From NCBI GenBank assembly GCA_018268675.1, contig JAFDWB010000058.1:1-54343 (forward strand): a stretch of DNA of 54,343 bases, read 5' to 3'. Within the stretch, counting starts at the first letter, position 1; each line of letters begins with the position of its first letter. The notes below the pieces were generated by a model, which did not search any database, was not told the origin of the DNA, and saw only the letters and a list, made by a program, of their open reading frames with translations. The DNA comes from Actinomycetota bacterium (GTDB lineage: Bacteria > Actinomycetota > Thermoleophilia > Solirubrobacterales > 70-9). The position numbers and the translations under genes were made by a program. This document shows positions 1 to 54,343 of this stretch, in pieces.

Positions 1-1104
1 CGCTTCTGGCACCACTACAACTTCCCGCCCTTCTCGGTCGGGGAGGCGGGCTTCATGCGCGGCCCGAAGCGGCGTGACATCGGCCACGGCGCGCTCGCCG
101 AGCGGGCCCTGGCGGCGACGATCCCCGACGAAGAGTCCTTCCCCTACGTGATCCGGGTCGTCTCCGAGACGCTCGAGTCCAACGGGTCCTCCTCGATGGG
201 CTCCGTCTGCGCCTCCTCGATGGCGCTCCAGGCGGCGGGCGTCCCGGTCTCCGCACCGGTCGCCGGTGTCGCCATGGGCCTGATCAAGGAGGGCGAGGAC
301 TACATCGTCCTCACCGACATCGCCGGCGTCGAGGACCACCTCGGCGACATGGACTTCAAGGTCGCCGGCACCGCGGACGGGATCACCGCCCTGCAGATGG
401 ACATCAAGATCACCGGCGTCACCTTCGACATCCTGCGCGACGCGCTGGAGCAGGCCAACAAGGGCCGCCAGTTCATCCTCGGCAAGATGGCCGAGGCGAT
501 CGACGGCCCGCGCGAGAAGCTCTCGCCGCATGCCCCGGCGATCGAGTCGATCAAGATCGACCCGGAGAAGATCGGCGCCGTGATCGGCAAAGGCGGCGAA
601 ACGATCCGCGGCATGTGCGAGGAGTTCGAAGCCGAGATCGACGTCGAGGACGACGGCACGGTGCGGGTCTACGCGCCGACCGGCGAACTGGTCGACGGCG
701 TCATCCAGCGGATCACCGCGATGACCAAGGAGGCCGAAGTCGGCGACCGCTACGAGGGGGCGAAAGTCGTCAAGACGACCACCTTCGGCGCCTTCGTCGA
801 GCTGGTCAAGGGCACCGACGGCCTGCTCCACATCTCCAACGTGAAGCCGGGGGAGAGGGTGGACTCGGTCGACGACGTGCTCGCGAGCGGCGACCTGATC
901 GACGTCACCGTGGTCGAGGTCGACAAGGAGCGTGGGCGGATCGGCCTGCGCCTCTCCGCCGACCCCTCGGTGGCCGGCAAATCGCCGGAGGAGCTGGCGG
1001 CGATCGGCTCCGGCGACGGCGGGCGCCGCAACGGCGGCGACCGCGGGCGCGGCCGGGATCGTGACCGCGGCGGCCGTGGGCGCGAACGGGAGCGCCGTTC
1101 TTGA
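1..1104 (+). CDS. pnp: Polyribonucleotide nucleotidyltransferase (PNPase), 3' part
   Basis: Phosphorolytic 3'-5' exoribonuclease of RNA turnover, cytoplasmic. The frame is open from the first base of the window, so the amino-terminal half (first RNase PH domain) lies outside. Seen here are the end of the second RNase PH core (GSSSMGSVCASSMALQ, then the DIAGVEDHLGDMDFKVAGT stretch), a KH domain with the GKGGETIRGM loop, and an S1 domain (TTFGAFVELVKGTDGLLHISN region). An Arg/Gly/Asp-rich basic tail ends the protein. The stop overlaps the TTG start of the M16 peptidase gene by 4 nt (TTGA). A pnp-peptidase-dapB-dapA order is common in actinobacteria. Confidence 0.97.
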   Translation, partial: RFWHHYNFPPFSVGEAGFMRGPKRRDIGHGALAERALAATIPDEESFPYVIRVVSETLESNGSSSMGSVCASSMALQAAGVPVSAPVAGVAMGLIKEGEDYIVLTDIAGVEDHLGDMDFKVAGTADGITALQMDIKITGVTFDILRDALEQANKGRQFILGKMAEAIDGPREKLSPHAPAIESIKIDPEKIGAVIGKGGETIRGMCEEFEAEIDVEDDGTVRVYAPTGELVDGVIQRITAMTKEAEVGDRYEGAKVVKTTTFGAFVELVKGTDGLLHISNVKPGERVDSVDDVLASGDLIDVTVVEVDKERGRIGLRLSADPSVAGKSPEELAAIGSGDGGRRNGGDRGRGRDRDRGGRGRERERRS

Positions 1105-2372
1105 GCGCTCGCGTCACCGCCCTGGGCTCGGGCGTCCGGGTCGTCACCGAGGAGGTCCCCTCGGTGCGCTCGGTCGCCCTGGGCCTTTGGGTGCGCACCG
1201 GATCCCGCAACGAGACCCCGGCACAGGCCGGGGTCTCGCACTTCCTCGAGCACCTGCTGTTCAAGGGCACCGCCCGGTATTCGGCGATCGAGATCTCCGA
1301 GCTCTTCGACGGACTCGGCGCCTCGGTCAACGCCGCCACCGGCAAGGAGACCACCCACCTCCACGCCCGCTTCCTCGACGAGCACACCGACGAGGTCTTC
1401 GACCTGCTCGCCGAGATGATGCTGGCGCCGACCTACCCCGACATCGACTCCGAGCGCCAGGTCGTGATCGAGGAGATCGCGATGTACGACGATGAGCCGC
1501 AGGACCGCGTCCACGACGTGCTCGCCGAAGCGGTCTTCGGGCAGCACCCGCTCGGACGCCGCGTGCTCGGCGAGGCCGAGGTGATCGCGACGATCCCGAT
1601 CCCCGACATCGAGAGCTACCACCACGCTCGCTACACGGGCTCGGAGATCGTCGTCGGCGCCGCCGGCCACCTCGAGCACGAGGCGATCGTGGCGCTGGCC
1701 GAGAAGCTCGTCCAGCCGCCGGTGGGAGGCGCGGGCGTCGCCCCGGCGACCGCGCTGACCGAGCCGCCGCGGCTCTGCTTCCTGAGCAAGGAGACCGAGC
1801 AGTACCACATCTGCTTCGGCGCGCCTGGGATCGACCGCCACGACGAGCGGCGCTTCCAGCTCGCCGTGCTCGACGCGATCTTCGGCGGCTCGACCTCCTC
1901 GCGGCTCTTCCGCGAGGTGCGCGAGAAGCGCGGGCTCGCCTACTCGGTCGGCTCCTACAACGAGCAGTTCACCGACCAGGGCCTGGTCGCCACCTACGTC
2001 GGCACCCGCGAGGACAACGTCGAGGAGGCCTGCGCGATCATCGGCGCCGAGCTGGCGCGGCTGCGCTCCGAGCCGGTCTCGGCGGAGGAGCTCCACCGCG
2101 CCAAGGAGAGCGTCAAGGGCAGGCTCGTCCTCTCCTCCGAGTCGACCGCGGCGCGGATGACGCGGATCTCCCGCGCGGTGCTCTTCGACCAACCGATCGA
2201 AGACCTCGACGAGATGCTGGCCAAGGTCGACGCGGTCGAGGTCGACGAGCTCACCGAGCTGGCCGCCGAGCTCTACGCCGCCGACCGGCTCTCCGCCGCC
2301 TGCGTCGGCACCGACGAGGACCGCTTCCGGGCCGCCCTGGCGCCGGTCTCGGAGGCCCTGGTCGCGGCATGA
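1101..2372 (+). CDS. M16 family zinc metallopeptidase
   Basis: Insulinase/mitochondrial-processing-peptidase-like protein of 423 residues, the normal length of a single two-domain M16B subunit. The inverted zinc motif is HFLEH near residue 50 (His-x-x-Glu-His), followed about 75 residues later by EEIAMYDD, which supplies the third zinc ligand of the family. The carboxy-terminal M16 half contains the YSVGSYNEQF segment. The start is TTG, overlapping the pnp stop by 4 nt, and the end overlaps dapB by 4 nt (ATGA), so translation of pnp, this gene and dapB is probably coupled. No signal peptide is visible; the natural substrate is not known. Confidence 0.93.
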   Translation: MSARVTALGSGVRVVTEEVPSVRSVALGLWVRTGSRNETPAQAGVSHFLEHLLFKGTARYSAIEISELFDGLGASVNAATGKETTHLHARFLDEHTDEVFDLLAEMMLAPTYPDIDSERQVVIEEIAMYDDEPQDRVHDVLAEAVFGQHPLGRRVLGEAEVIATIPIPDIESYHHARYTGSEIVVGAAGHLEHEAIVALAEKLVQPPVGGAGVAPATALTEPPRLCFLSKETEQYHICFGAPGIDRHDERRFQLAVLDAIFGGSTSSRLFREVREKRGLAYSVGSYNEQFTDQGLVATYVGTREDNVEEACAIIGAELARLRSEPVSAEELHRAKESVKGRLVLSSESTAARMTRISRAVLFDQPIEDLDEMLAKVDAVEVDELTELAAELYAADRLSAACVGTDEDRFRAALAPVSEALVAA

Positions 2373-3034
2373 CCAGGGTCGCCGTCTCCGGCGCCGCCGG
2401 GCGGATGGGCGCGACCGTCGTCAACGCGGTCGAATCGGCCGACGACCTGACGCTTGCCGGCAAGGCCGACCCGGCGCTGAAGACCCCGCTCGCCGCGGTG
2501 CTGGGCGAGGCCGACGTCGTCGTCGACTTCAGCGTCCCGGCGACCGCGCTGGGCAACGTCGAAGAGTGCCTCGCGGCCGGCGTCCACGTCGTCGTCGGCA
2601 CCACCGGATTCGACCTCGACGCGGCGCGCGCCGCGGCCGAGGCCTCGACCGCGAACTGCATCGTCGCGCCCAACTTCGCGATCGGCGCGGTGTTGATGAT
2701 GGTCGTCTCGCAGACGATCGCCAGGCACATGCCCGACGCCGAGATCATCGAGCTCCACCACGACAAGAAGCTCGACGCGCCCTCGGGGACGGCGGCGCGC
2801 ACGGCGGAGCTGATCGAGGCGGCCGGGGGCAAGGTCCACCAGCCGATCCACTCGGTCCGCCTGCCCGGCCTGGTCGCCCACCAGGAAGTGATCTTCGGCG
2901 GCCTCGGACAGACGCTCTCGATCCGCCACGACTCGGTCGACCGCTGGTCCTTCATGCCCGGCGTGCTGCTCGCGGCGCGCAAGGTCGCCGACCTGCCGGA
3001 CCACTTCACGGTCGGGCTGGAGCAGCTCCTCTGA
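2369..3034 (+). CDS. dapB: 4-hydroxy-tetrahydrodipicolinate reductase
   Basis: NAD(P)H-dependent reductase of the diaminopimelate/lysine pathway, acting on the product of DapA. The Rossmann start is VAVSGAAGRMG. The catalytic and substrate-binding signature is ELHHDKKLDAPSGTA near residues 130-145, and a VGTTGF cofactor loop is present. At 221 residues it is a compact member of the family (about 240-270 is usual). ATG overlaps the upstream stop by 4 nt. dapA follows after 49 nt with its own promoter-like hexamer. Confidence 0.96.
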   Translation: MTRVAVSGAAGRMGATVVNAVESADDLTLAGKADPALKTPLAAVLGEADVVVDFSVPATALGNVEECLAAGVHVVVGTTGFDLDAARAAAEASTANCIVAPNFAIGAVLMMVVSQTIARHMPDAEIIELHHDKKLDAPSGTAARTAELIEAAGGKVHQPIHSVRLPGLVAHQEVIFGGLGQTLSIRHDSVDRWSFMPGVLLAARKVADLPDHFTVGLEQLL

Positions 3035-3070
3035 TGGCACCAGTCGGGGCCGCCGTCCGCGCCGGGGAGG

Positions 3071-3083
3071 TACCCTGGGTGCG
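3071..3083 (+). promoter_or_regulatory. -10 hexamer of dapA, leaderless configuration
   Basis: TACCCT at 3071-3076 is followed by 7 nt and then the dapA ATG, with no Shine-Dalgarno sequence between. A transcript from this hexamer would begin at or next to the start codon. The same arrangement recurs at many genes in the window. Confidence 0.55.
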
Positions 3084-3959
3084 ATGAAGGAGCTGCGAGG
3101 AGTCCTGACCGCGATGGCGACCCCGTTCGACGAGGCGGGGGCGGTCGACCATGGCGCCGCGCGGCGCCTCGCCGCGCACCTGCTCGAGCACGGCTCGCAC
3201 GGGCTCGTGCTCGCCGGCAGCACGGGGGAGTGCCCGACGCTGACCGACGGCGAGACCGTCGAGCTGCTGCGCGAGGTGCGCAAGGAGGTGGGCGACGACG
3301 CCCTGCTGGTCGTCGGCACCGGCACCAACGACACCCGCCACTCCTGCGAACTGACGAAGATGAGCGCCGACGCCGGCGCCGACGCCTCGCTGGTCGTCGT
3401 CCCGTACTACAACAAGCCCAACCGGGCCGGCATCCGCGCCCACTTCGAGACGGTCGCCGCAGCCGTCCCGGACCTGCCGATGATCATGTACAACATCCCC
3501 TCGCGGGTGATCGTCAACGCCGATCCGGAGCTCCTCGGCGAGCTCGGCGCGGTCGACAACATCGTCGCGGTCAAGCAGGCCAACGACGACGAGCTGGGGC
3601 CGATCGACGGCCTCGGGGTGCTGGCGGGCAACGACAACACCTTCCTGCGGGTGCTGGAGTTCGGCGGCCGCGGCGTGATCTCGGTCGCCTCCCACGTGGT
3701 CGGCGACCGGATGCGCGCGATGTGGGACGCCGCGCAGGAGAACGACTTGAACCGGGCGCGGGAGATCGACGCCGAACTGACGCCGATCTACGAGGGTCTG
3801 TCGGTGACGACCAACCCGATCCCGCTGAAGGCCGCGCTGGAGATGCTCGGCCTCGCCCCCGACCGGCTGCGCCTGCCGCTGGTCTCCGCCGACCCCGGAC
3901 AACGGGCGGCGGTGCGGGCGGCGCTGGAGGGCATCGGGCTCTCCGTCGTCGCCGGCTGA
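3084..3959 (+). CDS. dapA: 4-hydroxy-tetrahydrodipicolinate synthase
   Basis: Class I aldolase condensing pyruvate with aspartate semialdehyde, the first committed step to diaminopimelate. The 291-residue TIM barrel has the family length. Visible elements are the substrate loop GSTGECPTL (GTTGES in the commonest form), the catalytic-triad tyrosines in VVPYYNKP and MYNIPSR, and the Schiff-base lysine in VAVKQAN. It sits directly after dapB, so the two consecutive reactions are encoded together. An RNase J gene follows after 30 nt. Confidence 0.96.
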   Translation: MKELRGVLTAMATPFDEAGAVDHGAARRLAAHLLEHGSHGLVLAGSTGECPTLTDGETVELLREVRKEVGDDALLVVGTGTNDTRHSCELTKMSADAGADASLVVVPYYNKPNRAGIRAHFETVAAAVPDLPMIMYNIPSRVIVNADPELLGELGAVDNIVAVKQANDDELGPIDGLGVLAGNDNTFLRVLEFGGRGVISVASHVVGDRMRAMWDAAQENDLNRAREIDAELTPIYEGLSVTTNPIPLKAALEMLGLAPDRLRLPLVSADPGQRAAVRAALEGIGLSVVAG

Positions 3960-3989
3960 CCGACTTCCAAGACAGAAAGAGATTGATTA

Positions 3990-5657
3990 GTGCCCAGTAA
4001 GACACTGCGAGTGCTGCCGCTCGGCGGCCTCGGCGAGATCGGCAAGAACATGACGGTGGTCGAATTCGACGGCCGCATCGTGATCGTCGACACCGGACTT
4101 ATGTTCCCGACCGCGGAGATGCACGGCATCGACCTGGTCCTGCCCGACTTCTCCTACCTGCGTGGGCGGGCCGACGACATCGAGGCGATCGTGCTCACGC
4201 ACGGCCACGAGGACCACGTCGGCGCGCTGCCCTACGTGCTGCGCGAGATCGGCATCCCGCCGGTCATCTACGGCGGCATGCTGACGATCGGCATGGTCCG
4301 CTCCAAGCTCGACGAGCACAAGCTCGGCGACAGGGTGCCGCTGGAGGAGCTGCCGGCGGGGGAGAAGGTGCGACGCGGGCCGTTCGAGCTCGAGCTCGTC
4401 CACCTCTCGCACTCGATCCCCGACATGCGCGCGGTCCTGATCACCACCGAGGTTGGCTCGATGTTGATGACCGGCGACTACAAGTTCGACCAGACTCCGG
4501 TCGACGGGCGCCCGGCCGACATCTCGCGCCTGGCCGAGATCGGCCGCGAAGGCCTCCTGCTGCTGGCGGGGGACTCGACCAACGCCGACCGGCCCGGCGT
4601 CGCCCCTTCGGAGTCGAGCGTCGGCCCGGCGCTGCTGCAGCAGTTCTCGCAGTGCGAGGGCCGGATCATCGTCACCTCGTTCGCCTCCAACATCCACCGC
4701 GTCCAGCAGGTGATCGACGCTGCCGTGGCGCTCGACCGCCGCGTCGCGTTGGTCGGCCGCTCGATGCGCAAGAACTTCAACATCGCCTCCAACCTGGGCA
4801 TGGCGCGGGCGCCGCAGGGCGTCTTCATCCAGCCGCGGGAGATCGAGAACTTCCCCGACGAGAAGGTCGTGGTCGTCTCCACCGGCAGCCAGGGCGAGCC
4901 GCTCTCGGCGCTGCGGCGGATGGCCAACAACGACCACCGCGACGTGCAGCTGCACGCCGGCGACACGGTGATCTTCTCGGCCACGCCGGTGCCCGGCAAC
5001 GAGCGCGCCGTGAACGAGACGATCGACCGCATCTACGAGATCGGGGCGAAAGTGATCACCGCGAAAGACGCGCCGATCCACGCCTCCGGGCACGGCTCGC
5101 GGGAGGAGCTGAAGCTGATGCTCAACCTGACGAAACCGCGCTACGTGCTGCCCGTCCACGGCGACTTCCAGCGGATCCGCCTGCACGCCGAGCTGGCCGA
5201 ATCGGTCGGCATCGAGCCGGGGAACATCTTCAAGGGCCGCAACGGCCTGCCGCTCGAGATCGACGCCGAGGGCGCCCGCTTCGGCGAGGACCTCCACGTC
5301 GGCACCATGTACGTCGACGGCGTCAACATCGGCGATCCCGACGACGCCGCCCTGCGCGACCGCCGCGAGATCTCCGCCGACGGCATCTTCATCGTCGTCG
5401 TCACGGTCTCCGGCGACGACGGCTCGATCGTCGCCGACCCCGAGGTGATCCTCCGCGGCGTCGCCTTCCTCGACGGCGCCGAAAACCTGGTCGAAGACCT
5501 CAAGGACCTGGTCGAAGACTCACTCGAAGACGCCGCCGAGGCCGGCACCCGCGAGTCCGACCTGATCCAGGAGGACCTCCACGACGCGATCGGCAAGTTC
5601 GTCTGGCAGCGCCTGCGGCGGCGGCCGATGATCCTGCCGGTGGTGATTCAGGTTTAG
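3990..5657 (+). CDS. rnj: Ribonuclease J
   Basis: Metallo-beta-lactamase/beta-CASP ribonuclease (5'-3' exo- and endonuclease) of mRNA and rRNA processing; 555 residues is the family length. The amino-terminal LGGLGEIGKNM and the metal motif LTHGHEDHVGALP identify the family. The beta-CASP part contains GDSTNADRPG and STGSQGEPLSAL, and the carboxy-terminal HASGHGSREELK and PVHGDFQR motifs complete the active site. The start is GTG with a weak AAAGAG upstream. The dapA-rnj order is typical of actinobacteria. Downstream lies a large hairpin-rich repeat and a convergent kinase gene. Confidence 0.96.
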   Translation: MPSKTLRVLPLGGLGEIGKNMTVVEFDGRIVIVDTGLMFPTAEMHGIDLVLPDFSYLRGRADDIEAIVLTHGHEDHVGALPYVLREIGIPPVIYGGMLTIGMVRSKLDEHKLGDRVPLEELPAGEKVRRGPFELELVHLSHSIPDMRAVLITTEVGSMLMTGDYKFDQTPVDGRPADISRLAEIGREGLLLLAGDSTNADRPGVAPSESSVGPALLQQFSQCEGRIIVTSFASNIHRVQQVIDAAVALDRRVALVGRSMRKNFNIASNLGMARAPQGVFIQPREIENFPDEKVVVVSTGSQGEPLSALRRMANNDHRDVQLHAGDTVIFSATPVPGNERAVNETIDRIYEIGAKVITAKDAPIHASGHGSREELKLMLNLTKPRYVLPVHGDFQRIRLHAELAESVGIEPGNIFKGRNGLPLEIDAEGARFGEDLHVGTMYVDGVNIGDPDDAALRDRREISADGIFIVVVTVSGDDGSIVADPEVILRGVAFLDGAENLVEDLKDLVEDSLEDAAEAGTRESDLIQEDLHDAIGKFVWQRLRRRPMILPVVIQV

Positions 5658-5695
5658 AGGAGCAAGGGACGGGCGAGGGTTCCGGCCCCGGCGCC

Positions 5696-6156
5696 CGTCC
5701 GAGTCACGTCCCGGGCGCCTCATGGGGGTCACAGCCTGCCAGGACCCCCATGAGGCGCCCGGGACGTGAGGGGTGCGTGGGAAAGAGGGCACGGGTTCGT
5801 GACGAAGACGTCGGGGACGTCACGCTTCCGTGCCATTTCAAGGCCGAGATCGGGGCCAGCGTGTCCCGGGCGTCCGAGGAAGACGGGAGGAAGGGTGACG
5901 GACCTCCCGTTCCCCGGCCGACCCCCGTCAGCTGTTCTTTTTGCCGGACTGGTCGGCATAAGGAACAGCTGGACGGAGGGCATCCGCCAGGCGACGGCGA
6001 ATTCCCACTTCGGTGACGGAGCCGCGACGTTCCCGTGACTCCCCCGCGACCCTTCCGCCTCTCCCCGAACACCCGGCCGTCTCGGCCACGGCCACAGCCT
6101 GCCCGGGTCGTGGCCGAGACGGCCGCGTCCCTTGTGCCTCGGGCGCCAGCTTCCCA
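5696..6156 (+). repeat. Multi-hairpin interspersed element, copy A
   Basis: Non-coding block of palindromes between convergent rnj and the sensor kinase. In order: hairpin H1 (5704-5769), a short CGTGAC/GTCACG stem near 5798-5824, a GGGAGG/CCTCCC stem near 5884-5908, hairpin H2 (5930-5970), and hairpin H3 (6075-6124, perfect 16-bp arms). About 460 bp are clearly homologous, segment by segment, to 53477-53987 and to the reverse complement of 25631-26091. Relative to those copies it lacks hairpin H4; the sequence passes directly from GATCGGGGC to the CAGCG segment near 5850-5860. No open frame is conserved across all three copies. Confidence 0.9.
5704..5769. repeat. Perfect 27-bp palindrome H1 (copy A) with 12-nt loop
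   Basis: The left arm 5704-5730 and right arm 5743-5769 are exact reverse complements. The loop 5731-5742 is ACAGCCTGCCAG. The same palindrome is in copy C (53489-53548) with the loop reverse-complemented, and it is absent from copy B. There is no U-tract on either side, so it is not a standard intrinsic terminator. Confidence 0.92.
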
Positions 6157-6180
6157 ACCACCAGACCCAGGAAAACGGCA

Positions 6181-6227
6181 AAGAAAAAGCCCGCCGGGAC
6201 AGTGTCTGGGGAGAATCCCGGCGGGCT
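6181..6227 (-). terminator. Rho-independent terminator of the sensor kinase operon
   Basis: On the minus strand a 12-bp perfect stem (AGCCCGCCGGGA at 6188-6199 paired with 6216-6227) with a 16-nt loop is followed by TTTTTCTT. It lies about 45 nt after the stop codon of the histidine kinase gene, as expected for the end of that operon. It also separates the kinase from repeat copy A. Confidence 0.85.
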
Positions 6228-6273
6228 AGTGTCTCGTCCACGGGCAAATCTAGGGACGGGAACTTAAGGGGGC

Positions 6274-7761
6274 CTAAAAGATCGTGGATGAAGGTTTTCT
6301 GGCGGCCTGAGCGTCGGCGATCGGGATGCGGGCGCGGAAGAGGGCGCCGCCGGAGGCCGATTCGGTCGCTTCGACGCTGCCGTCGTGGGAGGCGGCGACG
6401 GCGCTGACGATCGCCAGGCCGAGGCCGGTGCCGGTGCCGCGGGCGGTGTCGGCGGGCCCTTCGCCGCGGACGAAGCGGTCGAAGATCTGGGTTCGCATCC
6501 CCTGCGGGATGCCGGGGCCGTCGTCGGCGACTTCGACCACCGCATAATCGCCCTGCTGGGAGAGGCTCAGCTCGATCGTCGCCCCTTCGGGAGTGTGGCG
6601 GGCGGCGTTGTCGAGCAGGTTCAGGACCATGCGGTGGAGCTCGTCGGCGCTCCCTTCGACCCGCAGCGGCCGGTCGTTGTCGATGAGGAACTGGCGGGCG
6701 CCCATCAGCGGCGCCGCCTCGGCGGCCGCGTCACCGGCGATTTCGGCGAGGTCGCAGCGGTGGTGGGCGGCAAGCCGCCCGGCGTCGGCGCGCGCCAGCA
6801 GCAAGAGGTCTGAGACCAGGCGGCTCATCCGGCGCGAGGAGCGCAGCGCCGAGTCGACCACCTCGCGGTCTTCGGCCTGGTCGGGGCCGCCGAGCGAGGC
6901 CTGCAACAGCTCCAGGTTGGCGAGCACGCTGGTCAGCGGCGTGCGCAGCTCGTGCGAGGCGTCGGCGACGAACTCGCGCTGCTGCTGCATCGCATGCTCG
7001 CGCTCGGCCCGCGCCGCGTCGAGCGAGCGGAGCATCTGCTCGAGCGTCTCGGCCAGTTCGCCGACCTCGTCTTCGACCGGCGGGCGCGGCATGTGCTGGG
7101 ACGGGTCGCGGGTCTCGGTGATCTTGCGGGCGCTCGAGGTGAGCGCCGCGATCGGGCGCATCGCGCGGGCCGCGATCGCCACCCCGGCGAGGCACGCGAG
7201 GCCGGTCCCGCCGATGACCCCGGCGATGATCAGCAACCAGATGCGCTCGATCGTTTCTTCGACGTGGGCGGTGCTGCGGCCGTACTGGACGTAGCCCATC
7301 ACCACCCTGTTTTCCAGCAGGGGAGCGGTCTCCACCCGCAGCCCGTTTTCTTCCGTGGTGCCGGGCTGCGGCGTGCCCAGCTTGCCCGTGTTGGGGATGT
7401 TGGTGCCGGGATAGGTGGTACCGGCCAGCTCGCGGTGGCTGCGGTCGAATACACGGATCACGGCATCGTCGGGGAGCACGTACGGCGCCAGCTGGTGGGG
7501 CTCGACCTGCGGTTCGCCGACCAGCGGATAGGAGACCTGGAGTTCCCGCTGCAGCGCTTCGACCGCGTTATGAACCTCGCCGTTGAAGTCGTCGCGGATC
7601 CGCGAGGTCGCGATCTGGCCGATCACGCCGCCGAAGATCATCAGGATCACCAGGGTCAGGCCGGCGGAGACGGCGGCGATCCGCCAGCGGACCGGCCACG
7701 CCCGGGGATGCACGACGCGCCGCAGCCAGGCCGCGGTATTGCTCCGCGCCGCCGCGACCAT
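6274..7761 (-). CDS. Sensor histidine kinase (MprB-like)
   Basis: Membrane two-component sensor of 495 residues. A first membrane segment at about residues 27-50 is followed by an extracytoplasmic domain of about 120 residues, a second membrane segment near 172-194 and a HAMP domain. The HisKA phospho-acceptor box DASHELRTPLTSV and a HATPase domain complete it (N box NLLDNAARHTPEG, G1 DDGPGIP, G2 GTGTGLGLAIV). The ATG shares one base with the response-regulator stop (TGATG), so the pair is translationally coupled. The signal is not predictable. Eight of 13 glutamates in the external domain are GAA, unlike the GAG-rich cytoplasmic part. Confidence 0.95.
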   Translation of the reverse strand: MVAAARSNTAAWLRRVVHPRAWPVRWRIAAVSAGLTLVILMIFGGVIGQIATSRIRDDFNGEVHNAVEALQRELQVSYPLVGEPQVEPHQLAPYVLPDDAVIRVFDRSHRELAGTTYPGTNIPNTGKLGTPQPGTTEENGLRVETAPLLENRVVMGYVQYGRSTAHVEETIERIWLLIIAGVIGGTGLACLAGVAIAARAMRPIAALTSSARKITETRDPSQHMPRPPVEDEVGELAETLEQMLRSLDAARAEREHAMQQQREFVADASHELRTPLTSVLANLELLQASLGGPDQAEDREVVDSALRSSRRMSRLVSDLLLLARADAGRLAAHHRCDLAEIAGDAAAEAAPLMGARQFLIDNDRPLRVEGSADELHRMVLNLLDNAARHTPEGATIELSLSQQGDYAVVEVADDGPGIPQGMRTQIFDRFVRGEGPADTARGTGTGLGLAIVSAVAASHDGSVEATESASGGALFRARIPIADAQAARKPSSTIF

Positions 7762-8459
7762 CAGTCTTTGAGGACGTACCCCGCGCCGCGTTTGGTGTGC
7801 AGGAGGCGCGGCTCGCCACCCGCCTCGAGCTTGCGCCGCAGATTGGAGATGAAGACGTCGATCGTGTTCGTCGCCGCCATCGGGTCATAGCCCCAGACTT
7901 CGTCGAGCAGGCGCTCCCGGGAGACGACCAGGCGCTCGTTGCGCATCAGGAACTCGAGCAGCTCGAACTCGCGGTTGGTGAGCTCGATTTCACGGTCGCC
8001 GCGGTGGACCTCGCGGGTGTCGGGGTTCAGCTGCAGGTCACCGACCTCGAGCGAGGCGGCGCCCCGGGGCGGGCGGCGGCGCAGCAGGGCGCGGATACGG
8101 GCCAGGAGCTCTTTGCGCTCGAACGGCTTCACCAGATAATCGTCGGCGCCGCTGTCGAGGCCGGTCACGCGGTCCTCGGTCTCGGCGCGCGCGGTCAGCA
8201 TCAGGATCGGCACGTCGCCGTCGGTGCGCAGGCGCCGGCAGACCTCGATCCCGTCGAGGCCGGGCAGGCCGAGGTCGAGCACGACCAGGTCGGGGACGAA
8301 CCCGACCGCCATGTCGAGCGCCTCGACGCCGTCGGCCGACGTGCGCACCTCGTAGCCCTCGTTGCGAAGGGAGCGGCGCAGGACGTCGGCGATGTCGGCG
8401 TCGTCCTCGACGACGAGGACGCGGCCACCCTGCTGGATCTCTGGATCGGCACTGAGCAT
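7761..8459 (-). CDS. OmpR/PhoB-family response regulator
   Basis: Cytoplasmic DNA-binding partner of the kinase encoded next. The receiver domain has the acidic pocket (VVEDDAD), the phospho-acceptor Asp in VVLDLGLPGLDG and the switch lysine in LVKPF. The carboxy-terminal winged helix has the family pattern TNREFELLEFLMRN, RLLDEVWG and HTKRGAGYVLKD. Length 232 is standard. The ATG is preceded on the minus strand by TAAGAT 6 nt upstream, suggesting a leaderless operon mRNA, and a 13-bp palindrome lies just upstream of that hexamer. Confidence 0.96.
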   Translation of the reverse strand: MLSADPEIQQGGRVLVVEDDADIADVLRRSLRNEGYEVRTSADGVEALDMAVGFVPDLVVLDLGLPGLDGIEVCRRLRTDGDVPILMLTARAETEDRVTGLDSGADDYLVKPFERKELLARIRALLRRRPPRGAASLEVGDLQLNPDTREVHRGDREIELTNREFELLEFLMRNERLVVSRERLLDEVWGYDPMAATNTIDVFISNLRRKLEAGGEPRLLHTKRGAGYVLKD

Positions 8460-8569
8460 TGCCCGATCTTAAAGGGCGAATCGCCCGCAATGCGGTTGTT
8501 TTATGGCGAATTTAGTGCTCCCGCGCCCGTCGGCACAGGGGATAGGTCGCCGGCGTCGAAGTCGGTCGC
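8460..8569. promoter_or_regulatory. Divergent control region between response regulator and ftsK
   Basis: This 110-bp region holds the minus-strand -10 hexamer TAAGAT (8466-8471, 6 nt before the regulator ATG). Immediately upstream is the palindrome GGGCGAATCGCCC (8474-8486), placed over the -10/-35 spacer. A related half-site GGCGAATTT lies at 8505-8513. A possible autoregulatory operator is inferred from position only. No convincing promoter for ftsK was identified. Confidence 0.4.
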
Positions 8570-10837
8570 GTGTTCGTTCGACAGAAGCGCGCCCCTGCCC
8601 GTAAACCCAAAGCCAAGGCGAAACGCGGCAAAGCCGCCAAACCGCGGGGCGGATTCCGCCTCTTCGAGGGGCTCGAGCAGCGCCACCTCGACCTGATCGG
8701 CCTGTTCCTCGTCGCGGCCGGGATCTACCTGGTCTTCGTGCTCTTCTTCGGCTGGGAAGGGGGGAAGGTCGGTTACGGGATCGAAACCGGCCTCGTCTAT
8801 CTCTTCGGCTCGGTCGGGGCGCGGATCTTCACCCTGCTGATGCTGGTCGCGGGCGGGATGCTGCTGACCGGCACCTCGATCTCGGCGCTGGCCCGGGGGA
8901 TCGGCAACGGCCTGCGGACGATCTTCTTCGGCGGCGTCCGCGGCAGCGAAGCGACCGCCCGCACGGTCCGCGAGGGCTCCGAGGAGTGGCGGCGACGGCG
9001 CGGCGAGCGGACCGCCGAGACCAAGGCGGCCCCGACCGACGTGATGAAGGACTACCCCGAGGACGACGAGGACTTCGAGCCGACCGTGGCCCTCGCCGAC
9101 GATCCCGACGACGACATCTTCGCCCCGGGGATCTTCGACGCCGACACCGAGGTCCAGTCCGGGGGCGAGGCGCCCGAGGAACGCGAGCCGTCGGCAGAAG
9201 AAGCCGAGGAACCGGAGCCCGAGCCCGCCCAGCAGTCGTTCCCGGAGCCGGACGCCCCCGAACGGCAAGATGCGCCGGCTCCCACCCCGATGGGCAACCT
9301 GCGCGGCGTCACCACCTCCGAGGAGATCGACTACCGGCTGCCGTCCCCGCGCGTGCTGGAGCGCGGCAAAGGCGACAAAGGACCGGATCCGCGCGACCAG
9401 CAGGCGACCGGGCGCAAGCTGATCGAGGCGCTCGGCCACTTCGGGGTCGAGGCGAAGATCGTCGGCGTGGTCAGCGGCCCGCACGTCTCCCTCTACGAAC
9501 TGCGCCTCGCTCCCGGCATCAAAGTCAAGAAAGTCACCGAGCTCGCCAACGACCTCGCCTACGCGCTCGCCTCGACCGACATCCGCATCCTCGCGCCGAT
9601 CCCCGGCAAACAGGCGGTCGGGGTGGAGGTGCCGAACGCGCGCCGCCGCATGGTCCGCCTCGGCGACATCTACGAGGGGCGCCCGCACAAGGCATCGCCG
9701 CTGGTCGCCTGGCTCGGCAAGGGGATCGACGGCAACGCGGTCTGGACCGACATCGCGAAGATGCCGCACGTGCTCGTCGCCGGCACCACCGGATCGGGCA
9801 AGAGCGCCTGCGTGAACGCGATGCTCTCCTCGATCTTGATGGCGGCCTCGCCGAACGAAGTGCGCCTGGTGCTGGTCGACCCCAAGCAGGTGGAGCTCAA
9901 CCACTACGAGCACGTGCCGCACCTGCTGACCCCGGTGGTCACCTCGCCGCGGCTCGCCGCCAACGTGCTCGCCAACCTGATCACCGAGATGGAGACGCGC
10001 TACGGGGTGATGTCGCAGGCCCGCGCTCGCAATCTCGAGGAGCTGAACCGGATCCGCCGCAAGGCCGGGGAGGCGCCGCTGCCGCACATCCTCTGCGTGA
10101 TCGACGAGCTCGCGGACCTGATGATGGTCGCCCCGGCCGAAGTCGAGGACTCGATCATCCGCCTCGCGCAGAAGTCGCGGGCCACCGGCATCCACCTGGT
10201 GCTGGCGACGCAGCGGCCCTCGACCGACATCATCACCGGCACGATCAAGGTCAACATCCCGAGCCGGATCGCCTTCGCGGTGTCCTCGCAGACGGACTCG
10301 CGGGTGATCCTCGACCAGGGCGGCGCCGAGTCGCTGCTCGGGCAGGGCGACATGCTCTTCCGCGGCGCCGGGACCTCGAAGCTGGCGCGCGTCCAGGGGG
10401 CCTTCATCACCGAGGACGAGATCGCCAAGATCACCGACCACTGGGCGCGCCAGGGCGAACCGGAGTTCGAGGAAGAGCTGCTGGAGACGCCGGAGGACGC
10501 GGGCGACGAAGGCGGGCGCGGGGACGACGACTTCGACCCCGACTCCGACGACCTGCTGGACGAGGCGATCCGCCTGGTCGTGCAGACCGAGACCGCCTCG
10601 GTGTCGATGATCCAGCGGCGCCTGCGGGTCGGCTACACGCGGGCCGGGCGGCTGATCGACATGCTCGAGCGGCGCGGGGTCATCTCCGGCTACGAGGGCT
10701 CCAAACCGCGCCAGGTGCTGATCACGCAGGCCGATCTGGCCCGGGTGGTCGGCGGCCCGGGGTCCGGCGGCGGGGGCGGGGCGCCCGCCGAGGCGGCGTC
10801 CCCGGTCGGGGCCGACGGCGGCGGCGAGCCTTCCTGA
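8570..10837 (+). CDS. ftsK: DNA translocase FtsK/SpoIIIE
   Basis: Septum-located ATP-driven DNA pump for chromosome segregation, 755 residues. A basic amino-terminal tail precedes two to three membrane helices at about residues 40-110, fewer than the four of classical FtsK. An acidic, Pro/Glu-rich linker (about 140-255) follows. The motor has Walker [15 protein letters not shown], Walker [12 protein letters not shown] and the arginine-containing [17 protein letters not shown]. The carboxy-terminal gamma winged helix is [20 protein letters not shown]. The start is GTG. cinA follows after 28 nt. Confidence 0.96.
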
Positions 10838-10851
10838 GCGGGCCGGTCCGG

Positions 10852-10865
10852 TAGTTTCGTCCGGC
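10852..10865 (+). promoter_or_regulatory. -10 hexamer of cinA, leaderless configuration
   Basis: TAGTTT at 10852-10857 ends 8 nt before the cinA GTG, and no Shine-Dalgarno sequence is present. This supports the GTG at 10866 as the start. Confidence 0.5.
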
Positions 10866-12167
10866 GTGAAGGCCGGTGTCGTCAGAGCGGGGATCGTGGT
10901 CACCGGGACCGAGGTCATCACCGGGCGGATCGCCGACGCCAACGGCCCCTGGGTGAGCGAGCGGCTGGCCGAGCTGGGGGTGGAGGTCGCCCACATCATC
11001 GTGGTCGCCGACCGACCCGACGACCTGGAGCATGCGCTGGACTTCCTCGCGGCGGAGGGGATGGACCTGATCGTCACCAGCGGCGGGCTCGGGCCGACCG
11101 CCGACGACCTGACCGGGGAGATCGTCGCCCGCTTCGCCGGGCGCCCGCTGGAGTTGGACGCCGAGATGGAGGCGAAGATCGCGGCCATCCTGCGGCGCTT
11201 CGCCAGCACCCGTGGCATCAAATTCGACGAAGCGGCGGTGATGGAGGCCAACCGCAAGCAGGCGATGGTGCCGGCGGGGGCCGAGGCCCTCGACCCGGTC
11301 GGGACCGCGCCGGGGCTGGTGGTGCCGGCCGGGGAGCGCGTCGTGGTCGTCCTGCCCGGACCGCCGCGCGAGCTGCAACCGATGTGGCCGGTGGCATTGG
11401 CGACCGACGCGGTGCGGGCGGTGCTCGCGCGGGCGACGCCGCTGCACGGGCTGACGATGCGGATGTTCGGCGTCCCGGAGTCCGAAATCGCCAAGAGCCT
11501 GCGCGAGATCGAGGCCCAGGACGGGGTGGACGTCGACGCGGTCGAGATCACCACCTGCCTGCGGCGGGGGGAGATCGAGATCGACGTGCGCTGGCGCGAG
11601 GAGACCGAGGCGACCGCGCTGGCGGTGCGCGACGGGCTGGTGCGCCGGCACCCGGGCGAGACCTTCAGCCTCGACGGCGAGACGATCGACGAGCAGGTGG
11701 CGAAACTGCTGCGCGGGCACCGGCTGGGGCTCGCAGAGTCCTGCAGCGCAGGCCTGCTGGCGGCGCGGATCACCGACGTTCCGGGGGCCTCGGACTACTT
11801 CGCCGGCAGCGCCGTCACCTACTCCTACGAGGCCAAAGAAGAGCTGCTCGGGGTGCCGAAGGCCCTGCTGGAGGAGAAGGGCGCGGTCTCGCCGGAGGTC
11901 GCCGCGGCGATGGCGCAGGGGGCGCTGGAGCGCTTCGGGGCCGACGTCGCGGTCGCGATCACCGGGATCGCCGGGCCGGGCGGGGGGACGGCCGAGAAGC
12001 CGGTCGGGTACGTGTGCTTCGACGCGCGGCTGGCGGACGGGACCGGGATCGCCGTCGACCGGGTGATCCCCGGCGACCGTACCGACATCCGCGAACGCTC
12101 GGCCCTGGTCGCGATGCACCTGCTTCGGCGGCTGCTCGGCGGCGAAGTTTCGGATTCGCGCCCCTAA
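10866..12167 (+). CDS. cinA: CinA: nicotinamide-nucleotide amidohydrolase/ADP-ribose pyrophosphatase family
   Basis: Full-length CinA of 433 residues. The amino-terminal MoCF/COG1058 domain ([38 protein letters not shown]) is associated with pyrophosphatase activity. The carboxy-terminal PncC deamidase domain ([37 protein letters not shown]) recycles NMN to NaMN. The cinA-thpR-recA order is the familiar competence/DNA-damage neighbourhood. The function is known from the family; a link to DNA uptake here is inference only. Confidence 0.95.
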
Positions 12168-12183
12168 ATTCACAGAGATCTTG

Positions 12184-12228
12184 CAAACGCGCGTTGAGCC
12201 GCGCGCTTTGGCTCCCTAGCTTGGCCGT
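12184..12228 (+). promoter_or_regulatory. Promoter of thpR-recA with degenerate LexA-like palindrome
   Basis: TTGAGC (12194-12199), a 17-nt spacer and TAGCTT (12217-12222) are followed by 6 nt and the thpR ATG, a well-formed leaderless promoter. CAAACGCGCGTTGAG (12184-12198) overlaps the -35 and resembles the Gram-positive SOS box CGAAC-N4-GTTCG, matching 7 of its 10 fixed positions. A cleaner box precedes dinB at 42150-42163. LexA control of recA through this site is plausible but unproven. Confidence 0.5.
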
Positions 12229-12816
12229 ATGGAAGGTCGAGAGGGGAAAGGGGGGCGGCAGCGGCTGTTCGTGGCGCTTGACCTGCCCGACGCGATCCGC
12301 GACGACATCGCGGCGTGGGGGGAGGCCGAGCTGATCGACCCGGCCCTGCGCGCCGCGCGGCGGGAGTCTCTGCACGTGACCCTCGCGTTCCTCGGCGGGC
12401 GGGGACCCGACGAGGCGGCGGCGATCGCGGCGCTGGTGCGGGGGTTCGAGGCGCCGGGGGCGCCGCTGAGGCTCGAGGACCCGGTGCCGCTGCCGCGGCG
12501 TGGTCGGCCCTCGGCCCTTGCGCTCCCGGCGCCGTCCCCGGCCACGGCCGACCTCCACCGCGGGTTGGCGGAGAGGCTGGTCGCGGCGGGCCTGTACGAG
12601 CCCGAGAAGCGCGATTTCTGGCCCCATGTGACGGTCGCCAGGGTGCGGACGGAGGGGCGCGGGGCGCGGCGGCCGGAAGCGGTCGCGAGGTGGCCCGGAG
12701 ACCTCCCGAAGGCGCTCAAGGAGCCGTTTTATGGCGTCCGGGTGACGCTTTACCGTTCTGAACTCCAGCCGGGGGGCGCCCGATACGTCCCGCTGGCCCA
12801 AGTCGAGCTGTCCTGA
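12229..12816 (+). CDS. thpR: RNA 2',3'-cyclic phosphodiesterase (LigT/ThpR)
   Basis: Small 2H phosphoesterase of 195 residues. The two His-x-Thr catalytic motifs are visible: LHVTLAFLG near residue 47 and PHVTVARV near residue 132. The RLFVALDLPDAIRDDI opening is typical. The family hydrolyses 2',3'-cyclic phosphate ends of RNA. The gene sits between cinA and recA and probably shares their expression; recA starts 30 nt downstream with its own ribosome-binding site. Confidence 0.92.
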   Translation: MEGREGKGGRQRLFVALDLPDAIRDDIAAWGEAELIDPALRAARRESLHVTLAFLGGRGPDEAAAIAALVRGFEAPGAPLRLEDPVPLPRRGRPSALALPAPSPATADLHRGLAERLVAAGLYEPEKRDFWPHVTVARVRTEGRGARRPEAVARWPGDLPKALKEPFYGVRVTLYRSELQPGGARYVPLAQVELS

Positions 12817-12845
12817 AGCGGGCGGCAGTGAGGTGATGATCTGAG

Positions 12846-13937
12846 ATGGCGGAGAAAACTGTGAACCTGAAAGATGCCTCGGCGAAAGAAGCCAAAGCGA
12901 AGGACGCGGCTCTCGAGGCGGCCGTCACCGGGATCAAACGGGAGTTCGGCGAGGGCGCGCTGATGCGCCTGGGGGAGCAGGGCACGATCAAGGTCGACTC
13001 GATCCCGACCGGGTCGCTGGCGCTCGACCTGGCGCTCGGGATCGGCGGCGTGCCGCGCGGCCGGATCATCGAGATCTTCGGCCCCGAGTCCTCGGGGAAG
13101 ACGACGTTGGTCAACCACATCATCGCCGAGGCCCAGGCCCGCGGCGGCGTCTGCGCCTTCATCGACACCGAGCACGCGATCGATCCGGTCTACTCGCGGG
13201 CGATCGGCGTCGACACCGACGAGCTGCTGGTCTCCCAGCCCGACTACGGCGAGCAGGCGCTGCAGATCGCCGACCGGTTGATCGCCTCGGCGGCGGTCGA
13301 CGTGGTCGCGATCGACTCGGTGGCCGCGCTGACCCCGAAAGCCGAGCTCGACGGCCAGATCGGCGACACCACGGTCGGCCTGCAGGCGCGGCTGATGTCG
13401 CAGGCGCTGCGGAAACTGGCGGGGAGCCTGAACCGGACCAAGACGGTCTGCCTCTTCACCAACCAGATCCGCGAAAAAGTCGGCGTCCAGTTCGGCTCGC
13501 CGGAGACCCAGCCGGGTGGCCGGGCGCTGAAGTTCTACTCGTCGCAGCGGCTCGACATCCGCCGCATCGAGACCCTCAAGGAGGGGACCGAGGCGGTCGG
13601 CAACCGGGTCCGCGTGAAAGTCGTCAAGAACAAGGTCGCGGCGCCTTTCCGCCAGGCGGAGTTCGACATCGAGTACGGGGTCGGGATCTCCCGCGAGGGC
13701 GGCCTGCTCGACTTCGGGATCGAACAGGATCTGGTCCAGAAATCGGGCTCGTTCTTCTCGTATGGCGAGACGCGCCTCGGGCAGGGGCGCAACAACGCGA
13801 AACAGTTCCTCAAAGACAACCCGGAGCTCTCGCTGGAGATCGAAACGAAGGTGCGCACCGCGCTCGGGATCGGCGACACGCCTAGCGATGCCGCGGTCGA
13901 GGAGTCGGCACCGGTCACCGAGGCCCAGGCCGCCTAG
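12846..13937 (+). CDS. recA: Recombinase RecA
   Basis: ATP-dependent strand-exchange protein and SOS co-protease, 363 residues. Walker A is GPESSGKTT, Walker B is [12 protein letters not shown], loop L2 lies around [22 protein letters not shown], and the core begins [14 protein letters not shown] longer, Glu/Ala-rich tail ends the protein. The start ATG follows GAGGTGATGATCTGAG. No recX lies downstream, unlike many actinobacteria; a cytochrome c gene follows instead. Confidence 0.98.
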
Positions 13938-13999
13938 GGCGGCCCGGCCTCGGCCTGCAAGCACCGCGTTCCTCGCACCAATAGGATTCCGCCCGCGCG

Positions 14000-14644
14000 A
14001 TGCACGAAACGCTCTTCTACATCTGTGGCGGCATCCTCGCCGCCTCAGCCGTCAGCGTCAGCCTGTTCGGGCTGAAAAACGACAATTTCCCCGGCAAATA
14101 CATGCCGCTGGTCATCGTGTGGTTCGCGGTCTTCGCGATCGGCGCCGGCACCTTCGCCGTCCTGCACGGCAAGGACGAGTCGGAAGCGCACGACAAGGAA
14201 TACGTGAAAGCGAACCAGGAAATCGAAAAAAACGAGACCACCGGCCCGTTTGAAAAAGCCCGGGAAGAAGCGGCTGAAGAAGAAAAAGCCGCCGCGGGCG
14301 CAGAAGGCACGGAAAGCGCTGGCGGTGAAGAAGGCGGCGAAGCCGCGGCGGGCGGCGAAGAAAGCACCGAAGGGGAAAGCGAAGCCTCCACCGGTGGCGG
14401 CAACGCCGAAGCTGGTGCGGCTGTCTTCGCCCAGAACTGCGCGACCTGCCACGGCCCGACCGGCCACGGGGGCGGCATCGGCCCCGACCTGCGCACGATG
14501 CCGCTGGCGCAAACCGAAGAAGGCACGATCAAGCAGGTCACCAACGGCGGCGCGGTGATGCCACCCTTCAGCGGCGTTCTGTCCGAAGAAGAAATCAAGA
14601 ACGTCGCCGCCTACGTCGTCCAGGACATCACCCACGGCGAATAG
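14000..14644 (+). CDS. Membrane-anchored c-type cytochrome with acidic linker
   Basis: 214-residue protein with two membrane helices (about residues 5-25 and 33-53). A Glu/Ala/Gly-rich linker of about 80 residues follows (roughly 63-140), then a class I cytochrome c domain. Haem attachment is at CATCH, and a distal methionine is likely in AVMPPFSG. The haem domain should face outside the membrane and carry electrons, perhaps to a terminal oxidase; no oxidase genes are in the window. TAGGAT at 13982-13987 is a possible -10. Glutamates are 28 GAA to 2 GAG, opposite to neighbouring genes. Confidence 0.88.
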   Translation: MHETLFYICGGILAASAVSVSLFGLKNDNFPGKYMPLVIVWFAVFAIGAGTFAVLHGKDESEAHDKEYVKANQEIEKNETTGPFEKAREEAAEEEKAAAGAEGTESAGGEEGGEAAAGGEESTEGESEASTGGGNAEAGAAVFAQNCATCHGPTGHGGGIGPDLRTMPLAQTEEGTIKQVTNGGAVMPPFSGVLSEEEIKNVAAYVVQDITHGE

Positions 14645-14676
14645 CGCCGGCGCTCGGCGCCCTCTCTGGCACTCGG

Positions 14677-14688
14677 TACCCTGGGCGC
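14677..14688 (+). promoter_or_regulatory. -10 hexamer of miaB, leaderless configuration
   Basis: TACCCT at 14677-14682 ends 6 nt before the GTG start of miaB. The local sequence (TACCCTGGG) matches the dapA promoter hexamer. Confidence 0.5.
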
Positions 14689-16011
14689 GTGAAGCGCTTC
14701 CACGTCACGACCTTCGGGTGCCAGATGAACGTGCATGACTCCGAGCGGATGCGGGGCATGCTCACCTCGCTCGGGTACGAGGAGGCGGCGGAGCGCTCCG
14801 AAGCCGACCTGATCCTCTTCAACACCTGCTCGATCCGCGAGTCGGCCGACAGCCGGTTCATCGCCCACCTGGGCGAGGCGAAGCGGCTGAAGAGCGAAGA
14901 TCCGGCCCGCACGGTCGGGGTCGGCGGCTGCTGGGCCCAATCGGTCAAGGAGGAGGTCTTCGAGCGCTTCCCGTTCGTCGACGTCGCCTTCGGCCCCGGC
15001 CAGATCCACAAGCTGGCCGAGTTCCTGAACTCCGACTCGCTGACCGCACAGGGGTACTTCGAGTTCGAGGACTTCTCCGGCCACCTGCCGGCGCGCCGCG
15101 AGCGTGAGTTCCAGGGCTGGCTCCAGATCTCCCAGGGCTGCAACTGCGTCTGCTCCTACTGCATCGTGCCCTCCACCCGCGGCCGCGAGGTCAGCCGCGA
15201 CCCGGCCGAGCTGCTCGCCGAGACCGAGGCGCTGGCCGCCGACGGGGTGCGCGAGGTCACCCTGCTGGGCCAGAACGTCAACAGCTATGGCCGCGACCTG
15301 CCGCCGGCGAGCCGGATCAGCTTCGCCGAGCTCCTCGCGGGCGTCGACGCCGTCCCCGGCATCGACCGCATCCGCTACACCAGCCCGCACCCGAAGGACA
15401 TGAAGGAGGATGTGATCCGCGCCCACGCCGAGCTGCCCTCGCTCTGCGAGCAGATCCACCTGCCGCTCCAGTCGGGCTCGAGCGCGGTGTTGAAACGGAT
15501 GCGCCGCACCTACGACCGCGCCCGCTACATGGACCGCGTCGCGCTGATCCGTGAGCACGTCCCCGACTGCGCGATCACCACCGACATCATCGTCGGCTTC
15601 CCGGGCGAGACCGAGGCCGATTTCGCCGAGACCCTCGAGGTGGCGGAGGAGGTCGGCTACGACGGCGCCTTCACCTTCATCTTCAGCCCCCGACGCGAAA
15701 CCGAGGCGGCGACGATGGACGGGCAGCTGCCGCACCCGGTCAAGGTGGAGCGCATGGAACGGCTCGTGGAGGTCATCCAGAGGCGGGCGGCGGGGCGGGC
15801 GCAGCGGTTCGTCGGGCGGACGATGGAGGTGCTGGTCGAGGGGCCGAGCCGGACCGACCCGACCCGCCTGCGCGGGCGGACGCGGCACGGGAAGGCGGTG
15901 AACTTCGAAGGCGCCGCAAGCCCGGGCGAGCTGGTCGACGTGGAGATCGAGGGGGCGACCTCGCAGACGCTCTCGGGGGTCGCCGCCCGGCCGCTCTCGC
16001 CGCTCTTCTGA
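14689..16011 (+). CDS. miaB: tRNA-2-methylthio-N6-dimethylallyladenosine synthase
   Basis: Radical-SAM methylthiotransferase modifying A37 of tRNAs, acting after MiaA, which is encoded next. Its 440 residues show the amino-terminal UPF0004 domain with cysteines in FGCQMN, NTCSIRES and VGGCWAQS (second Fe-S cluster). The radical-SAM motif is GCNCVCSYCIVPSTRG (CxxxCxxC), and a TRAM domain lies at the end. The GTG start is supported by the adjacent -10 hexamer. The gap to miaA is 4 nt. Confidence 0.96.
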   Translation: MKRFHVTTFGCQMNVHDSERMRGMLTSLGYEEAAERSEADLILFNTCSIRESADSRFIAHLGEAKRLKSEDPARTVGVGGCWAQSVKEEVFERFPFVDVAFGPGQIHKLAEFLNSDSLTAQGYFEFEDFSGHLPARREREFQGWLQISQGCNCVCSYCIVPSTRGREVSRDPAELLAETEALAADGVREVTLLGQNVNSYGRDLPPASRISFAELLAGVDAVPGIDRIRYTSPHPKDMKEDVIRAHAELPSLCEQIHLPLQSGSSAVLKRMRRTYDRARYMDRVALIREHVPDCAITTDIIVGFPGETEADFAETLEVAEEVGYDGAFTFIFSPRRETEAATMDGQLPHPVKVERMERLVEVIQRRAAGRAQRFVGRTMEVLVEGPSRTDPTRLRGRTRHGKAVNFEGAASPGELVDVEIEGATSQTLSGVAARPLSPLF

Positions 16012-16015
16012 GCAG

Positions 16016-16753
16016 TTGCCCGTCCTCGCGATCTTCGGGCCGACCGGGGTGGGAAAGACCGGGGTCGCGGTCGAGCTCGCGGGGCTGCTGCGGGAGCGGG
16101 GCGAGGAGCCGGTGGCCGTCAACTGCGACGCGCTACAGGTGTACGAGGGCCTCGAGGTGCTCACCGGGGCGGCCGGCGCCGCGGAGCGGGCGATGTTGCC
16201 GCACGGGCTGCTCGGGATCGTGCCGGTGACCGAGGACTTCTCGATCCGAGAGTACATGCCGTTGGCGCACGCGGCGGTCGACGGTGCGCTGGCGGCGGGG
16301 AAGACCCCGATCGTGGTGGGCGGGACCGGGCTATACCTGCGGGCCGCGCTGGCGGACCTCTCACTGCGCAAGGTCCCCGCTTTCGACCAGGCCTCGGAGC
16401 TGTGGTCGGGAGCAACCAGGCACCCGACCCGGATCTTCGGTCTCGACATGGACCGGGCGCGGCTCTACGCGCGGATCGACGCGCGGGTCGACGCGATCGT
16501 CGCCGCGGGCGGGGAGGCGGAGGCGCGCCGCGCGGATGCGCTCGGCCCGGGGCGTACCGCCCGCAAAGCGCTCGGACTGAACGAGATCCTCGCCGGGGAC
16601 CTGGAGACGATGAAGCGGCGCTCCCGCAACTACGCCCGCCGGCAGCTCACCTGGATGCGCAAAATCCCGGACCTGACGACGATCGACCGCACCGACCTGA
16701 CGGACGCCGAGGTGGCGGCGGTGATCTACGACGGGATAGGGTCCGCGCGGTGA
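16016..16753 (+). CDS. miaA: tRNA dimethylallyltransferase, shortened
   Basis: Transfers the dimethylallyl group to A37 of tRNA, making the substrate of MiaB. Present are the P-loop GPTGVGKT, the substrate motif VNCDALQVYEGL, GGTGLYLRAAL and the carboxy-terminal RRSRNYARRQLTWMRK. At 245 residues it is about 50-60 short of the usual length. The DPxxAxRIHPND helical insertion that normally follows GLYLRALL is missing, and the chain runs directly from LSLRKVP to HPTRIFGLDMDRARL. The reading frame is intact and the end overlaps dapF by 4 nt (GTGA). The start is TTG. Confidence 0.88.
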   Translation: MPVLAIFGPTGVGKTGVAVELAGLLRERGEEPVAVNCDALQVYEGLEVLTGAAGAAERAMLPHGLLGIVPVTEDFSIREYMPLAHAAVDGALAAGKTPIVVGGTGLYLRAALADLSLRKVPAFDQASELWSGATRHPTRIFGLDMDRARLYARIDARVDAIVAAGGEAEARRADALGPGRTARKALGLNEILAGDLETMKRRSRNYARRQLTWMRKIPDLTTIDRTDLTDAEVAAVIYDGIGSAR

Positions 16754-17595
16754 AATTCGAGAAGTGGCAGGCGCTCGGCAACGACTATCTGATCCTCGAG
16801 CAGGCGAACCTTCCCTGGGAGCTGAACGAGGCGCGCGTCGAGTGGCTCTGTGACCCGCACTTCGGGGTCGGCTCGGACGGGATCCTGCTGCTGTCGCGCT
16901 CCGACGACCCGGAGTTCGTCGCCGATCTGCGGATCTTCAACCCGGACGGCTCGGAGGCGGAGCTGTCGGGGAACGGGGCGAGGGAGGCGATCCTCTACCT
17001 GCGCCGCCACGGCTGGACCGACGCCGAGGAGTTCGCGATCTCGACCGTCGCCGGGCCGATCCGGCCGACGATCACCGGCGAGCTGACCTGCTCGGTCGAC
17101 ATGGGGAAGGCCTCGACCGCCTCCAAGGACTTCCCCTCCGGTGGCCCCGACGGCCGCGGCACGGTGCGCTCGGCGGGCCACGACTGGGAGTTCCAGCACG
17201 TCTCGATCGGCAACCCGCAGTGCGCGATCCTCGTCGACCCGGTCGAGCTCGCCGACCTCGACCTGGAGCTGATCGGCCCCGAGATCGAAGGTTCGACGCT
17301 CTTCCCGAACCGCACCAACGTCTCCTTCCTGGCGGTCGACGGCAGCCGGGTGCGCGCCCGCATCTTCGAGCGCGGCGTGGGGGAGACGCTCTCCTCCGGG
17401 ACCGGCGCCTCGGGCGCCGCGGTGACCGCCTTCCTCGGCGGCGCGCCGAGTCCGCTCACGGTCGAGCTCGACGGCGGCGAGCTCACCGTCACCGTCGGCG
17501 ACGATCTCGCGGTGCGCCTCGACGGCTGGGCCGAGCCGGTGTGCGCGGGCGAGCTCTCGCCGGAGCTCGTCGCCGCGCTCGGCGAGCAGGACTGA
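16750..17595 (+). CDS. dapF: Diaminopimelate epimerase homologue lacking both catalytic cysteines
   Basis: 281-residue DapF-fold protein that by family would interconvert LL- and meso-diaminopimelate. Conserved landmarks are LGNDYLIL, NPDGSEAELSGNGARE, IGNPQCAILVD and ERGVGETLSSGTGAS. The two acid/base cysteines of the family (Cys73 and Cys217 in E. coli) are both serine here, Ser73 and Ser216. The frame is intact, the length is normal and the gene lies between miaA (4-nt overlap) and an LL-DAP aminotransferase-like gene, so it is probably expressed. Whether it is an active epimerase cannot be told from sequence. The GTG start follows from the overlap and the LGND spacing. Confidence 0.85.
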   Translation: MKFEKWQALGNDYLILEQANLPWELNEARVEWLCDPHFGVGSDGILLLSRSDDPEFVADLRIFNPDGSEAELSGNGAREAILYLRRHGWTDAEEFAISTVAGPIRPTITGELTCSVDMGKASTASKDFPSGGPDGRGTVRSAGHDWEFQHVSIGNPQCAILVDPVELADLDLELIGPEIEGSTLFPNRTNVSFLAVDGSRVRARIFERGVGETLSSGTGASGAAVTAFLGGAPSPLTVELDGGELTVTVGDDLAVRLDGWAEPVCAGELSPELVAALGEQD

Positions 17596-17624
17596 CCCGC
17601 CCGGCCTCCCGCCCGGCCTTCCGT

Positions 17625-17639
17625 TAGGTTTCCGCGCCC
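17625..17639 (+). promoter_or_regulatory. -10 hexamer of the aminotransferase gene, leaderless configuration
   Basis: TAGGTT at 17625-17630 ends 9 nt before the ATG, without a ribosome-binding site. Confidence 0.45.
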
Positions 17640-18809
17640 ATGGCCATCGCCGAACCGTCGAAGCGCCTGCAGCAGATCCCGCCCTACATGTTCCAGGAAC
17701 TGGAGCGGCGGATCGCCGAGAAGAAGGCCGCCGGGATCGACGTGATCAGCCTCGGGATCGGCGACCCCGACATGCCGACCTACGGCTATATCGTCGAGGC
17801 GATGCAGCAGGCGGTCGCCGACCCCGCCACGCACCAGTACCCGTCGAACCGCGGCCGCGAGGACTTCCGACAGGCCTTCGCCGACTTCTACGACCGCCGC
17901 TTCGGCGTCGAGATCGACCCGGCGAACGAGGTGATCCCGGCGATCGGCGCCAAGGAGTGCATCTACAACCTCTGCAACGCGTTCCTCGACCCGGGCGACG
18001 TGGCGCTCGCCTCCGACCCCGGCTATCCGGTGTACACCGGCGGCCCGCTGCTCCACGGCGCCACCGCGGAGCTGATGCCGCTGGTGCCGGAGAAGGGCTT
18101 CGCGCCCGATCTGTCCGCGATCTCGCCCGAGGTCGCCGCGAAGGCGCGCCTGATGTTCATCAACTTCCCCAACAACCCGACCGGCGCGATCGTCCCCGAG
18201 GGCTTCTTCGAGGAGGTGATCGAGTTCGCGCGGGAGCACGAGATCCTCGTCGTCCACGACAACGCCTACTCGGAGACCACCTACGACGGCTACGTGGCGC
18301 CGAGCTTCCTGGCGACGCCAGGCGCCAAGGAGGTCGGGGTGGAGGTCTTCTCGGTCTCCAAGGGCTACAACATGACCGGCTGGCGCTGCGGCGCGATCCT
18401 CGGCCACGCCGACGCGATCCAGTCCTACTGGCGACTGAAGACCAACGTCGACTCGGGCCTCTTCGAGGCGATCCAGATTGCCGGCGCCACCGCGATCTCC
18501 GGCCCACCTGAGCCGCTGGCGGAGATGAACGCGACCTACCAGCGCCGCCGCGACCTCGTCGTCGCCGCCCTCGGCGCGATCGGCGTCGACGTCACTCCGC
18601 CGAAGGGCACGATCTACGTCTGGGCGCCGGTCCCGAGCGGCCACACCTCGACCTCCTTCGCCGAGACCGTGCTCGAAGAGGCCGCAGTCGTCGTCTCACC
18701 CGGCTCGATGTACGGCCCGAGCGGCGAGGGCTTCTTCCGCATCTCGCTCACCACCCCCGACGACCGGATCGAAGAGGCCGTCGAGCGGATGCGCGAGCAC
18801 TTGGCCTAG
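17640..18809 (+). CDS. dapL: LL-diaminopimelate aminotransferase-like PLP enzyme
   Basis: Fold-type I aminotransferase of 389 residues. The substrate-domain start is ISLGIGDPDMPT, NFPNNPTGA lies near residue 180, the PLP lysine is in SVSKGYNMTGWRCG (about residue 241) and the carboxylate-binding arginine is in GFFRISLT. Similarity is to the DapL/aspartate-type subgroup that makes LL-DAP directly from tetrahydrodipicolinate. Proximity to dapF, dapA and dapB supports this role, but the gene could be a general aspartate-family aminotransferase. The symbol is therefore tentative. Confidence 0.8.
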   Translation: MAIAEPSKRLQQIPPYMFQELERRIAEKKAAGIDVISLGIGDPDMPTYGYIVEAMQQAVADPATHQYPSNRGREDFRQAFADFYDRRFGVEIDPANEVIPAIGAKECIYNLCNAFLDPGDVALASDPGYPVYTGGPLLHGATAELMPLVPEKGFAPDLSAISPEVAAKARLMFINFPNNPTGAIVPEGFFEEVIEFAREHEILVVHDNAYSETTYDGYVAPSFLATPGAKEVGVEVFSVSKGYNMTGWRCGAILGHADAIQSYWRLKTNVDSGLFEAIQIAGATAISGPPEPLAEMNATYQRRRDLVVAALGAIGVDVTPPKGTIYVWAPVPSGHTSTSFAETVLEEAAVVVSPGSMYGPSGEGFFRISLTTPDDRIEEAVERMREHLA

Positions 18810-18815
18810 AGCCCT

Positions 18816-19655
18816 CTAGCTCGCTTCGCGCTCCGCCTTCTTGCGCCAGTAGCGGTCGAGGCCGGCCCATTGGTAGGCGGTCGGGACGGCCTGGAACATC
18901 TCCGCGGCGGTCTCCGGGTCGAGGCGGGCCTTGATCCGCTCCTGCAGGTCGGCCTCGTAGGTGGCCTCGTCCATCTGCCGCGCCAGCTCGGCCTCCTCGC
19001 GCAGGCGCCGGCGGGCCTCGGCAAGGTGAGCGGCTGGATCCTCGATCGGGCCGAAGTGGGTGAGGGCGAGCCGCTCCGGTTGCCAGCCTTCGAGCAGGTC
19101 GAGCGAGGCTTCCCAGGCCTCGATGTCGATGTCGGGTGGCGGCGTGGGCGGGGTGACGAGGTTGGTACCGGGCAGGTGGCAGGCGGCGACATCGCCGGTG
19201 AAGGCGGTGCCGGTCTCCTCGTGCAGGTAGCTGACATGGTGCGAGGCGTGGCCGGGCGTGTATGCGACCCGCATGCCGCGCACCGTCTCGCCGCCCTTTA
19301 GGACGACGACGTTGGCCTCCGGGACCGGCTGGATCCTGCCCCAGAGGTACTCGAGTTTGTCGCCGTAGAGCCGCTCGGCGCTCGCCAGCAGCCGGGAGGG
19401 GTCGACGATATGCGGCGCGCCCCGCTCGTGCACGTAGACCGGCAGGTCAGGCCACCGCGCCACCATCGCCCCGGTCGCCGCCGCGTGGTCGAGGTGGATG
19501 TGCGTGAGTAGGATCGCCTCGGGCCGCTGCTCCCCGATCTTCTCCAAGAGCGTGTGGAGCGAGGACTCCGGCCCCGGATCGACCAGCATCCCGTCGACTT
19601 CCCAGCACCCGATCACATGTGGCCGCCCGAGATGTTCGACGTCGATCACGCGCAT
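18816..19655 (-). CDS. Metallo-beta-lactamase-fold hydrolase
   Basis: 279-residue MBL protein of the glyoxalase II-like group. Metal ligands are in LTHIHLDHA (HxHxDH), HASHHVSYLH and AFTGDVA, with a late histidine in LALTHFGP. A helical carboxy-terminal stretch (about residues 205-275) is rich in Arg and Glu. The substrate is unknown. TAGGCT on the minus strand ends 8 nt before the ATG, pointing to a leaderless transcript. It converges on the aminotransferase gene with a 6-nt gap. Confidence 0.9.
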   Translation of the reverse strand: MRVIDVEHLGRPHVIGCWEVDGMLVDPGPESSLHTLLEKIGEQRPEAILLTHIHLDHAAATGAMVARWPDLPVYVHERGAPHIVDPSRLLASAERLYGDKLEYLWGRIQPVPEANVVVLKGGETVRGMRVAYTPGHASHHVSYLHEETGTAFTGDVAACHLPGTNLVTPPTPPPDIDIEAWEASLDLLEGWQPERLALTHFGPIEDPAAHLAEARRRLREEAELARQMDEATYEADLQERIKARLDPETAAEMFQAVPTAYQWAGLDRYWRKKAEREAS

Positions 19656-19730
19656 GGCGGCGAAGCCTAACCAGCCGGTTGGTCCGGGAGGCCGTCGCCT
19701 CGCGGCCCGTGCCGGCCGCCTCCCCGTGCG

Positions 19731-19826
19731 TTCGCACTTTCCCGCGCTATCCGCGGGTTTCTGCGAACTCGTCGGGCTCGTCTCGTTGCGGGGTTGGAAA
19801 TGGTCGGCATGCGACCAAAACCAACC
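19731..19826. repeat. Two intergenic hairpins between an epimerase and an MBL gene
   Basis: The 211-nt gap 19656-19866 holds no gene. A nested hairpin has outer arms TTCGCA (19731-19736) and TGCGAA (19762-19767) around CCCGCG/CGCGGG. A second has outer arms GGTTGG (19792-19797) and CCAACC (19821-19826) around GGTCG/CGACC. On the minus strand both follow the epimerase stop and may terminate or stabilise its transcript. They are not recognisably part of the repeat family at 5.7, 25.6 and 53.5 kb. Confidence 0.55.
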
Positions 19827-19866
19827 TTGGAAGGACGGGGCGCGCCGACGGGCGCCAGCTGCCCGC

Positions 19867-20862
19867 CTAGGCGGCCGCGGCAGGCGGCAGCTTGCCCTCG
19901 GCCGCGAGCATCGCGTGGATGCCCTCTTCGAGGCCGCGGGGTTCGTAGCCGAGCTCTTTCGTCGCCTTCGCGTGGCTCGCCCAGAAGGTGACGCCGTCGG
20001 CGGAGGAGATCAGCTCGCGCAGGTTCGGCGGCTGGCCCAGGATCTTGCCGACGAGGGGGCCGATCGGGGTCAGCGCCTTCATCAGGCCGGTCGGCAGGGC
20101 GCGCTTCGGCGCCTTCTTCCCGGTCTCCTTGGCGACCACGCCGATCGCCTCGCGCACCGTCGTCACCGGGCCGCTGAGGATGTAGGCCTCGCCCGGCGTG
20201 CCTTGGTCGAGCGCCAGCAGGATCCCGGCGGCGACGTCCTCCACGTGGGTCAGGCACATGCCCAGGTCCGGGAACGGGATCAGCGGCATCTTCCCTTCCA
20301 GGAACTGGTCGAGCAGGCGGCCGATCGAGGAGGTGTCGCCGGGGCCGTAGACGCCGCCCGGCTGGACGATCACGCACGGGAGCCCCTCGCCGATCAGCCG
20401 CTTGGCGACCTGGTGGGCTTCCCACTTCGTCTTCTCGTACTCCGAGGTGTAGCCGCCCGGGGGGTGCTCGTAGCTCTCGTCGACGACCCGCCCGTGGGTG
20501 TTGCCGAAGATGCCGACGGTGGAGACGTAGACGACCTTGCCGACCCCCGCCTCGAGCGCGGCGCCGAGCACCCGTTCGGTGCCGCCGACGTTCGCCTCCC
20601 GCATCGGCCCGCGCGCGCTCGCCGGGATCCCGACCTCGTAGACCGCGGCCGCGTGGATCACCGCGTCGCAGCCCTGGATGCCAGCGCGGATAGCCGGTTC
20701 GTCGCCCAGGTCGCCCGCGACCAGCGTGCAGCCGAGCTCCTTCAGTCCCGCCGCTTTCGCGGGACTGCGCACGAGCGCAACGACATCGTCACCGCGGGTG
20801 CGCAGTTGGCGCACCACGGCACCGCCGATGAAACCCGTCCCTCCCGTGACGAAGACCTTCAC
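19867..20862 (-). CDS. NAD-dependent epimerase/dehydratase family protein
   Basis: Extended short-chain dehydrogenase of 331 residues. It has the Rossmann start VKVFVTGGTGFIGGAVV, a GDLGD acidic pocket, the YEKTKWEAH catalytic Tyr-x-x-x-Lys and PGGVYGPGD. Relatives act as dihydroflavonol-4-reductase-like or sterol/sugar nucleotide dehydrogenases; the substrate is not predictable. The GTG at 20862 is chosen because the Rossmann motif begins there and because TAAGGT ends 7 nt upstream on the minus strand. It is divergent from hflX with 45 nt between. Confidence 0.9.
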   Translation of the reverse strand: MKVFVTGGTGFIGGAVVRQLRTRGDDVVALVRSPAKAAGLKELGCTLVAGDLGDEPAIRAGIQGCDAVIHAAAVYEVGIPASARGPMREANVGGTERVLGAALEAGVGKVVYVSTVGIFGNTHGRVVDESYEHPPGGYTSEYEKTKWEAHQVAKRLIGEGLPCVIVQPGGVYGPGDTSSIGRLLDQFLEGKMPLIPFPDLGMCLTHVEDVAAGILLALDQGTPGEAYILSGPVTTVREAIGVVAKETGKKAPKRALPTGLMKALTPIGPLVGKILGQPPNLRELISSADGVTFWASHAKATKELGYEPRGLEEGIHAMLAAEGKLPPAAAA

Positions 20863-20907
20863 GCGAACAACCTTAATCGGCGGGAGCGGCCCGTACAATG
20901 GATCGGA
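20863..20907. promoter_or_regulatory. Divergent leaderless promoters of the epimerase gene and hflX
   Basis: On the minus strand TAAGGT (20870-20875) ends 7 nt before the epimerase GTG. On the plus strand TACAAT (20894-20899) ends 8 nt before the hflX GTG. Both -10 elements fit within a 45-nt gap, so there is no room for untranslated leaders. Confidence 0.55.
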
Positions 20908-22242
20908 GTGAGTGGATCGAGGAACGGCCGCGTCGCCGAGACGCGGTACGCAGCGGAAAGCGGGAACGGCGCGGGGGTCGTCAATCCCCGGGCGCGCCAG
21001 CGCGCGCTCGCGATCGGGATCACCGACGGCCACGAGCGCGGCGAGCCCCTGGCCGAGCTGAAGGAGCTGCTGCGCACCGCCGGCGTCGCCACCGCCGGCG
21101 TCGCCACCCAGCAGCGGCCCAAACCGGACCCCGACCGCTATTTCGGCCGCGGCCGGCTGGAGGAGCTGAAGGCCGAGATCGCCGCCGCCGACGCGAACCT
21201 GGTCGCCTGCGACGATGAGCTGGCGCCGCGCCAGGAGCGCAACCTCGAGGCGGCGCTCGGCGTGCCGGTGATCGACCGGACCGCGGTGATCCTCGACATC
21301 TTCGCCGACCACGCGCACTCGGCCGAGGGCAAGCTGCAGGTCGAGCTGGCGCAGCTCGAATACAACATGGCCCGCATGCGGGGCCTCTGGACCCACCTCG
21401 AGCGGCTCGGCGCGGGCCGGATCGGCGGCGGGATCGGCACCAGGGGCCCGGGCGAGAGCCAGATCGAGACCGACCGCCGCCTGGCCCGCGATAGGATCGC
21501 GGCGCTGCGCCGCCGCCTCACCCGGCTGGAGCGCAACCGCGGCGTGCAGCGCGCCCAGCGCGAGCGCTCCGGGATCCCCAGCGTCGCCCTCGCCGGCTAC
21601 ACCAACGCCGGCAAGTCGACCTTGCTGAACGCGCTCACCGGGGCCGAGGTCGGCGTCGCCAACCGCCTCTTCGAGACCCTCGACCCGACCACCCGCGCCT
21701 TCGAGCTCTCCGGCCGCGATTACCTCCTGACCGACACGGTCGGCTTCATCGAGAAGCTTCCACACCAGCTGGTCGAGGCGTTCAAGGCGACGCTCGAGGA
21801 GACGACGATGGCCGACCTGATCCTCCACGTCGTCGACGGATCGGAGACCGAAGAGCGACGGATTGCCGACATGCAGGCGGTCGACGAGGTGCTGGAGGAG
21901 ATCGGGGCGGGGGAGAAGCCGCGCCTTCTCGTCCTCAACAAGGCCGACCTGCTGGACTCCGACCAGCGCCACGAGGTCGCCCTCGCCCACCCCGACGCGG
22001 TGCTCGTCTCGGCGCTCGGCGGAGACGGGCTGGAGGAGCTCCGCGAGCGGATCGAGCGTGCCTTCGCCGAGACCCTGACCGAGGTCGAGCTCCTCATCCC
22101 CTACAGCGAGGGCGGGCGCCTGCACGAGCTGCACGAGGTGGCCGGGGAGCTGGAGCGCACCGACCGTCCCGACGGCGTCCTCGTCCACGCCCGGGTGCCC
22201 TCGGCGGAGCTCCACCGCTTCACCGATCTCGCCGTCGCCTGA
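20908..22242 (+). CDS. hflX: GTPase HflX
   Basis: Ribosome-associated GTPase implicated in rescue of stalled or heat-damaged ribosomes, 444 residues. The amino-terminal HflX domain contains KPDPDRYFGRGRLEELK and the glycine-rich loop GGIGTRGPGESQIETDRR. The G domain has GYTNAGKSTLLNAL (G1), TDTVGFI (G3, DTxG) and LNKADLLD (G4). The GTG at 20908 is 8 nt after TACAAT and gives a normal-length protein. Confidence 0.94.
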   Translation: MSGSRNGRVAETRYAAESGNGAGVVNPRARQRALAIGITDGHERGEPLAELKELLRTAGVATAGVATQQRPKPDPDRYFGRGRLEELKAEIAAADANLVACDDELAPRQERNLEAALGVPVIDRTAVILDIFADHAHSAEGKLQVELAQLEYNMARMRGLWTHLERLGAGRIGGGIGTRGPGESQIETDRRLARDRIAALRRRLTRLERNRGVQRAQRERSGIPSVALAGYTNAGKSTLLNALTGAEVGVANRLFETLDPTTRAFELSGRDYLLTDTVGFIEKLPHQLVEAFKATLEETTMADLILHVVDGSETEERRIADMQAVDEVLEEIGAGEKPRLLVLNKADLLDSDQRHEVALAHPDAVLVSALGGDGLEELRERIERAFAETLTEVELLIPYSEGGRLHELHEVAGELERTDRPDGVLVHARVPSAELHRFTDLAVA

Positions 22243-22258
22243 CGGCGGCCAAACTCTC

Positions 22259-22271
22259 TAGGCTGCGCGGC
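22259..22271 (+). promoter_or_regulatory. -10 hexamer of dut, leaderless configuration
   Basis: TAGGCT at 22259-22264 ends 7 nt before the dut ATG, with no Shine-Dalgarno sequence. Confidence 0.5.
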
Positions 22272-22703
22272 ATGGAGCTGCCGATCATCAAGCTGCACGA
22301 GGCCGCGGTGCTGCCGACCCGGGCGCATCCCGGCGACGCCGGGCTCGACCTCTACTCGATCGACGCCGCCCACATCGGCCCCGGCGAGCGCTGGTCGCTC
22401 GGCACCGGGATCGCGGTCGAGATCCCCGCGGGGCACGCCGGGCTCGTCCTGCCCCGCTCCGGGCTCGCCCGCGAGCACGGGATCACCCTCGTCAACAGCC
22501 CCGGGCTGATCGACACCGGCTACCGCGGCGAAGTGCGGGTGCTGCTGCTGAACACCGACCCGGCGGAGACGGTGCGGATCGAAGCCGGTGCCCGCATCGC
22601 CCAACTCGTGGTCACCCCGGTCGTGCTAGCCGAGCCGGTCGAGGGGGTCGCGCTCAGCGACTCGGCCCGCGGCGACGGCGGCTTCGGCTCGACCGGGCGC
22701 TAG
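22272..22703 (+). CDS. dut: dUTP diphosphatase
   Basis: Trimeric dUTPase hydrolysing dUTP to dUMP, protecting DNA from uracil and feeding dTMP synthesis. All five motifs are visible in 143 residues: DAGLDLYS, PRSGLA, GLIDTGYRGE, ARIAQLVV and the flexible carboxy-terminal RGDGGFGSTG. The TAG stop overlaps the stop of the convergent marR-type gene by 2 nt. Confidence 0.96.
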   Translation: MELPIIKLHEAAVLPTRAHPGDAGLDLYSIDAAHIGPGERWSLGTGIAVEIPAGHAGLVLPRSGLAREHGITLVNSPGLIDTGYRGEVRVLLLNTDPAETVRIEAGARIAQLVVTPVVLAEPVEGVALSDSARGDGGFGSTGR

Positions 22704-23149
22704 ACGTCCGCGTCGGCGAGACGCTCGAAGATCTCGACCGCTGCCTCGACCGTCTCGCGGTCCGCGTCGGGCAGCTCTTCGAGCGCCTTCACCAGCCAGC
22801 CCTCGCGGGCGCGGCGGTCGGCTTCGATCCGCGCCCTGCCCGCCGCGGTCAGCATGACCAGGGCGCGACGGCGATCGTCGGGGTCGGGCTTGCGCTCGAC
22901 CAGGGCATCGGCTTCGAGGTCGCCGACCGTCTGCGCCATCGACTGCGGGCGAACTCGCTCGGCGGCGGCGAGGTCGGAGACGCTGCGTGGCCCGCAGCGG
23001 TCGAGCCGGCCGAGGACGGCGGTCTGGTTCAGCGGGAAGAGGTTCTCGGAACGCAGGCGACGGATCAGCTGGCCGATCACGACCCGCAGGTCGGCTGCCA
23101 GCGGGGCCAGGTCGGCGTCGGTCCGGGGCGTGTCCGTCTGGGTGGGCAC
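22700..23149 (-). CDS. MarR-family transcriptional regulator
   Basis: 149-residue winged-helix repressor candidate. The DNA-binding part covers LNQTAVLGRLDRCGPRSVSDLAAAERVRPQSM, followed by the wing DPDDRRRALVMLTAAG. Helices flanking it would form the dimer. It is divergent from an MFS exporter, the usual layout for a repressor of a drug-efflux gene. The GTG start is chosen because TATCGT ends 6 nt upstream on the minus strand; an ATG 18 nt further up would overlap that hexamer. A strong palindrome in the shared promoter is its likely operator. Confidence 0.9.
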   Translation of the reverse strand: MPTQTDTPRTDADLAPLAADLRVVIGQLIRRLRSENLFPLNQTAVLGRLDRCGPRSVSDLAAAERVRPQSMAQTVGDLEADALVERKPDPDDRRRALVMLTAAGRARIEADRRAREGWLVKALEELPDADRETVEAAVEIFERLADADV

Positions 23150-23170
23150 CCGCCAACGATACCGCAACAG

Positions 23171-23196
23171 ACAGGCAAACTGAACAGTCTACCTGT
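23171..23196. promoter_or_regulatory. Operator palindrome between MarR and MFS genes
   Basis: This 26-bp inverted repeat has the left half ACAGGCAAACTG (23171-23182), 2 nt, and the right half CAGTCTACCTGT (23185-23196), matching at 10 of 12 positions. It fills the -35/spacer region of the exporter promoter, whose -10 TATACT (23196-23201) ends 8 nt before the ATG. It also lies just upstream of the MarR gene's TATCGT. Binding by the adjacent MarR protein would shut off both directions. Confidence 0.7.
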
Positions 23197-23209
23197 ATAC
23201 TCACTGCAC

Positions 23210-24964
23210 ATGCCTTCAGCCGCGAGCGTCAACGGAGCCGCGGCCCACGACGACCGGTACAAGTGGGTCGCGCTCTCGAACACGACCCTGGCGATCCTGC
23301 TGGCGACGCTCGACGCCTCGATCACGCTGATCGCGATGCCCGACATCTTCCGCGGCATCCACCTCGATCCCCTGCTGCCCTCCAACAGCTTCTACCTGCT
23401 GTGGATGATCCTCGGCTACCTGGTCGTCACCAGCGTGCTGATCGTCAGCCTCGGCCGGCTTGGCGACATGTACGGGCGGGTGCGGATCTACAACCTCGGC
23501 TTCGTCGTCTACACGGTCGCCTCGCTGCTGCTGGCGATCGACTGGATGACCGGCGCGAGCGGCGCCCTCTACCTGGTCGTCTTCCGGATCGTCCAGGGGA
23601 TCGGCGGCGCCTGCCTGCTCGCCAACACCTCGGCGATCATCACCGATGCGTTCCCGCTCAATCAGCGCGGCATGGCGCTCGGGATCAACAACATCGTCGG
23701 GGTCAGCGGGATGTTCGTCGGCCTCGTGCTCGGCGGCCTGCTGGCACCGATCGACTGGCGGCTGGTGTTCCTGATCTCGGTCCCGGTCGGCATCTTCGGC
23801 ACGGTCTGGGGGTACCTGAAGCTGAAGGAGCTCTCGACCCCGCACCCGGGCTCGATCGACTGGTGGGGCAACGTCACCTTCGCCCTCGCGCTGATCCTGG
23901 CGATGGTCGCCGTCACCTACGGCATCCGCCCCTATGGCGACGCGGCGACCGGGTGGGGGAGCCCGCGGGTGCTGATCCTGCTGGCGGGCGCGCTGGCCTC
24001 GATGGTCGCCTTCCTGCTGATCGAGCGGCGGGTCGAGGAACCGATGTTCCGGCTGCCGCTGTTCCGCATCCGCGCCTTCACCTTCGGCACGCTGTCGACG
24101 TTCCTCGCCGCCCTCGCCCGCGGCGGGCTGATGTTCATGCTGATCATCTGGCTGCAGGGCATCTGGCTGCCGCTGCACGGCTACGACTACACCGAAGCGC
24201 CGCTGCTGGCGGGGATCTACATGCTGCCGCTGACGGTCGGGATGCTGATCGCGGGGCCGATCTCCGGCTATCTTTCCGACCGCTTCGGCGCCCGCGGGTT
24301 CGCCACCGGGGGGATGGTCGCCGCCGCCGCCAGCTTCGCCGCCCTGACCCTGCTGCCGGTGGACTTCTCCTACCCCGTCTTCGCCGCGATCCTCGCCTTC
24401 AACGGGATCTCGATGGGAATGTTCGCCTCGCCCAACCGCGCCGCGGTGATGAACAGCCTGCCCGCGCGCGACCGCGGCGCCGGCGGCGGCATGAACCAGA
24501 CCTTCCAGAACTCGGCCCAGGTGATGTCGATGGGGATCTTCTTCACGCTGCTGATCGTCGGGCTCGCCGCGAGCCTGCCACACGCGCTCACCAGCGGCCT
24601 CGAAGCGCACGGCGTCGGCGCCGCGAAAGCGCACCAGGTCGGCGGGACGCCGCCGATCTCGGTCCTCTTCGCCGCCTTCCTCGGCGAAAACCCGATCCAG
24701 CACCTGCTCGGCCCGAGCGCCCTGCACGAATTGCCGCAGCATGCCCAGGCGGCGCTGACCGGTCACTCGTTCTTCCCCCACCTGATCTCGGAGTCGTTCA
24801 GCAACGGCCTCGACACGGCCTTCGGCTTCGCGATCGTCGCCTGCCTGATCGCCGCGGCCGCCTCGCTGATGCGCGGTGGGCGCTATTCGCACACCGAGGC
24901 GGACGAGGCGCGTGCGCCCGCCGCCCGGCCGATCCCCGAACTGGAGGAGTCCCATGCGAGTTGA
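23210..24964 (+). CDS. MFS transporter, DHA2 (EmrB/QacA-like) family
   Basis: Proton-driven multidrug exporter candidate, 584 residues with about 14 membrane helices. The DHA motifs are LDASITLIAMPDI (motif D1), GRLGDMYGRVR (motif A) and VFRIVQGIGGACLL, with GPISGYLSDRFGAR as the second motif A. Two longer loops occur after residue 460. Expression is probably controlled by the divergent MarR protein. The 3' end overlaps the following hydrolase gene by 11 nt, indicating one operon. Confidence 0.93.
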   Translation: MPSAASVNGAAAHDDRYKWVALSNTTLAILLATLDASITLIAMPDIFRGIHLDPLLPSNSFYLLWMILGYLVVTSVLIVSLGRLGDMYGRVRIYNLGFVVYTVASLLLAIDWMTGASGALYLVVFRIVQGIGGACLLANTSAIITDAFPLNQRGMALGINNIVGVSGMFVGLVLGGLLAPIDWRLVFLISVPVGIFGTVWGYLKLKELSTPHPGSIDWWGNVTFALALILAMVAVTYGIRPYGDAATGWGSPRVLILLAGALASMVAFLLIERRVEEPMFRLPLFRIRAFTFGTLSTFLAALARGGLMFMLIIWLQGIWLPLHGYDYTEAPLLAGIYMLPLTVGMLIAGPISGYLSDRFGARGFATGGMVAAAASFAALTLLPVDFSYPVFAAILAFNGISMGMFASPNRAAVMNSLPARDRGAGGGMNQTFQNSAQVMSMGIFFTLLIVGLAASLPHALTSGLEAHGVGAAKAHQVGGTPPISVLFAAFLGENPIQHLLGPSALHELPQHAQAALTGHSFFPHLISESFSNGLDTAFGFAIVACLIAAAASLMRGGRYSHTEADEARAPAARPIPELEESHAS

Positions 24965-25625
24965 GTGGCACGGACAGTCGGCGTTCACGCTCGAAGGCGA
25001 GGAAGCGACGGTCTTCGTCGACCCGTGGGGGGACATGTCGGGCGCCGCGGCCCGCGGGATCGAGTGGGGGTACCCGGCGATCGAGGCCGCGGCGGAGGTC
25101 GACCTGCTGATCGTCACCCACGAGCACCGCGACCACAACGCGGTCGACGTGATCCGCGGCGAGCCGGCGCTGGTGCGCGCGCTGGCCGGGACGCACTCGA
25201 CGCCGCTCGGCGACGTCGTCGCGATCGCCTCCGAGCACGACGCCGTGGCCGGGACCGAACGCGGCGCGAACACGATCGTCGTCTTCGACCTCGACGGAAT
25301 CCGCGTCGCCCACTTCGGCGACTTCGGCCAGCCCGCCCTGCGGCCCGAGCAGCGCGCCCACCTTGACGGCATCGACCTGCTCTTCCTGCCGGTCGGCGGC
25401 GGCCCGACGATCGACGGTCCGACCGCGGCGGCGATCGCCAAGGACCTCGCCCCCTCCTGGGTGGTCCCGATGCACTACCGGACCGCGCGAGTCAACTTCC
25501 TCGACCCCGAGGACTCCTTCGTCGAGTCGATGCCGAACACGGAGCGGCTCCCGTCGCCGTCGTTCGACACCGCGGACCTGGAGAAGGGCTCGGGGCCCTT
25601 GGTGGTCGTTCCCGCCGCGCCTTGA
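24954..25625 (+). CDS. UlaG/YtnP-like metallo-beta-lactamase-fold hydrolase
   Basis: 223-residue MBL protein. It starts MRVEWHGQSAFTLEGEEATV, has the metal motif VTHEHRDHNAV and ends with LFLPVGGGPTIDG and WVVPMHYRT, as in L-ascorbate-6-phosphate-lactonase-like proteins. The ATG lies inside the MFS gene and follows CTGGAGGAG, one of the clearer Shine-Dalgarno sites here, consistent with an internal operon gene. It might detoxify or modify a compound handled by the exporter; that is inference. Confidence 0.88.
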   Translation: MRVEWHGQSAFTLEGEEATVFVDPWGDMSGAAARGIEWGYPAIEAAAEVDLLIVTHEHRDHNAVDVIRGEPALVRALAGTHSTPLGDVVAIASEHDAVAGTERGANTIVVFDLDGIRVAHFGDFGQPALRPEQRAHLDGIDLLFLPVGGGPTIDGPTAAAIAKDLAPSWVVPMHYRTARVNFLDPEDSFVESMPNTERLPSPSFDTADLEKGSGPLVVVPAAP

Positions 25626-25630
25626 CCGCG

Positions 25631-26091
25631 GGAAGCTGCCGCCTGTGGAAAGGGACGCGAGCGTCTCGTCCACGGCCCTGCAGGCTGTGGCCGTGGCCGA
25701 GACGGCCGGGTCTGTCGGAGAGGAGGAAGGGCCGCCGGGGAGTGACGGGAGCGTCACAGTTCCGTCACCGAAGTGGGACTTCGCCGCCGTCAGGAGGACG
25801 AGGTCCGTACAGCTGTTCTTTATGCCGGTATATCGGCCATAAGGAACAGCTGGACGAGGTCGGCCGAGGAATTGGGAGGTCGTTCACTCTTCCTCCCGTC
25901 TTCCCCAGACGCTCGGGACGCGCTGCAGCGATAGGTGTCGCTATGGCGACCTAAATCCTTGCAGCTGTCCCGGGGGCCTCGGTCCCGGCCCTTCCGGGGC
26001 GCTCCTCTCACACGAGACCGCCACGGAAGTCCGACTTCGCACAGTCCTGTGTCTTCTTCCCCACGAACCCCTCACGTCCACCTCGGACGGC
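25631..26091 (-). repeat. Multi-hairpin interspersed element, copy B (inverted)
   Basis: This fills the gap between two convergent genes (MBL hydrolase and gatD). Read on the minus strand it matches copies A and C in the same order: GTCCGAGG start, GGGAGG/CCTCCC region, H2 (25811-25851) and H3 (25663-25708). It retains a decayed H4 (25921-25967). It lacks hairpin H1: at 26071-26090 the flanks seen around H1 in copy C are joined directly. The sequence is the most diverged of the three. No open frame is shared with the other copies throughout. Confidence 0.88.
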
Positions 26092-26152
26092 GCAGCGGCC
26101 TCGACGACGCTTGTCCTCGATACGTGGACAAGCGTCGGGAGGGCGGTGCGGG

Positions 26153-26887
26153 TCAGAGGCCGGCGGCGGTGCGGGCGCTCGCGTGGGCGGCGCGCTCGAG
26201 GGCGTCGGGGAGGGGCTCGAGGGTGGGGCGGGTGCCGTAGCGGTGCTCGAGGGCCAGTTCGACCAGGTGGTCGGCGAGCCAGGCGTTCTTGGGAAGGAGC
26301 GGGCCGTGGAGGTAGGTGCCGAGGAGGTTGTCGCGCCAGACGCCCTCGAGGCCGTCGCCGCCATTGTTGCCATGGCCTTTGACGACGCGGCCGAGGGGGC
26401 GGGCGCTCGGGCCGAGGTAGGTGCGGCCGCCGTGGTTCTCGAAGCCCGCCAGGATCCGCTTCTCGCCGCCGAGCTCGGTCTCGATCGCGACGTTGCCGAT
26501 CAGCCGCGGGCCCGGCTCGCGGACCGTCCACAGGTCGGCCAGGCCGAGGCCCGGGAGCGTCTCGGAGCCGAGCTGGTAGCTCTCGCCGAGCAGCTGGTAG
26601 CCGCCACAGACGGCAAGCAGCGCGGCGCCGTCGTCGACCGCGGCGGCGAGGGCGGTGCGCTTGGTCTCGACCATGTCGGCCGCGACCGCGCGCTGGTCGC
26701 GGTCCTGGCCGCCGCCGATATAGAAGAGGTCGTGCGCGGCTAGATCGACCGCCTCGCCCGGCCCGGCGCCGGCCCAGGTGAACCCGATCCCCCGCCACTC
26801 GCAGCGCCGCCGCAGGAAGAGGATGTTGCCGCGGTCGGCGTAGATGTTCATCTGCTCGGGGTAGAGGCTGAGGACGCGGAGCTCCAT
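26153..26887 (-). CDS. gatD: Lipid II isoglutaminyl synthase, glutaminase subunit GatD
   Basis: Class I glutamine amidotransferase of 244 residues. It supplies ammonia to MurT for amidating the alpha-carboxylate of D-glutamate in lipid II. The nucleophile cysteine is in AVCGGYQLLG (about residue 94), the catalytic histidine in GTYLHGPLLPKN, and the opening LSLYPEQMNIYADRGNI is typical of GatD/CobB-CobQ-like proteins. Its ATG shares one base with the stop of an upstream methyltransferase gene (TGATG); murT is one gene further upstream. Confidence 0.93.
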   Translation of the reverse strand: MELRVLSLYPEQMNIYADRGNILFLRRRCEWRGIGFTWAGAGPGEAVDLAAHDLFYIGGGQDRDQRAVAADMVETKRTALAAAVDDGAALLAVCGGYQLLGESYQLGSETLPGLGLADLWTVREPGPRLIGNVAIETELGGEKRILAGFENHGGRTYLGPSARPLGRVVKGHGNNGGDGLEGVWRDNLLGTYLHGPLLPKNAWLADHLVELALEHRYGTRPTLEPLPDALERAAHASARTAAGL

Positions 26888-27630
26888 CACTCCTCCTCGC
26901 CGAGGACGACGACGGTGGAGCCGACGTGGTCCGCCGTCGGGTCGATATAGAGGCGTTCGATCGCCACCAGGCCGACCTCCACGGCCTCGGCCTCGAGCGC
27001 GGCGGCGCTCAGGGTGCAGATCGTCACCTCGTCGAGGAGGTCGGTCAGCTCGCCGTCCGGGGACACGCGCTGGCGCAGGCGCCGGACGACGATCCGCTCC
27101 GGCCCGACCACCGCCTCGAGCGGCAGGCTCGAGTAGACCCAGCCGTCGACCTCGCGCACGTCGGGGAGGAGCGGCTCGCCTTCCTCGGGCTCCGGCATCC
27201 CCTCGACGATCGCCGCCGCGACGCGGCCGCCGGGGAGGAGCTGCGCGGCGATCGAGTCGAGACAGGCGAGGCGCTCGGCGCGACCGCCGAGCATCTGCAG
27301 CAGCTGCATCGGGGCGAGCGCCAGCGCCACCGGCTCGGGCAGCTCGAAGCCGCGAGCGTCGGCGAGCAGCGGGGTGGCCGGAAGCCCGGCGGCGCGCTCG
27401 CGCTGAGCGGCGATCAGCTCCTCGTCGCGGTCGAGGCCGATCACCTGGTGGCCACGGCGCGCGAGGTGGATCGCGAGCCGCCCGGTGCCGGCGCCGAGCT
27501 CGAGGATCGGGTCCCCGCAGCGGTCGGCGAGCGCGTCCCAGACCCGCAGGTCGGCGGCGTAGGCGCCGCACTCGACGTCGTGCCAGATCGCCGCCTCGAC
27601 GGCCGGGGGGCTCGACCGCTCCCCGCTCAC
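26887..27630 (-). CDS. SAM-dependent methyltransferase between murT and gatD
   Basis: 247-residue class I methyltransferase. It has the SAM-binding ILELGAGTGRLAIHLA, acidic loop GLDRDEEL and an adenine-pocket LLADARGFELP; the post-motif region LALAPMQLLQMLGG is less conserved. Its GTG overlaps the murT stop by 4 nt and its stop overlaps the gatD start by 1 nt, so it is embedded in the operon for lipid II amidation. Substrate unknown; modification of a cell-wall precursor is a reasonable guess from position only. Confidence 0.85.
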   Translation of the reverse strand: MSGERSSPPAVEAAIWHDVECGAYAADLRVWDALADRCGDPILELGAGTGRLAIHLARRGHQVIGLDRDEELIAAQRERAAGLPATPLLADARGFELPEPVALALAPMQLLQMLGGRAERLACLDSIAAQLLPGGRVAAAIVEGMPEPEEGEPLLPDVREVDGWVYSSLPLEAVVGPERIVVRRLRQRVSPDGELTDLLDEVTICTLSAAALEAEAVEVGLVAIERLYIDPTADHVGSTVVVLGEEE

Positions 27631-29048
27631 CGCCAGAACTCCTCGGCGAGGCCGCGATCGGAGAGCAGCTTGCGCAGCTCGAGCAGCGCCGTGTAGGTGG
27701 GGAGGGCGAAGACACGGTCCGCGGCGGCGTCCACCGCGGCGTCGAGCGAGGTGCCGATGTCCGGCTCGACCGCGATCCGATCCTCCGGCCAGCCCGCGTA
27801 CTTCAACCGCAGCGCCATCTCCGGCGCCCGCGTCCCGGCGCAGGTGACGCGCCGCACGGCCGCGCCCAGAACCTCGAAGTCCGCGTCCCAGACCCAGGAG
27901 ACGTCGCGCCCGTCGGCGATCCGGTCGTTGAGCGCGATCCAGAGGTCGATCCCCCCAGCGCGCTCCGCCTCGAGCTTCAGCGTGCGCAGGACCTCGTTCG
28001 CGCCCGCCGGGTTCTTGATCAGCAAGATCGAGAGACGCCTGCCGGCGATCGGGATCGTCTCCACCCGCCCGAACGCCGCCCGCATCCCGCCGAGCGTCGC
28101 CGCGATCCGCTGCGCCTCGACCCCGAGCCGCAGCGCCGCCGCGATCGCCGCCAGGGCGTTGTAGACGTTGTAGAGGCCGGGGAGGGGGAGCTCGACCTCG
28201 ATCTCGCCGCCCGGCACCCGGACGGTCGCCGCCGAGCCCTCCATGCCGCGCAGCTCGATCCGCGTCGCGGCGACGTCGGGCCGCGGCCGCTGCGCGCCGC
28301 AGTTCGGGCACGAGTAGTGGCCGAGGTGCCCGACGAAGGCGACCTCGTAGGCATAGGGGTGCCCGCAGCGGCGGCAGTGCTTGGCGTCGAAGGCGTGCTG
28401 CAGCTCCGGCAGCGCCTGGGTGTGGTCCTCGATCCCGAAGTAGAGCGTGCCCTCGCGCGGGCGCTCGGTGTCGGGATCACGGCCGAGGTCGGCGATCAGC
28501 GGGTCGTCGGCGTTCAGCGCCAGGCCGGTCGCGGCGGGCGTCGCGGCGACCACGTTCGCCCACTCCTCGGCCAGCGCCTCCATCTCGCCGTAGCGGTCGA
28601 GCTGGTCGCGGAAGAGGTTGCCGAGCACGATCAGACGCGGGTGCAGCTGCTGGGCGACACGCGGCAGCCAGGCCTCGTCGACCTCGAAGAGCCCCTCGGC
28701 GCCGCGCTGCTCGAGCAGCGCCGTGGCGACACCCCAGGTCATGTTCGACCCCGCCCGGTTGTGGACCGGCGGGCGCCCCTCGGCGGCGAGGATCGCGGCG
28801 ATCATCCCGGCCGTGGTCGTCTTGCCGTTGGTCGCCGAGACCAGGGTCGCGCCGCCGCGGAGGTCCCGGCCGAGCCGGGCGATCGCCTCCGGCTCGAGGC
28901 GCAGCAGCACCCGTCCCGGCAGCGTCGTGCCGCCGCCGCGCCCGGAGCGCCGGCTCGCCGCCCCGACCGCCCGCGCCAGCACCAGCTTGGTGCCGAAGAC
29001 CGCGCCACCGCGCCGCGCTCGCCCGCCGAACGGGGCCGCGGCGCTCAA
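27627..29048 (-). CDS. murT: Lipid II isoglutaminyl synthase, ligase subunit MurT
   Basis: Mur-ligase-family ATP-dependent partner of GatD, 473 residues. Its features are the P-loop VSATNGKTTTAGM, an ATPase core around FEVDEAWLPRV and GNLFRDQLDRYGE, and a zinc ribbon (CRRCGHP and CPNCGAQ) inserted in the middle domain, a hallmark of MurT. The carboxy-terminal DUF1727 domain is the part that recruits GatD in the family. The TTG start overlaps the upstream lipid-kinase stop by 4 nt. The product amidates D-iso-glutamate in lipid II. Confidence 0.94.
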   Translation of the reverse strand: MSAAAPFGGRARRGGAVFGTKLVLARAVGAASRRSGRGGGTTLPGRVLLRLEPEAIARLGRDLRGGATLVSATNGKTTTAGMIAAILAAEGRPPVHNRAGSNMTWGVATALLEQRGAEGLFEVDEAWLPRVAQQLHPRLIVLGNLFRDQLDRYGEMEALAEEWANVVAATPAATGLALNADDPLIADLGRDPDTERPREGTLYFGIEDHTQALPELQHAFDAKHCRRCGHPYAYEVAFVGHLGHYSCPNCGAQRPRPDVAATRIELRGMEGSAATVRVPGGEIEVELPLPGLYNVYNALAAIAAALRLGVEAQRIAATLGGMRAAFGRVETIPIAGRRLSILLIKNPAGANEVLRTLKLEAERAGGIDLWIALNDRIADGRDVSWVWDADFEVLGAAVRRVTCAGTRAPEMALRLKYAGWPEDRIAVEPDIGTSLDAAVDAAADRVFALPTYTALLELRKLLSDRGLAEEFWR

Positions 29049-29923
29049 GCGGCCGGCGGGACCAGCACGCGCAGGGCGCGCGGGATCACACGCAGGTCGG
29101 CCGGCAGGTCGGTCAGGTGCTCACCGTCGGCGTACACCGCGAAGGGGCGGCTGGCGCTGAGGCCGATCCGCGAGGCGCGCACGACCCGCACCTCCGCGTT
29201 GTTCACGTGGGTGCCCTTGAACACCTTCGGCAGGTTACCCAGGAAGCGCAGCTTGCCGACCTTGGCGATCGTCACCAGGTCAAACTCGCCGTCGTCGAGC
29301 TCGGCGTCCGGCGCGACGTACATGCCGCCGCCGTAGGCGCTGTTGTTGGCGACGACGACCGAGTACCCCTCGAAGCGGGTGCGCTCGGTGCCGATCGCGA
29401 TCGTGAAGCGGGCCGGCTTCCAGCCCACCAGCGTGCGCAGCGCCGCGTAGGCATAGACGAGGTTGCCGCGCATCAGCCGCGCCTCGTTGGCGCGCCGGTT
29501 GGCCTCCGAGTCGAAGCCGGCGCTGGCGATGCCGAGGAACCGCTTGCCGTTCACCTCGCCGACGTCGATCGCGCGGCTATGGCCGGCGAGCACGATCTCG
29601 ATCGCCGCCTCCGGCTGCTCCGGGATGCCGAGCACGCGGGCGAGGTCGTTGCCGCGGCCGACCGGGACCAGCCCCAGCGGCGTCTCGGCGCCCGCCATCG
29701 CACCGCCGATCGCGCCCAGCATCCCGTCCCCGCTCACCACCACCGGCAGCTCGCCGGCGTCGACCGCGGCGAGCGCCTGGGCGACCCCGTGCTCGAGGCT
29801 CTTGGTGCGGACGACGCGGAACGGGGCGCGGCGCTGGTCGAGGACCGCCTCGATCCGCGGCAGCACCTTCAGCGCCCGGCCGCCGCTCGATGAGGGGTTG
29901 GCGAGCAGGACCAGCGGCTGCAT
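29045..29923 (-). CDS. Diacylglycerol/lipid kinase (DagK/YegS family)
   Basis: 292-residue lipid kinase catalytic domain with ANPSSSGGRA, SGDGMLGAIGG (the GGDGT-type nucleotide loop, first Gly changed to Ser) and VPVGRGNDLARVLGI. It also shows the carboxy-terminal YVAPDAELDDGEFDLV segment. It likely phosphorylates diacylglycerol or a related lipid at the inner membrane face. On the minus strand TAGGGT ends 6 nt before the ATG, and its TAG is the stop codon of the upstream methyltransferase gene. It heads the murT-gatD operon. Confidence 0.92.
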   Translation of the reverse strand: MQPLVLLANPSSSGGRALKVLPRIEAVLDQRRAPFRVVRTKSLEHGVAQALAAVDAGELPVVVSGDGMLGAIGGAMAGAETPLGLVPVGRGNDLARVLGIPEQPEAAIEIVLAGHSRAIDVGEVNGKRFLGIASAGFDSEANRRANEARLMRGNLVYAYAALRTLVGWKPARFTIAIGTERTRFEGYSVVVANNSAYGGGMYVAPDAELDDGEFDLVTIAKVGKLRFLGNLPKVFKGTHVNNAEVRVVRASRIGLSASRPFAVYADGEHLTDLPADLRVIPRALRVLVPPAA

Positions 29924-29932
29924 CGGGCAACC

Positions 29933-30421
29933 CTACGCGGCGCCCAGGCGGGCGACCGCGAAGGCACCGTCGCCCGCGCGCCCCGCGGCGATCTCCTCGA
30001 AGCCGCACCCCCGCAGGCCACGGGAGAACCGTCTGGCCGCGAAGCCGCTGCCGCCGGCCTCGCCGCGGGTCGCGACCACGATCAGGTGGCCGCCGGGCCG
30101 CAGCACGCGGGCGAGCTCCCGCGGCGCCGGGCGCGCGTCGACCGCGGCGACGAGGTCGAAGTGGTCCTGCGGGTAGGGGAGGCGCCGCGGCCCGCCCACC
30201 TTGAAGGCGACGCGCCCCTCCGGATCGAGCCCGACCCGCTGGGTCGCGGCGGCGATCGCGCCCGCGTCGGCATCGATTCCCCGCACCCGCGCGGTGGGGA
30301 ACTCGCGGGCGAGGAAGAGCGCCGCCTCGCCGTCCCCGCAACCGACCTGGAGGACGCGCTCGGGGGCGCCGACGTGGAGGACCGCGGCGGCCAGAGGCGT
30401 CAGCGGCGGCGGGCTCGACAT
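29933..30421 (-). CDS. Small class I SAM-dependent methyltransferase
   Basis: 162-residue methyltransferase core with VLQVGCGDGEAALFLA (motif I), GIDADAGAIAAA, DHFDLVAAVDARP (motif IV region) and ELARVLRPGGHLIVVAT (post-motif). It lacks extra domains, so it is near the minimum fold. Substrate unknown. TACGAT ends 7 nt before the ATG on the minus strand, indicating a leaderless start. It is divergent from the peptidyl-prolyl isomerase gene. Confidence 0.85.
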   Translation of the reverse strand: MSSPPPLTPLAAAVLHVGAPERVLQVGCGDGEAALFLAREFPTARVRGIDADAGAIAAATQRVGLDPEGRVAFKVGGPRRLPYPQDHFDLVAAVDARPAPRELARVLRPGGHLIVVATRGEAGGSGFAARRFSRGLRGCGFEEIAAGRAGDGAFAVARLGAA

Positions 30422-30459
30422 CGATTCGATCGTAATTGCTCTACTCTCCTGGACCGACG
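30422..30459. promoter_or_regulatory. Divergent promoters: methyltransferase and peptidyl-prolyl isomerase
   Basis: On the minus strand TACGAT (30429-30434) lies 7 nt before the methyltransferase ATG. On the plus strand TACTCT (30442-30447) lies 12 nt before the isomerase GTG. The plus-strand TTG at 30436 was not chosen as start because it precedes this hexamer. Confidence 0.45.
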
Positions 30460-31197
30460 GTGGGGGACCAGTTCGACAAACGGTGGTACATCCTGGGCGG
30501 ATTCGCCGTGCTGGCCGCGGTGATCGTCGGGATCATCCTGATCTCGCGCGGCGGCGGCGGTGGCAGCTCGAGCACCGAAACGACGACCACCGCGAGCAAG
30601 GAATCCGGCACGGAAGAAGGCGCGAAGGAAACCGCGAACGCCGCCAAGGGCTGCACCAAGGTCGCCCAGCCGAAGCCGCGCAAAGAGAGCCTGCCGAAGC
30701 CGAAGATGACGACGAAGAAGGGCGAAAAGGTGACCGCCGTGGTCGAAACCAACTGCGGCACCTTCGACATCGCCCTGGCGACCACCGAAGCGCCGACGAT
30801 CGCCAACTCCTTCGCCTACCTCGCCGAAGAAGGCTTCTACAACGAACTGACCTTCCACCGGATCGTCCCCGAATTCGTGATCCAGGGCGGTGACCCGACC
30901 GGCACCGGCACCGGCGGCCCGGGCTACGAAGTGGTCGAAGCGCCGCCCAAGAACCTCAAATACACGATCGGCACGGTGGCGATGGCGAAGTCCTCGGCAG
31001 CGCCGGCGGGCGCCTCGGGCAGCCAGTTCTACGTCGTCAGTGGCCCGCAGGGGGAAACGCTGCCGCCCGAATACGCGCTGGTCGGCAAAGTCACCAAGGG
31101 CCTCGACGTGGTCAAGCGGATCGGCGCGCTCGGCGGCCCGGAAGAAAAACCGACCCAGCCCGTGGTGATCGAAAAGATGTCGATCGAACGCGGGTAG
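30460..31197 (+). CDS. Membrane-anchored cyclophilin-type peptidyl-prolyl isomerase
   Basis: 245-residue protein. A short cytoplasmic tail is followed by a membrane anchor (about residues 10-28), a Gly/Ser/Thr linker, and a cyclophilin domain with FDIALATTEAPTIANSFAYL, FHRIVPEFVIQGGDPTGTG and SGSQFYVVSG. It would catalyse proline isomerisation during folding outside the membrane. It precedes a peroxiredoxin and stands near VKOR and DsbA-like genes. Of 21 glutamates, 20 are GAA. Confidence 0.92.
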   Translation: MGDQFDKRWYILGGFAVLAAVIVGIILISRGGGGGSSSTETTTTASKESGTEEGAKETANAAKGCTKVAQPKPRKESLPKPKMTTKKGEKVTAVVETNCGTFDIALATTEAPTIANSFAYLAEEGFYNELTFHRIVPEFVIQGGDPTGTGTGGPGYEVVEAPPKNLKYTIGTVAMAKSSAAPAGASGSQFYVVSGPQGETLPPEYALVGKVTKGLDVVKRIGALGGPEEKPTQPVVIEKMSIERG

Positions 31198-31208
31198 AGG
31201 TCGCTACG

Positions 31209-31220
31209 TAAGCTCTGGCA
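31209..31220 (+). promoter_or_regulatory. -10 hexamer of the peroxiredoxin gene, leaderless configuration
   Basis: TAAGCT at 31209-31214 ends 6 nt before the GTG start at 31221. Confidence 0.45.
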
Positions 31221-31673
31221 GTGGCCAAGCCGAACGTCGGGGACATGGCGCCGGAGTTCGAGCTCCCCGGCACGGGAGGGCGCACCTACCGCCTGTCCGA
31301 CTATCGCGGCCGCAAGGTCGTCCTCGCCTTCTACCCGGGCGATTTCACCGCCGTCTGCACGAAGCAGTTCTGCTCCTACCGCGACGAAGGCGAGCGGCTC
31401 GACCAGCTCGGCGCCGACGTGCTCGGGATCTCGCCGCAGTCGGTCGACTCGCACGAGCGCTTCACCGAGGAGAAGCGGCTGAACGTGCCGCTGCTGGCCG
31501 ACGAGGACAAGGCGGTCGCCAAGGCCTACGGAGTCGCCGCCGGGCCCTTGATCCGGCGCTCGATCTTCGTCGTCGACGAGGAGGGCCGGATCGGGTACCG
31601 CAAGGTGAGCCTGGCGGGGCTCACCTACGAGTCCGTCGAGGACCTGGAGCGGGCCGTGGCAGGGGTCGGCTGA
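31221..31673 (+). CDS. Peroxiredoxin (Bcp/AhpE-like)
   Basis: 150-residue thioredoxin-fold peroxidase reducing hydroperoxides. The peroxidatic cysteine is in [19 protein letters not shown], and the second cysteine five residues later matches the resolving cysteine of BCP proteins. Other marks are [15 protein letters not shown] and [16 protein letters not shown]. It uses GAG for 12 of 13 glutamates, a useful contrast with the exported neighbour upstream. Its stop shares one base with the ATG of the following hydrolase (TGATG). Confidence 0.94.
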
Positions 31674-32524
31674 TGCCCGCCGAGGCGGCCGAGTTCGCCG
31701 TCGGCCCGGCGGCGCCGGTGCTGCGCGGCTCCGCCGCGGGGGAGGGGCCGCCGATCGTTCTCTGCCACGGGCTGACCGCGAGCCGGCGCTACGTCGTCCA
31801 CGGCTCGCGCTTCCTCGAGCGGGCCGGGCACCGGGTCATCACCTACGACGCGCGGGGGCACGGGGAGTCCGACCCCGCCCCGCCCGGACAGAGTTATGGA
31901 TACCCGGAGCTGATCGCCGACCTCGAGCGGGTGGTCGCGGCGGAGGTCGGCGAGGGCCGCTTCCTGCTCGGCGGCCACTCGATGGGCGCCCACACCGCGG
32001 TCGGCTACGCGCTCGCCCATCCGGAGCGGTTGAGCGGCCTGGTGATCGTCGGGCCGACCTACACCGGGGGCCCGCTCGCGCCCGCGGCGCGCGCCTACTG
32101 GGAGGGGCTCGCGGCCGCGCTGGAAGCAGGCGGGATCGACGGCTTCGTCGAGTACCTGATCCGCGAGGGGAGGACGGCGGAGCCCTGGCGCGACTCGGTG
32201 GCGCGGGTCAGCCGCGAACGGATGGAGCTGCATCGCGACCTCGGCGCGATCGCGCGGGCCCTGCGCGAGACGCCCGCCTCGCAGCCGTTCGGCTCGCTCG
32301 CCGACCTCTCCGGGCTCGAGGTCCCGGCGCTCGTGGTCGCCTCCCACGACCAGGCCGATCCGGGCCATCCCTACGCGGTGGCGGCCGATTACGCGGCGAC
32401 CTTGCCGCGAGGGCGCCTGATCAGCGAGGATGAGGGGCAATCGCCGCTGGCCTGGCAGGGAGGGCGGCTCTCGCGGGAGATCTCCTTATTCGCGCTTGAG
32501 CCAGAAGTGGCACTATCCAGCTAG
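31673..32524 (+). CDS. Alpha/beta-fold hydrolase
   Basis: 283-residue hydrolase. The oxyanion region is VLCHGLTASRRYV, DARGHGESDP precedes the nucleophile elbow GGHSMGAH (Ser about residue 102), and a cap domain lies around residues 140-220. The family's acid (ASHDQADPGHP) is visible, but the expected catalytic histidine near the end is not obvious. The function may be an esterase or C-C hydrolase; substrate unknown. It is coupled to the peroxiredoxin gene. Confidence 0.87.
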   Translation: MPAEAAEFAVGPAAPVLRGSAAGEGPPIVLCHGLTASRRYVVHGSRFLERAGHRVITYDARGHGESDPAPPGQSYGYPELIADLERVVAAEVGEGRFLLGGHSMGAHTAVGYALAHPERLSGLVIVGPTYTGGPLAPAARAYWEGLAAALEAGGIDGFVEYLIREGRTAEPWRDSVARVSRERMELHRDLGAIARALRETPASQPFGSLADLSGLEVPALVVASHDQADPGHPYAVAADYAATLPRGRLISEDEGQSPLAWQGGRLSREISLFALEPEVALSS

Positions 32525-32533
32525 AGGATTGGT

Positions 32534-33022
32534 ATGAGTTTTCCGAGTGAACGAATTCTGCGGATCGCGATCGCCTTCATCGGCGTCGTCGGCCTCTGCG
32601 TGGCCACCTACATCTTCATCTCGGACTCGACCTCGGGCGCGCCGGCCTGCCTGGCCGGGGGCGGTGGCTGCGAGACGGTCGCCAAGAGCTCCTACTCGCA
32701 CATCCTCGGGATCAACGTCGCCGTCTTCGGCATCGTCGGGTGGATCCTGATCCTCGGCACGGTTCTGTGGGGCAACGATTACGCGCGCCTGGCGGGCTTC
32801 CTGTTCACGCTCGGCGGCTTCGGCTTCAGCATCTACCTGACCTATCTGGAGATCTGGAAGATCGAAGCGATCTGCCAGTGGTGCGTCGCCAACGCGGTCC
32901 TGATGACGATCTGCTTCGCGCTCAACGTGACGCGGCTGCTGGGGTATGTCGGGACCCCCGACGGTGGCGCGGTCGTGGGCGGCGGGGGAGGGACCGCGCG
33001 GCCGATCGCCGAAGACGGCTGA
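32534..33022 (+). CDS. Vitamin K epoxide reductase (VKOR) family protein
   Basis: Integral membrane quinone-linked oxidase of 162 residues with four to five helices. It re-oxidises DsbA-like proteins in actinobacteria (the DsbB role). The CxxC pair is ICQWCVANA, and the loop cysteines are in ACLAGGGGCETVAKS. This fits its position immediately before two DsbA-like genes, which are the natural partners. There is no fused thioredoxin domain. Confidence 0.93.
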   Translation: MSFPSERILRIAIAFIGVVGLCVATYIFISDSTSGAPACLAGGGGCETVAKSSYSHILGINVAVFGIVGWILILGTVLWGNDYARLAGFLFTLGGFGFSIYLTYLEIWKIEAICQWCVANAVLMTICFALNVTRLLGYVGTPDGGAVVGGGGGTARPIAEDG

Positions 33023-33111
33023 GCCGGCGCGGGTCCGATGATCCGCAGATCACTAAGGTCACAAGACCGACGCCAGCAGGTTTTCGCACGTAAACGACAC
33101 GGAGAGGGACG

Positions 33112-33882
33112 ATGAGCAACCAGCGCGACAGGGAGAAACGCCGGGAAGAACGCCTCGCGGCCGAAGCGGAAGCGGCGAGCGGTGACCGCCGCACGCGCCT
33201 CCTCCAGCTCTCCGCCGGGGGAGTGTTCCTGGCCGTCATCGTCGTCGTCGTGGTGATCATCGTGGCGAGCTCCGGCAGCAGCTCCGGGGGCAGCGCCGCG
33301 AACCTGGTCGAAAAAGAGAACGTCGAAAAGCTGCTCGCGGGGATCCCGCAGAACAAGACCGTGCTCGGCAGCCACAACGCCCCGGTGAAGCTCTACGAGT
33401 ACGGCGACCTTCAGTGCCCGGTCTGCAAAGCGTATTCGGAAGAAGTCCTGCCGAAGATCTTCGAAAACCAGGTGAAAAACGGTGAAGTGAGCATCACCTT
33501 CCGCAACTTCATCATCATCGGGCCGCAGTCGATCCCGGCCGGAGAAGCCGCCTACGCCGCCGGGGAACAGGGCAAAGGCTGGAACTTCATCGAGACCTGG
33601 TACCGCAACCAGGGCAAAGAGAACTCCGGCTACGCGACCGACGAATTCATCGAATCGATGGCCAAATACGTCGGCGTCCCGAACATCGCCCAGTGGAAAC
33701 AGGAATGGAAGAGCGGCAAGTTCAAGAAGCAGGTCGAAGCGACGACCCAACAGGCGGAAAAACTCGGGTTCTCCGGGACGCCGTCGTTCTCGATCGAAGG
33801 CCCGAAATCCAACGGGCTCGAACTCCTGGGCACCCCCGGCTCGACCGAAGCGATCGAAGAAGCGATCAAAAAGGCGAGCTGA
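33112..33882 (+). CDS. DsbA-like thioredoxin-fold protein 1
   Basis: 256-residue membrane-anchored oxidoreductase. A charged amino-terminal tail and one helix (about residues 33-52) precede a DsbA-type domain with active site CPVC in YGDLQCPVCKAYSEE and the cis-proline region GFSGTPSFSIEG. It should introduce disulfides outside the membrane, re-oxidised by the VKOR just upstream. GAGAGGG precedes the ATG. Glutamates are 22 GAA to 5 GAG. The next gene is a clear paralogue. Confidence 0.93.
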   Translation: MSNQRDREKRREERLAAEAEAASGDRRTRLLQLSAGGVFLAVIVVVVVIIVASSGSSSGGSAANLVEKENVEKLLAGIPQNKTVLGSHNAPVKLYEYGDLQCPVCKAYSEEVLPKIFENQVKNGEVSITFRNFIIIGPQSIPAGEAAYAAGEQGKGWNFIETWYRNQGKENSGYATDEFIESMAKYVGVPNIAQWKQEWKSGKFKKQVEATTQQAEKLGFSGTPSFSIEGPKSNGLELLGTPGSTEAIEEAIKKAS

Positions 33883-33883
33883 G

Positions 33884-34588
33884 GTGGAACCCGACCGGCG
33901 GGGCCGCCTGCTGCAGCTCGCGGCGGGCGGCGCCTTCCTGGCGATCATCGTCGTGGTCGTGGTGATCGTCGTGGCGAGCTCGGGCGGCGGCTCCGGCGAA
34001 TCCTCGAGCGTGGTCGAGAAGCCGCAGGTGGAAAAGCTCCTCGGCGGCATCCCGCAGAGCGCGACCGTGCTCGGCAGCCACAGTGCCCCGGTGAAGCTCT
34101 TCGAGTACGGGGACCTTCAGTGCCCCTTCTGCAAAGCGAACGCCGAAACGGTGACGCCGGAAATCATCGAAAACCAGGTCCGCGGCGGCGAAGTCAGCAT
34201 CACCTTCCGCAACTTCATCATCATCGGCCCCCAATCGATCCCGGCCGGGGAAGCGGCCCTCGCCGCGGGCGCCCAGCACAAGGCCTGGAACTTCATCGAG
34301 CTCTTCTACCGCAACCAGCGCAAGGAGAACTCCGGCTACGTGACCGAATCCTTCATCGAATCGATCGGCGAAGCCGCGGGCATTCCGGACCTCGCCAGGT
34401 GGAACCAGGAACGCAAGAGCCACAAGTACAGGCACCAGATCGAAGAAACGACCAAACAGGCCCGAAAACTCGGCTTCGGCGGCACGCCCTCGTTCGCGAT
34501 CGAAGGCCCGCATTCCAACGGCCTGCAACTCCTCGGCACCCCCGAATCGACCGAGCAGCTCGAAGAAGCGACAAAAAAGGCCGGCTGA
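33884..34588 (+). CDS. DsbA-like thioredoxin-fold protein 2
   Basis: 234-residue paralogue of the preceding gene, starting GTG one base after its stop. It has a membrane anchor at about residues 8-28 and active site CPFC in YGDLQCPFCKANAET. Long stretches match the first copy, for example ITFRNFIIIGPQSIPAGEAA. The dipeptide between the cysteines differs (Pro-Phe against Pro-Val), which in this family tunes redox potential, so the two may divide labour. Glutamates are 18 GAA to 5 GAG. Confidence 0.93.
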   Translation: MEPDRRGRLLQLAAGGAFLAIIVVVVVIVVASSGGGSGESSSVVEKPQVEKLLGGIPQSATVLGSHSAPVKLFEYGDLQCPFCKANAETVTPEIIENQVRGGEVSITFRNFIIIGPQSIPAGEAALAAGAQHKAWNFIELFYRNQRKENSGYVTESFIESIGEAAGIPDLARWNQERKSHKYRHQIEETTKQARKLGFGGTPSFAIEGPHSNGLQLLGTPESTEQLEEATKKAG

Positions 34589-34639
34589 CCCGGCGTGCCG
34601 CGGGAGAGGGGCCGGACGAGTCGTGTCTCCCGGCCTAAG

Positions 34640-34662
34640 TTGACATAACCATGATTATCGTG
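34640..34662. promoter_or_regulatory. AT-rich island with TTGACA and near-palindrome
   Basis: In a very GC-rich setting, 34640-34660 reads TTGACATAACCATGATTATCG. TTGACA is a perfect -35 hexamer, but no -10 is found at normal spacing. ATAACCATGATTAT (34645-34658) is palindromic at 12 of 14 positions. It lies between convergent genes, so no start codon is served on either strand. Function unknown. Confidence 0.3.
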
Positions 34663-34712
34663 CGTTGGGGCTGAGGATGGACCGTCCTCGGCCTCCCGCG
34701 CGCGCCAGCCTC

Positions 34713-35402
34713 TCAGGCGCTGAGGGTGGCGGTGCCGCGGATCAGGGGGCGCACGATCGCGGGCGCCTTGGGGAGTTTGCCGTGATCGACCGAGTCGAGC
34801 TGAAACGACGAGGCGCGGAGATTGGCCTCGGTGTCGCGATTGCAGTGGCAGCCGTCGGCGAGGAAGCGCCAGGGCTTCTCGAGGCGGTCCTGCCAGCGGG
34901 CGCGGCCCGGGTCGTCGGAGCGGACGTGCTCGATGAACAGGAGACGGCCTCCCGGCTCGAGGACGCGGGCGAGCTCGGCGATCGCTGCGGTCGGGTCGGG
35001 GACCGTACAGAGGACGAGGGTGGCGACCGCGGTGTCGAAGGTGTCGTCGGCGAAGGGGATCGCTTCGGCGGGGGCGGCGACGAGACGGGCCGGCGGGGTC
35101 GCGCCCGGCGCGCGATCGGCGAGGCGCGAGCGCAGGCGGGCACCCATGTGCTCGTCGGGCTCGAGGAGCGTCAGGTCCTCGGCCGCCGCGCCGTAGAGGT
35201 CGAGGTTGACGCCGGTCCCGGCGCCGATCTCGATCACCCGGCCATGTGCCTCGGCCAGGAGCTCGGCCCGCATCGCCCCGAGGCCGTTCTCCTCGGTCGC
35301 CTTGAGGCCGCGGTCATAGCAGGCCGCGAAGAGACGCCCCATGGTGGCGTCGTACGCCTTTCCCATCGCTCCGGCGGCCATCGCCTGTCCATTTGACCAC
35401 AC
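34713..35402 (-). CDS. Class I SAM-dependent methyltransferase (METTL7/UbiE-like)
   Basis: 229-residue methyltransferase. SAM-binding VIEIGAGTGVNLDLYG, the acidic end of beta-2 at LLEPDEHM, DTFDTAVATLVLCTVPDP and LARVLEPGGRLLFIEHVRSDD resemble the METTL7/ubiquinone-menaquinone methyltransferase-like group. The carboxy-terminal GCHCNRDTEANLRASSF segment is also seen in that group. Substrate unknown. The start is uncertain: the GTG used here and an ATG 21 nt inside are both possible, and neither has a good ribosome-binding site. Confidence 0.85.
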   Translation of the reverse strand: MWSNGQAMAAGAMGKAYDATMGRLFAACYDRGLKATEENGLGAMRAELLAEAHGRVIEIGAGTGVNLDLYGAAAEDLTLLEPDEHMGARLRSRLADRAPGATPPARLVAAPAEAIPFADDTFDTAVATLVLCTVPDPTAAIAELARVLEPGGRLLFIEHVRSDDPGRARWQDRLEKPWRFLADGCHCNRDTEANLRASSFQLDSVDHGKLPKAPAIVRPLIRGTATLSA

Positions 35403-35443
35403 CAGGGTGCGGCACCGCGAGCGAGGAGGCGCGGAGGTGGCGC

Positions 35444-36376
35444 TCAGGCGTCCTCGGCGTCGGACCCGGCGGCCGCCGGCGCCGCGTTGACGGCGCGCTC
35501 CTCGCGCTCCTCGGGGGCGCTCGCGGCCGCCGGGTCGCCGCCGGTGCTATGCGCGGCGCGCTCCTCGTAGGCGGCCCGCGCCGCATGGTCGACCTCGGTC
35601 ATCAGCTTGTCGGTGCCCATCGCCCGGCCGACCCACTCGGCCGCGGCGCGCGGCATCAGCGCGGCCGCCCGGAGGAGCGCGCCGTTCGCCTTCGGCACGA
35701 AGACCTCGAAGCGCGGCACTTCGAGGGCCTCGACGATCGCCGCGGCGACATCGTCGGCCTCCACCGGTTTCACCCACCTCTGGCCGACGCCGGCGGTCAG
35801 TTCGGTGTTGACCACGGTCGGCATCACGCAGGAGATCTCCACCCGGCGGCCGCGCATTTCCGCCCGCACCGCCTCGCTCAGCCCGACCACCGCGTGCTTG
35901 GTCGCCGAGTAGGTGGCGATCCCGGGCACCCCGGTCTTGCCCGCCTGCGAGGCGATGTTGACGATGTGTCCCGTGTCGCGGGGCAGCATCCGCGCGAGCG
36001 CCAGCTGGGTGCCGTGGATGACGCCGATCAGGTTGATGTCGATCTGGCGGCGGAAGGAGTCCTCGGACTCTTCCACGAAGGGCGTCACCGGCATGATCCC
36101 GGCGTTGTTGACGACCACGTCGAGGGGGCCGAGCAGGCGCTCCGCCTCGCCCAGGAACGCCTCGAAGGCGCCGCGGTCGGACACGTCGAGCGCCAGCGCG
36201 ACGCTGCCCCCGCTGAGGCCCGCCGCCGTCTGCTTCGCGAGCGCCAGATCGACGTCGCCGATCGCCACCCGGGCGCCGCGGCGCACCAGCGCCGCCGCCG
36301 TAGCCTTCCCGATCCCGCGCGCGCCGCCGGTGATCGCCACCACCTTCCCGTTCAGGATCCGCCGCTGCTTCGCCAT
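35444..36376 (-). CDS. Short-chain dehydrogenase/reductase
   Basis: 310-residue classical SDR with the cofactor motif ITGGARGIGKATA, NNAGIMP and catalytic YSATKHAVVG (Tyr-x-x-x-Lys), preceded by the serine in NIASQAG. A low-complexity Ala/Glu tail of about 30 residues extends the protein. The ATG follows GGGGAGGAGGAGCG, a strong Shine-Dalgarno that is also used by the thiolase gene 18 nt upstream. The two are probably an operon for oxidation and cleavage of a lipid-derived acyl chain. Confidence 0.9.
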   Translation of the reverse strand: MAKQRRILNGKVVAITGGARGIGKATAAALVRRGARVAIGDVDLALAKQTAAGLSGGSVALALDVSDRGAFEAFLGEAERLLGPLDVVVNNAGIMPVTPFVEESEDSFRRQIDINLIGVIHGTQLALARMLPRDTGHIVNIASQAGKTGVPGIATYSATKHAVVGLSEAVRAEMRGRRVEISCVMPTVVNTELTAGVGQRWVKPVEADDVAAAIVEALEVPRFEVFVPKANGALLRAAALMPRAAAEWVGRAMGTDKLMTEVDHAARAAYEERAAHSTGGDPAAASAPEEREERAVNAAPAAAGSDAEDA

Positions 36377-36393
36377 CGCTCCTCCTCCCCGGC

Positions 36394-37587
36394 TCACCCG
36401 GCCGGCCTGTAGACCGTGACCACGGCCGCGCCGCCGAGGCCGATGTTGTGCTGCAGGCCTACCTTCGCACCTTCGACCTGCCGGCGCCCGGCTTCCCCGC
36501 GCAGCTGCCAGGTCAGCTCCGAGCACTGCGCGAGCCCGGTCGCGCCGAGCGGGTGCCCCTTCGAGATCAGCCCGCCGGACGGGTTGACCACGACCTGGCC
36601 GCCGAAGGTCGTCGCTTCCGCCTCGACCAGCTTGTGGGCCTCGCCCTCGTCCGCGAACCCGAGCGCTTCGTAGGTGATCAGCTCGTTGGCGCTGAAGCAG
36701 TCGTGGAGCTCGCAGACGTCGACCTCGTGTGGCGCCACCTGGGCCTCCTCGTAGGCGGCGCGCGCCGCCGCCCGCGACATCTCCGAGCCGACGATCGTCA
36801 TGCAGTCGGCGCGCTCGTCGAAGGTCGAGGAGAGGTCGGTGACCATCGCCTGCCCGACGATCTCCACCGCCTTCTCCCAGAGCCCGTGCGAGTCGACATA
36901 ACTCTCCGAGGCGACGATCGCGCAGGCCGCCCCGTCGGAGGTCGGCGAGCACTGCAGCTTGGTCAGCGGGTCGTGGATCATCTTCGCCGCCTTGATGTCG
37001 GCGAGGCTGTACTCGTCCTGGAACTGGGCGTAGGGGTTGTTGACCGAGTGCTTGTGGTTCTTCCAGCCGATCCAGGCGAAATGGTTGGGGGTCGAGCCGT
37101 ACTTCTGCATGTGGTCGCGGCCGGCGTTGCCGAACATCTGCGGCGCGGGCGGCGAGGGCTCGGGATCGCGGAGCTCGAACATCCGGGTCGCGTGGCGGTC
37201 GAGCGCGTTGGTGCGGTCGGTGTACTTGACGCCGAGGCTGCCCGGCTCCATCTTCTCGAAGCCGACCGCGAGCGCGCAGTCGGCCAGCCCGCCCTTGACC
37301 GCCTGGCGGGCGAGGAAGAGCGCCGAGGAGCCGGTGGCGCAGTTGTTGTTGACGTTGACCACCGGGATGCCCGTGACCCCGAGGCCATAGAGGGCGCGCT
37401 GGCCGTAGGTCGAGTCGCCGTAGCAGTAGCCGGCGAAGGCCTGGTCGACGTCCTCGTAGGGAATGCCCGCGTCGGCGAGCGCCTTCTCCCCCGCCTCGAC
37501 CGCCCAGTCCGGGTAGTCGCCCTTCTTGGTCCCGGGCTTCTCGAACCTGGTCATCCCGACCCCGATCACGAACGTGCGGTTGCTCAA
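36394..37587 (-). CDS. Thiolase family protein (lipid-transfer/SCP-x type)
   Basis: 397-residue thiolase-fold enzyme. Nucleophile cysteine lies in [13 protein letters not shown] (about residue 84), and the active-site elements [33 protein letters not shown] and [16 protein letters not shown] are present. The [13 protein letters not shown] combination is that of SCP2-type thiolases of fatty-acid, branched-chain or sterol side-chain breakdown. The start is TTG behind GGGGGAGGAGGAGCG. It is co-transcribed with the SDR gene; the substrate is not determined. Confidence 0.9.
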
Positions 37588-37709
37588 CGCTCCTCCTCCC
37601 CCGCGGCCGCGGCCTCCGCTCGCGGCCCATTTGGCTGGCTGGCCAGTAAGTTAGCGGGCCGCCGCCCGGCGCGCACGCGCACACGGTCCGGGCGGGCGCC
37701 GGCGCGAAG

Positions 37710-37723
37710 TATCCTTGGGGGTC
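37710..37723 (+). promoter_or_regulatory. -10 hexamer of ccdA, leaderless configuration
   Basis: TATCCT at 37710-37715 ends 8 nt before the GTG at 37724. The gap between the thiolase start and this point (37588-37709) holds no gene. Confidence 0.5.
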
Positions 37724-38485
37724 GTGATCCTGGCCGATCTAAGCGGCGACCCCGCGGCGGGGGTAGGCATCCTCGCGGCCCTGGTGGCGGGGATCGTCTC
37801 CTTTCTCTCCCCCTGTGTGCTGCCGCTCGTCCCCGGCTATCTGTCGGCGGTCACCGGCGTCTCCGCCAGCGAGCTCGAGGACGCCGACTGGCGCCGCGTC
37901 GTCGGCCCCAGCCTGATCTTCGTCGCCAGCTTCTCCTCGATCTTCATCCTGCTCGGGCTGACCGCGACCGGGCTCGGCTCCTTCCTCTCCTCCAACAAGC
38001 CGCTGCTGACCAAGATCTCCGGCTGGCTGATCATCGCCATGGGGGTCCTCTTCGTCGGCTCCCTCTTCGTCACCCGGCTGAACAAGGAGTGGCACGTCGA
38101 CGCGCTCCTCTCGCGCGCCGGCAAAGGTGGCCCGATCGTCGCCGGCGCCGCCTTCGCGATCGCCTGGACGCCCTGCATCGGGCCGACCCTCGGCGCGATC
38201 CTCTCTGCCGCCGCCGCCTCGGGCTCGGCCGGACGCGGGGCCTTCCTGCTGGCGATCTACTCGGCCGGCCTGGCGATCCCCTTCCTGGCCACCGCGCTCG
38301 CCTTCTCCCGGATGACCACCGCCTTCTCGGTGGTCAAGCGCCACTACCAGGCGATCGTCGCGGTCGGCGGCCTGATCCTGATCGCGATGGGGATCCTGAT
38401 CGTGACCGGCGAATTCAAACAGCTGAACATCGAAGCCCAGAATTGGCTGTCGGGTCTGGGCCTCGACTTCTGGAACCACGTCTGA
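37724..38485 (+). CDS. ccdA: Cytochrome c biogenesis/thiol transport protein CcdA
   Basis: 253-residue DsbD-beta-like membrane protein with six helices passing reducing equivalents across the membrane. The two paired cysteines are in SFLSPCVLPLVPGYLS and AWTPCIGPTLGAIL. Such electrons keep apocytochrome c haem-binding cysteines reduced or service external thioredoxins. This matches the cytochrome c at 14 kb and the disulfide-forming genes at 32.5-34.6 kb. The GTG at 37724 follows the -10 hexamer by 8 nt; a TTG 9 nt earlier is less likely. Confidence 0.92.
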   Translation: MILADLSGDPAAGVGILAALVAGIVSFLSPCVLPLVPGYLSAVTGVSASELEDADWRRVVGPSLIFVASFSSIFILLGLTATGLGSFLSSNKPLLTKISGWLIIAMGVLFVGSLFVTRLNKEWHVDALLSRAGKGGPIVAGAAFAIAWTPCIGPTLGAILSAAAASGSAGRGAFLLAIYSAGLAIPFLATALAFSRMTTAFSVVKRHYQAIVAVGGLILIAMGILIVTGEFKQLNIEAQNWLSGLGLDFWNHV

Positions 38486-38527
38486 GCGGGCCTCCGATCG
38501 GCGCGCCTCGGCGTCCTCGCTCAGGGC

Positions 38528-38809
38528 TTAATTGTGCGTGACGGGGACCGCCGTCTCGACCTCCTGGCCGACCGCCTCGGTGATCTCGAGGCCGTCGTCC
38601 TCGAGGTCGCGGGAACAGACGATGCGGAAGCGACCGGTGCCGATCTCGCCGTCGGGGACGACCGGAAGGCCGCGGATCGTGTCCCAGCCGAGGCGCTCGA
38701 CCTCGAACGGGTTCATCCTCACCTCCGCCGCCGGGAAGGGGCAGTTGGCGTTGTGCTGGTCGATCGCCTTGGAGATCGCCTCGAGGTTCTTCGCCTCGGC
38801 GGAAGCCAT
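38528..38809 (-). CDS. Conserved hypothetical protein, 93 residues
   Basis: Small cytoplasmic protein of unknown function. It begins with an Ala/Glu-rich helix (MASAEAKNLEAISKAIDQHN), then NCPFPAAEVRMNPFEVERLG and a beta-rich region around residues 40-90 (LPVVPDGEIGTGRFRIVC). The ATG is inferred from the length and the absence of a good start further upstream. It lies between the convergent ccdA gene and a divergent channel gene. I do not recognise the family. Confidence 0.7.
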   Translation of the reverse strand: MASAEAKNLEAISKAIDQHNANCPFPAAEVRMNPFEVERLGWDTIRGLPVVPDGEIGTGRFRIVCSRDLEDDGLEITEAVGQEVETAVPVTHN

Positions 38810-38897
38810 GGCCGAAGGATAGTGGGGCCTGCGACGAAGGCACCCTCGGGACCACCGCCGCGAGAGGACCGCGAGATCTCCCGCCGAACTCCACATC

Positions 38898-39524
38898 GTG
38901 AGCACGAACCGGCTCGAGGCCTTCTCGGACGGGGTCTTCGCGATCGCGATCACGCTGCTCGTCCTGAACCTCCACGTCCCGGCGCCGGGGTCGGGGAGCC
39001 TCGGCCACGAGCTGCTCGCCCAGTGGCCGAGCTATGCGGCCTACGTGATCTCCTTCGTCACCATCGGGATCATCTGGATCAACCACCACGCGGCGTTCAG
39101 CCGGCTGCGCGCGGTCGACCACTCGATCCTGATCCTGAACCTCCTGCTGCTGCTGAGCGTCGGATTCCTCCCCTTCACCACCTCCCTGATGGCGACCTAC
39201 CTCAAGGAGGGCAGCGGCGAGAGCCTCGCGGCGGCGGTGTACGGCGCCTCCTTCCTGGTGATGGGCGGCGTCTTCGTCCTCGCCAACCGCCAGATCCTCT
39301 TCCGCCGACCGCAGCTGCTGCGCGAGCCGATCCCGCCGGAGGTTGCCCGCCGCACCCTCTTCTTCGCGGCGGTCGGCCAGGTCCCCTACCTGCTGGCGAC
39401 GGTCCTCGCCTTCGTCTCCCCGTACCTCACGCTCGGAATCTGCGCCGCGACCGCGGTCTACTACTCGCTCCCGGTCGCCTCGCGCCCCGGCGACCACGGC
39501 CAGTCCGGCGCCAGCATCGCGTAG
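38898..39524 (+). CDS. TMEM175/DUF1211 family potassium channel-like protein
   Basis: 208-residue membrane protein with about six helices. The signature RLEAFSDGVFAIAITLLVL opens the protein: the RxxxFSDG motif forms the pore-lining helix of bacterial TMEM175 channels, which conduct potassium. WINHHAAFSRL is also typical. The gene end overlaps the 3' end of a broken GNAT gene on the opposite strand by 64 nt. Confidence 0.88.
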   Translation: MSTNRLEAFSDGVFAIAITLLVLNLHVPAPGSGSLGHELLAQWPSYAAYVISFVTIGIIWINHHAAFSRLRAVDHSILILNLLLLLSVGFLPFTTSLMATYLKEGSGESLAAAVYGASFLVMGGVFVLANRQILFRRPQLLREPIPPEVARRTLFFAAVGQVPYLLATVLAFVSPYLTLGICAATAVYYSLPVASRPGDHGQSGASIA

Positions 39525-39939
39525 AGGATCGCGTCCTCGTAGCGGCCGCGGAGGAGCTTCGCCTCGCGCAGCACGGCCTCCTCGCGGAACCCGAGCCGCT
39601 CCGGGATCGCCCGGCTGCGCGCGTCGTCGGCGACGACCTCGATCACTACCCGGTGGAGCCCCCACTCTCGGAACGCGTGGTCGACGAGCATCCGGACGGC
39701 GGCGGTCATCAGGCCGCGGCCCTCCGCCTCAGCGGCGAGCCAGTACCCGATCGAGGTCGAGCGGTTCATCGTCTGCGGGCGAGGTAGGAGACGCTGTCCT
39801 CGAACCGGTGCGATTCCGCCCACGGGAGGCGACGCGCGAGGTGCTCGCGGTTCGCCGCCGTCAGCTCGGCGGCATCGGACTCGACGAACGGGCGCAGGAG
39901 GGCGCCCGGGGCGATCGGCAGCGGCTCCGGCGTCTCCAT
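39461..39939 (-). pseudogene. Broken RimJ/RimL-type GNAT acetyltransferase
   Basis: The amino-terminal part is read from ATG at 39939 (LLRPFVESDAAELTAANREH region, ending at SVSYLARRR and a stop). The carboxy-terminal part is in another frame (NRSTSIGYWLAAEAEGRGLM, IPERLGFREEAVLREAKLL). About 35-40 residues that normally connect these parts, including a central beta strand, are missing near 39770-39785. A deletion with frame change is the simplest explanation. A separate 100-residue product from the internal ATG would lack the amino-terminal strands. An intact GNAT is encoded next. Confidence 0.75.
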
Positions 39940-39977
39940 CTCCCCGATTCTGGCCGATCGGCCGGCAAGCTTGGCGG

Positions 39978-40517
39978 ATGCCGACGCTCCCCGCCGACCT
40001 GCGCCTCGAAAGCGAGGAGGTCGTGCTGCGGGAGTGGCGCGACGGGGACGCTGCGGCGCTCGAGGCGGTCTGCGGCGAGTGGGACGTCTGCGCGTTCAGC
40101 TCGGTCCCCTGGTCCTACTCGAAGGCGGAGGCGTTCGCCTGGATCGAGCGGCAGCGACGCAAACGGGCCGCGGGGACGGTGCTGGCGCTGGCGATCGAGA
40201 GACGCGGGGACGGGCGCGCGGTGGGCAACGTGAACCTGGCGCGCTTCGGGGAGGAGGCACGCGAGGCGGCGATCGGCTACTGGCTCGCGCCCGCGGCCCG
40301 CGGGCAGGGGCTCGCGACCGCCGCCGCGCGCCTCCTCATCGACTGGGGCCTCGACGCCCTCGGCCTCGAGCGGGTCGAGTTCGCGATCCTGCCGCAGAAC
40401 CTCGCCTCCCGGCGGGTGGCGGAACGGGTCGGGGCGCGGCCCGAGGGCGTCCGGCGGGAGAGCCACGAGGCCGAGGGCCGGTGGTGGGACATGGAGATCT
40501 GGAGCGTCGGCCGCTGA
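39978..40517 (+). CDS. GNAT acetyltransferase (RimJ/RimL type)
   Basis: 179-residue N-acetyltransferase with LRLESEEVVLREWRDGDAAAL, AIGYWLAPAARGQGLATAA (acetyl-CoA pyrophosphate loop) and NLASRRVAERVGARPEGV. The family acetylates amino termini of proteins or small amines; target unknown. Divergent from the broken homologue, sharing a 38-nt gap. Confidence 0.88.
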   Translation: MPTLPADLRLESEEVVLREWRDGDAAALEAVCGEWDVCAFSSVPWSYSKAEAFAWIERQRRKRAAGTVLALAIERRGDGRAVGNVNLARFGEEAREAAIGYWLAPAARGQGLATAAARLLIDWGLDALGLERVEFAILPQNLASRRVAERVGARPEGVRRESHEAEGRWWDMEIWSVGR

Positions 40518-40542
40518 CGACCGCCGTTGCCCGGGGACCGGG

Positions 40543-41481
40543 TCAGGTCGCCGCGAAACGCTCGCCCAGCCACCCCTCGATGTCCTCCCAGGCGGCGCGC
40601 GCCATCGCGGTGGGGAACCCGGTGAAGCCGTGCGGGGACTCGGGGTACACGCGCAGGTCGACCTCTCCCCCGGCCGCCGAGAGGCGCATCGCCATCAGCA
40701 GGCTGTCCTCGAGGACGACGTCCAGCGCCCCGACCGTGAGCAAGGCCGGCGGTAGACCGTGGAGAGCGCCGAAAAGCGGCGAGATGTCGGGGTTCGTGCG
40801 GTCCTCGACCGTGCCGACGTAGGCCTCGAGGTAATACTCGTCGGCGAAGCGGCGTGCGGCCGGCGTCCGCGCGCTGAGGTCGAACGCCCCGAACTGGAGC
40901 GCGGCGCCGACGAACGGTCCGGTCATCCCCTGGTCGCGGAGACGCAGCAACGTCGACATCGCCAGGTTGGCGCCCGCCGAGCCGCCGCCGATCGCCAGGC
41001 GCGAGGTCCCGAAGCGCGCTTTCCCCTGCTCGAGGAGCCAGAGGGCCGCGGTCTCGCAGTCATCCGGCGCGGCGGGCCAGGGATTCTCGGGCGCGAGCCG
41101 ATAGTCGACGCTCACGACCGCGATCCCGGCCGCATCGGCCAGCCACCGGTTGCGCCAGTCGCTGCGCGCCGCCCACCCCATGTAGAAGCCGCCGCCGTGG
41201 ATGTCCAGGTACACCCCGCCCGGCGGCCCGGCCTGAGGGGTCATGACCCGCACCGGAACCTGGCGCCCACCCGCCTCGGCGACGAGCTCCTCGGCCGGGG
41301 GCCCGTCCGGCGCGGGCCGCGTCGACAGCCCCGTGCGGTGCGCCTCCAGTCCCCCGGGACTGCGCGGGTCGACTGCCTGTATGGGACTCTCGGCCCCCGC
41401 CGCGGCGGCGTTGAACTCCCGTGCCTCCTCCACGAAGGCGGTCAACCGCGGGTCGACCAGACTGTCCATCCCGATTTGCAT
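40543..41481 (-). CDS. Alpha/beta hydrolase, hormone-sensitive-lipase family
   Basis: 312-residue esterase/lipase. The oxyanion motif is YLDIHGGGFYMG, the nucleophile elbow is IGGGSAGANLA (Ser about residue 158), an acid lies near VGALDVVLED, and the histidine is in SPHGFTGFP. These are the HSL (family IV) signatures, giving an ester hydrolase of short to medium acyl chains. No signal peptide is visible. Upstream lies a toxin-antitoxin pair with a 12-nt gap to the toxin stop. Confidence 0.9.
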   Translation of the reverse strand: MQIGMDSLVDPRLTAFVEEAREFNAAAAGAESPIQAVDPRSPGGLEAHRTGLSTRPAPDGPPAEELVAEAGGRQVPVRVMTPQAGPPGGVYLDIHGGGFYMGWAARSDWRNRWLADAAGIAVVSVDYRLAPENPWPAAPDDCETAALWLLEQGKARFGTSRLAIGGGSAGANLAMSTLLRLRDQGMTGPFVGAALQFGAFDLSARTPAARRFADEYYLEAYVGTVEDRTNPDISPLFGALHGLPPALLTVGALDVVLEDSLLMAMRLSAAGGEVDLRVYPESPHGFTGFPTAMARAAWEDIEGWLGERFAAT

Positions 41482-41493
41482 CTGGTGGTGTGC

Positions 41494-41886
41494 CTACCAG
41501 ACCACGATCGGGCGCGGATGCGGATGCGCTCGCAGTGCCTTGTCTTTGCTGACGAGCTGGAGGTCGTTCTCGACCGCCGTCCCGTAGATCATCCGGTCCG
41601 CGGGGTCGCCGGGAAATGACGACGGGAGCGAAACTGCGGTGTGGGCGATCGCCGGGGTGATCGGGATGGTTCGCAACTGCGCCGCGAGTCCTTTGAGCCA
41701 GGAGGCGACCGGGATCCTGACAGCGATCCGCTCATGCTCGGCCAGCCACGCCAACTCGTACCAGGAGATCGCCGCCACCACGAGCTCGTCGGCCCCCTCG
41801 AGAACCCCGCGTGCCGGGGCGCTGACGCGCTCGGGCTCGGCCGACCACCAGTGGACCACGTGCGTGTCGAGCAGCACGGCCCCCAT
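41494..41886 (-). CDS. VapC-like PIN-domain toxin
   Basis: 130-residue PIN ribonuclease. Acidic metal ligands are in VLLDTHVVHWW, ISWYELAWLAE and PGDPADRMIYGTA, the spacing of VapC toxins that cut tRNA or rRNA. It is directly downstream (2-nt gap) of a Phd/YefM-like antitoxin gene. Confidence 0.9.
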   Translation of the reverse strand: MGAVLLDTHVVHWWSAEPERVSAPARGVLEGADELVVAAISWYELAWLAEHERIAVRIPVASWLKGLAAQLRTIPITPAIAHTAVSLPSSFPGDPADRMIYGTAVENDLQLVSKDKALRAHPHPRPIVVW

Positions 41887-41888
41887 TT

Positions 41889-42119
41889 CTACGCTGCGTT
41901 CCAGCTCTCCCCGGTGGAGAAGAGATCCTCGTCATCCTCGACAGCGGTCATCGCCACTCCCTCGAAGGACCCTTTGAGCGTGCGGGCGCCGGAGGCGGGG
42001 ACGAGCCGAGCGACGGGACGCCCGTGTCGGATGATCTCGATTTCCTCGCCCGCGGCGGCGTCGTCCAGAAGGCGCAGGATAGTTGCCTTGGCGTCGGTAG
42101 CGGTCACTTGTTTAGTCAT
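41889..42119 (-). CDS. Phd/YefM-type antitoxin
   Basis: 76-residue antitoxin. The start VTATDAKATILRLLDDAAAGEE and IIRHGRPVARLVP are the DNA-binding Phd fold, and an acidic carboxy-terminal tail would neutralise the PIN toxin. On the minus strand TATACT ends 6 nt before the ATG, so the operon mRNA is likely leaderless. Such antitoxins repress their own promoter; the region 42120-42131 would be bound. Confidence 0.9.
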   Translation of the reverse strand: MTKQVTATDAKATILRLLDDAAAGEEIEIIRHGRPVARLVPASGARTLKGSFEGVAMTAVEDDEDLFSTGESWNAA

Positions 42120-42193
42120 GTGGACAGTATAGCGCCCAGATCACTCAAGCGAACGTGCGTTCGCTCCGCCGCGTGACGCGCTAACTTGCTGAC
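42120..42193. promoter_or_regulatory. Divergent control region of toxin-antitoxin operon and dinB, with LexA box
   Basis: CGAACGTGCGTTCG at 42150-42163 is a perfect palindrome matching the Gram-positive/actinobacterial SOS box (CGAAC-N4-GTTCG). For dinB, TAACTT (42182-42187) ends 6 nt before the GTG, so the box covers the -35 region. On the other side TATACT (42126-42131, minus strand) serves the antitoxin gene 19 nt from the box, so LexA could also affect the toxin operon. Only the dinB link is well supported. Confidence 0.8.
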
Positions 42194-43285
42194 GTGTCGA
42201 TCGCTGGGTGGCAACGGACCGTGGCACATCTCGACATGGATGCCTTTTACGCGAGCGTCGAGCTGCGGCGCCACCCGGAGCTGAAGGGGCAGCCGGTGGT
42301 CGTCTGCGGGTCGGGGCCGCGGGCGGTGGTGACGACGGCCAGTTACGAGGCGCGGAAGATGGCCGGGATCCACTCGGCGATGCCAGCGGCGGTGGCGCGG
42401 CGGCGGCTGCCGAACGCGGTCTATCTGCCGCCGGACTTTCCCGCCTACCGGGAGGCGTCGGGAGTGGTGATGGACGTGCTGCGCTCGAATGTCGAGGTGG
42501 TCGAGGTGGTCGGGCTCGACGAGGCGTATCTCGACCTCACCGGGATCTTCTCGCCGAAGGCGACGATGCGGCGGATCAAGGCGGAGATCCGGGAGCTGAC
42601 CGGGCTGACGTGCTCGGTCGGGATCTCCGAGTCGCGGCTGCTGGCGAAGATGACGAGCGAGCTCGGCAAGCCGAACGGGCTGGTCGCCGTCTCCCGCGAG
42701 GAGGCGCTGGCGCGCTTCGGGGGCGGGCCGCCCGGCGCTGTCCCCGGGATCGGCCCGAAGACCGCCGAGCGGCTGGAGAAGCTCGGCATCGCCACCCTGG
42801 CGGCGCTCGGGCAATGGGAACGGGCCGACCTCGAAGCGCGGTTCGGCCCCCGCTCCGGCGCCTGGCTCCACGCCCGCGGCAACCTCCGCGACGAGACGCC
42901 GATCAGCGTCAGCCGGGAGACCAAGTCGCAGTCGGTGGAGACGACCTTCGACGTCGACGTGGGCGAGCTCGCGGCACTCGAGCGGACGCTGCGCGAGCAG
43001 ACCGAAGAGCTCTGCCGCCGCCTGCGCAAGAAGGACCTCGAGGGGCGCTCGATCGGGATCAAGGTCCGCCTCGACGACTGGACCAACGTGACGCGCTCCC
43101 AATCGGTCGAGGCGCCGACCAACGACCCCGCGGTCGTCTGGCCTATCGCCCTCGACCTGCTGCGCGTCTACGACCCGCCGCGCCCGGTGCGGTTGCTCGG
43201 CGTGCGCCTCGCGTCCTTCGACAACGAGGCCGACGCCGCCGCCGAGGAGGACGAGCCGCAGCTCCGCCTCGCCCTCCCCGGCTGA
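42194..43285 (+). CDS. dinB: DNA polymerase IV (Y family)
   Basis: Translesion polymerase of 363 residues, error-prone and SOS-induced. Catalytic carboxylates are in HLDMDAFYASVE and VGLDEAYLDLT, and the palm/fingers contain SYEARKMAGIHSAMP. The helix-hairpin-helix PGIGPKTAERLEKLGI and little-finger domain follow. The carboxy terminus QLRLALPG fits a sliding-clamp-binding motif. The GTG start is 6 nt after TAACTT and downstream of a LexA box. Confidence 0.96.
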   Translation: MSIAGWQRTVAHLDMDAFYASVELRRHPELKGQPVVVCGSGPRAVVTTASYEARKMAGIHSAMPAAVARRRLPNAVYLPPDFPAYREASGVVMDVLRSNVEVVEVVGLDEAYLDLTGIFSPKATMRRIKAEIRELTGLTCSVGISESRLLAKMTSELGKPNGLVAVSREEALARFGGGPPGAVPGIGPKTAERLEKLGIATLAALGQWERADLEARFGPRSGAWLHARGNLRDETPISVSRETKSQSVETTFDVDVGELAALERTLREQTEELCRRLRKKDLEGRSIGIKVRLDDWTNVTRSQSVEAPTNDPAVVWPIALDLLRVYDPPRPVRLLGVRLASFDNEADAAAEEDEPQLRLALPG

Positions 43286-43307
43286 CGCCGTCGGCACCCG
43301 CGTGCGG

Positions 43308-43973
43308 TCAGTGGTTCGCCATCACGTCGCCGACGCCGGGGAAGCCGAGGCGCTCCTTCGTCGCTTCGGTCAGGTCGTATTCCCGGCCGACGACGTAGGG
43401 GCCGCGGTCGATCACCGGGACCGTGATCTGGCGGCCGTGGTAGCGGAGCTTCACCATCGTGCCGCAGGGCAGCGTCTTGTTGGCGACGCCGAGGGTTCCT
43501 GGCTCCAGGGTGCCGCCGCAGGCGACGCCGTTGCCGTAGAGCCCGGGGCCGTAGTAGGACGCCCCCGCGAGGCGATACGAGGTCAGATGGCGGACCTTGC
43601 TGTGGGAGCCGCGAACCTGCTTGTCGTGGAGGCCGAAGGCCTCGAGCCCATAGTTGCCGATCTCCCCGGCTTCCCAGTTGGCGCGGAAGGTGCCGTTGGG
43701 CTTGGTCCGGATCGTCAGCACCTGCCGGGAGGGGCCGCGCAGGACGACCTTGACCTGACGGGCGCCGCTGGGGCGCACCTTGCCTCGCACGGTCACGTCG
43801 CCGCCGGTGAGCACCGAGTGGTTGGAGACGTGCAGCGTGACGTGTGACTTGACCCGCACGGGCGCCTGGTGCCGGTGCGCCCCGTGCTGCTGGGCGACCG
43901 CCGGCGACGCTCCGAGCGACAACGCCATGGCGGCGCCGATCGCGGGCAGGATGAATCGCATCGTGTTTCTCAC
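43308..43973 (-). CDS. Secreted 3D-domain (RlpA/double-psi beta-barrel-like) cell-wall protein
   Basis: 221-residue exported protein. A signal peptide (about residues 1-27, ending near AVAQQ) is followed by a beta-sandwich module (about 40-110). The carboxy-terminal 3D-like domain has ASYYGPGLYGNGVACGG, TLPCGTMVKLRY and VPVIDRGPYVVGREYDLTEA. The domain is related to lytic transglycosylase/RlpA barrels that act on peptidoglycan. A c-di-AMP riboswitch and a Crp-type site lie upstream, the arrangement known for actinobacterial resuscitation/wall-hydrolase genes. The GTG start is used; an ATG 12 nt inside is possible. Confidence 0.88.
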   Translation of the reverse strand: MRNTMRFILPAIGAAMALSLGASPAVAQQHGAHRHQAPVRVKSHVTLHVSNHSVLTGGDVTVRGKVRPSGARQVKVVLRGPSRQVLTIRTKPNGTFRANWEAGEIGNYGLEAFGLHDKQVRGSHSKVRHLTSYRLAGASYYGPGLYGNGVACGGTLEPGTLGVANKTLPCGTMVKLRYHGRQITVPVIDRGPYVVGREYDLTEATKERLGFPGVGDVMANH

Positions 43974-43982
43974 TCGCTTTCT

Positions 43983-44148
43983 GCCTGCCTACGGGGTTAG
44001 CTGACGGGCTCGCGGACCCCGGCGGTCGGCCGGCGTCCGTTACGGGCGGCAAGCCGCCCGATTCGCCCCCGCGCCGCGGTCAGGGTGGTGCCGCGGCGCA
44101 TTTGGGTCCCCCGCTCCCCGTCGCGCTGCGGCGAGGGGACTCGGCAGA
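43983..44148 (-). ncRNA. c-di-AMP riboswitch (ydaO/yuaA class)
   Basis: The minus-strand leader of the 3D-domain gene carries the conserved elements in order: GCCGAGTCC, GGGGGACCCA, GGGGGCGAATC and a perfect hairpin GGGCGG-CTTG-CCGCCC. A GGAC-type stem and the diagnostic 3' segment CGAGCCCGTCAGCTAACC with CGTAGGC close it. These correspond segment by segment to the known ydaO fold. In that class c-di-AMP binding turns expression off. The riboswitch ends about 10 nt before the GTG start. Confidence 0.93.
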
Positions 44149-44174
44149 TGGGTTCTTTCCTTTGAGGAGGGAAC

Positions 44175-44217
44175 ACGCTATGGACAGGGCGGCTGCGCCC
44201 GTGTGACCGGACTCACA
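44175..44217 (-). promoter_or_regulatory. Crp-family operator and promoter for the riboswitch-controlled gene
   Basis: TGTGACCGGACTCACA at 44202-44217 is a perfect TGTGA-N6-TCACA site. On the minus strand TAGCGT (44175-44180) is a plausible -10, predicting a start near 44168. The operator centre would then be at about -41.5, the classical class II activator position. The site could also influence the divergent acyltransferase gene. Confidence 0.75.
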
Positions 44218-44320
44218 GAGGTGCTGCCGCGCATGAAAGCGTGCAAAGCCTGGCAAATGGCCCTGCAAAGCCAAAGAAATGCACCCACACGGCCTGAACG
44301 CCGTATGCGAAGATGACCAC

Positions 44321-45778
44321 GTGGCCAACAACGACCGCCTGTCAGGGCTCGATTCGTCGTTCCTCCACATGGAGCGCGAGGGCGCCCACATGCACGTCGC
44401 CTCGACGATCATCTTCGAGGGCCCGGCCCCCACACACGCCGAGTTCCGCGACCACATCGCCTCCCGCCTGCACCTGGTGCCCCGCTTCCGCCAGAAGCTG
44501 CGCTCGGTGCCGTTCGGCCAGGGCCGCCCGGTCTGGGTCGACGATCCGCACCTGAACCTCGACTATCACGTCCGCCAGACCGCCCTCCCGGCGCCCGGCT
44601 CAGACGAGCAACTGCGCAATCTGGCGGCGCGGATCTTCTCCCAGCAGCTCGACCGCTCCAAGCCCCTCTGGGAGCTGTGGCTGGTCGAGGGCATGGCCGA
44701 CGGCCGCTTCGCGGTGATCGGCAAGAGCCACCACGCGCTGGTCGACGGCGTCTCCGGCGTCGACATCACCACCGTCCTCTACGACCTCGACCGCGAGCCG
44801 AAAGGCCCGCCGAGCACGCCGCCGCCCTGGGTCGCCCGCCCCGAGCCGACCGGCACCCAGCTGCTTGCCGCGGCGCTGCGCGAACGGCTCACCAGCCCGC
44901 GCGAGTACGGCCGCGGCGTCCGCCACGCGCTGCGCGGCCCGCGCCAGGTGGTGCGCGGCACGCTGGCGACGACGAAGATGCTCGGCGCCGGCCTCCGCGC
45001 CCCCGCCACCCCGTTCAACGTCGAGATCGGCCCGCACCGCCGTTTCCAGATGACCCAGGCGCAGCTGGCCGACCTGAAGCGGGTCAAGGACGCCCACGGC
45101 GGCACCGTCAACGACGTCATCCTGGCGATCGTCGCGGGCGCGATCGGCCGCTACCTGCGCGCCCGCGGCCACGACACCGAGGGGCTCGTGATGCGGGCGA
45201 TGGTGCCGGTCTCGATCCGCGAGGCCGAGGAGCACGGCGCCCTCGGCAACCGGATCACGGCGATGATGGCGCCGCTGCCGGTCTGGTGCGAGGACCCGGT
45301 CGAGCGCCTCCACGTCGTCACCGCCGAGATGGGCGACCTGAAGGCCTCCGGCCAGGCGGTCGGCGCCGAAATCCTCACCAAGCTGACCGACTTCGCGCCG
45401 ACCACGATCGTCTCCCAGGCGGCCCGCCTGCAGCCCGCCCAGCGCTTCTTCAATCTCGTCGTCACCAACGTGCCGGGCCCGCAGTTCCCGCTCTACGTGC
45501 TGGGACGCCAGATGGAGTCGATCTTCCCGATGGTGCCGCTGGCGCGCAAGCAGGCGCTCTGCATCGGGATCATGTCCTACAACGGGCAGGTCAACTTCGG
45601 GCTGATCGGCGACTACGACGCGATGGCCGACCTCGACAGCTTCGCGCTCGACCTCGAGGAGGCGACCGACGAGGCGATCGCCACCGCACCCCCCGCCGCG
45701 ACGCCGCCGGAGCTGAAGGCGCTGGCGTCGTCCAACGGCGCCGAGGCGACCGGCGCCGGCACCGTCGCCGACGGGTAG
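44321..45778 (+). CDS. Wax ester synthase/diacylglycerol acyltransferase (WS/DGAT)
   Basis: 485-residue acyl-CoA-dependent acyltransferase of neutral-lipid synthesis (triacylglycerol or wax ester). The catalytic HHxxxDG motif is SHHALVDGVSG, and LSGLDSSFLHME, WELWLVEGM, NDVILAIVAGAIGRYL and VTNVPGPQFPLY are the other family blocks. The GTG at 44321 starts just before the LSGLDSSF motif; TATGCG at 44304-44309 is a candidate -10. An earlier ATG at 44279 would precede the hexamer and was not used. Confidence 0.94.
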   Translation: MANNDRLSGLDSSFLHMEREGAHMHVASTIIFEGPAPTHAEFRDHIASRLHLVPRFRQKLRSVPFGQGRPVWVDDPHLNLDYHVRQTALPAPGSDEQLRNLAARIFSQQLDRSKPLWELWLVEGMADGRFAVIGKSHHALVDGVSGVDITTVLYDLDREPKGPPSTPPPWVARPEPTGTQLLAAALRERLTSPREYGRGVRHALRGPRQVVRGTLATTKMLGAGLRAPATPFNVEIGPHRRFQMTQAQLADLKRVKDAHGGTVNDVILAIVAGAIGRYLRARGHDTEGLVMRAMVPVSIREAEEHGALGNRITAMMAPLPVWCEDPVERLHVVTAEMGDLKASGQAVGAEILTKLTDFAPTTIVSQAARLQPAQRFFNLVVTNVPGPQFPLYVLGRQMESIFPMVPLARKQALCIGIMSYNGQVNFGLIGDYDAMADLDSFALDLEEATDEAIATAPPAATPPELKALASSNGAEATGAGTVADG

Positions 45779-45848
45779 CGGCGCGCACCCTCGACAGATC
45801 GGGTTGGGCGCGCCGCGCGGTGCTGACCGCGATACTTCCCGCTTCTCC

Positions 45849-47462
45849 ATGCGCGTGGCCCTCGCCCAGATCAACCCGACCGTCGGCGACGTCGACGGCA
45901 ACGCGGCCAAGATCGCCGCCTGGATCTACCGCGCGCGCGCGGCCGGCGCCGACCTGGCGATCTTCCCCGAGCTCTGCATACCCGGCTACCCGGCCGAGGA
46001 CCTCTACCTGAAGCGCCACTTCCTCGCCGCCAACGTAGCGGCGGTCGAGCGGCTGGCGGCGGGGCTCGCGCCCGGGATCACGGTGATGGTCGGCTTCGCC
46101 GAGCCGGTCGCGGGCGGCGGCGACCACCGCCACGCCCACAACTCGCTCGCGGTGCTCGCCGACGGCGCGGTCCAGCGCGTCTACCGCAAGAACCGGCTGC
46201 CGAACTACGCCGTCTTCGACGAGCAACGCTATTTCGTCCCCGGCACCGCAGGCGAGACGGTCGAGGTCGGCGGGACGCCGGTCGGGCTGACGATCTGCGA
46301 GGACACCTGGGCGCCGGGCCCGCCCGGGCAGGCCGAGGCCGACGCCGGCGCGCGCCTGATCGCCAACCCGTCCGGCTCGCCCTACCACCGCGGCAAGGGC
46401 CAGGAGCGGGAAGCGATGTTCGGCGCGCGGGCGCGCGAGTACGGGGCCCACCTCGCCTTCGTCAACCTGGTCGGCGGTCAGGACGAGCTGGTCTTCGACG
46501 GGCAGAGCCTGCTGCTCGACCCTGGCGGGACGGTGCTGGCGCGGGCGGCGCAGTTCGAGGAGGAGCTGCTGGTCGCCGAGGTGCCCGCGAGCGCCGGCGC
46601 CCCGGCCCCGCTCGCCGATTCTCTCCCCGACCTCGACGAGGTCTACGGGGCGCTCGAGCTCGGCCTGCACGACTACGTCGAGAAGAACGGGTTCGGCCAC
46701 GTCGGGCTTGGCATCTCGGGGGGAATCGACTCGGCGCTCGTGGCGCTGCTCGCGGTCGACGCGCTCGGCCCCGAGCGGGTGACGCTGGTCGTGATGCCGT
46801 CGCCACACTCGAGCGCCGAGACCCAGGCGGACGCCCGCCAGATCGCCCGCAACCTGGGGACCGACCTGATCGAGGTCCCGATCGAGCCGATGATGGACGG
46901 CTACGCGGCGGCGCTGACGGGCGCCCTCGAGGGGCTGGCGGCGGAGAACATCCAGGCGCGAATTCGCGGCAACCTGATGATGGCGCTGTCCAACCACCAC
47001 GGCTGGCTCGTCCTCACGACCGGCAACAAGAGCGAGATGTCGGTCGGCTACGCGACCCTCTACGGCGACATGGCGGGCGGCTTCGCGGTGATCAAGGACG
47101 TGCCGAAGACACTCGTCTACGAGCTGGTGGAGCACCGCAACGAGCGGGCCGGACGCGACCTGATCCCCGCCGCGGTGATCGCGCGGCCGCCCTCGGCCGA
47201 GCTCCGCCCCGACCAGCGCGACAGCGACTCCCTCCCCGACTACGACCTCCTCGACCGCATCCTCGAGGCCTACGTCGAGCGCGACCAGGGCCGCGACGAG
47301 ATGGTCGCCGCCGGGCTCCCGGGGGAAGTCGTCGACGAGGTGATCCGCCTGGTCGACCGGGCCGAGTACAAGCGCCGCCAGGCCGCCCCCGGGATCCGCA
47401 TCACCCCGCGCGCCTTCGGCCGCGACCGGCGCCTGCCGATCACCAACCGCTTCGGCGGTTGA
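45849..47462 (+). CDS. nadE: Glutamine-dependent NAD+ synthetase
   Basis: 537-residue two-domain enzyme making NAD from deamido-NAD. The amino-terminal nitrilase-like glutaminase has the catalytic Glu in FPELCIPGYPAED, Lys in VYRKNRLPNYAVFDE and Cys in LTICEDTW. The carboxy-terminal synthetase has the ATP loop GISGGIDSALVALLAV and TGNKSEMSVGYATLYGDMAGG. The ATG at 45849 gives the standard start. Its stop codon lies within a large palindrome shared with the convergent thioesterase gene. Confidence 0.96.
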   Translation: MRVALAQINPTVGDVDGNAAKIAAWIYRARAAGADLAIFPELCIPGYPAEDLYLKRHFLAANVAAVERLAAGLAPGITVMVGFAEPVAGGGDHRHAHNSLAVLADGAVQRVYRKNRLPNYAVFDEQRYFVPGTAGETVEVGGTPVGLTICEDTWAPGPPGQAEADAGARLIANPSGSPYHRGKGQEREAMFGARAREYGAHLAFVNLVGGQDELVFDGQSLLLDPGGTVLARAAQFEEELLVAEVPASAGAPAPLADSLPDLDEVYGALELGLHDYVEKNGFGHVGLGISGGIDSALVALLAVDALGPERVTLVVMPSPHSSAETQADARQIARNLGTDLIEVPIEPMMDGYAAALTGALEGLAAENIQARIRGNLMMALSNHHGWLVLTTGNKSEMSVGYATLYGDMAGGFAVIKDVPKTLVYELVEHRNERAGRDLIPAAVIARPPSAELRPDQRDSDSLPDYDLLDRILEAYVERDQGRDEMVAAGLPGEVVDEVIRLVDRAEYKRRQAAPGIRITPRAFGRDRRLPITNRFGG

Positions 47463-47507
47463 TGGGCCGAAAACCGCTGATACAGAGCGGTTTTCGGCCC
47501 GTCAACC
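47457..47507. terminator. Bidirectional hairpin spanning both stop codons of nadE and the thioesterase gene
   Basis: Arms GGGCCGAAAACCGCT (47464-47478) and its exact complement (47486-47500) enclose a 7-nt loop. The pairing continues outward through one T/G wobble and six pairs GGTTGA/TCAACC (47457-47462 and 47502-47507), about 22 bp in all. The outer part contains the nadE TGA (47460-47462) and, on the other strand, the thioesterase TGA (47502-47504). It probably ends transcription both ways; no long U-tract follows, apart from internal TTTT. Confidence 0.7.
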
Positions 47508-47909
47508 GGTGGGCGCGGGGCGGACGGCCATCGTCATCTTGGCGAGCGCGCACAGTCGCTCGTCGTCGTCGAGGACCTCGACCTGCCAGACCCAGGTGCT
47601 GCGGCCGCGGTGGCGGGCGACGGCGCGGGCTTCGGCGTGGCCGGAGGTCACCGGGCGCATGAAGCTGACCTCGATCGACTGGCCGACCGCGATCTTGCCT
47701 TCCTCCCAGACCGCCGCCGCGGTGGCGAAGGAGCAGAGGCTCTCGACCAGGGTCGAGTAGACGCCCCCGTGCATCAGGCCGTAGGGCTGGCGGAGCTCGT
47801 CGCGGAGCTCGATCCGGGCCCGCGCGTCCTCCGGATCCAGCTGTATCCACTCGGTACCGATGTAGGCGTCGAAGTTCGACTGCTTCTTAATCGGATCGTC
47901 GCTCGCCAT
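47502..47909 (-). CDS. Hotdog-fold thioesterase (PaaI family)
   Basis: 135-residue acyl-CoA thioesterase candidate. The hotdog signature is QPYGLMHGGVYSTLVESLCS, where GLMHGG precedes the central helix, and VSFMRPVTSGHAEARA and VWQVEVLDDDERLCALAKMTM complete the fold. The substrate may be aromatic or medium-chain acyl-CoA. The ATG is placed 8 nt from a minus-strand TAGGGT hexamer in a symmetric divergent promoter. Confidence 0.9.
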   Translation of the reverse strand: MASDDPIKKQSNFDAYIGTEWIQLDPEDARARIELRDELRQPYGLMHGGVYSTLVESLCSFATAAAVWEEGKIAVGQSIEVSFMRPVTSGHAEARAVARHRGRSTWVWQVEVLDDDERLCALAKMTMAVRPAPTG

Positions 47910-47938
47910 CGCCGCGCACCCTATTAGGGTTCCTCGGG
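47910..47938. promoter_or_regulatory. Symmetric bidirectional leaderless promoter
   Basis: The palindrome ACCCTATTAGGGT (47918-47930) contains back-to-back -10 hexamers TAGGGT on the two strands. On the plus strand 8 nt separate it from the GTG at 47939; on the minus strand 8 nt separate it from the ATG at 47909. The whole intergenic space is 29 nt. One polymerase at a time could bind, so the two genes would compete. Confidence 0.65.
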
Positions 47939-48991
47939 GTGGCGCTGAGCAACGAGCAAACTGCGATGCTGCGCCTGCTGGCCCAGGGCGAGCAGGGCTA
48001 CGCCGACATCGCCGCCCTGATGGGCCTGAGCGAGGAGGAGGTGCGGGCCAAGGTGGTCGGCGCCCTCGCCCAGCTGCAGGCCGAAGGCAAGCCCGCGCCC
48101 GACGTCCCGCCACCGATCCCCGGCGGCGCGCATCCCGCGGCCGAAGCGACGCCGCCGGAGCCCGAACCTCCCCCCGAGCCGCCCGCCGCGAGCGAAGCGC
48201 CCGTCGAGCCGGCGATCGCCGACGCGGTCGCGCCGCGGGAAGGGGCGGGCGAGCCGGAGGCCCCGCGGCCGGTCGCACCGCCGCCCGCCTCCCCGTCGCC
48301 TTCCGACCGTCCCTCATCGGGCGGACGGACGATCACGCTGCCGACCGGGCGGAACGCCTGGCTCCTCGGCGGCGGGATCCTCGCCGCGATCGCGATCGTC
48401 GTCGCGGTGATCCTCCTCGCCTCGGGGGGCGGAGGCGGTTCCTCGACCACCGCGGGCGACGGCGCCTCGACCGCCGGCCGCGAAGGCAAGTCCGAATCGA
48501 CGTCCACGGCGAAGGAACCGACCCAGGCGGAACTGAAGGCGGTCGACGGCAGCGAAGCTTCCGGGCGGGCGACGTTCGGCCGGGTGGAAAACAAGCTGGC
48601 GCTGCAGGTCGAAGCGACGGGGCTCGAACCGACGGTCGAAGGCAAGAACTCCTACGCGATCCTGCTCGCGCAGTCGAAGCAGCGGATGCTGCCGCTGGCC
48701 TCGACCGCGGTGAAGGGCAGCGGCAAAGGCGCCAACGCGATCGCCGCGCAGTTCGAAGTGCCGGTCGAAATCCTTGGCTACCTGGCGAACGGGACCTTCG
48801 ACCAGATCGTGATCACGAAAGTCGAAAACAAGCGCTTCGAAGAAGCGATCGAAGCGGCGACGAAGAAGAAACGGGCGCCGACCTACACCGGCGAAGAAAT
48901 CCTCCGCGGCACCATCACCGGCCCGATCGTCGGCCTCGCGCAGCGCGAAAAAGAAGCGAGCGAAGAAAAGAGCAAGAGCGGCGGCCAGTAG
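47939..48991 (+). CDS. Membrane-spanning protein with cytoplasmic helix-turn-helix
   Basis: 350-residue single-pass protein of unknown function. The amino-terminal 50 residues (NEQTAMLRLLAQGEQGYADI, AALMGLSEEEVRAKVVGAL) resemble sigma region 4/LuxR-type helix-turn-helix. A Pro/Ala/Glu linker (about 52-135), one membrane helix (about 141-162), a Ser/Thr-rich spacer and an external beta-rich domain (about 190-330) follow. The external domain loosely resembles RskA-type anti-sigma domains. Glutamate codons are 10 GAG and 5 GAA before the membrane segment, and 21 GAA and no GAG after it. Confidence 0.85.
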   Translation: MALSNEQTAMLRLLAQGEQGYADIAALMGLSEEEVRAKVVGALAQLQAEGKPAPDVPPPIPGGAHPAAEATPPEPEPPPEPPAASEAPVEPAIADAVAPREGAGEPEAPRPVAPPPASPSPSDRPSSGGRTITLPTGRNAWLLGGGILAAIAIVVAVILLASGGGGGSSTTAGDGASTAGREGKSESTSTAKEPTQAELKAVDGSEASGRATFGRVENKLALQVEATGLEPTVEGKNSYAILLAQSKQRMLPLASTAVKGSGKGANAIAAQFEVPVEILGYLANGTFDQIVITKVENKRFEEAIEAATKKKRAPTYTGEEILRGTITGPIVGLAQREKEASEEKSKSGGQ

Positions 48992-49016
48992 CCGTCGCGT
49001 CACTCGGGAGGGGCGC

Positions 49017-50642
49017 TCAGGTGAGGAGCTTGCCCGGGTTCATGATCCCGGTCGGGTCGAGGCGCTCCTTGACGGCCCGCAGCACCTCGAGGCCGGTCTG
49101 ACCCACCTCGGCCTCCATGTAGGGGGCGTGGTCGCGGCCGACCGCGTGGTGGTGGGTGATCGTGCCGCCGCCCGCGACGATCGCCTCGCTCGCCGCCCGC
49201 TTCACCGCCGCCCACTGCTCCAGCTCGGCGCCGCGGCGGGCCCGCGAGATGAAGGTGAAGTAGAGCGAGGCGCCGTCGGGGTAGGCGTGGGAGAGGTGGC
49301 AGAAGACGAGGCCGGGCGTCCCCTGGCCCGCGAGGGCGTCCGCGATCGCGGCGCCGACCGCCCGGTGGAGCTCGCCGAGGCGGCTCCAGGTGTGGGAGGT
49401 CTCAAGGGTCTCCACCATCGCCCCCATCCCCATCAGCAGGTCGCGCTGGTAGGGGCCGCCGTAGCGCCCGCGCTCCCAGGAGCGGCCGGCCGCGCGCCCG
49501 AGGTAGACGGCGCCGCCCGCTCGCAGCACGCGGACGCTCAACGCGCGGGTCCGGGTCAGCGCCTCCTCCTCGCCCTCGAAGCCGAGGATCATCAGCGCGC
49601 CCTCGGCCCGCCGCCGCGCCCGCAGGTAGGCGCCGAAGGCCTTCCCGGCGGCGCCGCGGGGACCGGAGAGCGCCAGCGAGCCGACCGTCTCCTCCTCGTC
49701 GGAGACCCGGATCACGCTCGGCAGCCCCGGCCCCTGGGCGAGCAGGCGGACGATCTCGCGGCCCGCCTCGAAGCTCTCCGCCATCCACGCCTCGTAGCGG
49801 CGCCGCGGTGGCGCCGGGCGCACCCGGACGGTGACGTCGGGGATCACGCCGAGCGTCCCCTCGGAGCCGATCACGAGCTCCCGCAGGGCGGGCCCGGCGG
49901 CGGTGTGCGGGGTCTCGAGCGTGCGCAGGCTGCCGGCCGGGGCGAGCAGCCGCACCGAGGTGACCAGCGAGTCGAAGCGCCCGTAGCCCGAGGAGGCCTG
50001 GCCCGCCGAGCGGGTCGCGGCGAAGCCACCGATCGTCGCGTACTCGAAGGACTGCGGGAAGTGGCCGAGGGTCAGGCCGTGCGCGGCGAGCGCCGCCTCG
50101 GCCTCCGGCCCGCGCAGCCCGGCGCCGAGCCGCGCCGTCAGCGAGCTCGGGTCGACCGCGACTTCACGGAGCGCGGTGAGATCGAGGCTGATCAGCGTCT
50201 CATGCGTGCCGCGCAGCGGCTCGACCCCGCCGACCACACTGGTGCCGCCGCCGAACGGGACCACGGCGATGCCGTGCGCGGCGCAGGCGTCGACCAGCGC
50301 TCCCACGGCCGCCGCGCCCCCCGGGACCACGACCGCGTCCGGCGCGTGCTCCAGCCGCCCCGAGCGCATCCGCGCCAGGTCGACGTAGCCACTCCCGCGC
50401 GCGTGGCGCAGCCGATCCTCCTTGGCGTCGAAGACCGCGTCGGCGCCGACCGCGTCGACGACCGCCCGCGGCAGCGGCCGCGCCTCGGGCAGCTCGAAGT
50501 CCGCCGCCGTCGCGGCTGGTGGCCACGGCTCGAGCTCCCCGATACGTTCGCGCAGCACCCCGAGCGCCGTCGCGTCGAGCTCCGTCCGCCGCGCCGGATC
50601 GCCCCACCCCCACCAGCTCGTGTCGCGGCGCGGCTCCGTCAC
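49017..50642 (-). CDS. FAD-binding oxidase, alkyl-dihydroxyacetonephosphate synthase-like
   Basis: 541-residue VAO-family flavoprotein. It opens WWGWGDP, and the FAD pyrophosphate loop is VVPFGGGTSVVGGVE, with TIGGFAATRSAGQASSGYGR and VIGSEGTLGVI. The carboxy-terminal HHHAVGRDHAPYMEAE matches the triple-histidine motif of alkyl-DHAP synthases, which make ether lipids. Bacterial homologues of this type are often annotated as such, but may oxidise other hydroxy acids. An ether-lipid role is inference. The SRPBCC gene ends 13 nt upstream. Confidence 0.85.
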   Translation of the reverse strand: MTEPRRDTSWWGWGDPARRTELDATALGVLRERIGELEPWPPAATAADFELPEARPLPRAVVDAVGADAVFDAKEDRLRHARGSGYVDLARMRSGRLEHAPDAVVVPGGAAAVGALVDACAAHGIAVVPFGGGTSVVGGVEPLRGTHETLISLDLTALREVAVDPSSLTARLGAGLRGPEAEAALAAHGLTLGHFPQSFEYATIGGFAATRSAGQASSGYGRFDSLVTSVRLLAPAGSLRTLETPHTAAGPALRELVIGSEGTLGVIPDVTVRVRPAPPRRRYEAWMAESFEAGREIVRLLAQGPGLPSVIRVSDEEETVGSLALSGPRGAAGKAFGAYLRARRRAEGALMILGFEGEEEALTRTRALSVRVLRAGGAVYLGRAAGRSWERGRYGGPYQRDLLMGMGAMVETLETSHTWSRLGELHRAVGAAIADALAGQGTPGLVFCHLSHAYPDGASLYFTFISRARRGAELEQWAAVKRAASEAIVAGGGTITHHHAVGRDHAPYMEAEVGQTGLEVLRAVKERLDPTGIMNPGKLLT

Positions 50643-50655
50643 CTGCGCGCCCCGC

Positions 50656-51111
50656 TCACGCCAAGGCCCTTTCGATCCCGTCGAGCGCCGCGTCGAGGAT
50701 GTCGCGTTGGCCCTTGCGCATCATCCAGCCACCAAGCCGTGACATCCCCCGCATGGTCTGCGACGAGGTCAGCACCACCCGCGTCTCGCCCTCCCCCATC
50801 CCGTGCAGCTCGACGTCGACCCGCGAGTCCTTCAGATGCCGGGCGAACGGCGAGCCCTCCAGCTGCTGCTCCCAGACGTAGCGCTCGTTCTCGGCCGCGG
50901 AGATGCAGCGGTAATCGGCCCGCACGCCGCGCCCGTGCTGGGTCTCGAGCACCTTGGTCCACTGGCTGCGGCGGCCGCCGGAGCGCGCGTCGACGTCCTC
51001 CACCCGCGAGACCCGCGGCCACCAGCGCGGCAGCGCGTAGGGATCGGAGACGAGCTTCCAGACCTGGGCGACCGGCGCGTCGACCGTGCGCCTGCGGGTC
51101 ACCCGTGGCAT
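50656..51111 (-). CDS. SRPBCC/START-like domain protein
   Basis: 151-residue polyketide-cyclase/Bet v1-like fold. It begins RRRTVDAPVAQVWKLVSDP and YALPRWWPRV, the common opening of SRPBCC lipid- or ligand-binding proteins, and ends with an amphipathic helix (GQRDILDAALDGIERAL). It may bind a hydrophobic ligand; no catalytic residues can be assigned. It lies between the MerR gene (10-nt gap) and the flavoprotein gene on the same strand. Confidence 0.82.
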   Translation of the reverse strand: MPRVTRRRTVDAPVAQVWKLVSDPYALPRWWPRVSRVEDVDARSGGRRSQWTKVLETQHGRGVRADYRCISAAENERYVWEQQLEGSPFARHLKDSRVDVELHGMGEGETRVVLTSSQTMRGMSRLGGWMMRKGQRDILDAALDGIERALA

Positions 51112-51121
51112 GCGGCCGGCG

Positions 51122-51874
51122 CTAGTCGCCGGCGAGGCGGCGCAGGTCGCGGACCAGCAGCAGGTGCTTCAGGTGGCTGACGGTCGCGGCGAGGCTTTCG
51201 AGGCTCTGCAGCGCCTCTTTGCGGCGCTCCGGGTTGCGCGAGCGCAGCGACGGTCCCAGCAGCGCTTCGAGCAGTTGCGCCTCGCGGTCGGCGGAGGAAC
51301 GGAAGATGCGCAGATTGCGCGCGCCGACACCGACTCGTGACAGTTCGTTGGCGGCGCGGACGATCTCGCGGTCGGTCTCGTCGTAGACGGTCCGCCCTTC
51401 GCGTTTCTCCGGCTGGACGATCCCGAACCCCTCCAGCTCGGACACCAGCTCCTCCCGCGCGCCGGTCTCCTCGAGGATCTCCTCGAGGCTCAGGTAGGTA
51501 CGCGAGGTGTCGACGAGGATCGCCCGCCGCACCGCCCCCGGTGTCGGCTTGCGCTCCCCGCCGCCGTCCCCCAGCACCAGGTCGTTGCCGGCGGCGAGCT
51601 CCTGGCGGATCACCCGCAGCGGCAGGAACTCGTCGCGCTGGAGGCGGAGGATCGTGCGCAGGCGCTCGACGTCGGACTGACTGTAGAGGCGGTAGCCGCC
51701 CGAGGTGCGCCGCGGGCTGAGCAGCTTCTGGTCCTCCAGGTAGCGGATCTTCGAGATCGAGACGTCGTCGAACTCGCTCTGCAGGATCTTGCAGACGGCG
51801 CCGATCGTCAGCGCCTTGCGGGGACGGGAAGCGGAATCCGGCGAGCGCCGGGCGGAATCCGGGACGGCGGCCAT
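51122..51874 (-). CDS. MerR-family regulator (FtsR/Rv1828-like)
   Basis: 250-residue MerR protein. The winged helix is TIGAVCKILQSEFDDVSISK and IRYLEDQKLLSPRRTSGGYR, followed by YSQSDVERLRTILRLQRDEFLPL. A further wing-like segment (LSLEEILEETGAREELV, then KREGRTVYDETDREIVRAA) resembles the second domain of mycobacterial Rv1828/corynebacterial FtsR, which activates ftsZ. Its ATG shares one base with the stop of the FHA gene (TGATG), the same pairing as Rv1827-Rv1828. The regulatory target here is inferred. Confidence 0.88.
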   Translation of the reverse strand: MAAVPDSARRSPDSASRPRKALTIGAVCKILQSEFDDVSISKIRYLEDQKLLSPRRTSGGYRLYSQSDVERLRTILRLQRDEFLPLRVIRQELAAGNDLVLGDGGGERKPTPGAVRRAILVDTSRTYLSLEEILEETGAREELVSELEGFGIVQPEKREGRTVYDETDREIVRAANELSRVGVGARNLRIFRSSADREAQLLEALLGPSLRSRNPERRKEALQSLESLAATVSHLKHLLLVRDLRRLAGD

Positions 51875-52350
51875 CAGCGCTCCAGGTAGCTGAGCTTGTA
51901 CTTGCCGATCTGGATCTCGTCGCCGTCGGCGAGCCGGTGGGACTCGATCCGGCGCCGGTTCACGTAGGTGCCGTTCAGGGAGCCGAGGTCGTCGATGTAG
52001 AGGCCGTCGCGGCGGCGCACCAGCAGCGCGTGGTTGCGGGACACGGTGACATCGTCGAGGAAGACGCCCGCGTCGGGGCTGCGGCCGATCGAGGTGCGGT
52101 CTTCGTCGATCGAGAAGCTCTCGCCGGCGCGCCCGCCGCCCGCCCGGATGACCAGCGCCGCGCCTGATTCCTCGACCACCTCGTCGATGTCCACCGGCTG
52201 CATGTCGCCGGTCTCGTCCACCCGGTAGGTCATCGTCGTCGGCTCCTCTTTGCTCTCCGCCGGGCCGCCCAGGTAGGCGCCGCATTTCTGGCAGTAGTTG
52301 GCGCCCTCGGGGTTGGCGTAACCGCACTCGGGGCAGTGGACGGCCGACAT
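51874..52350 (-). CDS. FHA-domain protein with amino-terminal zinc ribbon (GarA-like)
   Basis: 158-residue protein. The zinc ribbon CPECGYANPEGANYCQKCG (residues 6-23) is followed by a threonine-containing segment EEPTTMTYRV that resembles the kinase-phosphorylated ETT motif of GarA/OdhI. A FHA domain follows with the phosphothreonine-binding IGRSPDAGVFLDDVTVSRNH and LNGTYVNRRRI. GarA proteins control 2-oxoglutarate enzymes under Ser/Thr-kinase control. The zinc ribbon is not part of mycobacterial GarA. No kinase is in the window. Confidence 0.9.
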   Translation of the reverse strand: MSAVHCPECGYANPEGANYCQKCGAYLGGPAESKEEPTTMTYRVDETGDMQPVDIDEVVEESGAALVIRAGGGRAGESFSIDEDRTSIGRSPDAGVFLDDVTVSRNHALLVRRRDGLYIDDLGSLNGTYVNRRRIESHRLADGDEIQIGKYKLSYLER

Positions 52351-52366
52351 TCGGGCGAGCCTCGCG

Positions 52367-52627
52367 CTACGCCGCCGGATCCTCGCCCTGGGCCTTGCCC
52401 GCGAGGATGTTGGTCAGCTGCTCGACATCGTCACCGGAGATCAGCGAATCGCCGCGCTCCCGTTTCTGGCGCAGGCGGTTGACGAGCTCGGCACGGAGGA
52501 TGTCGATTTTCCCGTGCAGGACGCGCCGCTTGTAGGAGATCTCGTTCTCCTCCGCCGTCAGGTTGTCGATCAGGTCCTTCAGCTCCTTGTCGCTGAGCGA
52601 ACCGAGATCGGGAAAGGTGTCCTCCAT
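52367..52627 (-). CDS. RsiG-like c-di-GMP-responsive anti-sigma candidate
   Basis: 86-residue helical protein, mostly an antiparallel coiled coil. Residues 27-42 fit the RsiG c-di-GMP motif E-x3-S-x2-R-x3-Q-x3-D as Glu27, Ser31, Arg34, His38, Asp42, with histidine replacing glutamine. One motif copy matches the single-motif, dimeric RsiG described from early-branching actinobacteria; Streptomyces RsiG has two. In those proteins c-di-GMP lets RsiG bind a WhiG-type sigma factor. No sigma gene is in the window. AAGGAG precedes the ATG. Confidence 0.8.
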   Translation of the reverse strand: MEDTFPDLGSLSDKELKDLIDNLTAEENEISYKRRVLHGKIDILRAELVNRLRQKRERGDSLISGDDVEQLTNILAGKAQGEDPAA

Positions 52628-52683
52628 CTTGCTCCTTGTAGAGAGTTGGGACCGGCCCCACCGCCAGCTTGCCGCGGAAGCGC

Positions 52684-52724
52684 AGTATAGATCGGCCGAC
52701 CAAAAGGTTCAACCGCAGGTTGAA
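52684..52724 (-). promoter_or_regulatory. Promoter and operator of the RsiG-like gene
   Basis: On the minus strand TTGAAC (52707-52712), a 17-nt spacer and TATACT (52684-52689) form one of the best promoters in the window, giving a leader of about 50 nt. The perfect palindrome TTCAACC-GCA-GGTTGAA (52708-52724) covers the -35, a typical repressor position. The regulator is unknown. The remaining gap to pgsA (52725-52774) shows nothing further. Confidence 0.7.
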
Positions 52725-52774
52725 GGTTTTCCGAGACCGCGGGCCGCCCGCAGGCACGTGCGGCACGGCAACCC

Positions 52775-53425
52775 TCACCCTCCGCCGAGCGTTGCCGACT
52801 TGGCGGCGCGGACGGCACGGAGGCCGTCGCGGGCGTAGAGGAAGGTGGCGGTGAGCGCCAGCGCGAGGCCGAGGTACAGCAGCGCGGTCGGGACCCAGCC
52901 GCTGACCAGCATCGCGAAGAAGAGCGCCGCCATGATCGGGAACACCGCCATCCGGCCCGGCCAGTTGATAGCGATGTCGACCCCGTGGCGCAGGCCGTAC
53001 TGGGCGAGCCCGAGCATCGTCAGCTCGCGCAGCGCGAGGACGACCAGCGCCCAGCGCGGCAGCAGTTCGAAGCTCCAGCAGACGACCGCGCCCGAAAGCA
53101 CGGTCAGTCGGTCGACGAAGGGGTCGAGGAGCGCCCCCATGCGGCTGTACTGGCCGGTCACCCGGGCGAGGAAGCCGTCGAGATAGTCGCTCGCCGCGAT
53201 CAGCCAGAAGACGACCGCGGCGGCGACCGAGCGGCCGTCCTCGGAGGAGTAGGCGAGGACGAGGAAGACCGGGATCCCGGCCAGCCGCACGTAGCCGACG
53301 AGGTTCGGCAGCGTCCACGGATGAAGCGGCTCCCCGGTCCGCGTCTGGCGCGGTTTGGGCCCGCTGCGGTCGAGTCCGAAGAGGCGGCGGAGCCTGCCGC
53401 GCCCGAACGGATCGACATCGGTCAT
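52775..53425 (-). CDS. pgsA: CDP-alcohol phosphatidyltransferase (PgsA-like)
   Basis: 216-residue membrane enzyme with about six helices. The family motif D-x2-DG-x2-AR-x8-G-x3-D-x3-D is complete at DYLDGFLARVTGQYSRMG followed by ALLDPFVDR (about residues 80-107). It likely makes phosphatidylglycerophosphate from CDP-diacylglycerol; phosphatidylinositol-phosphate or cardiolipin synthesis are alternatives. A Lys/Arg-rich amino-terminal tail precedes the first helix. Confidence 0.88.
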   Translation of the reverse strand: MTDVDPFGRGRLRRLFGLDRSGPKPRQTRTGEPLHPWTLPNLVGYVRLAGIPVFLVLAYSSEDGRSVAAAVVFWLIAASDYLDGFLARVTGQYSRMGALLDPFVDRLTVLSGAVVCWSFELLPRWALVVLALRELTMLGLAQYGLRHGVDIAINWPGRMAVFPIMAALFFAMLVSGWVPTALLYLGLALALTATFLYARDGLRAVRAAKSATLGGG

Positions 53426-53488
53426 GTCGGGAATCTATCTGGCGCCATGGGCGCCGTCCGAGGCCGGGGCGGGCGGCCGTCCGAGGTG

Positions 53489-53548
53489 CGTCCCGGGCGC
53501 CTCATGGGGGTCCTGGCAGGCTGTGACCCCCATGAGGCGCCCGGGACG
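53489..53548. repeat. 24-bp palindrome H1 (copy C) with inverted 12-nt loop
   Basis: Arms 53489-53512 and 53525-53548 are perfect complements and identical to the H1 arms of copy A. The loop 53513-53524 is CTGGCAGGCTGT, the exact reverse complement of the copy A loop, so H1 sits in the opposite orientation relative to an otherwise co-oriented element. Confidence 0.92.
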
Positions 53549-53646
53549 TGAGGGGTGCGTGGGGAAGAGGGCACCGGTTCGTGACGAAGATGCCGGGACG
53601 TCACGCTTCCGTGCCATTTGAAGGCCGAGATCGGGGCCCCGGAGCT

Positions 53647-53692
53647 CGCTGCAGCGATAGGTGTCGTCCCAGCGACACCGATCGCTGCAGCG
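53647..53692. repeat. Palindrome H4 (copy C)
   Basis: Outer arms CGCTGCAGCGAT (53647-53658) and ATCGCTGCAGCG (53681-53692) and inner GGTGTCG/CGACACC pairs give about 19 bp with a 6-nt loop. A decayed version is in copy B (25921-25967) and none in copy A. Confidence 0.85.
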
Positions 53693-53992
53693 CGTCCTGG
53701 ACGCCTGAAGAAGTCGGGAGGAAGGGTGACGGACCTCCCTTCCCCCGGCCGACCCCGGTCAGCTGTTCCTTTTGCCGGACTGGTCGGCATAAGGAACAGC
53801 TGGACGGAGGGGCGTCCTCCTGGCGTCGGCGAGGTACCACTTCGATGACGGAGCCGCGACGTTCCCGTGGCTCCCCCGCGACCCTTCCCCTCTCCCCGGA
53901 CACCCGGCCGTCTCGGCCACGGCCACAGCCTGCCCGGGTCGTGGCCGAGACGGCCGCGTCCCTTGTGCTCCGGGCGGCAGCTTCCCCGCCCC

Positions 53993-54343
53993 CTACGCCC
54001 GAGTGAAACGCCTTCCGGCGGTCGGCGAGGCCTCCTCGTCGAGCAGCACCTTGTCTGACTCACCGCGTTCGACCGCTTCCTTCTCCATCGCCGCGATCTT
54101 CTCCGGGGTCAGGTCGCCCGCGTTCTCCTCCTCGATCTTCGCCAGCCAGGCGGCGCCCTCGCGCGCCTCGGCCTCGTCGACCTCGACCGTGCCGCGGTCG
54201 AGCGACTTGTCGATCTCCTCGAAGAGCGTGTCGACCAGCTTCGCCTGCGGGACCTTGCGCAGCGGCTTGCCGCCGGCGAAGATCAGGCCCTCGTTCTTGG
54301 CCCCGGCGATGCCGAAGTCGGCGTGGCTGGCCTCGCCGATCCC
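53993..54343 (-). CDS. ispG: 4-hydroxy-3-methylbut-2-enyl diphosphate synthase, 3' part
   Basis: Carboxy-terminal 116 residues of an IspG/GcpE-like protein of the MEP isoprenoid pathway. The 5' part lies beyond the window. GIGEASHADFGIAGAKNEGL and IFAGGKPLRKVPQAKLVDTL match the conserved end of the Fe-S domain. An extension of about 65 residues, rich in Glu and Ala, follows where most IspG proteins stop. The catalytic cysteines are outside the window, so the assignment rests on this segment alone. Confidence 0.8.
   Translation of the reverse strand, partial: GIGEASHADFGIAGAKNEGLIFAGGKPLRKVPQAKLVDTLFEEIDKSLDRGTVEVDEAEAREGAAWLAKIEEENAGDLTPEKIAAMEKEAVERGESDKVLLDEEASPTAGRRFTRA

What the first reader, a model, noticed from the sequence alone, without database searches (positions are those of the whole stretch)
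52367..52724. Single-motif RsiG-like protein with histidine variant and palindromic operator
The 86-residue protein fits the RsiG c-di-GMP motif at four of five residues, with His38 for Gln. It is encoded beside FHA/MerR growth-control genes. Its promoter (TTGAAC-N17-TATACT) is covered by a perfect 7+3+7 palindrome. This hints at a c-di-GMP/anti-sigma switch in a non-sporulating lineage with separate transcriptional control.
Basis: partly seen in the sequence, partly recalled or inferred. Interest (0 to 1): 0.6.

Follow-up and report, generated by a model that had tools for sequence, protein, structure and literature searches.

The report
Single-motif RsiG under an FtsR operator
This soil bacterium carries a small protein of a known family that uses the signal molecule c-di-GMP to hold back a gene-switching factor, and the palindrome in front of its gene looks like a binding site for FtsR, a cell-division regulator encoded in the same operon, which would tie surface-attachment genes to growth control.

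Summary
The 86-aa ORF (52367-52627, minus) is a single-motif RsiG (Pfam PF22802, 71.5 bits, cut-off 27; motif E27-S31-R34-H38-D42). The family, its single-motif form and the histidine variant are all published: Conexibacter woesei RsiG, with His, binds c-di-GMP and its WhiG (PMC8325347).

New here: the palindrome is most likely not private to rsiG. It aligns in register with the published 25-bp FtsR site. A matrix built only from the two literature FtsR sites finds it in the window (p = 0.001), in 76 of 80 relatives (reversed control 3 of 80), before ftsZ in 17 of 17, and before garA-ftsR in genomes without rsiG there. FtsR is gene 3 of the tight operon rsiG-garA-ftsR, whose order held in all 79 testable relatives. 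I infer FtsR autoregulation.

A WhiG-type promoter precedes the type IV pilin gene here and in one relative, so the switch probably controls pili, as in Rubrobacter.

Side finding: twin-motif RsiGs occur inside Thermoleophilia at this slot, suggesting repeated internal duplications. No wet-lab data were available.

The parts
52367..52627 (-). rsiG: 86-aa single-motif RsiG, E27-x3-S31-x2-R34-x3-H38-x3-D42
   Evidence: Pfam PF22802 71.5 bits, cut-off 27; PDB RsiG chains 7lq2/7lq3/7lq4 at E about 3e-9, 6pfj at 8.6e-11; motif invariant in 80 relatives
52704..52728 (-). 25-bp FtsR-type operator AACCTTCAACCTGCGGTTGAACCTT (perfect core palindrome 52708-52724)
   Evidence: in register with the published C. 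glutamicum FtsR site; literature-only matrix p = 0.001, best hit exactly here
52707..52712 (-). -35 box TTGAAC, overlapping one arm of the operator
   Evidence: sequence
52684..52689 (-). -10 box TATACT, 17-nt spacer
   Evidence: sequence; conserved TATACT/TATAAT-like box in most relatives
52632..52637 (-). ribosome-binding site AAGGAG
   Evidence: sequence
51874..52350 (-). garA/odhI: FHA protein with N-terminal zinc ribbon, 16 nt after rsiG
   Evidence: Pfam FHA 76.6 bits; best NCBIfam match OdhI, below its cut-off
51122..51874 (-). ftsR: MerR-type regulator, start overlaps the garA stop by 1 nt (TGATG)
   Evidence: NCBIfam NF050798 FtsR 214.9 bits, cut-off 150
52775..53425 (-). CDP-alcohol phosphatidyltransferase (pgsA-type), conserved upstream neighbour
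   Evidence: Pfam PF01066; present upstream of rsiG in 80 of 80 relatives

Best explanation
The gene encodes a homodimeric single-motif RsiG. Two copies form an antiparallel coiled coil that binds a c-di-GMP dimer and, so armed, holds the sigma factor WhiG away from RNA polymerase; when c-di-GMP falls, WhiG is released and transcribes type IV pilus and probably other genes. The gene leads an operon rsiG-garA-ftsR read from one vegetative promoter. The palindrome over its -35 box is an FtsR operator, so FtsR (activator of ftsZ in Corynebacterium) regulates its own operon and the dose of RsiG with it; in this species, where the operator arm itself is a good -35 box, the likeliest sign is repression. 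Family membership, WhiG presence, operon order and operator match are shown; dimerisation, c-di-GMP binding, WhiG binding and FtsR binding are inferred from characterised relatives; the sign of regulation is a guess.
For: Family: PF22802 71.5 bits; RsiG crystal-structure chains matched. Partner: one WhiG, NF004935 349.9 bits over cut-off 343, closest to Streptomyces WhiG (E 4e-84), with K40-G44-R45 in the place of the published c-di-GMP contacts. c-di-GMP enzymes: eight GGDEF matches; of seven read, two are GGDEF-EAL and one GGDEF-HD. His variant functional in Conexibacter. Operator: literature-only matrix hits the window (p 0.001), 76/80 rsiG promoters vs 3/80 reversed, 17/17 ftsZ promoters vs 1/11 for the parA-linked second ftsZ, 15/30 garA promoters across the phylum; also upstream of garA in a Thermoleophilia genome without rsiG (L258). 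Operon order conserved in 79/79 testable loci. Output: TAAA-N15-GCCGATGA 87 nt before the pilin start in a pilB-pilT-pilC-pilA-pilM cluster, kept with a changed spacer in a relative (L197).
Against: No experiment. FtsR ChAP-seq in C. glutamicum did not list its own operon among nine peaks, so autoregulation need not be general; half of the phylum-wide garA promoters gave no hit. The classical ftsZ of this genome is cut by a contig end, so its promoter could not be read. WhiG promoter hits with <=2 mismatches are near background (47 vs 34 control); the pilin promoter was seen in only one relative of those checked. The predicted model is a single chain; dimer and ligand modelling were not possible.
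Confidence: 0.78

Rival explanations
1. The protein is RsiG as above, but the palindrome is bound by another regulator (for example a TetR/GntR/MerR-type protein encoded elsewhere) that controls rsiG for its own reasons.
For: Palindromic operators over -35 boxes are common (general knowledge); FtsR binding was not tested; in the window's clade the outer arms (AACC...CCTT) differ from the Corynebacterium site (AACC...GGTA).
Against: Same 25-bp length, centre and half-sites as the known FtsR site; same motif before ftsZ in relatives and before garA-ftsR without rsiG; FtsR sits in the operon.
Confidence: 0.15
2. The protein is a degenerate or repurposed RsiG that no longer senses c-di-GMP because of the histidine.
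For: The single-motif Rubrobacter protein that was crystallised has glutamine here.
Against: Conexibacter RsiG with His binds c-di-GMP and gains affinity with WhiG; His and the other four residues are invariant in 80 relatives (a set chosen by similarity).
Confidence: 0.04
3. The operon couples the three gene products themselves: RsiG, GarA and FtsR interact or share a signal, so that c-di-GMP feeds into GarA or FtsR rather than, or besides, WhiG.
For: Order rsiG-garA-ftsR is fixed in all 79 testable relatives.
Against: No sequence evidence of contact; WhiG is present and single-motif RsiGs bind WhiG (PMC8325347); garA-ftsR occurs without rsiG (L258).
Confidence: 0.1

Closest known systems
(RsiG)2-(c-di-GMP)2-WhiG switch of Rubrobacter radiotolerans and Conexibacter woesei (Schumacher et al. 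2021, PMC8325347; PDB 7lq2-7lq4)
   Same: Single motif, small protein, WhiG in the genome, His variant as in C. woesei, class of unicellular species, type IV pilus cluster with a WhiG-type promoter.
   Different: The paper's main text does not mention the garA-ftsR operon or its operator; the pilus link was made only for Rubrobacter.
Twin-motif RsiG of Streptomyces venezuelae (PDB 6pfj)
   Same: Same helix and motif; same sigma partner.
   Different: Here one motif per chain, no second helix or loop; no sporulation role expected.
FtsR/Rv1828 regulon of Corynebacterium and Mycobacterium (PMC6683498)
   Same: MerR-type FtsR next to an FHA GarA/OdhI-like gene; 25-bp inverted-repeat site, also before ftsZ in relatives.
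   Different: The site here lies over the -35 of the regulator's own operon, and the operon starts with rsiG.

Membership tests
RsiG (PF22802) | Match over the curated family cut-off | tested here: met
   71.5 bits vs 27
RsiG (PF22802) | E(X)3S(X)2R(X)3[Q/H](X)3D motif | tested here: met
   E27 S31 R34 H38 D42; Q or H allowed
RsiG (PF22802) | Cognate WhiG sigma factor in the genome | tested here: met
   L092, NF004935 349.9 bits over 343
Single-motif homodimeric RsiG | Only one motif helix per chain | tested here: met
   One motif in 86 aa; model has one long helix 13-57 and a short C-terminal helix
Single-motif homodimeric RsiG | Antiparallel homodimer binding a c-di-GMP dimer and WhiG | not testable with these tools
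   No dimer or ligand modelling; fold search of the single helix was uninformative
FtsR operator | 25-bp inverted repeat like AACCCTAAAGTAAAGGTTGAGGGTA | tested here: met
   Literature-only matrix, p = 0.001, exact position; outer arm differs
FtsR operator | FtsR binds it | not testable with these tools
   Needs EMSA/ChIP
WhiG regulon | TAAA-N15-GCCGATAA promoters before pilus genes | tested here: inconclusive
   One 1-mismatch site before the pilin gene, kept in one relative; background of weaker hits is high

The most novel reading that the evidence does not exclude
Across Thermoleophilia a c-di-GMP-armed anti-sigma factor is built into the autoregulated operon of the division regulator FtsR, so that cell-division/growth state sets the RsiG dose and thereby the c-di-GMP threshold for WhiG-driven type IV pili; and in several of these lineages the single-motif RsiG has been duplicated in place into twin-motif proteins, independently of the Streptomyces type.
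Probability: 0.5. Interest if true: 0.65.

Novelty: new member of a known kind. Interest (0 to 1): 0.48.

Why it matters
It places a c-di-GMP switch under what looks like the division regulator FtsR in a whole class of poorly studied soil bacteria, giving a testable link between the cell cycle and surface attachment. The site also offers a simple rule for finding FtsR targets across the phylum. The twin-motif proteins found inside Thermoleophilia challenge the published picture of single-motif forms only in this class and let the evolution of the fused anti-sigma factor be followed in close relatives.

Tried and rejected
A WhiG-type promoter for rsiG itself: GCCGAT occurs near the -10 but no TAAA lies at the right distance, so rejected by reading. 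The 1-mismatch palindrome copy at C89:965 lies inside a long ORF and was not pursued. FtsR site before this genome's own ftsZ: the classical copy is cut by the start of contig C16, and the other copy is parA-linked and lacks the site. Foldseek with the single-helix model found nothing meaningful. WhiG-promoter hits before a GGDEF-EAL gene (C78:260) and a MerR gene (C74) have too many mismatches or too little support to claim. Structure prediction of the twin-motif proteins was not attempted, because those loci are not of the kinds the tool lists as allowed.

Full report
WHAT IS THERE. The minus-strand ORF 52367-52627 encodes 86 residues (MEDTFPDLGSLSDKELKDLIDNLTAEENEISYKRRVLHGKIDILRAELVNRLRQ...), with AAGGAG 4 nt before its ATG. 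Pfam names it RsiG-like (PF22802, 71.5 bits, cut-off 27). By sequence alone it finds the crystal structures of Rubrobacter RsiG (7lq2, 7lq3, 7lq4, E about 3e-9) and Streptomyces RsiG (6pfj, 8.6e-11). The motif is E27-S31-R34-H38-D42.

IS THE HISTIDINE UNUSUAL. No. Schumacher et al. 2021 (PMC8325347) describe single-motif RsiGs in two Rubrobacter and three Thermoleophilia species, state that His often replaces Gln and can make the same stacking contact, and measured the His-bearing Conexibacter woesei protein: Kd 25 uM for c-di-GMP alone, 1.7 uM with WhiG. All 80 nearest relatives in GTDB genomes have E, S, R, H and D at these positions. That set was fetched by similarity, so it is biased towards such sequences, and one more distant family has Gln (L267). 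The relatives are Solirubrobacterales/Thermoleophilia, and 122 of 150 sampled genomes of the class have the family.

PARTNERS IN THE GENOME. The 4.2 Mb assembly has one RsiG and one sigma factor over the FliA/WhiG cut-off, which also exceeds the WhiG equivalog cut-off (349.9 vs 343). Its nearest solved relative is Streptomyces WhiG. K40, G44 and R45 stand where the paper places the c-di-GMP contacts K53, G57 and R58 of Rubrobacter WhiG. There are eight GGDEF matches; of seven read, two are GGDEF-EAL and one GGDEF-HD.

THE PALINDROME IS PROBABLY AN FtsR OPERATOR. Downstream of rsiG, after 16 nt, lies a GarA/OdhI-like FHA gene, and overlapping its stop by 1 nt a MerR-type gene that exceeds the FtsR equivalog cut-off (214.9 vs 150). 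The order pgsA-rsiG-garA-ftsR holds in all 79 relatives where it could be read. FtsR of Corynebacterium activates ftsZ through a 25-bp inverted repeat, AACCCTAAAGTAAAGGTTGAGGGTA; the Mycobacterium ftsZ site is similar. The window's site, AACCTTCAACCTGCGGTTGAACCTT (52704-52728), has the same length and centre. In relatives the site takes the form ACCCTCAAGCTCAGCTTGACCCT or similar.

To avoid circularity I built a matrix from the two literature sites only and compared each promoter with 200 dinucleotide shuffles, 1000 for the window. Window: p = 0.001, best hit exactly at the palindrome. rsiG promoters: 76 of 80 at p < 0.05, against 3 of 80 when the same sequences are read backwards. Promoters of the classical ftsZ in these genomes: 17 of 17. 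Second, parA-linked ftsZ as a negative control: 1 of 11. Promoters of garA-ftsR in 30 genomes drawn from the phylum: 15 of 30, with sites such as AACCCTAAAGTTTCGCTATAGGGTC. A Thermoleophilia genome without RsiG (G105) still has the site upstream of garA (L258). So the site goes with garA-ftsR, and rsiG has come under it. A caution: FtsR ChAP-seq in C. glutamicum did not report its own operon.

HOW IT MAY ACT THERE. In 46 relatives the operator arm itself supplies the -35 box (mean 4.1 of 6 matches to TTGACA), 15-19 nt from the -10. In 27 the site sits 1-9 nt from the -10 and no good -35 exists (mean 2.0 of 6). The two main classes differ by about one helical turn. The window belongs to the first class, where a bound protein would block polymerase, so repression is my guess; the second class resembles the M. 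tuberculosis ftsZ arrangement, where the site lies between -35 and -10. The sign is not shown.

WHAT THE SWITCH CONTROLS. A search for flagellar-type promoters (TAAA-N15-GCCGATAA, as used in the paper) gives many weak hits, little above control (47 vs 34). One of five 1-mismatch hits lies 87 nt before the ATG of a type IV pilin gene, within a pilus cluster (PilB, PilT, PilC, pilin, PilM). In relative L197 both boxes are kept before the pilin gene while the spacer has changed. Another 1-mismatch hit overlaps the start of a short FlgM-like gene (23.2 bits, just under the cut-off of 25) and is also kept in a relative (L215). This fits the published Rubrobacter result of pilus control and extends it, weakly, to Thermoleophilia.

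SIDE FINDING. The class-wide search showed proteins with two RsiG matches in one frame. Reading the DNA shows twin-motif RsiGs in the same slot next to garA and ftsR in at least three Thermoleophilia families. In f46, which belongs to the window's own order, both halves keep the whole motif, are 63-70% identical to each other, and 67-75% identical to the window protein; the Streptomyces halves reach only 50% and 33%. In L250 the second half even keeps GGGAG and an ATG. The paper reports only single-motif forms in this class. The tree of 54 columns leaves most deep forks open, so separate duplications are suggested by similarity and place, not proven.

MODEL. AlphaFold gives a helix 13-57, confident over most of its length, and a less confident short helix 65-75 (mean pLDDT 80), compatible with RsiG; the fold search was uninformative, and no dimer could be modelled.

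VERDICT. A true, ordinary member of a characterised family. The new parts are the likely FtsR operator and fixed operon, and the twin-motif relatives. My literature searches found no report of either, but cover only openly licensed papers.

Noticed in passing
L249:1005-1538 (+), L250:1148-1678 (-), L248, L251, L253, L254, L255: Twin-motif RsiGs inside Thermoleophilia at the pgsA-rsiG-garA-ftsR slot; in f46 both halves keep the full motif and resemble the local single-motif form, and in L250 the second half keeps a ribosome-binding site and ATG. Suggests independent internal duplications.
   Followed up: partly
L158-L169 versus L140-L157: Seventeen of 18 Thermoleophilia genomes checked have two FtsZ proteins; the second often has an N-terminal extension, in the window's genome follows a ParA-like gene, and lacks the FtsR-type site.
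   Followed up: partly
G000:C71:39232-39350 (L111, L216); relative L215: A roughly 61-aa FlgM-like gene directly behind a 1-mismatch WhiG-type promoter, kept in one relative: WhiG may have a second anti-sigma factor.
   Followed up: partly
L218-L247, about 580-730 nt upstream of the FtsR core: FtsR-type sites upstream of garA-ftsR in about half of the actinobacterial genomes sampled, suggesting wider FtsR autoregulation.
   Followed up: partly
rsiG promoters of L012-L091: Operator-to--10 distance falls in two classes about one helical turn apart (near 17 and near 5-8 nt), the shorter class lacking a good -35 box.
   Followed up: partly
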